Source: Candidatus Uhrbacteria bacterium
Lineage (GTDB): Bacteria; Patescibacteriota; Patescibacteriia; UBA9934; GWF2-40-263
Direction: 5' to 3'
Assembly (NCBI GenBank): GCA_016188495.1
Contig: JACPHU010000028.1
Span: 1-38,324, forward strand
Length of the DNA stretch: 38,324 nucleotides
Shown: one piece after another, positions 1 to 38,324 of the stretch
Position numbering within the stretch: the first letter of the stretch is position 1
How the letters are laid out: every line of letters starts with the position of its first letter
The notes under the pieces: model-generated
The model's input: the letters and a program-made list of their open reading frames with translations, nothing else
Told to the model about the DNA's origin: nothing
Database searches by the model: none
Program-made: the position numbers and the translations under genes

Positions 1-126
1 AATCTTTTAAGAAAGATTGCTCTTGGACTTCTTAAAAAAGACACAACCAAGAAAATTGGGATCAAAGGAAAAAGACTCAATGCTGGATGGGATAAAACCT
101 ATTTACTCAAATTATTGGGAATTTAA
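1..126 (+). CDS. ISAs1-family (DDE) transposase, C-terminal fragment
   Basis: Frame 1 is open from the first base to TAA at 124-126 and encodes 41 residues. The segment RKIALGLLKKD followed by KRLNAGWDKTYLLKLL matches the conserved tail of ISAs1/H-repeat transposases, which read roughly 'iALnLLk-d ... KR--AgWd--YLl-vL'. The tail lies after the DDE catalytic core, so catalytic residues cannot be checked here. No start codon is visible because the gene begins upstream of the window. A methionine-led frame at 17-214 overlaps this in another phase and has no protein-like features, so I rejected it. Confidence is good for a transposase tail and moderate for the exact family. Confidence 0.72.
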   Translation, partial: NLLRKIALGLLKKDTTKKIGIKGKRLNAGWDKTYLLKLLGI

Positions 127-140
127 GTGCGTTTGCCCTG
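1..140 (+). mobile_element. Right end of an ISAs1-like insertion sequence
   Basis: The window opens inside an insertion sequence. The reading frame from base 1 is a transposase C-terminus that stops at 124-126, and a few bases later the DNA reads GTTTGCCCTG, ending at 140. Elements of the ISAs1 family usually end in inverted repeats that begin CAGGG on the outward-facing strand, and the reverse complement here starts CAGGGCAAAC. I therefore place the right terminus at 140. The left terminus and the 8-10 bp target duplication lie outside the window, so the family is inferred from the protein tail plus this end motif. Confidence 0.6.
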
Positions 141-192
141 CTAGAAGGGTAGCGATCACTCCATTGATTTTCTTCGCCGTGTTTTTTGACAT
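141..192 (-). pseudogene. 5' end of a small gene cut by the insertion sequence
   Basis: On the reverse strand an ATG at 192-190 follows an AAGGAAAG Shine-Dalgarno-like stretch at the right distance. It opens a frame reading MSKNTAKKINGVIATLLA, then runs into the IS terminus at 140 and stops within the element after 26 codons. The Lys-rich start and good ribosome site look like the N-terminus of a real protein that lost its body to the insertion. The product cannot be named from 17 residues. It may be a chance short frame; the strongest support is that its coding character ends at the predicted IS boundary. Confidence 0.35.
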
Positions 193-291
193 CGTCTTTC
201 CTTTTTGTTTTTAGCAGGGGAAAATATCGTGAATACTTTTTCACGAACGGAGGATTGTACATTTAAATTGGCTTTTGTCAATCGTATTTGT

Positions 292-465
292 GAGACCGTT
301 GAAAAACTCGAATATCATGCCAAATTTTATTCCCTGAACTGTTCGTCGTGAGCTAGTCGAACGATCGAAGGGGCAAAATTTGGCTAAATCATCTGCGGCC
401 TTCGACCGTTCGACAAGCTCACGACAGACAGGCTCAGGCAATATGAGGAGTATTTCAACGGTCTC
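292..465. repeat. Long imperfect palindrome (REP/MITE-like)
   Basis: Two nested inverted repeats lie in this gene-free stretch. The outer arms are 292-309 and 448-465 (17 of 18 bases pair). The inner arms are 345-371 and 399-425 (25 of 27 pair) and contain the TTCGACAAGCTCACGAC-type motif seen as an intergenic palindromic repeat in many bacteria. GCCAAATTTT at 320 also has its complement at 379-388, so alternative folds exist. The outer arms resemble the ends of the palindromes at 11601 and 33571. Apart from this, 193-499 holds only a small hairpin at 228-245 and no convincing gene. Confidence 0.7.
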
Positions 466-499
466 TTTGGATTATCCAAATTGATGATTTTTAAAATAA

Positions 500-522
500 A
501 AACCCTGTCCAAGACAGGGTTT
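500..522 (-). terminator. Rho-independent terminator of the reverse hydrolase gene
   Basis: AAACCCTGTC at 500-509 pairs with GACAGGGTTT at 513-522 around a 3-nt loop. On the reverse strand the hairpin is followed by a T-rich run (complement of 487-499). The stem includes part of the hydrolase stop codon (521-523). Confidence 0.85.
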
Positions 523-1252
523 AGTTTTCCAACCACAAACCGATTCGATCCAACTCGTTTTTTAAACGATTTTCTTTGTAGCACAGCAATGCATGGTTTC
601 CAGGAATATCGATCCGTTTTATCGATTCTCCAGGATACTGTGCGTTTTGAACGAAGAAATCATTTTTAGGAACGATTGCTAACACAGGGCACGGTAGGGG
701 TTTCATTCGTTTGCGCAAAAAGGGAAGGGCTAGCCTTAGCACAACGCGAGCAGGTTCAGGAACAATCCGTTGACTCATGAATTTTTGAATGGAAGCGTCC
801 GGTGTATGTTCATCCTTTCCAGTGAAGAAAATCCGTCTACATTGTTCAATCGTGTCAAAGGTCAGAGGTTGACCAAAAAGAGTTCTCAGAAAAGGAATAA
901 TCCCGATACAGACTCCTGCGAACAGGACGGCTAAGCGAATACCGAACGTTTCTAACCCTGAGATGAAGACCGCTTTACGAAACAGTTTCGGACGCTTCTG
1001 TGCAACTCCTCGCGCGATCTGCGTTCCCATCGAATAACAGATTACCCTGCTCCCGTCCGGGATTTCTTTGAGCTGATCAAGGCTATGGTGGATGTATTCA
1101 TCCATATTTTTTCCTGCATACGTGATCGTGACGATCTGATAATGATCGCTGAAGTGGCTAATCACATGGCGGAACCACCATTCTACAAGTTCTGGCGTGC
1201 GGTTTCCCCAACCGCCCGGAAAGAGGACAAGAAACGGTTTTTTATCGTTCAT
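521..1252 (-). CDS. Alpha/beta hydrolase fold protein
   Basis: A 243-residue predicted soluble hydrolase. The start reads FLVLFPGGWGNR, a first strand and oxyanion-type turn. CYSMGTQ near residue 73 is the nucleophile elbow with Ser as nucleophile, although the usual first Gly is Cys. PKNDFFV near 200 fits the acid and GNHALL near 219 fits the catalytic His. All three triad positions are present in the expected order. The substrate cannot be inferred; small esterases and thioesterases have this layout. It is a single-gene unit with its own terminator and an AAGGAA ribosome site. A cap segment with a hydrophobic stretch (IRLAVLFAGVCIGIIPFLR) could touch the membrane. Confidence 0.8.
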   Translation of the reverse strand: MNDKKPFLVLFPGGWGNRTPELVEWWFRHVISHFSDHYQIVTITYAGKNMDEYIHHSLDQLKEIPDGSRVICYSMGTQIARGVAQKRPKLFRKAVFISGLETFGIRLAVLFAGVCIGIIPFLRTLFGQPLTFDTIEQCRRIFFTGKDEHTPDASIQKFMSQRIVPEPARVVLRLALPFLRKRMKPLPCPVLAIVPKNDFFVQNAQYPGESIKRIDIPGNHALLCYKENRLKNELDRIGLWLEN

Positions 1253-1300
1253 CGGAATTCCTTATTCGTATGAGGCCCAGTTTTTTCTCACACTCAAAAA

Positions 1301-1325
1301 AACAATGCCCTAGCAGGGCATTGTT
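1301..1325 (-). terminator. Terminator of the SAM-hydrolase-like gene
   Basis: An 11-bp stem (1301-1311 with 1315-1325) with a 3-nt loop is followed on the reverse strand by a run of T residues (complement of the A run at 1296-1302). It begins 2 nt beyond the stop codon at 1327-1329. Confidence 0.88.
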
Positions 1326-1326
1326 G

Positions 1327-2130
1327 TCAATGAATTTGGATGAAATCGCCTTTATGAATGTTGAATCTTCCTGCAGCGTTTGCATCTACCCCCTGTACTA
1401 CCAGTTCAACAAAGCGGTGGGATTGGAAACCTGAGGAACCGATAATGAGGGCTGGTTCGTTGTCTGGCACATCTGCTAAGCGTTCGACGCAAGGGAGGAG
1501 TAGATGGGTACCGTTTGTAAATTCCACACGTTTTTTTGTTTGAGGAACGAAATTAACGTCTTGGGATGTGAGAGTTGTTTTTACGTTTCCAAAACTGTCT
1601 ATCCACCAGACGGCGCTGGGCATATCCGGGATTTCAGAAACAGGCATTTTTTCTGAAGGGACTTCATGTTTTTCCCAAACGATTTTTGCCAAACGCGGAA
1701 GATAATTCAAGCTTCGAAATTGTGTATTCGCGGCAGCTTTGACTTGTTCTGCGGTATATCCGCCTGCTGGCAGGGCTGTGGTGATTTCCGTCACGCACAG
1801 ATGATCGATCAAGCTAAAGCGTTTTAGAAATCCAAAAGACAGTCCGTCAATGGTCCCTACAATCAATTTGTTTTGGAACCAAACGTATCCAAACGGGGAG
1901 CCGTTTTTCCATTTTTTCGCCTGCCCTTGGCGCGGGGCACAATTGACCGCAATAATTCCTGGAGAATCGTCTGCGCTATCTAACACATCCATGAGATTTC
2001 CTGCCGCTTCGATATCGGAAGATGCTCCGATAAAACTCATGTGCATACTAGGGAACAGATGCGCATATCGTGTTTCTTGTCTTGTGCGGGCGTTGTCGTC
2101 TCGACAATCGGTAATGATCGTTACAAACAT
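1327..2130 (-). CDS. SAM hydroxide adenosyltransferase-like protein (DUF62 family)
   Basis: A 267-residue protein with the layout of the DUF62 family, whose members split S-adenosylmethionine into adenosine and methionine using water (some relatives are fluorinases or chlorinases). Visible signatures are ITDCRDDN at the N-terminus, where family members read 'TDFG--D'; GIIAVNCAPRQ near 60, matching 'v-VDPGVG'; and WIDSFGNVKTTL near 176, matching 'iD-FGN--tNi', which opens the C-terminal barrel. The active-site Asp of 'DFG' reads D-C-R-D, so the motif is divergent and activity is uncertain. It is transcribed divergently from the membrane protein at 2224. The SAM synthetase at 33.8 kb makes the candidate substrate. 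Confidence 0.68.
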   Translation of the reverse strand: MFVTIITDCRDDNARTRQETRYAHLFPSMHMSFIGASSDIEAAGNLMDVLDSADDSPGIIAVNCAPRQGQAKKWKNGSPFGYVWFQNKLIVGTIDGLSFGFLKRFSLIDHLCVTEITTALPAGGYTAEQVKAAANTQFRSLNYLPRLAKIVWEKHEVPSEKMPVSEIPDMPSAVWWIDSFGNVKTTLTSQDVNFVPQTKKRVEFTNGTHLLLPCVERLADVPDNEPALIIGSSGFQSHRFVELVVQGVDANAAGRFNIHKGDFIQIH

Positions 2131-2223
2131 ATAGAAGAACCTTAACTGGTTGTATGCGGCTTGGTCAAGGAAAAAGGTTCTGGCGTTTTGCAGAGGTGTT
2201 ATTTAGCTGTAAACTTTTTTTAT

Positions 2224-2580
2224 ATGTCTGTTGCTGGGATTTTTTTTGTCGGGATTCACGCGCTCATCGCTTGGGTCTTGATTGAGCTGTTTGTTAATCT
2301 TGCGCACCTACTTTCTCGCAAGCATTATATTTTTTGGCATTATCTGGTTGTTTTGTTGTCTTTTGGGGGATTATTTTCTTTTTATTTTTCTACGTTTCAT
2401 CAAACCGTTTCTGTTTTTTTCGTGATGCTGGTTGCGATGGTTTTTGTTTTGTCTTTTGAAATCATTGTTTTTCGTTTTCTTTATAGTGGAGAACGATGGT
2501 TTTTAAATTGGGTTGATTGGATCTTCCCTATGTTTTTGGCAGCAAGCGCTATTTATGCCGTCGGTTCTTTTCTTGAGTAG
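2224..2580 (+). CDS. Four-helix integral membrane protein, function unknown
   Basis: 118 residues from the ATG at 2224, with four strongly hydrophobic segments: about 3-24, 39-54, 61-84 and 98-116. A TTG at 2161 would add 21 residues, but I prefer the ATG because it leaves 93 bp for a promoter between this gene and the divergent gene ending at 2130. The only charged loop of note is FLYSGERWFLNW between helices 3 and 4. I do not recognise a family. Codon use is T-rich, as expected for membrane helices. murA starts 75 bp downstream with its own promoter, so this is probably a single-gene unit. Confidence 0.6.
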   Translation: MSVAGIFFVGIHALIAWVLIELFVNLAHLLSRKHYIFWHYLVVLLSFGGLFSFYFSTFHQTVSVFFVMLVAMVFVLSFEIIVFRFLYSGERWFLNWVDWIFPMFLAASAIYAVGSFLE

Positions 2581-2616
2581 AAATCTCTTACACAGATAAA
2601 CACATTTTTATTTTGC

Positions 2617-2644
2617 TTGACGCAATAATGTAGCCAGGTATCCT
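2617..2644 (+). promoter_or_regulatory. murA promoter, near-leaderless
   Basis: TTGACG (2617-2622), 16-bp spacer, TATCCT (2639-2644). The -10 box ends 10 nt before the murA ATG at 2655, so the predicted transcript begins within a few bases of the start codon. Confidence 0.55.
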
Positions 2645-2654
2645 TGAAGCACCT

Positions 2655-3962
2655 ATGCCCGACATTTTTCATATCACAGGCGGTTCTCCGCTGAGCGGAG
2701 AAATTGAAATTTCTGGAGCAAAGAACGCGGCTTCCAAAATGATGATCGCAAGCTTGCTTACCGACGAACCCGTCATTCTTGCCAATATTCCTCGTCAACA
2801 AGAAACAGAGATTACACATGAAATTATTACCACGGTGGGAGCGCACGTAGAATGGATCGATGAACATACCCTTCGTGCTCAAACGAAGGAAATCGCTTCC
2901 AGTTCTGTTCGTGAACTTTCACGTAAAAATCGTATTAGCGTATTAGCGATCGCGCCGCTGCTTCATCGCACCAAAGAAGCGTTTGTGCCTTTGGTTGGCG
3001 GAGATAAAATTGGTCCGCGTCCGGTCAACTTCCATATTGATGTTTTGGAAAAAATGGGGGCAACAATTGAAGAGACGCCGGACGGGTATCACGCCCGTGT
3101 CCAAGATCGTCTTAGAGGCGCGCTCATCGAGCTGCCCTATCCATCCGTTGGCGCAACCGAAACCTCTATTTTTGCCGCTGTCCTTGCGCGCGGTCGCACC
3201 ATTATTCGCAATGCGGCGATGGAGCCGGAAATTAAAGGGGTCATCATGATGTTGCAGAACATGGGTGCCATTGTTCAGATCAATGCCAATCGTTCTATTG
3301 AAGTCATTGGTGTAGAAAAACTTCACGGCACACAGGCTCGGATCATGCCAGACCGTATTGAAGCAGCATCATACGGATCTATGGCTATCGGGACAGCCGG
3401 AGAAATTTTTGTACGAGGTGCCCAGCATCTACAGATGTTGACTTTTTTGAACGCAGTAAGGAAAATTGGAGGGGAGTATGAGGTTCGTGATGAAGGTATT
3501 CTTTTTCGCGGTTCAAAAAATCTCGTTGGCATTGAGTTAGAAACCGATACGCATCCTGGGTTTATGACAGATTGGCAACAGCCGTTTGTTGTGGCGCTCA
3601 CTCAGGCAAAAGGAACGAGCGTTGTTCATGAGACAGTCTATGAAGAGCGATTCGGTTATACCGAGGCTCTTAAAAAGATGGGGGCAGACATTACGCTCTC
3701 AAACAATTGTTTGGGAGAGATTCATTGCCGATTTAAAGAACAAAATTATAAACATTCAGCTGTCATTACCGGACCTGCGCATCTGCACGGGGCTGAAGTA
3801 GAAGTTCCCGATATCCGTGCGGGTCTCGCCTTCGTGGTCGCGGCTTTGGTAGCAGAAGGAACATCCACTCTCACGGGGATCCATCATTTAGATCGCGGAT
3901 ATGAACGACTTCAGGAGAAATTACAGGGAGTGGGAGCTAAGATTGAGAGAAAAATTATTTAA
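2655..3962 (+). CDS. murA: UDP-N-acetylglucosamine 1-carboxyvinyltransferase
   Basis: MurA transfers enolpyruvate from PEP to UDP-GlcNAc, the first committed step of peptidoglycan synthesis in the cytoplasm. The 435 residues match the usual length of about 420. SGAKNAA (20-26) holds the conserved Lys-Asn pair, GPRPV (120-124) the loop Arg, TDWQ the active-site Asp that reads TDMQ in E. coli, and DIRAG the late Arg. The end, DRGYERLQEKL, is characteristic. The odd point is residue 117: the loop reads GGDKIG where E. coli has GGCTIG, so the catalytic Cys115 attacked by fosfomycin is Asp (GAT, 3003-3005). The same change occurs in mycobacteria and chlamydiae and gives natural fosfomycin resistance. 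The next gene starts 5 bp downstream. Confidence 0.96.
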   Translation: MPDIFHITGGSPLSGEIEISGAKNAASKMMIASLLTDEPVILANIPRQQETEITHEIITTVGAHVEWIDEHTLRAQTKEIASSSVRELSRKNRISVLAIAPLLHRTKEAFVPLVGGDKIGPRPVNFHIDVLEKMGATIEETPDGYHARVQDRLRGALIELPYPSVGATETSIFAAVLARGRTIIRNAAMEPEIKGVIMMLQNMGAIVQINANRSIEVIGVEKLHGTQARIMPDRIEAASYGSMAIGTAGEIFVRGAQHLQMLTFLNAVRKIGGEYEVRDEGILFRGSKNLVGIELETDTHPGFMTDWQQPFVVALTQAKGTSVVHETVYEERFGYTEALKKMGADITLSNNCLGEIHCRFKEQNYKHSAVITGPAHLHGAEVEVPDIRAGLAFVVAALVAEGTSTLTGIHHLDRGYERLQEKLQGVGAKIERKII

Positions 3963-3967
3963 ATTTT

Positions 3968-4525
3968 ATGGCACAACCAGATAAATCAAGAGGTGATTTT
4001 TATTCAGGTCGATTAAATGAGAGAGATGTATTTGGCGAGTTTAAGATGACCGATGAAGCAAGGAAAGCATTTCGGTTGGCTGCTGAGGAAAGAGGATATA
4101 TTACCTATAATCGAGTGATTGAGTTAATTCGAAAATTTTCTAGTGAAGATCCAACAAATCCTCAAAAACCTTTTGCCAGAGAATTACGTATGGCTGTTAT
4201 TGAAGCATTGGGTCTAGAGGATGATGAAGATATGGATCGTATTCGATTTTATAGTGCCGTTGGAACAGCCCTTGATATTTATCATGGAATAGATGGATGG
4301 ATCGAATTGCAACTAGATGAAGAACCTCCCATTTTAGTGACGTTGGATGTGACTCTCAATACAAAAAAAACAGATCACAAAGCAGACATTATTGTTCAGG
4401 AGATTACAGATCCTTCTCAAGACGAAAAACGGTTTGTGCAAGATGTTGAGTATTATGCTTCACAAGTCATTGAGAGGTTTCATGATCAATTACAACGTCG
4501 AGGAAACTCACAATCTGCCGCTTAA
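3968..4525 (+). CDS. Conserved-looking acidic protein of unknown function
   Basis: 185 residues, soluble, acidic and rich in charged helices. It begins 5 bp after murA and is probably co-transcribed. I do not recognise a family. The N-terminal 80 residues look helical (DEARKAFRLAAEERGYITYNR could be a small helix-turn-helix-like unit). The centre has a hydrophobic strand pattern, ILVTLDVTLNTKKTDHKADI, which resembles the core strands of many alpha/beta proteins, and the C-terminus is a helix ending in a polar tail. There is no signal peptide, membrane segment or metal motif. The position beside murA hints at a cell-envelope or growth role, but that is only neighbourhood evidence. Confidence 0.6.
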   Translation: MAQPDKSRGDFYSGRLNERDVFGEFKMTDEARKAFRLAAEERGYITYNRVIELIRKFSSEDPTNPQKPFARELRMAVIEALGLEDDEDMDRIRFYSAVGTALDIYHGIDGWIELQLDEEPPILVTLDVTLNTKKTDHKADIIVQEITDPSQDEKRFVQDVEYYASQVIERFHDQLQRRGNSQSAA

Positions 4526-4565
4526 TGTTAGAAAAGACGTCTATGATGGCTTTTGATTTATATTA

Positions 4566-4592
4566 TTGACAGAAAACAAAGTTTTCTATAAT
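4566..4592 (+). promoter_or_regulatory. Consensus promoter of the Cys-rich gene
   Basis: TTGACA (4566-4571) and TATAAT (4587-4592) are both perfect hexamers, separated by a short 15-bp spacer. A strong Shine-Dalgarno (GAGAGGAGGA, about 4613-4623) then precedes the ATG at 4633, so this gene, unlike most here, has a conventional leader of about 35 nt. Confidence 0.8.
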
Positions 4593-4632
4593 TTCCATGG
4601 TCCCAAGTAGGTGAGAGAGGAGGAAAACCGTC

Positions 4633-4956
4633 ATGGTACGTTATTCGGCACGACGGAAGACGGATACACCATTTTGTTCAGTATGTGACGGCAGGGGACA
4701 CCAGGAACCTATTCTCCTGTGTGTCGATTGCGTTCATCCTGATCGAGTGAGAACATACTGTTCTTCCTGTAAAATTCGCATGGATTTTTCACTTAAGGAG
4801 GCCCAAGAACTTTTTAGCAAGACAGGATTGAGTTTAATCTACACAGGAGTAGTTCTTCTTTTCGATGGTTGTTCTAGCTGTACGGATAATGGAGGATCTA
4901 TTCCAGAAATTTATGTTCTGGATGATCAAGAAGTTATACGAGACCTCGTAGCATAA
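4633..4956 (+). CDS. Small protein with four CxxC zinc-binding pairs
   Basis: 107 residues with eight cysteines arranged as four CxxC pairs: C15/C18, C30/C33, C43/C46 and C80/C83. The first three pairs sit close together and could bind one or two zinc ions in a zinc-ribbon or treble-clef fold. The fourth follows a predicted helix (SLKEAQELFSKTG) and a strand (LIYTGVVLLFDG). CDGRGH is reminiscent of DnaJ-type zinc centres, but the spacing does not match DnaJ. It has a consensus promoter, a strong Shine-Dalgarno and its own terminator, so it should be well expressed as a single gene. I do not recognise the family; nucleic-acid or protein binding is a reasonable guess. Confidence 0.72.
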   Translation: MVRYSARRKTDTPFCSVCDGRGHQEPILLCVDCVHPDRVRTYCSSCKIRMDFSLKEAQELFSKTGLSLIYTGVVLLFDGCSSCTDNGGSIPEIYVLDDQEVIRDLVA

Positions 4957-4972
4957 TGTTGCGAGGTTTTTT
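4943..4972 (+). terminator. Terminator of the Cys-rich gene
   Basis: ACCTCG (4943-4948) pairs with CGAGGT (4962-4967), followed by a T run to 4972. The left arm lies inside the last codons of the gene. Confidence 0.75.
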
Positions 4973-4996
4973 TAATATCGATCCCTCTTCAAATTT

Positions 4997-5005
4997 TGGT
5001 ATAAT
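4997..5005 (+). promoter_or_regulatory. Extended -10 promoter of the site-2 protease gene, near-leaderless
   Basis: TGG followed by TATAAT (5000-5005) is a perfect extended -10. It ends 9 nt before the ATG at 5015, so transcription should begin at about 5012 and leave almost no leader. Confidence 0.75.
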
Positions 5006-5014
5006 CTCTTTCGT

Positions 5015-5698
5015 ATGTTTCTCAATCTTTTATTTGGTTCCCCGGCTATTGCTATTGCTTGGATTGTAGCGATTTTGAGTTCACTAACCATTCATGAATT
5101 TTCTCATGCGTTTGTAGGAAAATTACGAGGGGATAAAACGGCTGAGTATGAGGGGAGATTGACGTTAAATCCTCTTGCCCATGTCGATCCAACAGGCCTT
5201 ATCTTATTGCTCTTATTTGGATTTGGATGGGCAAAACCTGTTCCTTATAATCCTTACAACCTACAAGATCCTAAATGGGATTCCGTGAAAATTGCCCTTG
5301 CTGGTCCTATATCAAATTTTTTCGTGGCTCTTTTTGCCGGTATTGTTTTTCGAGTGTTGGTGGGGGCAGGGGTCATCGAACTCTTAAACTTGTTGTCCAT
5401 TTTTCTTTTTTTGCTTATTTTATTGAATCTTTTTTTGATGCTGTTTAATGTTATCCCTGTTCATCCATTGGATGGTTCCAAGTTATTTTTTGCGTTATTT
5501 GATCATCCAAAATATCAGCAATTACGCACATTCGTGGCCACGCGTGGTCCTCAAATTTTGATGATCGCTGTTCTTTTAAGTGCTTTTACTAGCATTAATG
5601 TTTTCTTTTTTATTTCAAAACCCGCCTTTGCCATTTGTAGTCTTCTGATCGGAGGAAGTTGTGATGGATATTTTGTTTCTATTTTTAGCCTTTTCTAA
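5015..5698 (+). CDS. Site-2 protease family (M50) intramembrane metalloprotease
   Basis: A 227-residue polytopic membrane protein. Residues 24-35 hold TIHEFSHAFVG, the HExxH zinc motif inside the first core helix. FNVIPVHPLDGSK near 145 is the second M50 signature (N-x-x-P-x-x-P-x-D-G) that supplies the third zinc ligand. ALAGPISNFF between them is also typical. About six hydrophobic segments are present. Family members cut other membrane proteins within the bilayer, often anti-sigma factors or signal-peptide remnants; this short form without a PDZ domain is the type common in small genomes. The substrate is unknown. The gene has its own near-leaderless promoter, and rpsL follows on a separate promoter-like site. 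Confidence 0.92.
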   Translation: MFLNLLFGSPAIAIAWIVAILSSLTIHEFSHAFVGKLRGDKTAEYEGRLTLNPLAHVDPTGLILLLLFGFGWAKPVPYNPYNLQDPKWDSVKIALAGPISNFFVALFAGIVFRVLVGAGVIELLNLLSIFLFLLILLNLFLMLFNVIPVHPLDGSKLFFALFDHPKYQQLRTFVATRGPQILMIAVLLSAFTSINVFFFISKPAFAICSLLIGGSCDGYFVSIFSLF

Positions 5699-5733
5699 AA
5701 CAGGACATTATCTCTCATGTACACATTATTTTC

Positions 5734-5761
5734 TTGACCAAAAATACTCTCCGTGTTAATC
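5734..5761 (+). promoter_or_regulatory. Probable rpsL promoter
   Basis: TTGACC (5734-5739), then TTAATC (5756-5761) after 16 bp. The -35 is good and the -10 is weak. The ATG at 5780 lies 18 nt after the -10, giving a leader of about 12 nt. Confidence 0.45.
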
Positions 5762-5779
5762 TCCAGGCGAATTTTTTTT

Positions 5780-6208
5780 ATGCCTACAGTCAACCAACTT
5801 ATTAGAAAAGGTCGTACTTCAAAGACCTCAAAGAGCAAATCTCCTGCGATGCAATATACGCTTGATTCTCTTCATCGAAAGCGTACAGAACTTTCTAAAG
5901 GAAGTGCTTTTAAGCGTGGAGTGTGTGTGAAGGTGACAACCATGACACCAAAGAAACCGAACTCTGCTATTCGTAAGATTGCCCGTGTGCGTCTTTCAAA
6001 TGGAACAGAGGTTAATGCTTACATTCCAGGTGAGGGTCACAACTTGCAAGAGCACTCCATCGTCATGATTCGGGGTGGTCGAGTGAAAGATCTTCCTGGT
6101 GTGCGCTATCACGTTGTTCGTGGCGTCTACGATACGCAAGGCGTTGAAGGGCGTATGCGCGGCCGTTCAAAGTACGGAGCAAAAAGACCAAAAGCCAAGA
6201 AGAAATAA
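5780..6208 (+). CDS. rpsL: 30S ribosomal protein S12
   Basis: S12 sits at the decoding centre of the small subunit. From the ATG at 5780 the protein is 142 residues and begins [12 protein letters not shown], the standard S12 start; a longer frame from 5753 adds nine non-conserved residues and I rejected it. [11 protein letters not shown] keeps Lys at the position where mutations give streptomycin resistance, and [13 protein letters not shown] keeps the second such Lys, so the sequence is wild type at both sites. It is the first gene of the str cluster, but a terminator and a long palindrome separate it from rpsG. Confidence 0.97.
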
Positions 6209-6214
6209 TTGAGA

Positions 6215-6275
6215 GAGTCCGTAGGCCAAAGCGTTTTGTTTATTCAAGACGTTTTTGCCTACGGACTCGTTTTAT
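6215..6275 (+). terminator. Strong terminator between rpsL and rpsG
   Basis: A 12-bp perfect stem, GAGTCCGTAGGC (6215-6226) with GCCTACGGACTC (6257-6268), has a 30-nt partly paired loop and is followed by a T-rich tract. It should end most rpsL transcripts 7 bases after the stop codon. Confidence 0.8.
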
Positions 6276-6277
6276 TT

Positions 6278-6398
6278 AGGACTTTCTCACTTGGCACATA
6301 ACTTTGTCGAAATCTACGTTTTTTGTTCACTGTATTTTGAATACAGCTCACAAAAAGCCTCGATTTCTTCGCGTTCTGCACTCAAGTGAGAAAGTCCT
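6278..6398. repeat. 121-nt palindrome between rpsL and rpsG
   Basis: The ends AGGACTTTCTCACTTG (6278-6293) and CAAGTGAGAAAGTCCT (6383-6398) are perfect complements. The middle region pairs with mismatches (about 6315-6329 with 6349-6366), and the apex is a 7-bp hairpin, CTGTATT/AATACAG (6330-6346). The whole sequence can fold as one long hairpin in DNA or RNA. No coding frame fits it. It could be a non-autonomous mobile palindrome or a structured leader of rpsG-fusA. The rest of the rpsL-rpsG gap (6399-6463) has a small CCCTT/AAGGG hairpin near the rpsG ribosome site. Confidence 0.75.
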
Positions 6399-6463
6399 AT
6401 TATTTAGATCCGTTCTCTAATTTAATTTCATCGGAGTACCCTTCATAAGGGGGAAGCTTACCG

Positions 6464-6955
6464 ATGGGTTTCACTCATAACATTATGCGAGGTAAACAGG
6501 CCCCAAAGCGTGAACTCACGCCAGATCCAAAGTACAACAATATTTACGTCACCAAACTCGTCAATTACATCATGTATGATGGAAAAAAGACGACGGCGCA
6601 ACGTGTCGTTTATGATGCGTTTGAAGTCATTGGTGAAAAAACAAAAGAAAACCCTTTAGATGTTTTTGAACGTGCCATTAAGAATGTGATGCCTTCTCTT
6701 GAAGTAAAGAGCCGCCGTGTTGGAGGAGCTAATTATCAGGTTCCTATGTCTGTCCGCGGAGATCGACGCTATGTTCTTTCTTACCGTTGGATTATCACAG
6801 CCGCTCGAAGCAAAAAGGGTCGACCGATGGCACAGAAATTAGCAGAAGAACTTATCTCTGCTGCAAATAACGAAGGAGAAGCCATTAAGAAAAAACAGGA
6901 TGTTCAGCGCATGGCCGAAGCAAACCGTGCCTTTGCTCACTTTGCACGTCGATAA
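6464..6955 (+). CDS. rpsG: 30S ribosomal protein S7
   Basis: S7 organises the 3' domain of 16S rRNA. The frame of 163 residues includes the signature [16 protein letters not shown] and ends [14 protein letters not shown], as in bacterial S7. Two starts are possible. ATG 6464 follows a purine-rich AAGGGGGAAG stretch. ATG 6485 gives [11 protein letters not shown], whose length before the conserved PDP equals that of other S7 proteins. I keep 6464 because of the ribosome site, but 6485 fits family length better. fusA follows after 9 bp, so rpsG-fusA is an operon. Confidence 0.95.
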
Positions 6956-6964
6956 TCATTTTAT

Positions 6965-9052
6965 ATGCCTAGAGAATATCCGCTCGATAAAATTCGTAAC
7001 TTCGGTATTTTTGCCCATATTGATGCTGGGAAAACGACTGTTTCTGAACGCGTGTTGTTTTATACAGGACGCAAACATAAGATTGGTGAAGTGCACGAGG
7101 GTGCAGCAACCATGGATTGGATGGAACAAGAGCGTGAACGCGGAATTACCATTACGGCCGCTGCGACCACCTGTTTTTGGAAGGATCACCGCATGAATTT
7201 GATCGATACTCCAGGACACATTGATTTTACGGTTGAAGTAAAGCGCTCGATGCGTGTGCTCGATGGTGGAATTGCGGTTTTTGATGGTGTAGCTGGTGTG
7301 GAACCTCAGTCTGAGACCAATTGGCGTTATGCTGACGACTTTCATGTTCCTCGTTTGGTGTTTATCAATAAGCTTGATCGAACAGGAGCTGATTTTTATA
7401 AGGACGTCGCCTCCGTCCATGACCGTCTTACAAAGAATGCCTATCCAATCCAGTTACCTATTGGAACAGAAGGTGGTTTTGTTGGTGTGATCAACCTTCT
7501 CAACATGAAGGCGTACATCTATAAAGACGATCAAGGAAAGGAAATCGACATCGTTGATATTCCTGAGGAATACAAAGCAAAGGCTGATGAGTATCGAGCA
7601 AAGCTTCTTGAGGCGGTTGCAGAAAATGATGAAGCACTCATGGAGAAGTATCTTGCTGGAGAAGAACCAACGATCGAAGAAGTAAAGGCTGTCATCCGCA
7701 AAGCAACGATTGCCAATACGTTTATTCCTATTTTGTGCGGTTCCGCTCTTAAAAATAAGGGCGTTCAATTGCTTCTGGATGCCGTAGTCGAATTTCTTCC
7801 AAGTCCTCTTGAGGTTCCTGGAATTAAAGGAACTGATCCAGATGATCCAGAAAAAGAATTAACTCGCAGAACCGCAGACGACGAACCATTTTCCGCTCTC
7901 GCCTTTAAAATCGCTGCGGATCCATTCGTTGGAAAACTCGCCTTCTTCCGTGTTTATTCTGGAGTCGTGAAAGCGGGATCTTATATTCTCAACTCTTCTA
8001 CAGGAGGAAAAGAACGTGTGGGACGCATTGTGCGTCTTCATGCCAACACCCGAGAAGACGTGAACGAAGTTTATGCCGGTGAAATTGCTGCGATGGTTGG
8101 ATTAAAAGAAACATTTACGGGCCATACCTTGTGTGATCCAGATCATCCTATTTTGCTCGAATCTATTTCATTTCCTGAACCTGTTATTTCTATCGCGATC
8201 GAACCTAAGACAAAGGCCGATCAAGAAAAGATGGGTATGGCTCTTCAAAAGCTTGCGGAAGAAGATCCAACCTTCCGTGTGCGTACAGATGAGGAAACAA
8301 ATCAGGTGATTATTTCAGGAATGGGAGAGTTGCATTTGGACATCATTGTTGATCGCATGAAGCGTGAGTTCAGTGTTGAATGTAATGTCGGTCAACCTCA
8401 AGTTTCTTACCGCGAGACCATCAAAGGAAATGCCGACGGTGAAGGAAAGTTTATTCGTCAAAGTGGTGGACGAGGACAATATGGTCACGCCCTTATCCAC
8501 TTGGAGAAACTTCCTCCTGGATCCGGTACTGAATTTGAAGAAATGGTCAAAGGTGGTTCTGTTCCAAGAGAGTATTTCAATCCAATTGAAAAAGGTATTC
8601 GTGAAGCAGCCGATCGCGGTGTACTTGCTGGATATCCTATCCTGGACGTGAAAGCCATACTGTACGATGGTTCCTACCACGAAGTAGACTCTTCAGAAGC
8701 CGCCTTTAAGATCGCAGGATCTATGGCATTTCAAGACGCGGCTAAAAAGGCAGGGATCGATTTGCTTGAACCGATCATGAAAGTGGAAGTGGTTACACCA
8801 GAAGATTTCATGGGAACGGTGGTCGGAGACTTGAATGCAAAACGAGGCCAAATCCAGAACATGAGTGATCGCTCCGGTGCCAAAGTGATCGATGCGTTTG
8901 TTCCTCTTGCGGAAATGTTTGGCTACGCGACAACGTTGCGTTCCAATACTCAAGGACGCGCTAGTTATTCCATGGAGTTTAACCATTACGATGTTGTGCC
9001 TTCAAACGTCGCCAAAGAAATCATTGAAAAGCGCGGTGGCAACCACCGTTAA
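6965..9052 (+). CDS. fusA: Elongation factor G
   Basis: EF-G is the GTPase that drives tRNA-mRNA translocation on the ribosome. At 695 residues it has normal length. GTPase motifs are AHIDAGKTT (residues 17-25), DTPGHIDFT near 83 and [10 protein letters not shown] near 137. Domain II to V features include [30 protein letters not shown] (domain IV) and the tail [19 protein letters not shown]. It begins 9 bp after rpsG. No second EF-G copy is seen. The usual next gene, tuf, is displaced 8 kb downstream. Confidence 0.98.
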
Positions 9053-9060
9053 AAACAAAA

Positions 9061-9087
9061 AAACAGAGTGTAATTTACACTCTGTTT
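9061..9087. terminator. Bidirectional terminator between fusA and the reverse methyltransferase
   Basis: AAACAGAGTGT (9061-9071) pairs with ACACTCTGTTT (9077-9087), with A runs on the left and T runs on the right, so it can end transcripts from both sides. The methyltransferase stop codon (9075-9077) lies inside the loop and stem. Confidence 0.88.
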
Positions 9088-9626
9088 TTTATTCTGTAAC
9101 AAAGAACGTTTCCTTCTATAGACTCTGGTTCCCATCCCGGAATGGGGAATGCGTGCGAGACGACGCGAGAGCCTGGAGGCAGCTGCATTTCAAGAAGTTT
9201 TTTTATGCGATTCATGGCGTAGGGGATTTGATAAAGGAACACCAGTGTTGCCTCTGAAAGATTTGCCTTCCACATCGATTCTTTCAAAACCAAAGCTTGT
9301 TTTTCAAGGTTCATTTTTTGAATCTTCCAATTGGAAAGTTTTACGAGTCCTGGATGAATTTCATATCCTACCGATTGTTTGGCTCCGGCTTGTGCGGCGG
9401 CAATGACCAGACGTCCGTCACCCGAGCCAAGATCCACAACGTAATCTTCGGGTCTCACACAAGCGACACGCAGCATTTGTTCCATGATTTCTGGTTTTGT
9501 CGGAACGTAGGGACCTCCACCTGACACAATCGGAATGAGCATCCCCCCAAACCAGTAGATTGCAAACAGATCCAATACAATAATCAGAACAGCGAAGAGA
9601 AAGAAAAGGAATATGATAAGATTCAT
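9075..9626 (-). CDS. Membrane-anchored FAM173-like protein lysine methyltransferase
   Basis: 183 residues from the ATG at 9626 (a TTG start at 9650 would overlap the divergent gene and is less likely). Residues 1-28 form one hydrophobic anchor. The rest is a class I SAM methyltransferase: GGPYVPT, then VVDLGSGDGRLVIAA (SAM-binding motif I), GYEIHPGLV (acidic loop), VFLYQIPYAMNRI, and LPPGSRVVSHAFPIPGWEPE. This order and wording closely follow the FAM173 family, whose human members methylate lysines of mitochondrial membrane proteins (ANT and ATP synthase subunit c). A similar membrane-protein target, for example the F-type ATPase c ring, is my inference. Its start codon is only 5 bp from that of the divergent gene. 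Confidence 0.8.
   Translation of the reverse strand: MNLIIFLFFLFAVLIIVLDLFAIYWFGGMLIPIVSGGGPYVPTKPEIMEQMLRVACVRPEDYVVDLGSGDGRLVIAAAQAGAKQSVGYEIHPGLVKLSNWKIQKMNLEKQALVLKESMWKANLSEATLVFLYQIPYAMNRIKKLLEMQLPPGSRVVSHAFPIPGWEPESIEGNVLCYRIKNRV
9614..9622 (+). promoter_or_regulatory. Extended -10 promoter of the sugar-kinase operon, near-leaderless
   Basis: TGA followed by TAAGAT (9617-9622) ends 9 nt before the ATG at 9632. It lies inside the first codons of the divergent methyltransferase gene. No clear -35 is visible. Confidence 0.45.
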
Positions 9627-9631
9627 AGAGT

Positions 9632-10657
9632 ATGAAAAATGAGATACCAAAAAGCGTTCTTGCCTCTTATGATATAGGGAATGTGCGTTCCATAAAAGGC
9701 ATAACAGACGGTCTTGTTCATAAAACGTTTAAATTGAAAACCCAAAAAGGAACGTTTATTCTTCAGCAGCTTCATCCTCTCTTAGCTCATGAGGCGATCG
9801 CTGAAGATTTTCTTTCTGTGACACGTTATTTAGAATCTCAAAAATTTTTGACAGCCAGAGCCGTGTTAAGTCGATCTGGAGACATGCTGGTAAAAGAATC
9901 TACGAGAGTCTGGCGTATGCAGACCTATGTTCCAGGAAAAATCTATCATCGTCTTTCGCAGCCAACTCTTGCACGTGAAGCCGGTAGTCTTTTTGCAAAA
10001 TTTCATCGCACGCTCGCTCCCATTGCGTATTCCTTTCAAACGCCATTGGTTTGGTTTCAAACACGCCGTTATTACGAAACGTTATTGTCGACTCTCAAGT
10101 CTTTTGAACACTCCGCATTGTTAGAGGGTGTACAAGAAGAGGCTTCTTTTCTTCAAAAACACCTTCCAAAGCAGTTCATGCCTCAAAGGTTGCGTACTCG
10201 TGTCATTCACGCAGATCCAAAGATTTCTAATTTCATTTTTAATTCCAAAGGAAAAGCGGTTGCGATCATTGATCTGGATCTTGTTCAGCGTGGATATCTG
10301 CCATTGGATTTGGGAGATGCTTTTCGTTCTTGGTGTGGACGTGAAGAAGACGATCCTCGCAACTGTTTTAACCTCAATCTTTTTCGTGCTGCTTTTATCG
10401 GGTATCAACGTGAGGCGAAAGGATTTATCACCAAACAAGAGCTTCAACTGATTCCAAGAGGAATCGGTGCAGTGCTTCTTGAGCTATCCGCGCGTTTTTT
10501 GATTGATTATTTTCAAGATACGTATTTTGGATGGGATTCGTCCCGCTATGAATCTCGTCGCGATCATAATCTCGCTCGTTGTCGTGGACAAATAGCTGAG
10601 TTTAAAGATCTGCAAAAAAAACTTCCTGCCATAAAAAAAATAATGGGGTTGTCTTAG
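9632..10657 (+). CDS. NahK-like N-acetylhexosamine kinase (APH fold)
   Basis: 341 residues of the aminoglycoside-phosphotransferase/choline-kinase fold. VIHADPKISNFIF near residue 191 is the catalytic H-x-D-x(4)-N loop and AIIDLDLVQ near 210 supplies the metal-binding Asp. DLGDAFRSW, the hydrophobic stretch ELSARFLIDYFQDTYF and DHNLARCRGQ near the end match N-acetylhexosamine 1-kinases (NahK), where the last motif reads 'HNLDRCRTQ'. The probable reaction is ATP-dependent phosphorylation of an N-acetylhexosamine at C1, a salvage step toward UDP-GlcNAc, the substrate of MurA. The link to MurA is inference. The next gene overlaps its operon by one spacer base. Confidence 0.78.
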   Translation: MKNEIPKSVLASYDIGNVRSIKGITDGLVHKTFKLKTQKGTFILQQLHPLLAHEAIAEDFLSVTRYLESQKFLTARAVLSRSGDMLVKESTRVWRMQTYVPGKIYHRLSQPTLAREAGSLFAKFHRTLAPIAYSFQTPLVWFQTRRYYETLLSTLKSFEHSALLEGVQEEASFLQKHLPKQFMPQRLRTRVIHADPKISNFIFNSKGKAVAIIDLDLVQRGYLPLDLGDAFRSWCGREEDDPRNCFNLNLFRAAFIGYQREAKGFITKQELQLIPRGIGAVLLELSARFLIDYFQDTYFGWDSSRYESRRDHNLARCRGQIAEFKDLQKKLPAIKKIMGLS

Positions 10658-10658
10658 T

Positions 10659-11600
10659 ATGCCCAAGTGGCTTGCGATTGTCTTGATGGGTTTTTTGATC
10701 CCGATTTTTTTCTTTTTTGGTTTTTTTTGGACAACTTACAGTGAACAGTCACCCTCCTCGTTTGATAATAGGGCACATGCGTTTTCTTACCTGTTCGCCT
10801 CTTCAACTCTTTACGAACGAGCGAATCATGCTTCTGAAGATATTAAGCGAACCGGATCTTTATCCGGAATCGTTGCGCATCATTTGTTGGTCGCGGATAA
10901 AATGGCGCAGCTGTTTGCTTCATTGGGAACCGGTCGTGAAAAGGTCGTTGTTATTCTTTCCCCCAATCATTTTTCTTTAGGTCGTTCCTCCATACAAATG
11001 ACCGATGGTACATGGATAACTCCTTTTGGAGACGTAGAGGTTGACACAAGGCTTTTGGCAAAATTTCTTGAAAGAGATTCAGTTTTTGCTTACGAGCCTG
11101 AGACGTTTGAACGAGAACATGGTGTTTCAGCCATTGTCCCATTCGTGAAATATTGGTTTCCTCAGGCTCATATTCTTCCCATCGTGATTTATGACAAGGC
11201 CACAGACGATCAAGTGAAGATGCTTGCTCAGACCATTCAAGAGATTGTTCCAAAAGCCGTGGTCGTTGCGTCAATGGATATGTCTCATCAAAAGCCTGAG
11301 GATATTCAACTGTTTCATGATGAAATAACCATCAGAACTATTGAGAACGGTTTATGCGAAGAAAAGTGTTCACTTGATGTTGATGCGAATCGCGTTCTTG
11401 AAACACTCTTTGAGATCAATCGTCTTCGCGCTACACAAGCGTGGACTCTAACCCATCATGGGAGTTCTTTAACCATGGGGGCAACGACGGATTGGCATGA
11501 AAATACCAGCCACATTTTAGGATATTTTCAAACAACAAAAGATACGAATGTCTTCGAGAAGATGTTTCACGTACTCGTGTTATTATGGAAAAAAGAATAA
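10659..11600 (+). CDS. AmmeMemoRadiSam system protein B (Memo family), membrane-anchored
   Basis: 313 residues. Residues 5-27 are a single hydrophobic anchor and the rest should face outward. GIVAHHLLVADKM near 70, ILSPNHFSLG near 98, REHGVSAIVPFVKYW near 150 and ASMDMSH near 205 are the conserved blocks of Memo proteins, which are related to LigB-type dioxygenases and hold a metal site built from these histidines. In many genomes Memo sits with an AMMECR1 protein and a radical SAM enzyme; neither is present here. It starts one base after the kinase stop codon and is thus co-transcribed with it. The biological role of bacterial Memo is unsettled. Confidence 0.85.
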   Translation: MPKWLAIVLMGFLIPIFFFFGFFWTTYSEQSPSSFDNRAHAFSYLFASSTLYERANHASEDIKRTGSLSGIVAHHLLVADKMAQLFASLGTGREKVVVILSPNHFSLGRSSIQMTDGTWITPFGDVEVDTRLLAKFLERDSVFAYEPETFEREHGVSAIVPFVKYWFPQAHILPIVIYDKATDDQVKMLAQTIQEIVPKAVVVASMDMSHQKPEDIQLFHDEITIRTIENGLCEEKCSLDVDANRVLETLFEINRLRATQAWTLTHHGSSLTMGATTDWHENTSHILGYFQTTKDTNVFEKMFHVLVLLWKKE

Positions 11601-11728
11601 AGACCTCTACAAAAGTCGCGATCTTGCGGCTTACGGGCGCCCACCAACTCCACTCTCCCTATTGTGAATAGGGTTCGCGGAGCTTGGTAGCCCGTGCACC
11701 GCAATCTCATCGACTTTTGCACAGGTCT
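11601..11728. repeat. 128-nt imperfect palindrome, family member A
   Basis: It begins on the base after the Memo stop codon. AGACCT (11601-11606) pairs with AGGTCT (11723-11728). Further in, CAAAAGTCGCGATCTTGCGG pairs imperfectly with CCGCAATCTCATCGACTTTTG, and the apex is a 7-bp hairpin, CCCTATT/AATAGGG (11657-11673). The same arm sequences recur in the metK riboswitch at 33571-33720. It fills almost all of the 143-bp gap before the next gene and could act as a terminator-like structure, though no T run follows. Confidence 0.8.
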
Positions 11729-11743
11729 CAATAACTATTTTTT

Positions 11744-13615
11744 ATGAGCAATGTTGTAAATCAAAAAGAGAAACGTTCAAACATGAACACTGGACCGTTT
11801 GCTGTGGTCATTATCGTCTGTATCGTCGCTTTTGTTGGGGGTTTTTTTGCTACGCGTCTGTTGCAGATGCGTCCGCAATCCATCACACCATCGGAGGTTC
11901 CTGTGAAAGAAACCGTTCCTGCTGTGCAAGAACCGGAAGAACTAACAGAATCGAAAGTTCCTTCTGTAAAGGAAACTGATGGAAACACGATTCAGGTTAA
12001 TTGGATTAATTCTGAACAACAACCTTCGAGAGTGCCTGACGAGGTGTTATCGCGTGCGGCTTGTTTTAATGAACCAACGGTTTGTGAGAATTCGTCGAAT
12101 CAATATGCTTCCGCGGTCCAGCTTGGAACAGTTGTGGGAGGTGTCTATGATGGTAGGTCGTTGGAAATGACGACGATTGAAAATCAAGGAATGGGAACAT
12201 TTTATGCCAGCTATTATGTATTGCGTGATCCGTCAGGTGTAGTCGCTCCTGTTTTGTTAGATCGGTTATATCGAAATGTTGGTGGGTGGTTTCCTTCAAG
12301 GTTGGGGGAAATGACCGTGCAAGAGTCTCTTGGTGAAAAGGTTGCGGACCTGGACGGATATGTGATTGATACGGAATCTGTGATTTCAGAGCTTGAAACT
12401 GTTGAACAGATCGTTGGTGACACACAAGGCCGTTCTTTTGTGTTTACAGGGTTATGGTTGCGTTTGTATTCGCAGGAGGCTATTTCTCTTGCTTCTGCGA
12501 CACGAACCACACAGCTTTCAGACGGCAGAGTTCTTTCGTTATATGAACCAAAAGAAGATGTAGATGGAAATGTATTGCCTGGACAGACAAGTATGGGACG
12601 TGATCAATTTTATGTGCTAGACGAAGATGGTCGCGTGTTATTTTATGATATTGAAATTCCTTTTTTTAAAGATGATGTGAAAGATGAGGATGGAAACATC
12701 CTCGAAGGTCGTCGAATTCCAAGAATTCGTTGGAATGACGGAAGTACAAACACACAAGAATATTTTAAAGGAGAACTTGGTGGTTGCGGGTTTAAAACTA
12801 CGACCCACGTGGTTTCTCAAGCGGAGATTGATCAGATTGGTTTGATGGCTGTGGGTCTTGGATTAGGAGATGATGGAAGTCAGACGCAGGTGTTTGAACC
12901 CTCTAGCTATGAAAACGATTATTATACAGATGCTTTTAATATCGTGACGTATCCTGGCGAAGAGGCGAAAACCCTTGCAGATTTTGTACATCCGTATTTT
13001 TATTTTCAAGACGCGTTTGATCGCTGGATTGAGGCCACAAGTATTGAAATTATTCCTCCGGTCGAGTGTGGAAAGCCAGTCATTTATCTGTATCCTGAAC
13101 AGGTTACGGATATGACCGTTTGGGTGAATCCAAAGGGTGGATTTTCTTACACAGAGCCTCTTTATAAAAATGGATGGCGTGTTACAGCTTCTCCTGACGG
13201 AAAAATAGTAAATCAGGATGATGGGCTTGAATATCCGTATTTGTTTTGGGAGGGAAGAGGTGGAATGTATTCTGCGCCGCATCATTACTGGGTTGTTGAA
13301 CAAGCGGACGTAGAGTCATTTTTGACGCAGACATTGGATGAGATGGGTTTTTTTGAAAACGAACGAAACGATTTTCTTGAATTTTGGCTGCCGCGCATGC
13401 AGGAGGCACCGTATTATAAAATCGGGTTCCATGGCACGGAGGTTATGAACCAGCTGGTTCCATTGCAGTTGTCTGTTAAACCAGATCACATTTTCCGTAT
13501 CCTGATGGATTATTCGCCTCTTGAAAATCGGTTCCCATCAAATCCACCAACAACACTTCCACACGCCAACAGAGAGGGGTTTGAAGTGATGGAGTGGGGA
13601 GGGGTGTTGCAATAA
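11744..13615 (+). CDS. Large membrane-anchored surface protein with a CGKPVIYLYP...WGG domain
   Basis: 623 residues. A hydrophobic anchor at about 21-44 (FAVVIIVCIVAFVGGFFATRL) is preceded by basic residues, so the bulk is probably extracellular. A Pro/Glu-rich linker follows to about residue 85. The region 85-430 is unrecognised and rich in Asp, Gly and strand-forming residues. From about 440 a distinct domain begins with CGKPVIYLYPEQ and ends with EGFEVMEWGG. I recall similar C-terminal domains, with the same opening and closing motifs, in unnamed surface proteins of diverse bacteria, with no defined function. Cysteines are few (about residues 104, 112, 347 and 442) and could pair. It is likely a single-gene unit. 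Confidence 0.7.
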   Translation: MSNVVNQKEKRSNMNTGPFAVVIIVCIVAFVGGFFATRLLQMRPQSITPSEVPVKETVPAVQEPEELTESKVPSVKETDGNTIQVNWINSEQQPSRVPDEVLSRAACFNEPTVCENSSNQYASAVQLGTVVGGVYDGRSLEMTTIENQGMGTFYASYYVLRDPSGVVAPVLLDRLYRNVGGWFPSRLGEMTVQESLGEKVADLDGYVIDTESVISELETVEQIVGDTQGRSFVFTGLWLRLYSQEAISLASATRTTQLSDGRVLSLYEPKEDVDGNVLPGQTSMGRDQFYVLDEDGRVLFYDIEIPFFKDDVKDEDGNILEGRRIPRIRWNDGSTNTQEYFKGELGGCGFKTTTHVVSQAEIDQIGLMAVGLGLGDDGSQTQVFEPSSYENDYYTDAFNIVTYPGEEAKTLADFVHPYFYFQDAFDRWIEATSIEIIPPVECGKPVIYLYPEQVTDMTVWVNPKGGFSYTEPLYKNGWRVTASPDGKIVNQDDGLEYPYLFWEGRGGMYSAPHHYWVVEQADVESFLTQTLDEMGFFENERNDFLEFWLPRMQEAPYYKIGFHGTEVMNQLVPLQLSVKPDHIFRILMDYSPLENRFPSNPPTTLPHANREGFEVMEWGGVLQ

Positions 13616-13680
13616 ATAATCCTTTTTTCTTTACCGAATTAGCACATGTTTCAGTGCGTGGTAGTTCAATCATAAAAAAT

Positions 13681-14022
13681 ATGTCGAATCTTACATTCAA
13701 AGAAATTGTTGGAAAAACTAACGAAGTCATTGAGGCTTTTCAAAAAGTTGAGCAACGCAATTGGGGTATTGAAGGTAATATGATTGAACTTATGAAACAG
13801 GTCGGCGAGCTTAGCAAAAATGTTATGGTTTTAGAGAAATATTATTTTTCTAAAAGAATGAACGATCCTAACTATAATAAAGCCTCAAAAGATGAGATTG
13901 GCAATGAACTATCCGACATATTTTTTATGATCATTAGGATTGCTAATCATTATGGAGTTGATCTTGAAAAAGCACATATGAGAGAATTAAATACGGCTTT
14001 AACCTCTCTAAAAGGAAAATAA
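13681..14022 (+). CDS. MazG-like NTP pyrophosphohydrolase
   Basis: 113 residues from the ATG at 13681; a longer frame from 13594 begins inside the preceding coding region and is unlikely. The all-alpha MazG-type fold is shown by LMKQVGELSK near 38 and EIGNELSDIFFMIIRIANHYGVDLE near 78, the two metal-binding helices. Family members hydrolyse non-canonical or excess (d)NTPs to monophosphates. The usual E-x-x-E of the first helix reads Q-V-G-E, so one metal ligand is changed; the second motif, E-L-S-D, is intact. Activity is therefore plausible but not assured. It is followed by an unknown gene after 41 bp. Confidence 0.75.
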   Translation: MSNLTFKEIVGKTNEVIEAFQKVEQRNWGIEGNMIELMKQVGELSKNVMVLEKYYFSKRMNDPNYNKASKDEIGNELSDIFFMIIRIANHYGVDLEKAHMRELNTALTSLKGK

Positions 14023-14063
14023 AAAATCATAGAGTCTATATTAAAATCTTTATCAATTCAATT

Positions 14064-14930
14064 ATGGAAAATTCTTGTAAAATTTGTGGAAAAGGACACC
14101 GAACAGGTGAGTGTCAGGAATTTCACAAATCGCAAAATGGAGAAAAACGAAGCGCAACAAGTCGTTTAGGAGGGGTGCTTGCTAGATTGTTCGGTAGAGG
14201 AGAACCTTCAGTGGTGACACCAGAGTTTTTAGAACATATAGATAAAGAATTTGAAGCTAGAAAAGCGCAAGAAAAAGCGCAAGAAAAAGCGCACGCAGAA
14301 AGGATGAAAACGCTGTACAAAGGCGTTCAGGCACAGACACGGGAAGAAAAAGATGAACAAGAAATGCAGGCTTATATTGCAGCTTCGGTACCTTGGCTTG
14401 TTGCTAAAAAAGACCAATGGGGCGGAGATACGCGAACACAACTGGAAACAATGGGTTTTAAAGTAGAAGAAGCAAAATTTTCTTTGCGTGGAGTGCTTTT
14501 TTATGAAGTCGATACTCCCCCTGGTTGGACTAAAACCACGAATAATTATTGGACAGAAGTTAAAGATGAAAAGGGAAATGTTGTTTTAAATCAATTTTAT
14601 AAATTTGCATTGCACGGCGAGAGAGCACATTTACAACACAAAGAAGCGGAACAAAAATTTGAAGATTCGAATGCTTTACCAATTAATTTTGATAAAACAT
14701 TTGAAATTTTTTCAAAAATGAAAGAAAGCGATCCCACAAATTACCGTTTAACCATGAGTGAGATTAGTGAAATGGCTTTTGGTGGTTCTGTAAATGGTTT
14801 GAGACATGAGGTATATAACGACTGGAAAGATGCCGATTTTTTAGAACTTCTAAAAAAATTAGGCGAAACTGAAGAAGTTAAAAAGGTTGAAGAGGCAAAG
14901 AAAACAGGGATATTTTCGAAATCGAGATAA
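14064..14930 (+). CDS. Zinc-knuckle and coiled-coil protein of unknown function
   Basis: 288 residues. C5-x2-C8-x3-H12-x4-C17 near the N-terminus resembles a CCHC zinc knuckle. Residues 55-95 form a charged helix with a short internal repeat (KAQE), encoded by a 12-bp tandem repeat of about 2.8 units at 14260-14293. The middle contains TPPGWTKTTNNYWTEVKDE followed by NQFYKFAL; I recall similar 'GW...FYK' modules in unnamed proteins, but no function. The C-terminal third is helical and ends in a basic tail. Codon use is more AT-rich than in the ribosomal genes. The knuckle suggests nucleic-acid binding; that is inference. Confidence 0.55.
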   Translation: MENSCKICGKGHRTGECQEFHKSQNGEKRSATSRLGGVLARLFGRGEPSVVTPEFLEHIDKEFEARKAQEKAQEKAHAERMKTLYKGVQAQTREEKDEQEMQAYIAASVPWLVAKKDQWGGDTRTQLETMGFKVEEAKFSLRGVLFYEVDTPPGWTKTTNNYWTEVKDEKGNVVLNQFYKFALHGERAHLQHKEAEQKFEDSNALPINFDKTFEIFSKMKESDPTNYRLTMSEISEMAFGGSVNGLRHEVYNDWKDADFLELLKKLGETEEVKKVEEAKKTGIFSKSR

Positions 14931-15008
14931 ACTCATTTACCGTTTCTTTTTCGAGAGTCTGTTTAAGAATTTGTAGATTTTGAAAAAACGATAAGTCGAA
15001 TTCAAACA

Positions 15009-15039
15009 AAAAACACTCGGAAATGATCCGGGTGTTTTT
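15009..15039 (+). terminator. Terminator after the zinc-knuckle gene
   Basis: AAAAACACTCGG (15009-15020) pairs with CCGGGTGTTTTT (15028-15039), with one G-T pair. It lies 80 bp past the stop at 14930. In the rest of the 14931-15290 gap I see no gene and no clear promoter, only AT-rich stretches such as TATATAGTTATATACT near 15140-15157. Confidence 0.75.
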
Positions 15040-15290
15040 CATTTGAGATTCTGAAGTGCTGTTTCTGGCTTAACTGTGTTACTTAGTTCCAGTTCATCTA
15101 CCTCGTTCCTGTGCCTGTTTTGTCTCAAATGTCTTTTTACTTATATAGTTATATACTTTGAAAGGCTATCTTTTGGATATGCACAGATGAGTAGAATATC
15201 AGAAAATAGTTTTCTTGTCAACTGATCCACAGGTCGTTGTGTCTATTTTAACGTTTTACAAGCCTTTTATTCATTTAAAGAAATAAATCT

Positions 15291-15602
15291 ATGATTTCAT
15301 GTATTACATGCGGAATGCCGTTTGAAGGGGAACATAAGGAGATGATCGGACTCCAAACCATGTATGGTCCTGTCTGTACGTTTGATTCTATTGGAGATAA
15401 AATTAAGACGGGAGAAGAAATTTTTGAGGGTGGAGTGCAATTTTTCCTCAGTACGGTTGCCGGTGGAGACCTGGAACTTGCCCAACGCCTGACTCGTAAA
15501 AATATGAACTCATTGCCTTATTGGCAAGAACATCTATTTGATGGGTTAAACGGTCCGGAAGCAACGGATGAAGAATTTCAAGAAGCGATGACGAAGCTTT
15601 AA
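15291..15602 (+). CDS. Small zinc-ribbon domain protein
   Basis: 103 residues. MISCITCGMPFEG at the start is the 'C-x2-CGMP' opening of a putative zinc-ribbon family (Zn_ribbon_2-like), and NMNSLPYWQEHL near the end matches its usual 'LPaW' close. Family members normally have a second C-x2-C pair in the YCVYC region; here only one Cys (VCTFDS, C29) is seen, so the zinc site is reduced to three cysteines. The function of the family is not established. It is a single gene with a terminator shared with the convergent transporter. Confidence 0.68.
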   Translation: MISCITCGMPFEGEHKEMIGLQTMYGPVCTFDSIGDKIKTGEEIFEGGVQFFLSTVAGGDLELAQRLTRKNMNSLPYWQEHLFDGLNGPEATDEEFQEAMTKL

Positions 15603-15621
15603 ATAAGAATAATCAAATATA

Positions 15622-15659
15622 AAATCCCGGGTTTTACCAAAAGGTTAATCCCGGGATTT
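15622..15659. terminator. Bidirectional terminator between zinc-ribbon and transporter genes
   Basis: AAATCCCGGG (15622-15631) pairs with CCCGGGATTT (15650-15659), with A-rich and T-rich flanks suited to both strands. The genes converge here. Confidence 0.82.
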
Positions 15660-15672
15660 GTGTTTTAAGACA

Positions 15673-16545
15673 TTACGACATGACGACCATCATCACACCA
15701 ATAACAATTGTGAGAAGTCCTGGAAGCAGTTTTTGCCAGCGTTCTTTGAGTGTCTTTGAGGCAATAGAAAGAAGGACGAATACAGATAAGGCTCGCATAG
15801 TATGGACGTAACTGCCCAGGGTGAAGTTTAGGGCTTCATACATGCATATAACCCCGATCATCCAAGAAATTCCTGTTTTTAAGAGAAGGGATTTATTACG
15901 ACGTATTTCTTCTCTCCAATTTCTATCCACGAAAAGAACAGTAATACACATGCATATAGCCACGACCCCCATTTCAAATAACAGAACGATTGATGGACTG
16001 GAAAATTGGACCGCACGGCGTTGGAATGGAACTGTTATGGCAAATAGGCAAAGCATGATAAGCCCGAGTCGTGTTCCTGGATCAAGAAAGAGTTTTCGAA
16101 AAGGCTCAAGTGGTCCTTCTTTAAATTGATCTATTTTTAGGAAGTATGTTCCAAGAACCGCTATACCTATCCCTATTAACCCAAGAGTATTTGGAACATC
16201 TCCAGCGATCATCCATTCTCCAAAGCAAACGGTTACTGGAGCAAGAGTTAGTATCGCTCCAAAGAGAGAAAGATCTGTCTTTTTCATTCCGTAGTAAAGT
16301 AAAAGCGTCACGGGAAGATGTAGGATCGTTGATATAAGTATGGTTCCCCAGAATCCTTGTTGAATCTGTGGAACGCCGTGAACGTAAAGAAGGATTATTC
16401 CTACAGGAACGGCAAATCCCATATACAGTACAGCGATTGCTGTTTCAACTCGCGCCATGCGGCGTACTAACAGCCCTCTTCCGCCATCGGATGCCCCCAT
16501 ACAGATCGCCATCAAGAAAAGTAAAGTGAATATAGGCCAACTCAT
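15673..16545 (-). CDS. EamA/DMT-family membrane transporter
   Basis: 290 residues with about ten hydrophobic helices in two halves, the layout of drug/metabolite transporters. The first half begins MSWPIFTLLFLMAICMGASDGG; the second, after a polar loop at about 135-160, begins with LGLIMLCLFAITV. Members move amino acids, nucleotides or other small metabolites across the cytoplasmic membrane; the substrate cannot be read from sequence. The start is well supported by an AGAGGTGAT Shine-Dalgarno 5 nt upstream, a site rarely seen in this window. It is divergent from the acidic protein gene at 16691. Confidence 0.78.
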   Translation of the reverse strand: MSWPIFTLLFLMAICMGASDGGRGLLVRRMARVETAIAVLYMGFAVPVGIILLYVHGVPQIQQGFWGTILISTILHLPVTLLLYYGMKKTDLSLFGAILTLAPVTVCFGEWMIAGDVPNTLGLIGIGIAVLGTYFLKIDQFKEGPLEPFRKLFLDPGTRLGLIMLCLFAITVPFQRRAVQFSSPSIVLLFEMGVVAICMCITVLFVDRNWREEIRRNKSLLLKTGISWMIGVICMYEALNFTLGSYVHTMRALSVFVLLSIASKTLKERWQKLLPGLLTIVIGVMMVVMS

Positions 16546-16591
16546 GAATCACCTCTTGTTGAGAAGTTCAAGCGAATAAACAGATTGGCTA

Positions 16592-16639
16592 TTTGGATAA
16601 AAAGAACTAGACAGAATTAATCAAATTTTGGATAAAAAG
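16592..16639 (+). repeat. Pair of 13-bp direct repeats in a divergent promoter region
   Basis: TTTGGATAAAAAG occurs exactly at 16592-16604 and 16627-16639, with starts 35 bp apart, upstream of the -35 box at 16654 and upstream of the divergent transporter. The arrangement suggests a binding site for a regulator of one or both genes. Confidence 0.5.
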
Positions 16640-16653
16640 TCAATATAAAATGC

Positions 16654-16681
16654 TTGACATCACATGTTAGTTCGTTACAAT
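16654..16681 (+). promoter_or_regulatory. Promoter of the acidic protein gene, near-leaderless
   Basis: TTGACA (16654-16659), 16-bp spacer, TACAAT (16676-16681). The box ends 9 nt before the ATG at 16691. An earlier in-frame ATG at 16664 lies inside the promoter and would not be in the transcript, so this site decides the start. Confidence 0.78.
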
Positions 16682-16690
16682 GCCAACATT

Positions 16691-17146
16691 ATGGAACAAC
16701 ACTTAAAACGAGTTTTAAATCTTGTGCGTCGTACAGGAGACACCATGGTGGTTGTCGATAAAGATAGTGAAGATGCTTTTGTGGTGATGGATTTGGATCG
16801 TTACGAGCATTTGTTAGATGAAACATCTTTTTTGGAAGATGATTTTGATGAGGATATTGATGATTCTTCTGAAAGATTGGTTTTTTCTGAAGATTCAGAA
16901 CCAGAACCAAGTATTTGGGATGTGATGCAGTCAGCGGATGGGGAAGGTCAGACATGGGATTTACAAGATCTTAGCAAAGAAGAACTTTCTGATTTAGAGA
17001 AAAATTATAAAGAGTTTGCAGATCGTCACCAGACGAAGACTATCCCTGAATCTGAACCTCAAACAAAAAAAGAACAAGAAATTGTAGAAAAAAAGAATGA
17101 AGAAGAATACGGAGAAGAACAGTTTTATCTTGAACCTATTGAGTAG
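16691..17146 (+). CDS. Acidic protein with a Phd-like N-terminus
   Basis: 151 residues from ATG 16691, chosen because the promoter overlaps the upstream ATG at 16664. The first 45 residues, with LKRVLNLVRRTGDTMVVV and VVMDLDRYEHLLDE, follow the pattern of Phd/YefM antitoxin folds ('L-vL--v--gd-vvV ... vvl-l--YE-Ll'). The remainder is highly acidic, low in complexity and probably disordered, ending in a charged Lys/Glu stretch. No toxin gene is adjacent, so I do not call a toxin-antitoxin pair. The location directly before tuf may be meaningful, but tuf has its own promoter. The fold assignment is inference from pattern only. Confidence 0.6.
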   Translation: MEQHLKRVLNLVRRTGDTMVVVDKDSEDAFVVMDLDRYEHLLDETSFLEDDFDEDIDDSSERLVFSEDSEPEPSIWDVMQSADGEGQTWDLQDLSKEELSDLEKNYKEFADRHQTKTIPESEPQTKKEQEIVEKKNEEEYGEEQFYLEPIE

Positions 17147-17157
17147 AAGACTAAGAC

Positions 17158-17186
17158 TTGCGTGTTTTATAGAGCTCTGTTATACT
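17158..17186 (+). promoter_or_regulatory. tuf promoter
   Basis: TTGCGT (17158-17163), 17-bp spacer, TATACT (17181-17186) preceded by TGT, which makes an extended -10. Transcription should start near 17193 and leave a leader of about 70 nt with a small GGG/CCC hairpin at 17236-17250. CTAAGAC/GTCTTAG arms flank the promoter. Confidence 0.75.
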
Positions 17187-17263
17187 TTCGCTCGTCTTAG
17201 AAGAACTCTTTTTATCTAATAAGTAATTAATTTTGGGTATATTGCCCATCAACTTCAATCCAT

Positions 17264-18454
17264 ATGGCTGGAGTCTTTGAGCGAAATAAACCGCACGTAA
17301 ACGTCGGTACAATAGGTCACGTTGACCACGGCAAAACCACCACGACGGCTGCCCTTCTTGCGGTATTAAACGCAAAGGGTATGACCGCCCAATCTAAGGG
17401 TGTTGATGATTTGGATAAGGCTCCTGAGTCTAAAGCTCGTGGTATTACCATTGCTACAGCTCACTGTGAGTACGAGTCAGAAAAACGTCATTACGCACAC
17501 GTTGATTGTCCTGGTCACGCTGATTATATTAAGAACATGATTACTGGAGCCGCACAGATGGATGGTGCTATCCTCGTTGTTTCTGCTGCTGATGGTCCTA
17601 TGCCTCAGACGCGTGAACACATCCTTCTTGCTCACCAAGTTGGTGTTCCAAGTATCATTGTGTTTTTGAATAAAGTCGATCAAGTTGATGATCCAGAACT
17701 TATCGATCTTGTTGAAGAAGAAGTTCGTGATCTCTTGAAGCAGTATAAGTTTCCTGGTGATGATGTCCCTGTGATTCGTGGTTCTGCATTGAAAGCTCTT
17801 CAAAATCCAAACGATGAAGAAGCAGCCAGACCTATCATGGAAATCGTTCAAGCTTTAGATAATATTCCAGAACCAGTTCGCGATGTAGACAAGCCACTTT
17901 TGATGCCTATCGAGGATGTTTTTTCTATCGAAGGTCGTGGAACGGTTGTCACAGGACGTATTGAACGCGGTGTCATCAAGATCAACGAAGAAGTTGAAAT
18001 TGTTGGTATTAATGAAGAATCAAAAAAGACGGTTGTTACTGGAATTGAAATGTTTAACAAGCAACTATCAGAAGGACGTGCCGGTGATAATGCTGGACTT
18101 CTTTTGCGCGGAATAAAGAAAGAAGATGTTGAACGTGGAATGGTTCTTGCTAAACCAGGTTCTATTACCCCTCATACTGAATTTGAAGCAGAAGTCTATG
18201 CCCTTACAAAGGAAGAAGGCGGACGACATAAGCCTTTCTTTAAGGGATATAAACCTCAGTTTTATATTAGAACAACAGATGTAACAGGTGAGGTTATTTT
18301 ACCTGAAGGAACTGAGATGGTAATGCCTGGAGATACCTTGAATCTTAATATTAAATTGATTCAACCAGTAGCTCTTGAAGAAAAAATGTCTTTTGCTATT
18401 CGCGAAGGTGGACATACAGTAGGTGCTGGTATTGTTACAAAAATTATCAAATAA
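17264..18454 (+). CDS. tuf: Elongation factor Tu
   Basis: EF-Tu brings aminoacyl-tRNA to the ribosome as a GTP complex. The 396 residues match the family. GTPase motifs are GHVDHGKTT (19-27), DCPGHADY near 81 and NKVD near 136. The switch I region reads [12 protein letters not shown], and domain II begins near 205 with [18 protein letters not shown]. The C-terminus [10 protein letters not shown] is standard. It is the only tuf copy in the window. It has its own promoter and terminator, so it is separated from fusA by 8 kb and from rpsJ by a hairpin. Confidence 0.98.
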
Positions 18455-18459
18455 TAATT

Positions 18460-18498
18460 AAGGAGGGGCGGATTGATGTTCGTCTCTCCTTTTCGTTC
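18460..18498 (+). terminator. Terminator after tuf
   Basis: AAGGAGGGGCG (18460-18470) pairs with CGTCTCTCCTT (18481-18491) using two G-T pairs, followed by a T-rich tract. It starts 6 bp after the tuf stop. Confidence 0.75.
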
Positions 18499-18512
18499 TT
18501 TATCTATAAAGT

Positions 18513-18845
18513 GTGTCAGACGATAAGAAAAAACAAGAAGAAAAAGCACGTATTCGTATTAAGATACGCGCCTATGATCATAAAATTATTGATCAGGCTA
18601 CCGAAACAATCATAAAGACAGCTCAGCGATCAGGAGCAACAGTGATTGGTCCGGTTCCACTTCCGACGGAAAAACGAAAATATACCGTCAATCGTTCAAC
18701 CTTTGTACACAAGGATTCTCGTGAACAATACGAAATGTGTGTCCATAAACGACTGATTGATATTACGGATCCAACTGAAAAAACTATTGATTCTCTGATG
18801 AGTCTCAATTTGCCAGCAGGTGTGGATGTAGAGATTAAGACCTAG
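18513..18845 (+). CDS. rpsJ: 30S ribosomal protein S10
   Basis: S10 is a small-subunit head protein and also a NusG/NusE partner in transcription antitermination. The 110 residues include [30 protein letters not shown] and [10 protein letters not shown], the normal S10 blocks. The start is GTG at 18513; the first 11 residues (Lys/Glu-rich) precede the conserved region and exceed the usual length slightly. It lies 58 bp after tuf. Unlike the compact run downstream, it is separated from rplC by about 300 bp containing two RNA-like structures. Confidence 0.96.
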
Positions 18846-18854
18846 ATATTTAAC

Positions 18855-18910
18855 GGGGTAGAGAAGGATAGTAGTTAATATTTTAAGTAACTATTATCCT
18901 TCTCTACCCC
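18855..18910 (+). terminator. Very stable hairpin after rpsJ
   Basis: GGGGTAGAGAAGGATA pairs perfectly with TATCCTTCTCTACCCC (16 bp), and the stem extends through GTAGTTA/TAACTAT toward the loop. No real T run follows, so it may be a processing or mRNA-stabilising structure rather than a simple terminator. It divides rpsJ from rplC. Confidence 0.6.
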
Positions 18911-19045
18911 TTCCAACAATCTTTAAACAAGGAAGAAAGATCTCGCGTTATATAGAATGACTTTTGGAGAAAACCTTCCTGGGATTTCAAGATTGTATAA
19001 GGAGAATTGTTTTATCACATTAAAAATTTTCCTCGACAGTTTGCG

Positions 19046-19129
19046 GTTTAGTTTTAACTAAACTAGTTCGATTGTGAGGCTAGAAGTTGGTAGGAAACAA
19101 CCTTGTTTTCTTTCGACTTCTAGCTTTTA
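19046..19129 (+). promoter_or_regulatory. Structured leader before rplC
   Basis: An 8-bp inverted repeat GTTTAGTT/AACTAAAC (19046-19063) is followed by a larger hairpin: GCTAGAAGT (19079-19087) with ACTTCTAGC (19116-19124), an inner GGAAAC/GTTTTC stem, and TTTTA directly after. It ends 14 nt before the rplC ATG. It looks like an attenuator or ribosomal-protein binding leader, comparable in position and likely job to the S10 leader of E. coli but placed after rpsJ. Confidence 0.5.
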
Positions 19130-19142
19130 TGCTAGCTTCATT

Positions 19143-19772
19143 ATGTCTTTCATCATTGGACGAAAAATCGAAATGACACAGTTATTTAGTGACGATGGAA
19201 TGGTCATTCCTGTCACTCTTATTCAAGCTGAACCCAATACTGTTACTCAAGTACGAACCGACGAAACAGATGGGTATTTAGCTATTCAGGTTGGTATAGA
19301 GACGAAATCTCGTATTCTTAAACCACAAGTTGGTCATCTTAAAAATTTAGAGAATTTTTCCGTGTTGAGAGAATTTAGAGTGAATAGCAACAATACTCTT
19401 CAGCGTGGTGACGCTATTTCTGTAGAAGTTTTTGAACGAGGCGCACGTGTTGATGTTGTAGGTGTTTCAAAAGGACGAGGATATGCGGGTGTTGTTAAAC
19501 GTCATCACTTTAAAGGAGGCAAAGCAACTCACGGAAATAAAGATCAACAGCGCATGGGTGGATCTATCGGATCTCAACGTCAGGGTAAGGTTATTAAAGG
19601 TCAGCGTATGGCAGGACGTATGGGTGATGAACGAGTAACAATAAAGAATCTCGAAGTTATTTCAACAGATTCTAAAACCAACATTATTGCTTTAAAGGGA
19701 GCTGTTCCTGGAGCACGTGGAGGCTTGATCATGATTAAAACTAGACCTGGAAAAACAGTATGGCACGCATAA
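19143..19772 (+). CDS. rplC: 50S ribosomal protein L3
   Basis: L3 is an early assembly protein near the peptidyl transferase centre. From the ATG at 19143 it has 209 residues and begins MSFIIGRKIEMTQLF, the usual L3 start; a frame beginning at 19074 runs through the leader hairpin and is rejected. Central blocks are GVSKGRGYAGVVKRHHFKG and the glycine-rich KATHGNKDQQRMGGSIG loop that reaches the active centre. Its last 13 bases overlap rplD, so the two are translationally coupled. It opens the long ribosomal run that ends at secY. Confidence 0.96.
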   Translation: MSFIIGRKIEMTQLFSDDGMVIPVTLIQAEPNTVTQVRTDETDGYLAIQVGIETKSRILKPQVGHLKNLENFSVLREFRVNSNNTLQRGDAISVEVFERGARVDVVGVSKGRGYAGVVKRHHFKGGKATHGNKDQQRMGGSIGSQRQGKVIKGQRMAGRMGDERVTIKNLEVISTDSKTNIIALKGAVPGARGGLIMIKTRPGKTVWHA

Positions 19773-20395
19773 CACTTTACACAAAGGATGGTTCTTCCAA
19801 AGGTGAACTTCTTTTAGATGACGCATTGTTTGGTGTTAAAATTAACCCAGCTCTTGTTCATGAGGCTGTGGTTATACAAACGGCTAATGCACGTAGTCCT
19901 ATTGCTCATACAAAGACTCGTGGTGAAGTTGCTGGTACTGGGAAAAAACCATGGAAACAGAAAGGAACAGGTCGTGCGCGACACGGTTCCAGACGATCAC
20001 CGATTTGGATTGGCGGAGGTATTACATTCGGTCCACGTAATGATAGAAATTTTTCTTTAAAAATGAATCGCAAAGCACGTCGAAAAGCTCTAGCAATGGT
20101 TTTGACTGATAAACTTACAAGTGAACGACTTATTGCTGTTGATAATCTTGGTGTGGAAGAAGGAAAAACAAAACAGTTGGTTAACACACTTGCCTACCTA
20201 CCTCTTACAGGAAAGAAGACGTTAATTGTTACTACTCCTGAACATAAGATTATTAGTAGAGCAGCTCGAAATATTCCAAATGTTGAAACGTTGCCTGCTA
20301 ACGCATTGAATATTGTTGATTTATTGCGGTTTGATTGTTTACTCATGACAGAGTCAGCAATAACAATGATCACTGAGATCTATAAGAAGAACTAA
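19760..20395 (+). CDS. rplD: 50S ribosomal protein L4
   Basis: L4 lines the exit tunnel and in E. coli represses its own operon. The 211 residues include the tunnel loop region AHTKTRGEVAGTGKKPWKQ, then GTGRARHGSRRSPIWIGGG and FGPRNDRNFS, all conserved. The C-terminal half ends with a helix (AITMITEIYKKN). It overlaps rplC by 13 bp. If the leader before rplC is autoregulatory, L4 is the best candidate ligand by analogy with E. coli; this is inference. Confidence 0.96.
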   Translation: MARITLYTKDGSSKGELLLDDALFGVKINPALVHEAVVIQTANARSPIAHTKTRGEVAGTGKKPWKQKGTGRARHGSRRSPIWIGGGITFGPRNDRNFSLKMNRKARRKALAMVLTDKLTSERLIAVDNLGVEEGKTKQLVNTLAYLPLTGKKTLIVTTPEHKIISRAARNIPNVETLPANALNIVDLLRFDCLLMTESAITMITEIYKKN

Positions 20396-20397
20396 GT

Positions 20398-20793
20398 ATG
20401 GGTATCTTGAATCGAGTCAAAAAAACAAAGAAAGAGACCGTATCAAAAGATCTTGTTGATAAAGAGATTCTTTCAGATGAAAAGAAGAATAGTTCAGGAT
20501 CTGTTTCATCTTCTTTCGTCGATGTGATTATTAAACCACTGCTTTCTGAAAAGGCTGCTGTTCTTGCATCTACAAATCAATACGTTTTTCTTGTTCAAAA
20601 GGGATCTAATCGTATTCAGGTATCCTCTGCCATTAAACAAACTTATGGCATGAAACCTGTATCGGTAAATATTTTGAATGTTACCGGTAAAAAATTACGT
20701 TTTGGGGGAAGAAAAGGAAAGCGTTCAGACTGGAAAAAAGCCATTGTCACTCTTCCTGCAGGGCAAACCATTAATGTATACGAGGGTGTTTAA
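20398..20793 (+). CDS. rplW: 50S ribosomal protein L23 with an N-terminal extension
   Basis: L23 sits at the exit of the peptide tunnel and docks trigger factor and SRP. The conserved core begins near residue 41 ([15 protein letters not shown]) and ends [15 protein letters not shown]. The first 40 residues are Lys/Ser-rich and probably disordered, making the protein 131 residues instead of about 95-100. The start is 2 bp after rplD, and no internal Met gives a standard-length protein, so the extension looks real. It could contact rRNA or exit-site factors. Confidence 0.94.
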
Positions 20794-20798
20794 TTTTT

Positions 20799-21647
20799 AT
20801 GTCAGTAAAACGATACAAACCAACAACAGCAGGTCGTCGTATTTCAAGTGTTGATGATTTTTCTGATATCACAAAGACGACTCCTGAAAAAAAATTAACC
20901 ATCAAAAGAAAAAAGTTTAGTGGACGTACAAATGGAAAAATAACGGTGCGTCATCGTGGTGGTGGAGCTCGACGAAGAATCAGACTCGTGGATTTTAAGT
21001 GTGATAAGTTTGATGTCCCGGCAGTCGTCGCTTCTATAGAATACGATCCAAATCGTGGTGCTCGATTAGCACTCTTGCATTATGCTGATGGAGAAAAACG
21101 TTATATTGTTGCCCCTATTGGACTTGGAGTAGGAAATACGGTTATTGCTTCTTTGCAAAAAGGAGAAATACAAACAGGAAATCGTTTTAAACTCGAACAT
21201 ATTCCAATAGGCATGGAGATTTATAACATCGAGTTGAAACCAGGAAAGGGTGGACAAGTCGTACGCGGAGCCGGAACGTTTGCTCAACTTATGGCAATTG
21301 AAGGATCTTACGCCACCCTTCGTCTTCCATCTGGAGAGGTCCGTATGGTTCCCAAACATTGTATGGCAACGCTCGGGCATGTCTCCAATCCGGATCGTCG
21401 CTTAATTCGATGGGGTAAAGCGGGACGTACGCGTCATCGCGGATGGAGACCAACTGTTCGTGGTAAAGCCATGAACCCAGTGGATCATCCACACGGTGGA
21501 GGTGAAGGTCGTAATTCTATCGGATTAAAACGACCAAAAACTCCTACAGGTAAACCAGCGCTTGGTGTAAAAACTCGAAAGAAACAAGCATCAACCAAAC
21601 TGATTATTCAACGTCGCAAACGTGGACGTTTCATAGGCGGCAATTAA
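20799..21647 (+). CDS. rplB: 50S ribosomal protein L2
   Basis: L2 is needed for subunit joining and peptidyl transfer. It has 282 residues, close to the family norm. [17 protein letters not shown], the SH3-like core with [10 protein letters not shown], and [14 protein letters not shown] near 225, which holds the conserved His, are all present. The C-terminus [11 protein letters not shown] is basic. It lies 5 bp after rplW and 1 bp before rpsS. Confidence 0.97.
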
Positions 21648-21648
21648 T

Positions 21649-21936
21649 ATGTCACGTAGTTTGAAAAAAGGACCTTACGTCCATCCAAAACTTCTAAAAA
21701 AGATCGCTGCCCGTAAACCAGGTGAAGGAACTCCTATTAAGACCTGGGCACGATCGTCCATGATCACTCCTGAAATGGTTGGATTTGTTTTCGCTGTTCA
21801 TAATGGAAAAGATTTTATACAAGTTCGCGTTGTAGAAAACATGGTTGGACATAAGTTAGGAGAGTTTTCTCCTACCAGAAAATTTGTTCGACATGGTGGT
21901 CAGGTTAAAAAAGCAGAAGGACAAGCAACAACCTAA
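21649..21936 (+). CDS. rpsS: 30S ribosomal protein S19
   Basis: S19 binds 16S rRNA in the head next to S13. The 95 residues begin [18 protein letters not shown] and contain [12 protein letters not shown] and [18 protein letters not shown], typical of S19. It starts one base after the rplB stop codon. Confidence 0.97.
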
Positions 21937-21944
21937 GATATTTT

Positions 21945-22322
21945 ATGGAAGTCAAAGCAACAGCACGCTATATTCATATGTCTCCACGCAAGGTCCGACT
22001 TGTGATTGATGTTATTCGTGGATTAAAAGTGAATGAAGCACGATCACAGCTTCATGTCATGAAAAAAGCTGCCGCAGAACCAGTTATGAAACTTTTGAAT
22101 TCTGCTATAGCTAATGCTGAACACAATTTTAGCTTAAACGCGAGTGAACTCTATGTTAAGCAAATTTTTGCTGATGGAGGTCCTACGTTGGGACGATGGC
22201 GTGCACGAGCCTTTGGCCGAGCCGCCCCTATTCGTAAAAGAACAACGCATATAGCTATTGTGCTAGATGAACGTTTAATGAAAACTTCAGATAACTCATC
22301 AACAGCAAGTTTAACTTCATAA
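21945..22322 (+). CDS. rplV: 50S ribosomal protein L22
   Basis: L22 spans the large subunit and its hairpin lines the exit tunnel. The 125 residues include ARYIHMSPRKVRLVIDVIRG at the start and the beta-hairpin segment GGPTLGRWRARAFGRAAPI, followed by RTTHIAIVLDE. The last 12 residues are a Ser/Thr-rich tail beyond the usual end. The gene begins 8 bp after rpsS. Confidence 0.96.
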   Translation: MEVKATARYIHMSPRKVRLVIDVIRGLKVNEARSQLHVMKKAAAEPVMKLLNSAIANAEHNFSLNASELYVKQIFADGGPTLGRWRARAFGRAAPIRKRTTHIAIVLDERLMKTSDNSSTASLTS

Positions 22323-22324
22323 TT

Positions 22325-22972
22325 ATGGGAAATAAGGTACATCCAAATATTTTTCGTATCGGAGTCATTCGTGGTTGGGATGGGGTTTGGTTTGCAAAGA
22401 AGAACGGATTTAAAGATTTGTTGAAAGAAGATGTTGAGATTCGAAGTTTTCTTAAAATCCTTCTTAAGGAATCTCTCATTGATCGAATTGAGATTGAACG
22501 TTCACGCCAAGAAATACGACTCATTATTCATTCTGCCAAACCAGGAATTATTATAGGGAGAGGAGGATCCGGTATTGAAGAATTGACACAAAAGTTGAAA
22601 AAACAATTTTTTAGAGGTCGACGCGTGAAGATGAGTATCAATGTAAAAGAAGTTCAAAAGCCTTCATTATCATCCCAGGTCGTTGCTCAACAGATTGCTG
22701 CTGATATAGAAAAACGTATGCCGTTTCGTCGTGTAATGAAAATGACTATCGAACGTTCTTTGAAAGCAGGAGCACAAGGAGTCAAAATTACCATTGCTGG
22801 GCGACTTAATGGTGCTGATATCGCACGAACAGAAACTATCTCACAAGGAAAAATTCCTTTACATAATTTACGTTCTGATATCGACTTTGCGTCTATTCCA
22901 GCACGAACCATTTGGGGAGCTATTGGTGTGAAAGTTTGGATCAATCGTGGTGAGATATTTGAGAATAGTTAA
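22325..22972 (+). CDS. rpsC: 30S ribosomal protein S3
   Basis: S3 is at the mRNA entry tunnel and contributes to mRNA unwinding. The 215 residues begin MGNKVHPNIFRIGVIRGW. The KH domain is visible as KPGIIIGRGGSGIEEL near 77, and the C-terminal domain as GVKITIAGRLNGADIARTE. The tail ends soon after AIGVKVWINRGE, without the long acidic extension found in some phyla. It starts 2 bp after rplV. Confidence 0.97.
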   Translation: MGNKVHPNIFRIGVIRGWDGVWFAKKNGFKDLLKEDVEIRSFLKILLKESLIDRIEIERSRQEIRLIIHSAKPGIIIGRGGSGIEELTQKLKKQFFRGRRVKMSINVKEVQKPSLSSQVVAQQIAADIEKRMPFRRVMKMTIERSLKAGAQGVKITIAGRLNGADIARTETISQGKIPLHNLRSDIDFASIPARTIWGAIGVKVWINRGEIFENS

Positions 22973-22984
22973 TCCAGATAGAAT

Positions 22985-23404
22985 ATGTTGATTCCTAAAA
23001 AAGTAAAACACCGAAAATGGCATAAGGGTAGAGCACGTGGAAAACGTCTTGCTACAACTAAGACAACCATTGCTTTTGGGTCTTATGGTATTAAGGCGAT
23101 AACGGGCGCGTGGATCACTTCTCGCCAAATAGAAGCAGCGCGTCGGGCTATGACACGTGCTGTTAAACGAGGCGGAAAGATTTGGATTAGAGTGTTTCCT
23201 GATAAACCGGTTACTTCGAAGGGTTCTGAAATGCCTATGGGTAAAGGTAAGGGGGCCGTAGATCATTATGTAGCAGTTATAAGACCTGGAACGGTATTGT
23301 TTGAAATGGGTGGTGTTGATCAAGAACTTGCTCAGTCAGCTCTTACTCTTGCTGCGCATAAGCTCCCTGTAAAGTCAAAGATTATTTCACGTGAGGTAGT
23401 ATAA
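22985..23404 (+). CDS. rplP: 50S ribosomal protein L16
   Basis: L16 helps position tRNA in the A site. The 139 residues begin [19 protein letters not shown] and include [18 protein letters not shown] and [18 protein letters not shown], all standard. The spacer from rpsC is 12 bp. Confidence 0.97.
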
Positions 23405-23408
23405 TTAT

Positions 23409-23621
23409 ATGGACACAAAAACTCTTCGTACGAAAAGTGTTCCTAACCTCATGCAAGAAATACAGGATATTCAGAATCGTTTAAAAGAACTTCGTTTTAA
23501 ACGATCCTCTAATCAATTGAAACAAGTTCGAGAGATACGAGATCTTAGAAGAACGATAGCAAGAATAAAGACCATTCTTGGACAGATACAGATTGAGGAA
23601 CTTATCAACAAGGCCGAATAA
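23409..23621 (+). CDS. rpmC: 50S ribosomal protein L29
   Basis: A two-helix protein next to the tunnel exit. The 70 residues contain LMQEIQDIQNRLKELRFKRS and QVREIRDLRRTIARIKTIL, the usual L29 helical hairpin with the conserved 'R--IAR-kT' segment. It lies 4 bp after rplP and 3 bp before rpsQ. Confidence 0.95.
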   Translation: MDTKTLRTKSVPNLMQEIQDIQNRLKELRFKRSSNQLKQVREIRDLRRTIARIKTILGQIQIEELINKAE

Positions 23622-23624
23622 TTT

Positions 23625-23879
23625 ATGAAGACTGACATAATTCAACGCAAATTTACAGGAACCGTCATCTCAGCAAAGATGGATAAGACTCTTGTGGTAC
23701 GTGTTGATCGAACTGTGATTCATCCAAAATACGGTAAACGTTATATACAAAGTAAGAAATTTCACGTGCATACAGAAAATAACGTTTATTCTTTGGGTGA
23801 TCTTGTTGACATTCAAGAATGTCGGCCTTACTCGAAAACTAAGCGTTGGAGAGTACTCACTAAAAAAACAGCAAATTAA
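23625..23879 (+). CDS. rpsQ: 30S ribosomal protein S17
   Basis: An OB-fold protein that binds 16S rRNA early in assembly. The 84 residues contain GTVISAKMDKTLVVRVDR, then HPKYGKRYIQSKKFHVH and DIQECRPYSKTKRW, the full S17 pattern. It follows rpmC after 3 bp; no Shine-Dalgarno fits in the TTT spacer. Confidence 0.96.
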   Translation: MKTDIIQRKFTGTVISAKMDKTLVVRVDRTVIHPKYGKRYIQSKKFHVHTENNVYSLGDLVDIQECRPYSKTKRWRVLTKKTAN

Positions 23880-23882
23880 TTT

Positions 23883-24254
23883 ATGCTTCAACTTCGATCC
23901 ATGATAAAAGTGGCGGATAATACTGGAGCAAAAAAACTTCAAGTGATCCGTGTATTGGGGGGTTACCAAAAACGCTATGCTGTAATTGGTGATTTAGTGA
24001 CCGCTGCGGTTAAAGAGGCTGTTCCACACGGAAGTGTTAAGAAGAGTGATGTTGTCACGGCGGTTATTGTTCGAGCACGAAAAGAGATTCGTCGTAAGGA
24101 TGGAACTTATATTCGTTTTGACGAAAATGCCGCGGTGATTATTGATAAGAAAACAAAAGATCCAAAAGGAACCCGTATTTTCGGACCTGTTGCACGTGAA
24201 CTTCGAGGTTTTGGATTTAACAAGATTATTTCCCTTGCTCCTGAAGTTCTCTAA
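23883..24254 (+). CDS. rplN: 50S ribosomal protein L14
   Basis: L14 forms part of the subunit interface. The 123 residues begin [20 protein letters not shown] and include [21 protein letters not shown] and [12 protein letters not shown], as in all bacterial L14 proteins. The spacer from rpsQ is 3 bp. Confidence 0.97.
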
Positions 24255-24259
24255 GACAT

Positions 24260-24583
24260 ATGAAAATAAAAACTGGTGACAATGTTCGTATCATTGCAGG
24301 AAAAGATAGGGGAAAACAAGGGAAGATTATTCAAGTTTTTCCAAAACTTGAGAGAATTGTTGTTGAAGGATTGAACTTAATGACAAAGCATTTACGGAAG
24401 CAACAAAATCGTACTGGACAGAAAATTCAATTTCCAGCACCAATGCACTATTCAAACGTTCAAGTTATTTCTGCCAAGAGCGGAAAAGTTGGTCGTGTTG
24501 GATATAAATTTATTGAAAAGGAAGGTAAAAAAACCAAAATCAGAGTAGTTCACTCAAAAGGTCAATCTGAAGATATCGAGTAA
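24260..24583 (+). CDS. rplX: 50S ribosomal protein L24
   Basis: An assembly-initiator protein with a KOW motif, GDNVRIIAGKDRGKQGKII, at the start. At 107 residues it has normal length, with MHYSNVQVI in the middle and VGRVGYKF near the end. It lies 5 bp after rplN. Confidence 0.96.
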   Translation: MKIKTGDNVRIIAGKDRGKQGKIIQVFPKLERIVVEGLNLMTKHLRKQQNRTGQKIQFPAPMHYSNVQVISAKSGKVGRVGYKFIEKEGKKTKIRVVHSKGQSEDIE

Positions 24584-24587
24584 ATTT

Positions 24588-25130
24588 ATGTCGTTTCAAA
24601 CCTTTTACAAAAAAGAGATTATTCCAAAACTTAAAGAAGAGTTTGGTTATAAAAATATTCATGCCGTTCCAACAGTGAAATCGGTAAGTCTTAATATAGG
24701 CCTGGGAGCTGGAATGAAAGATGCTAAATTTATTGAAACAGCGGAAAAAACACTCATCCGAATTTCAGGACAAAAACCAGTTTCTACAAAAGCGCGAAAA
24801 TCCATTGCAGGTTTCAAAATCCGGGAAGGAAATGTCATAGGAATGAAGGTTACTTTGCGAGGAAAACGTATGTGGGATTTTTTAGAGAAGCTTATTAAAA
24901 TCTCTTTACCTCGAGTTCGCGATTTTCGTGGCCTTTCTTCAAAAGCTTTTGACGGTCAAGGTAATTATTCAATAGGTTTCAAAGAACATATTGCTTTTCC
25001 TGAAATTCGTATCGATGAAATTGAACTTATTCACGGTCTTCAAGTGACTATTGCGACTTCTGCGCACACTGATGCCGAATCAAAATCTCTTCTTACACAC
25101 CTCGGACTTCCGCTCAAAAAAGAAGCATAA
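24588..25130 (+). CDS. rplE: 50S ribosomal protein L5
   Basis: L5 binds 5S rRNA and contacts the P-site tRNA. The 180 residues show VKSVSLNIGLGAG near 28, GQKPVSTKARKSIAGFKIREG near 64 and RVRDFRGLSSKAFDGQGNYS near 110, the conserved L5 blocks. The spacer from rplX is 4 bp. Confidence 0.97.
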   Translation: MSFQTFYKKEIIPKLKEEFGYKNIHAVPTVKSVSLNIGLGAGMKDAKFIETAEKTLIRISGQKPVSTKARKSIAGFKIREGNVIGMKVTLRGKRMWDFLEKLIKISLPRVRDFRGLSSKAFDGQGNYSIGFKEHIAFPEIRIDEIELIHGLQVTIATSAHTDAESKSLLTHLGLPLKKEA

Positions 25131-25133
25131 CCT

Positions 25134-25319
25134 ATGGCTACTGAAAACCAAATTGCGAAATCAAAAAAACGTCCAAAGTTTTCCACACGTAAAATTCATC
25201 GTTGTTGGCGTTGTGGACGAAATCGAGGATATATGCGAGCTTTTGGCCTTTGTCGTATCTGTTTCCGTGAATTAGCTAATCGCGGTGAGATTCCAGGTGT
25301 AAGAAAATCAAGCTGGTAA
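25134..25319 (+). CDS. rpsN: 30S ribosomal protein S14, zinc-binding type
   Basis: The short form of S14 (61 residues) with an intact zinc site: [24 protein letters not shown], split here as CWRC and CRIC, two C-x2-C pairs. The region [13 protein letters not shown] is the conserved rRNA contact. The zinc form is the ancestral one. The next gene starts 4 bp later. Confidence 0.96.
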
Positions 25320-25323
25320 TTCT

Positions 25324-25716
25324 ATGATGACTGATCCTATTTCAGACATGTTGACACGTATTCGTAACGCTCAGATTGTTCGAAAATCTGAAGTTGTTTT
25401 CCCGTATTCCAAAATAAAGTTTGCGATTGTGAAAATTTTGGAAAAGGAAGGCTATTTACAGAAAGTCGAGAAGGTAACAGAAGCAAAATTTTCTGTTATT
25501 CGTATTGAGTTGCGTTATCATAATGATCAACCAAAGATTCACATGGTACGACGTATAAGTCGTCCAAGTAATCGTGTCTATGCTAAATCAACAGATCTTC
25601 CCAAAGTTTTGTCAGATATTGGTATTGCCATTGTTTCTACGCCAAACGGTTTAATGACCAATAAGGAGGCCCGCGCTCGTCACCTTGGTGGAGAAGTTAT
25701 TTGTGAGATTTCATAA
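25324..25716 (+). CDS. rpsH: 30S ribosomal protein S8
   Basis: S8 binds helix 21 of 16S rRNA and represses the spc operon in E. coli. The 130 residues begin with TDPISDMLTRIRNAQ and end STPNGLMTNKEARARHLGGEVICEIS, the standard S8 start and finish. It is 4 bp after rpsN. Whether it represses here cannot be judged; I did not find an obvious S8-site mimic near rplE. Confidence 0.97.
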   Translation: MMTDPISDMLTRIRNAQIVRKSEVVFPYSKIKFAIVKILEKEGYLQKVEKVTEAKFSVIRIELRYHNDQPKIHMVRRISRPSNRVYAKSTDLPKVLSDIGIAIVSTPNGLMTNKEARARHLGGEVICEIS

Positions 25717-25721
25717 AACCT

Positions 25722-26282
25722 ATGTCTCGAGTTGGAAAAAAACCTATTTTAATTCCCCAAGGTGTTGACGTTAACATTGATAAAGGACCGGTAGTTGTTG
25801 TGAAAGGGCCAAAGGGAACATTAACACAACAAATTAATGACGTAGTCTCCATTAACATTGTCGATGGAACTAGTGGGAAAGAGATTCAGTTTTCTGTTTC
25901 TCAAGAAGAAGATAAGAATGAACGATCTCAATGGGGTACAGCACGAGCCCTTGTGGCGAACATGATTACTGGAGTAACTAAAGGTTTTTTTAAAAAACTT
26001 GAAGTTAACGGTGTTGGTTATCGTGTTAATTTGTCTGGACGTATCCTTGTACTCATTGTAGGATTTTCTCATGAAGTTCGTGTGGAACTTCCTGAGGGAA
26101 TCGAAGCAAAAGTCGAAGGTAATCTTATTGAGATTTCTGGTGCTGATAAATATGCGGTTGGAGCCCTTGCTGATAACCTTCGAAAAATACGTAAACCTGA
26201 ACCTTATAAGGGAAAGGGAATTAAATATGCTGAAGAGACTATTCGCCGCAAGGCTGGAAAGGCTCAGAAGGCAGGTGAATAG
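25722..26282 (+). CDS. rplF: 50S ribosomal protein L6
   Basis: A two-domain protein at the GTPase-factor site. It begins MSRVGKKPILIPQGV and ends PEPYKGKGIKYAEETIRRKAG, split here at the usual signature. The repeat of two similar alpha/beta domains is intact across 186 residues. Spacer 5 bp from rpsH and 3 bp to rplR. Confidence 0.97.
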   Translation: MSRVGKKPILIPQGVDVNIDKGPVVVVKGPKGTLTQQINDVVSINIVDGTSGKEIQFSVSQEEDKNERSQWGTARALVANMITGVTKGFFKKLEVNGVGYRVNLSGRILVLIVGFSHEVRVELPEGIEAKVEGNLIEISGADKYAVGALADNLRKIRKPEPYKGKGIKYAEETIRRKAGKAQKAGE

Positions 26283-26285
26283 AGT

Positions 26286-26639
26286 ATGTCAGCCATTATA
26301 CAAAAATATAAGAATGCCATTCGTCGTGCCATAAGAACTCGTGCGCGTATTCATGGAACGGCAGAATATCCACGTCTTTCTGTAAAAAGAAGTCTTAGAC
26401 ATATTTATGTCCAGCTTATTAATGACGATGCAGGAAAAACTTTGGCTGCGGCTTCCGATAAGGATGTTAATAAAAAGGGAAAACCTGTCGAAGTGGCTAA
26501 AGAGGTTGGAATTTTGATTGCAAAGAAAGCTGATTCAATTGGCATCAAGAAAGTTGTATTTGATCGAGGCTCATATCGTTTTCATGGACGAGTGGCCGCT
26601 GTTGCAGAAGGTGCTCGCGAAACAGGTTTGACTATTTAG
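26286..26639 (+). CDS. rplR: 50S ribosomal protein L18
   Basis: L18 binds 5S rRNA together with L5. The 117 residues include [33 protein letters not shown] and [20 protein letters not shown], typical of L18. It starts 3 bp after rplF and ends 3 bp before rpsE. Confidence 0.96.
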
Positions 26640-26642
26640 CTT

Positions 26643-27263
26643 ATGCCACAAGAAAAAAACGTACAACAGACAAAGGGTGGTGCTCGCACTGCCAAACGTA
26701 GTGATAACTCTGATCGTTCTTCTGATAATAAACGAGGTCGAGGACCTCGTCGAGGAAAACGAGAAGAACGAGTTCCTAGAGAATTCGATCAGAAAATTCT
26801 TGATTTAGCTCGCGTGACACGTGTGACCGCTGGTGGAAAAAGAATGTCATTTCGATGTGCTCTTGTTATTGGTGATAAAAAAGGACGTGTAGGTATGGGT
26901 GTTGCTAAAGGGGCCGATGTTCAGTTAGCAATAGAAAAAGCTTATAAACAAGCTAAAAAACATGTTATTACCGTTCCTTTGGCTCACGAAACGATCCCTC
27001 ATCCTATTTGGGTTAAGTTTGGTTCAGCACTCGTGTTACTTAAACCAGCTCCAAAAGGAACCGGACTTAAGTCTGGAGGAGCTGTTCGTATGATTTTGGA
27101 ATTCGCAGGTATCCCCAATGCTGTTTCAAAAATTGTTAACTCCAGCAATAAAATTAACATTGCCAAAGCAACTCTTGAAGCTATTAAACAACTTCGTGTC
27201 CCAGAAAATCGGGTATCAAATGTTGAAGCTTCAATTCATGTGGCTGCAGTAGATAACACTTAA
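26643..27263 (+). CDS. rpsE: 30S ribosomal protein S5 with an N-terminal extension
   Basis: S5 works at the mRNA entry site and in translational fidelity. The core begins near residue 45 with REFDQKILDLARVTRVTAGG and includes GVAKGADVQLAIEKA and GTGLKSGGAVRMILEFAGI. The first 44 residues are rich in Lys, Arg, Asp and Ser and should be disordered, making 206 residues where about 165 is common. rplO follows directly (4 bp). The gene for L30, which normally lies between them, is absent. Confidence 0.96.
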   Translation: MPQEKNVQQTKGGARTAKRSDNSDRSSDNKRGRGPRRGKREERVPREFDQKILDLARVTRVTAGGKRMSFRCALVIGDKKGRVGMGVAKGADVQLAIEKAYKQAKKHVITVPLAHETIPHPIWVKFGSALVLLKPAPKGTGLKSGGAVRMILEFAGIPNAVSKIVNSSNKINIAKATLEAIKQLRVPENRVSNVEASIHVAAVDNT

Positions 27264-27267
27264 GTTT

Positions 27268-27708
27268 ATGCCTCTTACACTTCACTCAATTCAACCACAA
27301 AAAGGTGCCTCAAAATCCAAAAAACGTATTGGACGTGGATTAGGTTCTACGGGAACGTATTCAGGTCGAGGTGTGAAAGGACAAGGTGCGCGATCAGGAG
27401 TCTCGGGCCTTCAAAAATTAGGAATTCGACAAATGATGCTTGCCACTCCCAAAAATCGAGGTTTTAAGAGCGACCGAATTGACGCTCAGGTGGTAAACGT
27501 AGCGGATCTTTCCAAGTATTTTAAATCAGGAACAAAAATTACACCACAAGTTCTTCAAAAAAATGGACTTATTGAATCAGTAAATGCTCCTGTAAAAATT
27601 TTGGCTAAAGGTACTATTTCCATTTCGATTATTCTTACAGATTGTTCTATTTCCGCTGCGGCTAAACAAAAAATTGAAGACGCTGGAGGAACAGTTGTCG
27701 CGAGTTAA
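27268..27708 (+). CDS. rplO: 50S ribosomal protein L15
   Basis: A late-assembly large-subunit protein. The 146 residues have the Gly-rich N-terminal arm KKRIGRGLGSTGTYSGRGVKG and the C-terminal domain with VNAPVKILAKGTISI. It lies 4 bp after rpsE, where rpmD would be expected, and 8 bp before secY. Confidence 0.96.
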   Translation: MPLTLHSIQPQKGASKSKKRIGRGLGSTGTYSGRGVKGQGARSGVSGLQKLGIRQMMLATPKNRGFKSDRIDAQVVNVADLSKYFKSGTKITPQVLQKNGLIESVNAPVKILAKGTISISIILTDCSISAAAKQKIEDAGGTVVAS

Positions 27709-27716
27709 TTTTTCGT

Positions 27717-28979
27717 ATGAATACGTTTTTCAGGGTTTGGAATGTTAAAGAGGTGCGTAATAGCATCCTCTTTATTATTACCATGCTCATTATTTTTCGA
27801 ATCACGGCTCATATCCCTGTTCCAGGAATAGATGCGAATGCTTTAGAGAATATTTTTTCAGGCAACCAATTTTATGGCTTGTTAGATATTTTTTCAGGCG
27901 GTAATCTCAAGAGTTTTTCTATCGTTGCGATGGGGGTTATGCCTTACATTACCGCATCCATTATTTTTCAGCTTTTGGGAATGATCGTTCCCCATATCGA
28001 AGAGATGCAAAAGGAAGAACAAGGTCGTCAGAGAATTAATCAATGGACACGTCTTGCTACTATTCCATTGGGTTTAATCCAAGCATACGGTTTAATTCTT
28101 CTCCTTTCACAACAGGGCCAATTTTTTACACAGACCGGTTTTAGTACCATGTTATTTGCCATGGTGAGCATGGTAGCTGGAACAATGTTTTTGGTATGGA
28201 TCGGTGAGCTTATTTCAGAGAAAAATATAGGAAATGGTATTTCGATCATTATTTTATCTGGAATTGTTGCTGGACTTCCCACATTTTTGACACAATATTT
28301 TGTCGTTTACGATAGTAGTCAACTTATTACATTCATTCTTTTTATCATCGTTGCTATTTTGACCGTCGTGAGTATTGTTATCATGCATGAGGCACAACGC
28401 AATATCCCGGTTCAATATGCAAGAGCCGTTCAAGGATCTCGTTTAACAGGAGCTGTTACTTCTCATATACCAATGCGTCTAAATATGGGGGGAGTTATTC
28501 CTATCATTTTTGCTATTTCTATCATTCTCTTTCCGACCGTTATTGCCCAATTCTTTTTGAACGCAAAAACAGAATTTTTGCGAACAGCTGCTACATGGAC
28601 CTTGCAGGTTTTTCAGAATCAGGTGATTTACGGAATTCTTTATTTTGTTCTTGTCTTTCTTTTTGCTTATTTTTATACAGCCGTTATTTTTCATCCAGAA
28701 GAAGTTGCGGAGAATATTCAAAAACAAGGCGGATTTATTCCAGGAATTCGACCAGGAAAACAAACCGCAGATTACCTAAGTTGGGTTGTAAATCGTCTTT
28801 TGCTTTCCGGTGCTCTATTCCTTTCGATTATCGCTGTTCTCCCTATTATTCTTCAACAGGTAACAGGGAACACAAACCTTGTCATTGGAGGAACTTCCGT
28901 TTTGATTATTGTTGCCGTTGTTATTGATAGTGTAAAACAGATTCAAGCACAGCTCACCATGCGTGAGTATGAAATATAA
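27717..28979 (+). CDS. secY: Protein translocase subunit SecY
   Basis: SecY is the channel of the Sec translocon in the cytoplasmic membrane. The 420 residues form about ten helices. ITAHIPVPGIDANAL near 28 is the first periplasmic loop and plug region; YARAVQGSRLTG near 235 and FHPEEVAENIQKQGGFIPG near 320 are conserved cytoplasmic loops that contact SecA and the ribosome. It closes the long ribosomal operon: a 24-bp-stem terminator follows, so adk and map are not co-transcribed with it. Confidence 0.97.
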   Translation: MNTFFRVWNVKEVRNSILFIITMLIIFRITAHIPVPGIDANALENIFSGNQFYGLLDIFSGGNLKSFSIVAMGVMPYITASIIFQLLGMIVPHIEEMQKEEQGRQRINQWTRLATIPLGLIQAYGLILLLSQQGQFFTQTGFSTMLFAMVSMVAGTMFLVWIGELISEKNIGNGISIIILSGIVAGLPTFLTQYFVVYDSSQLITFILFIIVAILTVVSIVIMHEAQRNIPVQYARAVQGSRLTGAVTSHIPMRLNMGGVIPIIFAISIILFPTVIAQFFLNAKTEFLRTAATWTLQVFQNQVIYGILYFVLVFLFAYFYTAVIFHPEEVAENIQKQGGFIPGIRPGKQTADYLSWVVNRLLLSGALFLSIIAVLPIILQQVTGNTNLVIGGTSVLIIVAVVIDSVKQIQAQLTMREYEI

Positions 28980-28987
28980 GAAATACA

Positions 28988-29044
28988 AAATCTCAATATA
29001 AAAAAGAACGAAAACATCGTTCTTTTTTATATTGAGATTTTTTT
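28988..29044 (+). terminator. Terminator of the S10-spc operon
   Basis: A perfect 24-bp stem (28988-29011 with 29017-29040) with a 5-nt loop is followed by a T run. It is the longest clean terminator stem in the window and separates secY from adk. Confidence 0.9.
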
Positions 29045-29092
29045 CCTTGATTTCATTGAAAAAATTTATACTTTTTCATTTTAAACAGCTTT

Positions 29093-29101
29093 TGTTATAC
29101 T
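29093..29101 (+). promoter_or_regulatory. adk promoter, near-leaderless
   Basis: TGT followed by TATACT (29096-29101) is an extended -10 that ends 11 nt before the adk ATG at 29113. A longer frame starting at 29032 would begin inside the secY terminator and is excluded by this promoter. Confidence 0.65.
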
Positions 29102-29112
29102 CCGCATACCAT

Positions 29113-29736
29113 ATGTCTGATATTTATAAAATTTTTCTCATGGGGCCTCAAGGAAGTGGTAAGGGAACACAATCAGAAAAACTATCCGAATACTTAGGAA
29201 TTCCAGCATTTGGAATGGGACAACTTCTTCGTGATGAAGTTGTCACAGGTTCTGAATTTGGAAATAAGTTAAAAAACATAATGAAGCTTGGAGATTTAGT
29301 TTCTGATGAGGATGCTGCTCACGTACTTAAACTGCGTCTTGAAAGATCAGATACGAAGAAAGGATATATTTTAGATGGATATCCTCGTAATCTGGCTCAA
29401 TATCAAGCGTTCAATTTTGATAATCCTACTCATGTTTTCGTTATCGATATTTCTCGTGAGGAGTCTTTGAAACGATTGGGGGGTCGATTAACCTGCGATC
29501 ACTGTGGCAAAGTTGGTTCTATCAATGATGGCTTAAAATCAGGAGATACAGATTCCTGTGGTGGAAATTGGTATCAGCGCGAAGATGACACGCCTGAAGC
29601 CATTTCTCGTCGTTTGGATATTTATGAACACGATACCGCTCCGGTCATTCAAAAGTACGCAGGTTATGTAACACGTATTCAGGGTGTGGGTTCTATCGAT
29701 ACCGTTTTTCAAAGAATTATTGAAGCTCTTAAGTAG
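29113..29736 (+). CDS. adk: Adenylate kinase
   Basis: Interconverts ATP plus AMP and two ADP. From ATG 29113 it has 207 residues and begins with the P-loop IFLMGPQGSGKGTQ. LDGYPRNLAQYQAF near 85 is the AMP-binding segment and REDDTPEAISRRLDIYE the LID/core arginine region. The LID has CDHC and a third Cys in DSCGG, but the fourth zinc ligand of the usual 'C-x2-C-GG' pair is Thr, so the zinc site may be incomplete. It is the first gene of adk-map-ruvX-Gmad2. Confidence 0.95.
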   Translation: MSDIYKIFLMGPQGSGKGTQSEKLSEYLGIPAFGMGQLLRDEVVTGSEFGNKLKNIMKLGDLVSDEDAAHVLKLRLERSDTKKGYILDGYPRNLAQYQAFNFDNPTHVFVIDISREESLKRLGGRLTCDHCGKVGSINDGLKSGDTDSCGGNWYQREDDTPEAISRRLDIYEHDTAPVIQKYAGYVTRIQGVGSIDTVFQRIIEALK

Positions 29737-29739
29737 TCT

Positions 29740-30522
29740 ATGTCACTGATTAAGACCAAAAAAGAAATTGATTCTATGCGACGTGGAGGAGCATTGCTTT
29801 CTCGGGCTCTTAAAGCGTCTGTAGAGGCTGTCACTCCTGGCATTACATTGAAAGAGATTGATGCTATTGGTGAAGCGGTCATCCTTCAAGGTGGTGGAAT
29901 ACCGTCCTTTAAAGGGTATCAACCTTCCCCTGAAGATGTTCCTTTTCCAAGTACGATTTGTCTTTCTGTAAATGAAGAAGTTGTTCATGGACTTGGGAAT
30001 CGTGCGTTAAAATTAAAAGAAGGGGATATTATTGGTCTTGATATCGGCTGTTGGTTTGAAGGTTTATGTACGGATATGGCCGTTACTGTTGCTGTTGGTC
30101 AGGTGAGTCCTGAGGCACTGCAGTTGATTCGGGTGACAAGAGAATCGTTGCTTGCCGGAGTCGCTGCAGCGAAAGTGGGTGGAGAGATTAAAGATATTTC
30201 AAGGGCCATTGAAAATTATGTCAAACCTTATGGGTATGGCATTGTCCGTGCTCTTGTTGGGCATGGTGTCGGCCATCAGGTTCACGAATCTCCTCATGTG
30301 CCTAATTTTGTCTCTGATCGTTACCCTCGCGTCAAGATTGAAGACGGAATGTGTTTGGCGCTAGAGCCTATGTTGGGATTGGGTGGCGATTATCATGTGC
30401 AGACGGCAAAAGACGGTTGGAGCATTGTTATGTCTGACGGTTCCTTAGGTTCGCATTTTGAAGTAACGATCGCTGTAACCAAACAAGGTGGAGTTGAGAT
30501 TTTGACTCCTCTTCCCGTATGA
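29740..30522 (+). CDS. map: Methionine aminopeptidase
   Basis: Removes the initiator Met from new proteins. The 260 residues hold all metal ligands and the substrate His: VVHGL (His), IGLDIG (Asp), CTDMAVTVAVG (Asp), GHGVGHQVHE (His), ALEPM (Glu) and SHFEVTIAV (Glu). It is of the type I class without an N-terminal zinc domain. It lies 3 bp after adk, a common pairing next to secY, and overlaps ruvX by 4 bp (ATGA). Confidence 0.96.
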   Translation: MSLIKTKKEIDSMRRGGALLSRALKASVEAVTPGITLKEIDAIGEAVILQGGGIPSFKGYQPSPEDVPFPSTICLSVNEEVVHGLGNRALKLKEGDIIGLDIGCWFEGLCTDMAVTVAVGQVSPEALQLIRVTRESLLAGVAAAKVGGEIKDISRAIENYVKPYGYGIVRALVGHGVGHQVHESPHVPNFVSDRYPRVKIEDGMCLALEPMLGLGGDYHVQTAKDGWSIVMSDGSLGSHFEVTIAVTKQGGVEILTPLPV

Positions 30523-30914
30523 AGATTTTAGGTATTGATTACGGTGATAAAAAAATAGGACTTGCACTTGGAGACTCCACGGTTCAGTTGGCTGTTCCAT
30601 TGGAAGTTATTTCCAATAGAGGGATTCAGACGATTGATGTATTATGTAAGATGGTGAGAAACGAAGATTTTGAGTTGATTGTTGTTGGTGTTCCTCTGAC
30701 AACAGGAGATCATCACTCAGCCGAACAGCTTGAAAAAACGAGAGCTTTTATCAAGATTCTTTCTTCCGCTGTCCTTGTACCTGTGATAGAAGAGGATGAA
30801 TCTTATACGACGGCTGAAAGTCTCCGTCTTCAAAAAGAAGAGGGCGCGCAGGCACCTGAGGATGCATTGGCAGCTATGCTAATCGTGCAGTCATATCTAA
30901 ACCAAATTATATGA
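30519..30914 (+). CDS. ruvX: Putative pre-16S rRNA nuclease / Holliday junction resolvase-like
   Basis: An RNase H-fold nuclease (YqgF/RuvX), implicated in 16S rRNA 5'-end maturation. The 131 residues contain GIDYGDKKIGLALGD (first catalytic Asp), LIVVGVPLTTGD, EDESYTTAES and DALAAMLIVQSYL with the last catalytic Asp. It overlaps map by ATGA and the next gene by ATGA, showing tight translational coupling. Confidence 0.92.
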   Translation: MKILGIDYGDKKIGLALGDSTVQLAVPLEVISNRGIQTIDVLCKMVRNEDFELIVVGVPLTTGDHHSAEQLEKTRAFIKILSSAVLVPVIEEDESYTTAESLRLQKEEGAQAPEDALAAMLIVQSYLNQII

Positions 30915-31429
30915 GCCAAATTATCCGTATCGTTTTGATCGCTCTTATTTTGATCGGTGCTTTTTTCCTCTGGAGACAAGTAGATGTTTCTCCTGAACCG
31001 ACTCCTTCCATCGAAGAACCCGTTGTTGAAAACGAAGCAGGTTCATTTACTTCTGAAAGAGGAGTTTCATTAGTTGTCACGCTTCCTTCAAAAAATTCCG
31101 TTATCTCTTCTCCACTGAAGGTGACGGGGACAGCTCCGGGAACGTGGTATTTTGAGGCAAGTTTTCCCATTGTTCTGGTTAATTGGGATGGTCTGATTAT
31201 TGCTCAAGGATATGCAAGTGCTCAGACAGATTGGATGACCCCAGAACAAGTTCCTTTCGAAGGAGCCATTGAGTTTACAGACATCCTACCTTTGACCAAG
31301 GAAATAGAAGATCCAAATTCGTTACAGTCTTTCATGAAAAAGGGAACCCTCATTTTGCAAAAAGATAATCCTTCCGGGTTACCAGAAAACGATGATGCTC
31401 TCGAAATTCCTGTCTTATTTGCCCAGTAA
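30911..31429 (+). CDS. Membrane-anchored protein with a Gmad2 Ig-like domain
   Basis: 172 residues. A single hydrophobic anchor (4-22) is followed by a Pro/Glu-rich linker to about 50. The rest is the Gmad2 immunoglobulin-like fold: LPSKNSVISSPLKVTGTAPG, WYFEASFPIVLVNWDG, DWMTPEQVPFEGAIEF and KDNPSGLPENDDALEIPV match it block by block. Such domains occur on surface and spore-germination proteins and probably bind other proteins or wall material. It overlaps ruvX by 4 bp and ends the operon. Confidence 0.87.
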   Translation: MSQIIRIVLIALILIGAFFLWRQVDVSPEPTPSIEEPVVENEAGSFTSERGVSLVVTLPSKNSVISSPLKVTGTAPGTWYFEASFPIVLVNWDGLIIAQGYASAQTDWMTPEQVPFEGAIEFTDILPLTKEIEDPNSLQSFMKKGTLILQKDNPSGLPENDDALEIPVLFAQ

Positions 31430-31467
31430 ATAAAACAACCTATTGCATGCAATAGGTTGTTTTATTT
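31428..31467. terminator. Bidirectional terminator, 19-bp stem
   Basis: A perfect 19-bp inverted repeat (31428-31446 with 31449-31467) with a 2-nt centre and A/T-rich ends. It serves the forward adk operon and the convergent gene that ends at 31510. Confidence 0.9.
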
Positions 31468-31509
31468 CTTAAGGAAATATCCGGTGGCTTGGTTGGTGGG
31501 GATTTCATC

Positions 31510-32658
31510 TTAGGGAGCCTCAGATGGCGCCATCCAAGGGAAGGTATTTGGATTGGCTTGTACCACAACGTCTTTGGTCAACGGGACGATTACAAAAGAA
31601 CGTTGGGAGGGAGCCTCAGGATCCGTTTCAATGACAGGAAAACGTAGCGCTGGGACATAGAGGATAGAGGAGGCAGAAGTCGTCTCTTCATATTGAAAGT
31701 GTTCTGCCAGAATGAGTTCAGGTGTTCCTAAACGAGAAACATATGTTTTGTCTGGATTAGAAGGTATTGAGTCCCACAATCCACCTCGTTTTGCTATAGC
31801 CAATATTTCCGTCGTGTCTGTCACTAATTCTTTGTTTGAAGTTTCCTGTGTTTGTGGACCTGAACCGAAGAAGCTATCTACTTCGTTTGAACGTAAATTG
31901 ATGGAAACAGATAGGCCTGATGGTTGACCCCACATTGACCATACTTCTTGTCCTTGAACAAGCAGAGGAAAGTTCACCATGATCGAGTCTGGAAACCCTG
32001 CGCTTTGAGTATTAAAAGAGGTTCGATCAACAGAGGGTTTTCCAAATTGAGACAGGTCGATACGGTACTTCTGAAGAAATATTTCCGCTGTTTTAATAAG
32101 GCTGTCATCCGATGGGATATCTTTTTTATCTAGTACTCCTGCAGGAATCGTTTGCCAATATGCTGCATTTTTTGAAACAGAAAATGTGTTATTCAGAAAA
32201 TCTACAGAGACGTTATATCCATATTCGGAAGATTCTGAAAGATTAATATTTTGAATAGTTAATTCATTAAATACAGAAAGGGAAAGCCCGGCTAACGTCA
32301 GTTGTGAAAGAGTATTTGAAACAGCTTCTGGAAGAGTCGATGTGTTCACTCGTTGGTAGACGTTTGAGTTGAGTGTAGAAAAATCAGGAAATTCGCCTTC
32401 GTAGAGATATTCATACGCGATCATCTCCTCTATATATGGAGGAAATTCTTCCTCAAGGATTGGATAACTGTTATCTGAATTTGCTTGTCGTGTTGTCTTG
32501 ACCTCTTCAGGTTCTCCAAAAAGAACTGCTTTTAACGACGAGGAAGAATTTGAGAAGGAATCAATAAAGACATAGACAAGAGAAGAAACCAAAAGGAGAA
32601 TTGCAATAAGAATGCTGAGTAAAATAATAAACCAACGTTTTTGAAATACGGTCTTCAT
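31510..32658 (-). CDS. Membrane-anchored extracellular protein, unknown function
   Basis: 382 residues. Basic residues and then a hydrophobic anchor at about 11-32 (FIILLSILIAILLLVSSLVY) show a single-pass protein with a large outer domain. The outer part is rich in Ser, Thr, Asn and Pro and has almost no cysteine. A segment near 155-215 (VSVDFLNNTFSVSKNAAYW, SLIKTAEIFLQKYRIDLSQFG) has the alternating pattern of a small alpha/beta domain, somewhat like PepSY-type modules, but I cannot confirm that. It is convergent with the adk operon and divergent from the VOC gene. Confidence 0.65.
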   Translation of the reverse strand: MKTVFQKRWFIILLSILIAILLLVSSLVYVFIDSFSNSSSSLKAVLFGEPEEVKTTRQANSDNSYPILEEEFPPYIEEMIAYEYLYEGEFPDFSTLNSNVYQRVNTSTLPEAVSNTLSQLTLAGLSLSVFNELTIQNINLSESSEYGYNVSVDFLNNTFSVSKNAAYWQTIPAGVLDKKDIPSDDSLIKTAEIFLQKYRIDLSQFGKPSVDRTSFNTQSAGFPDSIMVNFPLLVQGQEVWSMWGQPSGLSVSINLRSNEVDSFFGSGPQTQETSNKELVTDTTEILAIAKRGGLWDSIPSNPDKTYVSRLGTPELILAEHFQYEETTSASSILYVPALRFPVIETDPEAPSQRSFVIVPLTKDVVVQANPNTFPWMAPSEAP

Positions 32659-32702
32659 AAGGTAAAGTAAGAAAGCCTTAATTACTTTTAAGTATAAGCC
32701 CT

Positions 32703-33083
32703 ATGGATTCTGTCGTACACTTCGAGCTTCCTTTTGAGGATCAAGCTCGTGCTGAAAAATTTTATCAAGATGTTTTTGGATGGAAAACCATGTCGATGCC
32801 TGGAATGGGATATGTGATGGCCTATTCTGCTGAGGTAGATGAACAGCACATGACCAAGGAGTCCGGTCGTATTAACGGAGGAATGTTCCAGCGTCAAGAA
32901 CCGTTTAAAGGACCTGTCATCATTTTGAACGTCGAAGATTTGGATGCCAAGTTAGAGCAGGTTGCTTCTCACGGAGGTCAGATTATTCGTGGTAAACAAG
33001 CTGTCGGCGATATGGGATGGGCCGCCTATGTCAATGATCCTGAAAACAATTTAATCGGAGTCTGGCAATCAATGAAAAAATAA
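32703..33083 (+). CDS. VOC (glyoxalase/bleomycin-resistance) superfamily protein
   Basis: 126 residues with the paired beta-alpha-beta-beta-beta module: VVHFELPFEDQARAEKFYQ at the start, then DVFGWKTMSMPGMGYVMAY, and a second module from GPVIILNVEDLDAKLEQV to GWAAYVNDPENNLIGVW. Candidate metal ligands are His6, the Glu in the first strand and the acidic/polar positions at the end (NDPENNLIG). This subgroup resembles the 'predicted enzyme related to lactoylglutathione lyase' type; the substrate is unknown. It is a single gene with a terminator directly after the stop codon. Confidence 0.87.
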   Translation: MDSVVHFELPFEDQARAEKFYQDVFGWKTMSMPGMGYVMAYSAEVDEQHMTKESGRINGGMFQRQEPFKGPVIILNVEDLDAKLEQVASHGGQIIRGKQAVGDMGWAAYVNDPENNLIGVWQSMKK

Positions 33084-33084
33084 T

Positions 33085-33113
33085 AAAAAATAGGGTTTAA
33101 AACCCTATTTTTT
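33085..33113. terminator. Terminator after the VOC gene
   Basis: AAAAAATAGGGTTT (33085-33098) and AAACCCTATTTTTT (33100-33113) are perfect complements with A and T flanks, starting right after the VOC stop codon. Confidence 0.88.
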
Positions 33114-33135
33114 ATTATTTTAATGTTTAAATCTC

Positions 33136-33164
33136 TTGACAGAATTTTAAAAATAGGATATAGT
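33136..33164 (+). promoter_or_regulatory. Strong promoter of the zinc-finger microprotein gene
   Basis: TTGACA (33136-33141), 17-bp spacer, TATAGT (33159-33164): a near-perfect promoter. The leader of about 80 nt contains CGGTT/AACCG and GGC/GCC hairpins and an AAAAAGGAGAG ribosome site before the ATG at 33253. Confidence 0.82.
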
Positions 33165-33252
33165 TTTCCCGGATTTTCGGTTTCGCAAAGGAACCGGAAC
33201 ACGTCTGGCGCTTGAAGCCGGACAAAAACGGAACAAAAAAAGGAGAGAGTTC

Positions 33253-33405
33253 ATGGCCAACCGCGCCTGCCAGAACAAGAACTGCCGCTACACGACCCCC
33301 CATGCCAAGAACATGGAACGTCATCAGACGGCGACCGGTCACGGGCGCCAGGTGCGTGAGTTCAAGGGGCACCGGAAGATCTCCGGGGCCGGGCAGAAGA
33401 AGTAA
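33253..33405 (+). CDS. 50-residue C2H2 zinc-finger-like microprotein
   Basis: A short, basic protein starting MANRACQNKNCRY. C6-x4-C11-x12-H24-x5-H30 fits the classical C2H2 finger spacing, with Met21 at the usual core Leu position. The tail after residue 30 is Gly/Lys/Arg-rich (GRQVREFKGHRK, then ISGAGQKK). It has a near-consensus promoter, a strong Shine-Dalgarno and a clean terminator, so it is a complete single-gene unit that should be highly expressed. The reading frame is visibly GC-rich (third positions mostly C or G) compared with all neighbours, which suggests recent transfer or special codon selection. Nucleic-acid binding is the likeliest role. I do not recognise a named family. 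Confidence 0.8.
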   Translation: MANRACQNKNCRYTTPHAKNMERHQTATGHGRQVREFKGHRKISGAGQKK

Positions 33406-33427
33406 TCTCCTGCCAACCGCGCGCAAC

Positions 33428-33458
33428 AGCCGCTCATCAACGTTGATGAGCGGCTTTT
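33428..33458 (+). terminator. Terminator of the microprotein gene
   Basis: AGCCGCTCATCAAC (33428-33441) pairs with GTTGATGAGCGGCT (33442-33455), a 14-bp palindrome that folds with a small loop, followed by TTTT. Confidence 0.88.
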
Positions 33459-33466
33459 ACATTTCA

Positions 33467-33495
33467 TTGGCAATACATTTTTATTCCTGTATTAT
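33467..33495 (+). promoter_or_regulatory. Promoter of the metK riboswitch transcript
   Basis: TTGGCA (33467-33472), 17-bp spacer, TATTAT (33490-33495). Transcription would begin near 33502, 10 nt before the riboswitch P1 stem. Confidence 0.65.
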
Positions 33496-33511
33496 CTTTT
33501 TCACAACTGAA

Positions 33512-33765
33512 GATTATAAAGAGGTGGTGAGGGAAATGGCCCTGTGACCCACCAGCAACCTATCTAAGAGATCTTTTCAAAATTCGCGATCTTTCGTTTC
33601 ATGGGTCCCCATCGACTCGTCACCGTATATGAATACGGCTCTGTCGTCGACCCGCCCGGCCTTATGTCCGTTCGGACGGGTTTCCCCATTCAACGAAATC
33701 TCATCGAATTTGGAAAAGATTTCATTCATAAGGTGCTACATCCATCCCATGCGGGAAAGATAATT
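33512..33765 (+). promoter_or_regulatory. SAM-I (S-box) riboswitch with a greatly enlarged P3 arm
   Basis: The core is recognisable base by base: P1 GATTAT (33512-33517) with ATAATT (33760-33765); then AAAGAG; P2 GGTGG with CCACC enclosing GAGGGA, GGCCC and TGTGA; GCAACC (33555-33560); AGGTGCTA (33731-33738); P4 TCCC/GGGA; and AAAGATAA. The pseudoknot can form between ATGG (33536-33539) and CCAT (33742-33745). The usual short P3 loop is replaced by about 170 nt, most of it the palindrome at 33571-33720. SAM binding should stabilise P1 and let the terminator at 33775 form, shutting off metK. Confidence 0.92.
33571..33720. repeat. 150-nt imperfect palindrome inside riboswitch P3, family member B
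   Basis: ATCTTTTCAAAATTCGCGAT at the left pairs imperfectly with ATCGAATTTGGAAAAGAT at the right, with inner hairpins CCGTAT/ATACGG and CCCGTCC-type GC-rich arms. Its left arm matches that of the palindrome at 11601 in about 21 of 27 positions, and its right arm shares AATCTCATCGA. Both copies therefore belong to one repeat family. Confidence 0.8.
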
Positions 33766-33774
33766 ATTTAACAT

Positions 33775-33805
33775 AAGCTTTCTCTTTGAGAAAGCTTTTT
33801 CTTTT
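33775..33805 (+). terminator. Riboswitch expression-platform terminator
   Basis: AAGCTTTCT (33775-33783) pairs with AGAAAGCTT (33789-33797), followed by a T-rich tract that runs directly into the metK ATG at 33806. There is no room for a Shine-Dalgarno between the T tract and the start codon. Confidence 0.9.
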
Positions 33806-34807
33806 ATGAGTTTGATTCCATCTGTCTATACCGTTGAGTGCGTCACTAAGGGACATCCTGACCGAGTGTGTGACCAAATTGCTGATCGTATTTTAAAAGA
33901 AATTGCTTATTTGGATCCTACGGCTCATGTGGCTGTAGAGGTGTTTGGATGCAAAGGCGTTTTGACCATTGGTGGAGAAGTGACAACCCAAGCGCAGGTA
34001 GACTATGAGTCGCTTGCTCGTGAGGTATTGCATGAGGTGTGTTATGAAGATCCTATTGAGATACGTATTCATCTTATTTCCCAATCCCCAGAAATTCATT
34101 CAGCTGTGGACGTTGGAGGAGCAGGAGACCAGGGAATCATGTATGGCTACGCAACCCATGAAACTGAAACGTTCATGCCTATTGGAGTTCATTTTTCTCG
34201 AGCTCTCACAACAGAACTTGAACGCTTAAGAGAAAGTGGCGAAATTCCTTGGTTGAAGAGCGATGGAAAAGTACAGGTAACCATTCGAGACCATGTCCCT
34301 GAGGTGATTGTTGTGAGTACACAACATAAAGCAGATATTTCTCTTGAGGAGGTTCGATCTGTACTGATGGAGAATCTTATTCTTCCGCAATGGCAGAAAC
34401 AACGATTTCCAGAACCGATGTCTTGTCGCGTGCTGATCAATCCCGCCGGATCTTGGACTGTTGGGGGATTTAATGCAGATTCAGGCCTCACCGGTCGCAA
34501 GCTGGCCGTAGATTCTTATGGAGGGATTTTGCCAGGGGGCGGCGGGTCTACTCACGGAAAAGATCTTTCCAAAGTTGACTGTTCTGCCACAACTCAAGCG
34601 CGCCAAGCTGCTGTTGCTATTGTTGGAGCCGGTCTTGCTCAAGAGTGTTTGGTGAGCGTTGCCTACGCAATTGGCATTAACGAGCCGGTCATGTTGTATG
34701 CTCTTAACCAGAACGCAGAAGAGATCACGCATCTTCTTGATCCTAAAGTGTTTCTTTCGACGCAGTTACGCTCTCACTCTTTTGACGCTCAAGAGGAGGG
34801 TCGATAA
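33806..34807 (+). CDS. metK: S-adenosylmethionine synthetase
   Basis: Makes SAM from ATP and methionine. The 333 residues are shorter than the about 384 of E. coli but carry the bacterial signatures: ECVTKGHPDRVCDQIAD (methionine and ATP site His), GGAGDQGIMYGYA near 105, and the P-loop-like GGGGSTHGKDLSKVD near 246 with the catalytic Lys/Asp. The Lys of GHPDK is Arg here. Control by the SAM-I riboswitch directly upstream confirms the identity. Three genes follow with spacings of 11, 19 and 9 bp and are probably co-transcribed. Confidence 0.96.
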   Translation: MSLIPSVYTVECVTKGHPDRVCDQIADRILKEIAYLDPTAHVAVEVFGCKGVLTIGGEVTTQAQVDYESLAREVLHEVCYEDPIEIRIHLISQSPEIHSAVDVGGAGDQGIMYGYATHETETFMPIGVHFSRALTTELERLRESGEIPWLKSDGKVQVTIRDHVPEVIVVSTQHKADISLEEVRSVLMENLILPQWQKQRFPEPMSCRVLINPAGSWTVGGFNADSGLTGRKLAVDSYGGILPGGGGSTHGKDLSKVDCSATTQARQAAVAIVGAGLAQECLVSVAYAIGINEPVMLYALNQNAEEITHLLDPKVFLSTQLRSHSFDAQEEGR

Positions 34808-34818
34808 GATGTTTGTGT

Positions 34819-35400
34819 ATGAAGCAGTTTTTGATGACCATAGGTCTTCCTTATTCTGGAAAATCTCAACTCGCCAAAGAATATCGCGCGCAAGGATGGA
34901 AAGTGATTGAACGAGACTCTTTATTGAAAGAAATTGTGGAGTCTCCTGAATTCCAGACGGAGGTTCAGAAACGTCTAAAGGGTGAAGTGAATCAAGAAGT
35001 TCTTTTTTCTGTTCAAAACGAAGTTGCGATTGGTTTATTGAGCGAGCGAGTGCGTCAATTGGTGTTATCCTCACCAGAGGATCGAATTATTTATGATGGA
35101 ACGAATCTTCAAAAAGCTTCTCGTGCAGGTATTTTAGAGCTTTCCCGTCAAGGTGTGCGTGTGGATGCTGTTGTCTTCCATGTCCCTTTAACAGAAATTT
35201 TTCGTCGTGCTGAAACGGTTTTTCGATCCGGTGAACGCAAAGGATCTTTTAATGAAGGAGCGCGTCATAATTTAGAACGCATGATTCATCTGACGGAAGA
35301 CCCTGATCCTTCAGAAGGATTTAATCATATTGAAGTAAGAGAGTGGAAAACAGAATTAGAAGATAGAGAAAGAAAAGAACTCCATCATCTTTCAAGATAG
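34819..35400 (+). CDS. P-loop kinase-like protein
   Basis: 193 residues from ATG 34819; a TTG at 34813 adds two residues and is less likely. TIGLPYSGKSQLA is the Walker A motif at about 7-19. RDSLLKEIV and IIYDGTNLQKASR (Walker B-like Asp followed by the 'DgTn' pattern of polynucleotide-kinase/zeta-like kinases) support a small-molecule, RNA-end or protein kinase of the AAA_33 type. FRRAETVFRSGERKGSF forms the lid arginines. It is likely co-transcribed with metK and so under SAM control. The substrate is unknown. Confidence 0.78.
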   Translation: MKQFLMTIGLPYSGKSQLAKEYRAQGWKVIERDSLLKEIVESPEFQTEVQKRLKGEVNQEVLFSVQNEVAIGLLSERVRQLVLSSPEDRIIYDGTNLQKASRAGILELSRQGVRVDAVVFHVPLTEIFRRAETVFRSGERKGSFNEGARHNLERMIHLTEDPDPSEGFNHIEVREWKTELEDRERKELHHLSR

Positions 35401-35419
35401 TATTTAAACAACACATGCT

Positions 35420-36067
35420 ATGACACAATCCATTGTCTTTACGACCAGCGATGGTGTTGAGATCCATGGGCTTTATGCAAATACGGGCCAGGCGAATATC
35501 GTTCTCTTGTTTCATATGATGCCTGCAACCAAAGAAAGTTGGAATGACGTAGTAGAGCCGTTTCTTGAGATCGGTTACGCATCCATTGCCATTGATTTGC
35601 GAGGCCATGGCCAAAGCACGATGAATGGACGTTTGAATTACCGACAATTTATGGATGAGCAACATCAAGCCTCACAAGAAGATGTCGAAGCAGCGATCCT
35701 GTTTGCCAAAGATCAAGGATTTTCTGAGGAGAATATGGTGCTTATGGGCGCTTCTATCGGAGCAAATCTTGCTATACAAGCTCTGCAGAAACATTCATCT
35801 ATTCTCTCTGCCATCGCTCTTTCTCCGGGTTTGGATTATCACGGCATCAATATTGAATCGGTCATGGGCCAGATGCAAACAAATCAAAAGGTTCTTTTGG
35901 TTGCCAGTGATGACGATGCATATTCCTGGTACTCTATTAAACAATTGCGCGAACGTTACGCATCGCAAACGGCGAGTATTGAATGTTCAGGATGTGGGCA
36001 CGGAACCAATATGTTTGAGAAAGATCCAGATCTTACGGAAAAAATCTTTTCATTTTTAAATCATTAA
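35420..36067 (+). CDS. Alpha/beta hydrolase (dienelactone hydrolase/serine peptidase-like)
   Basis: 215 residues. LLFHMMPATKESW is the oxyanion strand-turn; AIDLRGHGQS is typical of this fold; LMGASIGANLA near 109 is the nucleophile elbow with Ser; VASDDDAYSW near 155 supplies Asp; CGHGTNMF near 192 supplies His. The full triad is present. No signal peptide. It is the third gene of the metK group. It differs from the hydrolase at 521 in having a canonical G-x-S-x-G. Confidence 0.86.
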   Translation: MTQSIVFTTSDGVEIHGLYANTGQANIVLLFHMMPATKESWNDVVEPFLEIGYASIAIDLRGHGQSTMNGRLNYRQFMDEQHQASQEDVEAAILFAKDQGFSEENMVLMGASIGANLAIQALQKHSSILSAIALSPGLDYHGINIESVMGQMQTNQKVLLVASDDDAYSWYSIKQLRERYASQTASIECSGCGHGTNMFEKDPDLTEKIFSFLNH

Positions 36068-36076
36068 TTACTTCGT

Positions 36077-36676
36077 ATGGATAAACAACAGACTATGCCG
36101 ACTCTGGTGATCGGGTTGATCGGACAAAACGTTTCAGATAAAGAAACGATCAGCCGGATCAAGAAAGAACTGGGTGGAGAACAATCCATACATTACGTTT
36201 TATTGTCGGATATTTTCCGACAATATGCCCCGATCCGAGGGAAAAAAGATCCGCAGTCACTGCGGGAGTTGGCCCAAAAGATACGCGTAGAGTACGGGGC
36301 AGGAGCCTGGATCCAACGACTTTTGAGTAATCTTCCTAAAGAAAAAAGGGAAGGCATTCTCATTATCGATGCCATTTCTAATCCTGGAGAAATTGATTTG
36401 CTTCGCGAGCTTTTTGGAGAGCGTGCACTTGTGATGGCTACGGATTTTATCGAGTTAAAACAACAGAAAGGCATTCAAACAGAAGACCGTTCTTGGTACG
36501 GTTCTGACTTAAGGGCGTGTTTAGAAAAAGCGGATTTCACCATTGAATCAAATAAACCCAAGGAAGAACGTCTCGCAGAAGTGTCAGAGGCCGTGAGCCG
36601 ATTTTCCCGTCTTGCAGAATTAAGAGAAAAAGAAGAACCTCAAGAAGAGGTTCGCAGAGAACGTAAGGTTGCCTGA
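36077..36676 (+). CDS. Nucleotide kinase-like P-loop protein with a degenerate Walker A
   Basis: 199 residues. The layout follows dephospho-CoA/cytidylate kinase-like (AAA_18) proteins: a first strand and loop LVIGLIGQNVSDKETI, then SDIFRQYA, SLRELAQKIRVEYGAGAW, ILIIDAISNPGEIDLLRELF and ADFTIESN. The Walker A normally reads G-x4-GK-S/T; here the Gly before Lys is Asp, so ATP binding may be weakened. The C-terminal 25 residues are highly charged (EEPQEEVRRERKVA). It is the last gene of the metK group and has a terminator about 50 bp later. Confidence 0.7.
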   Translation: MDKQQTMPTLVIGLIGQNVSDKETISRIKKELGGEQSIHYVLLSDIFRQYAPIRGKKDPQSLRELAQKIRVEYGAGAWIQRLLSNLPKEKREGILIIDAISNPGEIDLLRELFGERALVMATDFIELKQQKGIQTEDRSWYGSDLRACLEKADFTIESNKPKEERLAEVSEAVSRFSRLAELREKEEPQEEVRRERKVA

Positions 36677-36714
36677 ACGATGCTTTTAAAAGATTTTTTT
36701 GCTTTTTTAAAGAG

Positions 36715-36720
36715 TATAAT
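36715..36720 (+). promoter_or_regulatory. Perfect -10 box just before a terminator
   Basis: TATAAT lies 6 nt before the stem of the terminator at 36727-36763. The -35 region is only a T-rich tract. If active it would give an RNA of about 40 nt. TTGACA (36742-36747) and TATAGT (36763-36768), 15 bp apart, form a second possible promoter that reads on toward 36942. Confidence 0.4.
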
Positions 36721-36726
36721 TGTGGG

Positions 36727-36763
36727 ATAAGGGCGTAGGGGTTGACAAAACCCTTATTTTTTT
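36727..36763 (+). terminator. Terminator after the metK gene group
   Basis: ATAAGGG (36727-36733) pairs with CCCTTAT (36751-36757), followed by seven T residues. An alternative weaker pairing exists inside the loop. In the rest of the 36677-36941 gap I see AT-rich DNA and the palindrome at 36847. Confidence 0.7.
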
Positions 36764-36846
36764 ATAGTTTTTAACGTTCTTGATCTTTTACATTTAAGAA
36801 AATAACGATTATTTTGACTAGACTTGTTGTTATTCAATTTTTATTT

Positions 36847-36892
36847 GCAACAGACAATCTGAATTATTCATATGAATCAGATTGTCTGTTGC
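36847..36892. repeat. 16-bp inverted repeat upstream of an accessory gene
   Basis: GCAACAGACAATCTGA (36847-36862) and TCAGATTGTCTGTTGC (36877-36892) are perfect complements around a 14-nt centre that itself contains ATTCATATGAAT. A third partial copy, GCAACAGAT, follows at about 36905. No T run follows, so an operator or mobile-element end is more likely than a terminator. Confidence 0.7.
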
Positions 36893-36941
36893 CAATGTTT
36901 AAAAAGCAACAGATCTACCGTTTTTTAAAGAGGAGAATCTC

Positions 36942-37526
36942 ATGAATGAAGCGTTGAAAATTTTAGACGAACAAAAGAATCGGTTTGTCGGAATCCTTGC
37001 AAGTCCAATAGCTGGAATTAGGGAAGTGGCAGAGGCGGAACAAAGAGGTAGGCAATTATTCGTGCAATCAATGGAGAAGATCACGCTTCCGCTTCCTGTA
37101 TCCAAAAATGGTCTTGTGATTGTTGTACAGAATAGGGGGATTTGCAGTGGGAGGGGGGAAGTTTTTGGATTAGATCAAAAGCTCGGTTTGAACATGGTAA
37201 TGGTCTGTATTCCGGAAGAGACAGACCCATATCTTACGTTAGTCTTGTCGATACGGACCCCAGGTTCGATGGGATATGCGCTTGTCAGCATCATGAAAGA
37301 TGGACGTATACATTGTTCAAGATATGAGGTTTCGTTTGACCAACAAACCTATCTGTATGCTTTATTGGGGAAGGTCAATCCCCGGAATGTATTGGAGTAC
37401 AGAGCCATTTTTGGAGGAGATCCTGACGAGATCATAGGATTTCCAGGAGCACTTGACTATATTACCAAGAATTTTGATCAGTTGGGGCCCTATCTTTCAG
37501 AAATGGCAACTTCTTTGAAGAGGTAA
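36942..37526 (+). CDS. Protein of unknown function
   Basis: 194 residues, soluble, with a helical N-terminus (MNEALKILDEQKNRFVGIL) and a central beta-rich part (NGLVIVVQNRGICSG, NMVMVCIPEETDPYLTLVL). The start is well supported by AGAGGAGA 7 nt upstream. No membrane segment or recognised motif. Two cysteines (near 68 and 89) could be structural. It is followed after 3 bp by a membrane protein gene, so the two form a unit. I do not recognise the family. Confidence 0.62.
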   Translation: MNEALKILDEQKNRFVGILASPIAGIREVAEAEQRGRQLFVQSMEKITLPLPVSKNGLVIVVQNRGICSGRGEVFGLDQKLGLNMVMVCIPEETDPYLTLVLSIRTPGSMGYALVSIMKDGRIHCSRYEVSFDQQTYLYALLGKVNPRNVLEYRAIFGGDPDEIIGFPGALDYITKNFDQLGPYLSEMATSLKR

Positions 37527-37529
37527 TCA

Positions 37530-38057
37530 ATGTTCGTTGAGTCTGTCTACAACGTCTTCCTTTTCGCTCTTGCTGTCATTGGTGCTGGACGATTCGGTCT
37601 TTGGCTCATGGGCCGTCACTGGCATTGGGTGGCGAAGGCAATCGTGCTTCTCCTTGTTGCTTCCGTCATCTGGGGCTTCCTGGGACAGATGACGGGTGGA
37701 CCTCAGAAAACCGATCTGCGGATTGTGACAGAGGTTCTCGCGTCGGCTGGGACCATTTTTTCCTTGGAGTATCTGTTTCATCGTGTACACAACGGTTGGG
37801 CGAGGGTTGGCTTAATCGTGCTGGCTGGGATCTTCCTGGTTGTCACATGGAAGGATTCCTTCGATCGAGGTGTAGAGGCAGTTTCGAATGTGAATCCGAA
37901 AACGATCACGTCCGGGGCTGTACCAATACCATCCATCTCCCGGCCCACTACCGCTCCCAATCGTACGCAAACCGTTCCGACTAAGACCAATGCACAATTG
38001 TGTGCGGAAGACCCACCTCGGCTTCCATTTAGTACCTGTCAGAAATTGGGGTACTGA
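37530..38057 (+). CDS. Membrane protein with a Pro/Thr-rich tail, unknown function
   Basis: 175 residues with three to four hydrophobic segments: about 6-26, 33-52, 63-80 and 88-107. The last 50 residues are rich in Pro, Thr, Ser and Asn (ISRPTTAPNRTQTVPTK) and end with two cysteines in QLCAEDPPRLPFSTCQ, which might form a disulfide if the tail is outside. It lies 3 bp after the previous gene, with AAGAGG as a ribosome site, and has a clear terminator. The reading frame is GC-richer than most of the window. Confidence 0.65.
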   Translation: MFVESVYNVFLFALAVIGAGRFGLWLMGRHWHWVAKAIVLLLVASVIWGFLGQMTGGPQKTDLRIVTEVLASAGTIFSLEYLFHRVHNGWARVGLIVLAGIFLVVTWKDSFDRGVEAVSNVNPKTITSGAVPIPSISRPTTAPNRTQTVPTKTNAQLCAEDPPRLPFSTCQKLGY

Positions 38058-38071
38058 CAGATCTCTCACGG

Positions 38072-38101
38072 ACCCACTCGAATACAATCGAGTGGGTTTT
38101 T
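38072..38101 (+). terminator. Terminator of the two-gene accessory unit
   Basis: ACCCACTCGA (38072-38081) pairs with TCGAGTGGGT (38088-38097), followed by TTTTT. Confidence 0.88.
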
Positions 38102-38116
38102 CGTTTATAGAGAATT

Positions 38117-38144
38117 TAAAAACAGACCTTTCGTTTAGGTCTGT
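38117..38144 (-). terminator. Terminator of the reverse gene at the right edge
   Basis: ACAGACCT (38122-38129) pairs with AGGTCTGT (38137-38144); on the reverse strand a T run follows (complement of the A run at 38117-38121). It lies 15 bp past the reverse stop codon at 38160. Confidence 0.78.
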
Positions 38145-38159
38145 CGGTGGTTGATGGTT

Positions 38160-38324
38160 TCAGAGTTCCGGAAGGACTCCGTTACTGTCTGCTTTTTCGT
38201 CGTAAAGCCTATGAGCAGGACGAGTCTCGCCGGCTGCCCGCGCTGATGCGGTGCTTTCATTGAACTGTTCCATTCGTTCTCGCCACTGAACAATCTCCGT
38301 TTCGGTCATGGGAACCGGGCGGTA
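38160..38324 (-). CDS. C-terminal part of a reverse-strand gene, unknown function
   Basis: The reverse frame is open from the window edge to TGA (complement of 38160-38162), giving 54 residues: a charged helix with TETEIVQWRERMEQF, then an Ala/Arg-rich stretch and the end SNGVLPEL. An internal ATG at 38309 would make a 49-residue protein, but no ribosome site precedes it, so it is more likely the tail of a longer gene. A terminator directly downstream supports that it is real. It is GC-rich like the microprotein gene at 33253. Confidence 0.6.
   Translation of the reverse strand, partial: YRPVPMTETEIVQWRERMEQFNESTASARAAGETRPAHRLYDEKADSNGVLPEL

Follow-up and report, generated by a model that had tools for sequence, protein, structure and literature searches.

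A dispersed mobile palindrome within the P3 arm of a probable metK SAM-I riboswitch in Candidatus Uhrbacteria

The window analysed here is a 38,324-nt stretch of contig JACPHU010000028.1 (C13 in the genome labels) from the Candidatus Uhrbacteria assembly GCA_016188495.1, a 1.19 Mb genome denoted G000. The only match in the window at Rfam's own threshold (cmscan) is a SAM-I aptamer (S-box, RF00162) in the leader of metK, and it is also the only SAM-I aptamer of the genome. The alignment spans the full model and leaves approximately 162 nt unaligned within the P3 loop, which is occupied by a copy of a dispersed palindromic element. The metK gene begins about 40 nt downstream of the aptamer and is preceded by a terminator with an antiterminator pairing. 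The features of the leader, of the gene, and of another element copy elsewhere in the window are listed below.

33511-33766, forward strand: SAM-I aptamer including the P3 insert (48.3 bits, gathering score 44.4, model positions 1-108)
33512-33517, forward strand: P1 5' strand GAUUAU, partner AUAAUU at 33760-33765 (sequence, RF00162 alignment, fold prediction)
33523-33553, forward strand: P2 arm with hairpin loop, including the pseudoknot 5' half (alignment, folding, covariation by eye)
33555-33567, forward strand: P3 5' strand and loop remnant, GCAACCUAUCUAA (sequence, RF00162 alignment)
33568-33723, forward strand: inserted dispersed palindromic element, long subtype (covariance model R1; ends by inspection)
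33568-33586, forward strand: left arm of the element's outer stem, pairing with 33705-33723 (sequence, folding, paralogue alignment)
33587-33591, forward strand: internal loop CGATC, partner TCTCAT at 33699-33704 (conservation among copies)
33612-33650, forward strand: interior hairpin 1 of the element (sequence, aligned copies)
33651-33680, forward strand: interior hairpin 2 of the element, CCCGCCCGGCCTTATGTCCGTTCGGACGGG, long subtype (same place in five further copies)
33724-33736, forward strand: P3 3' strand, AUUCAUAAGGUGC (sequence, RF00162 alignment)
33742-33755, forward strand: pseudoknot 3' half CCAU (33742-33745) and P4 CCC/GGG (alignment, relatives' sequences)
33753-33759, forward strand: GGGAAAG, candidate antiterminator strand, pairing with CUUUCUC at 33778-33784 (equivalent pairing in congeners)
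33775-33805, forward strand: intrinsic terminator, a 10-bp hairpin and a T tract abutting the metK ATG (sequence, folding, congener comparison)
33806-34807, forward strand: metK, S-adenosylmethionine synthetase, 333 aa (Pfam, TIGR01034, dN/dS)
11597-11732, forward strand: further element copy, its end abutting the stop codon of the gene before it, with AATAA direct repeats on either side (model R1, 137.7 bits)

The metK product contains the N, M, and C domains of S-AdoMet_synt (Pfam), all above cut-off, and scores 297.8 bits against TIGR01034, slightly below the cut-off of 309.4. Comparison with the nearest congener, G023, over the first 129 codons only gives dN 0.093, dS 1.26, and dN/dS of about 0.07, and metK is under purifying selection over these codons. 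The terminator hairpin occupies 33775-33797 and the T tract 33798-33805, so that the tract directly adjoins the start codon at 33806, as the initial annotation had stated. The pairing of GGGAAAG with CUUUCUC is kept in G000, and matching changes occur in the congeners.

The aptamer belongs to RF00162: its score exceeds the cut-off, and P1-P4, the pseudoknot, and the conserved core are present, apart from a single mismatch in the top pair of P1. The pseudoknot joins AUGG (33536-33539) to CCAU (33742-33745), and its two segments covary in relatives, by inspection: UUGG/CCAA in G027, CGAG/CUCG in G013, and ACGG/CCGU in G038. The mismatched A33518 and G33759 form the next pair above the P1 strands, beside the SAM site; the same mismatch is found in an insert-free SAM-I aptamer (L043, genome G029), which has the same UAUAAAGAG. 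Except for this A in place of C, the G000 core is identical by inspection to that of insert-free congeners. The segment 33512-33805 has a predicted folding energy of -96.6 kcal/mol (z -6.1 relative to dinucleotide shuffles). With the insert present, predicted pairing probabilities are 0.86-1.0 for P2, 0.97-0.98 for P2b, and 1.0 for the base of P3, and P4 is also predicted to form; P1 reaches only about 0.3-0.4 (0.33-0.43) when folded without ligand or tertiary terms. The initial annotation, made without database searches, had described a SAM-I aptamer of metK with a conserved core and an ATGG/CCAT pseudoknot and had suggested that a self-complementary insert spares the fold. The first claim held and the second is supported, with P1 the weakest helix. 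A sub-threshold covariance score, named there as grounds for refutation, did not occur despite the insert.

With boundaries placed by inspection, the insert is better described as 156 nt long than by the earlier figure of about 170 nt. It is identified as a copy of the element by model R1, a covariance model derived from 29 further copies and not from the SAM-leader copy, which finds it at 33565-33726 with 79.1 bits and an E-value of 8.7e-15. The claimed relationship to the repeat at 11601, which the same model also detects, is thus confirmed. The P3 sequence outside the element, CCTATCTAA+ATTCATAAGG, amounts to 19 nt, and the P3 hairpins of congeners measure approximately 18-19 nt from CC to GG. 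No clear target duplication flanks the SAM-leader copy. The interior of the insert is unlike that of every other copy compared. Interior hairpin 2 recurs in five further copies (L087, L088, L089, L090, and L094), which define a long subtype; a second transposon nested in the insert was considered and excluded, because the hairpin sits identically in these copies.

The element is about 136 bp long, has 19-bp terminal inverted-repeat arms, and is present in about 76 copies. A core pattern derived from the two palindromes of the window, CGCGATCTT-N60-90-AATCTCATCG, occurs 34 times in G000 and is absent from the reversed control. The copy number comes from model R1, which matches approximately 76 separate places after both-strand duplicates were merged by hand, in the roughly 1.08 Mb covered of the 1.19 Mb genome; coverage of G023 was about 1.01 Mb. 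The G000 assembly has 29 contigs, of which C16 (2.8 kb) consists entirely of N. In the aligned copies, an asymmetric internal loop separates the 19-bp outer stem from an inner stem, and the hairpins of the interior are variable. Among the 29 paralogous copies, again without the SAM copy, changes on both sides are seen in 35 of 51 pairs, and the covariation score of 0.415 exceeds those of shuffles (0.134) and of slid structures (no more than 0.104). Across 25 loci, mostly one per genome, together with both window copies, nearly all outer- and inner-stem pairs change on both sides, while the TCTCAT loop strand is invariant (27/27) and faces a CGAYN-like partner. The outer stems at 12 sites matched between G000 and G023 contain 48 doubly compensated differences, 4 one-sided ones, and 27 unpaired ones; some of these differences may reflect independent insertions into the same hot spot, or correction of one arm by the other.

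Model R1 matches 29 of the 43 genomes of the family, in 13 of its 19 genera, and also a few other families of the class, where only 11 candidates were scored per genome. Apart from the SAM aptamer, neither window copy has a match in Rfam at E-values up to 5. Viral carriage was considered and rejected: the core pattern occurs in 19 IMG/VR contigs, only one of which reaches even 36.5 bits with model R1, and most of these occurrences are therefore attributed to chance.

Mobility of the element, proposed in the initial annotation, is demonstrated by comparison with G023, whose alignable parts are 82% identical to G000. Both flanks could be located in G023 for 44 of the 76 copies. Approximately 16 of these sites are empty and near-exact, with the flanks joined by roughly 0-19 nt (examples are C29:13865, where CTTGACAG is joined in G023, C20:1704, and C2:3486); therefore, the element moves. 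Direct repeats of 4-10 bp border several copies: AATAA at window position 11597 and at C15:20194, CATCT at C15:102221, TGATA at C18:46765, AACAT at C15:58103, and a 10-bp repeat at C20:1704. At the site corresponding to C22:4226, G023 retains the element-end sequence GATCTC, which looks like the trace of a copy since lost, and copies have probably been both gained and lost. The element satisfies the criteria for a MITE in being short, having terminal inverted repeats and many copies, and showing presence or absence at orthologous sites. The search of G000 with model R1 found no longer element with the same ends. Mobilization by a RAYT was rejected, as the sole Y1 (PF01797) match lies at C6:5722-6054 and C6:1-20000 contains no copy of the element.

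The placement of the element is polar. In the 58 scorable G000 copies, the left end lies within 10 nt of a gene in 42 cases and the right end in 9, and the left end is the closer of the two (sign test 2.7e-8, based on our own simple gene calls). According to ARAGORN, the left end adjoins the 5' end of 16 of the 38 tRNA genes of G000 and 6 of the 18 of G023, always in antisense, and the right end never does so in either set. At G000 tRNA genes the element is flush to within 0-5 nt (for example, L126:1899-2032, L131:14577-14709, and L212:12480-12612), and at six tRNA-adjoining loci from other genera (L105 and L119-L123) it is likewise antisense and flush with the tRNA 5' end. There is no explanation at hand for this preference. 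In most G000 copies the left end, and not the right, was observed to coincide with a gene boundary: a stop codon where the copy lies in sense, a start codon or tRNA 5' end where it lies in antisense. The copy at 11597-11732, for instance, abuts a stop codon at 11600.

SAM-I aptamers occur in 20 of the 73 genomes of the order, so that the initial remark that riboswitches are infrequent in CPR-type genomes does not describe this group, where they are not especially rare. The metK relatives are mostly labelled Candidatus Uhrbacteria. Leaders without the insert are present in the congeners G025 (74.6 bits) and G027 (58.9 bits), both with a short P3, and in the relative G013, at 42.4 bits just below the cut-off. 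The aptamer is directly followed by metK in G025 and G013, and in G027 the contig ends before the gene. The initial annotation would have been refuted by relatives showing that the insert breaks the pairing of P1, P2, or P4, which did not occur. Only one genome has this element in a SAM-I P3. No insert of comparable size was found among the 22 other SAM-I matches of the order, the next largest being a single-copy sequence of about 50 nt in the P3 of G001 (L046:1501-1648). In G024 and G026, the metK SAM-I leaders contain hairpin inserts of a different kind close to P2/J2-3 (L051:2798-2985, L053, and L059) and give no SAM match from Rfam, even at relaxed thresholds. The hairpins of G024/G026 and of the G001 P3 were considered as the same element and rejected, being single- or two-copy sequences distinct from this repeat. 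An additional hairpin was observed in P4 of the SAM-I aptamers of G006 and G007 (L048 and L049). In G023 the whole aptamer is gone, and the terminator hairpin, the T tract, and an intact metK start remain. The G023 leader (L055 / L069), in which the retained terminator lies immediately upstream of metK, invites the question how the gene is expressed there. A second metK homologue exists in most congeners and in G000, where it is 42% identical. At this second gene (L087 ~1500; G000:C15:46476-46679), a long-subtype copy of the element, with a further palindrome inside it, was observed in antisense flush with the ATG.

The locus most likely represents a working metK riboswitch whose P3 accommodates a mobile palindrome; SAM binding and regulation are inferred, as there are no binding or expression data. 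A mobile self-complementary repeat would have entered the P3 hairpin loop of the riboswitch. The element folds into a single long, nearly perfect stem and would therefore merely lengthen this peripheral arm, without disturbing P1, P2, the pseudoknot, P4, or the expression platform. Binding of SAM would stabilize P1 and free the terminator, giving transcription attenuation; in the absence of SAM, GGGAAAG would pair with the 5' arm of the terminator and metK would be read. The predicted formation of P2, P2b, and P3, the kept antiterminator, and the purifying selection on metK together favor a working attenuator with an elongated P3. Continued SAM control in G000 and the neutrality of the insert remain inferences. 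Against this reading stand the mismatch at the top of P1, the low predicted probability of P1, the loss of the aptamer in G023, the lack of a clean target duplication around the SAM-leader copy, and the restriction of the case to a single genome. Since G023 lost its aptamer, control of metK may be dispensable in this branch.

It is possible that the riboswitch is instead a decaying relic and that the element entered a leader already losing importance. The mismatched P1 pair fits this view; however, it also occurs in the insert-free L043, the other core positions are those of insert-free congeners, and the pseudoknot, P2, P4, and the antiterminator pairing are intact. Decay is retained as a rival because G023 lacks the aptamer yet keeps the hairpin, the T tract, and an intact metK start, and because a second metK homologue is available in G000 and most congeners. 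It is unlikely that the insert was recruited as a structured RNA module that brings a protein or a processing site to the metK leader and forms a composite regulator. The invariant internal loop between covarying stems would suit such a role, as would the copy lying antisense at the ATG of the other metK gene. However, the insert is present in one genome only, no sister has a conserved insert, and there is no evidence that the element functions in mRNA. The initial annotation had left open whether the riboswitch tolerates or has recruited the palindrome; tolerance is preferred because nothing shows that the insert adds function. An assembly artefact, in which a copy of the repeat was misjoined into the metK leader of this metagenome-assembled genome, is very improbable. 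A repeat present in about 76 copies is a recognized source of chimeric joins, and the assembly is in 29 contigs; however, the insert lies exactly in the P3 loop with P3 strands on both sides, the contig is 106 kb long with flanking sequence collinear with G023, and the interior of the insert matches no other copy compared.

The proposed tolerance of the element by a working riboswitch has partial precedents. The core, pseudoknot, P1-P4, metK target, and terminator platform are those of SAM-I (RF00162), whereas the P3 loop of G000 holds a 156-nt dispersed mobile palindrome. It is established that riboswitches can accommodate long hairpin insertions; according to Barrick and Breaker (PMC2258182), many of them do so, with the inserted sequence forming stem-loops. 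The present case shares with these variable insertions a long stem-loop at a tolerant site, but here the insert is traceable to a mobile family in the same genome. The nearest precedent is a pneumococcal BOX element located between two T-box riboswitches upstream of trp, where the folding units are thought to be independent and RNA-seq suggests continued regulation (PMC3049150). Both are dispersed structured repeats in a riboswitch leader; however, the BOX element lies between two aptamers and the G000 element inside one arm of a single aptamer. RUP, Correia/NEMIS, and ERIC are MITE-like palindromes and form the comparison set for the element itself, used together with PMC10969869. Like them, the element is short (about 136 bp), is bounded by terminal inverted repeats, is mobile, and is present in numerous copies, most of which are intergenic. 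By contrast, its inverted repeats vary between copies yet stay complementary, it has a conserved asymmetric internal loop and a preference for tRNA 5' ends, and no matching transposase was found for it. A search of the open-access literature returned no account of this repeat and no riboswitch arm known to contain a mobile element, which is weak evidence of novelty.

At this locus a riboswitch variable insertion can be traced back to a mobile element; the donor family is present in the same genome, and relatives lacking the insert are available for comparison. The predicted fold of an RNA arm can thus survive the entry of a self-complementary element, which offers an inexpensive way of arriving at larger structured RNAs. 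The element itself is plentiful in a streamlined genome, under structural constraint, and linked to tRNA 5' ends, and would be a new target for the RNA biology of Patescibacteria. A bolder reading, which we regard as possible but less likely than not, is that Uhrbacteria harbor in this element a mobile structured RNA or hairpin DNA of a class not yet described. On this reading, CGAYN/UCUCAU would be its core and the 5' end of tRNA genes its home site, it would spread to gene boundaries, and in G000 it would have become the P3 arm of a working riboswitch.

At the center of the element, for example in GGGCGCCC or GGGGCCCC, three segments vary in concert: one on the 5' side, an inverted copy next to it, and another copy at a distal position. 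The resulting three-way complementarity, ACGGGC-GCCCGU...GCCCGU or ATGGGG-CCCCAT...CCCCAT, hints at dimerization or strand exchange.
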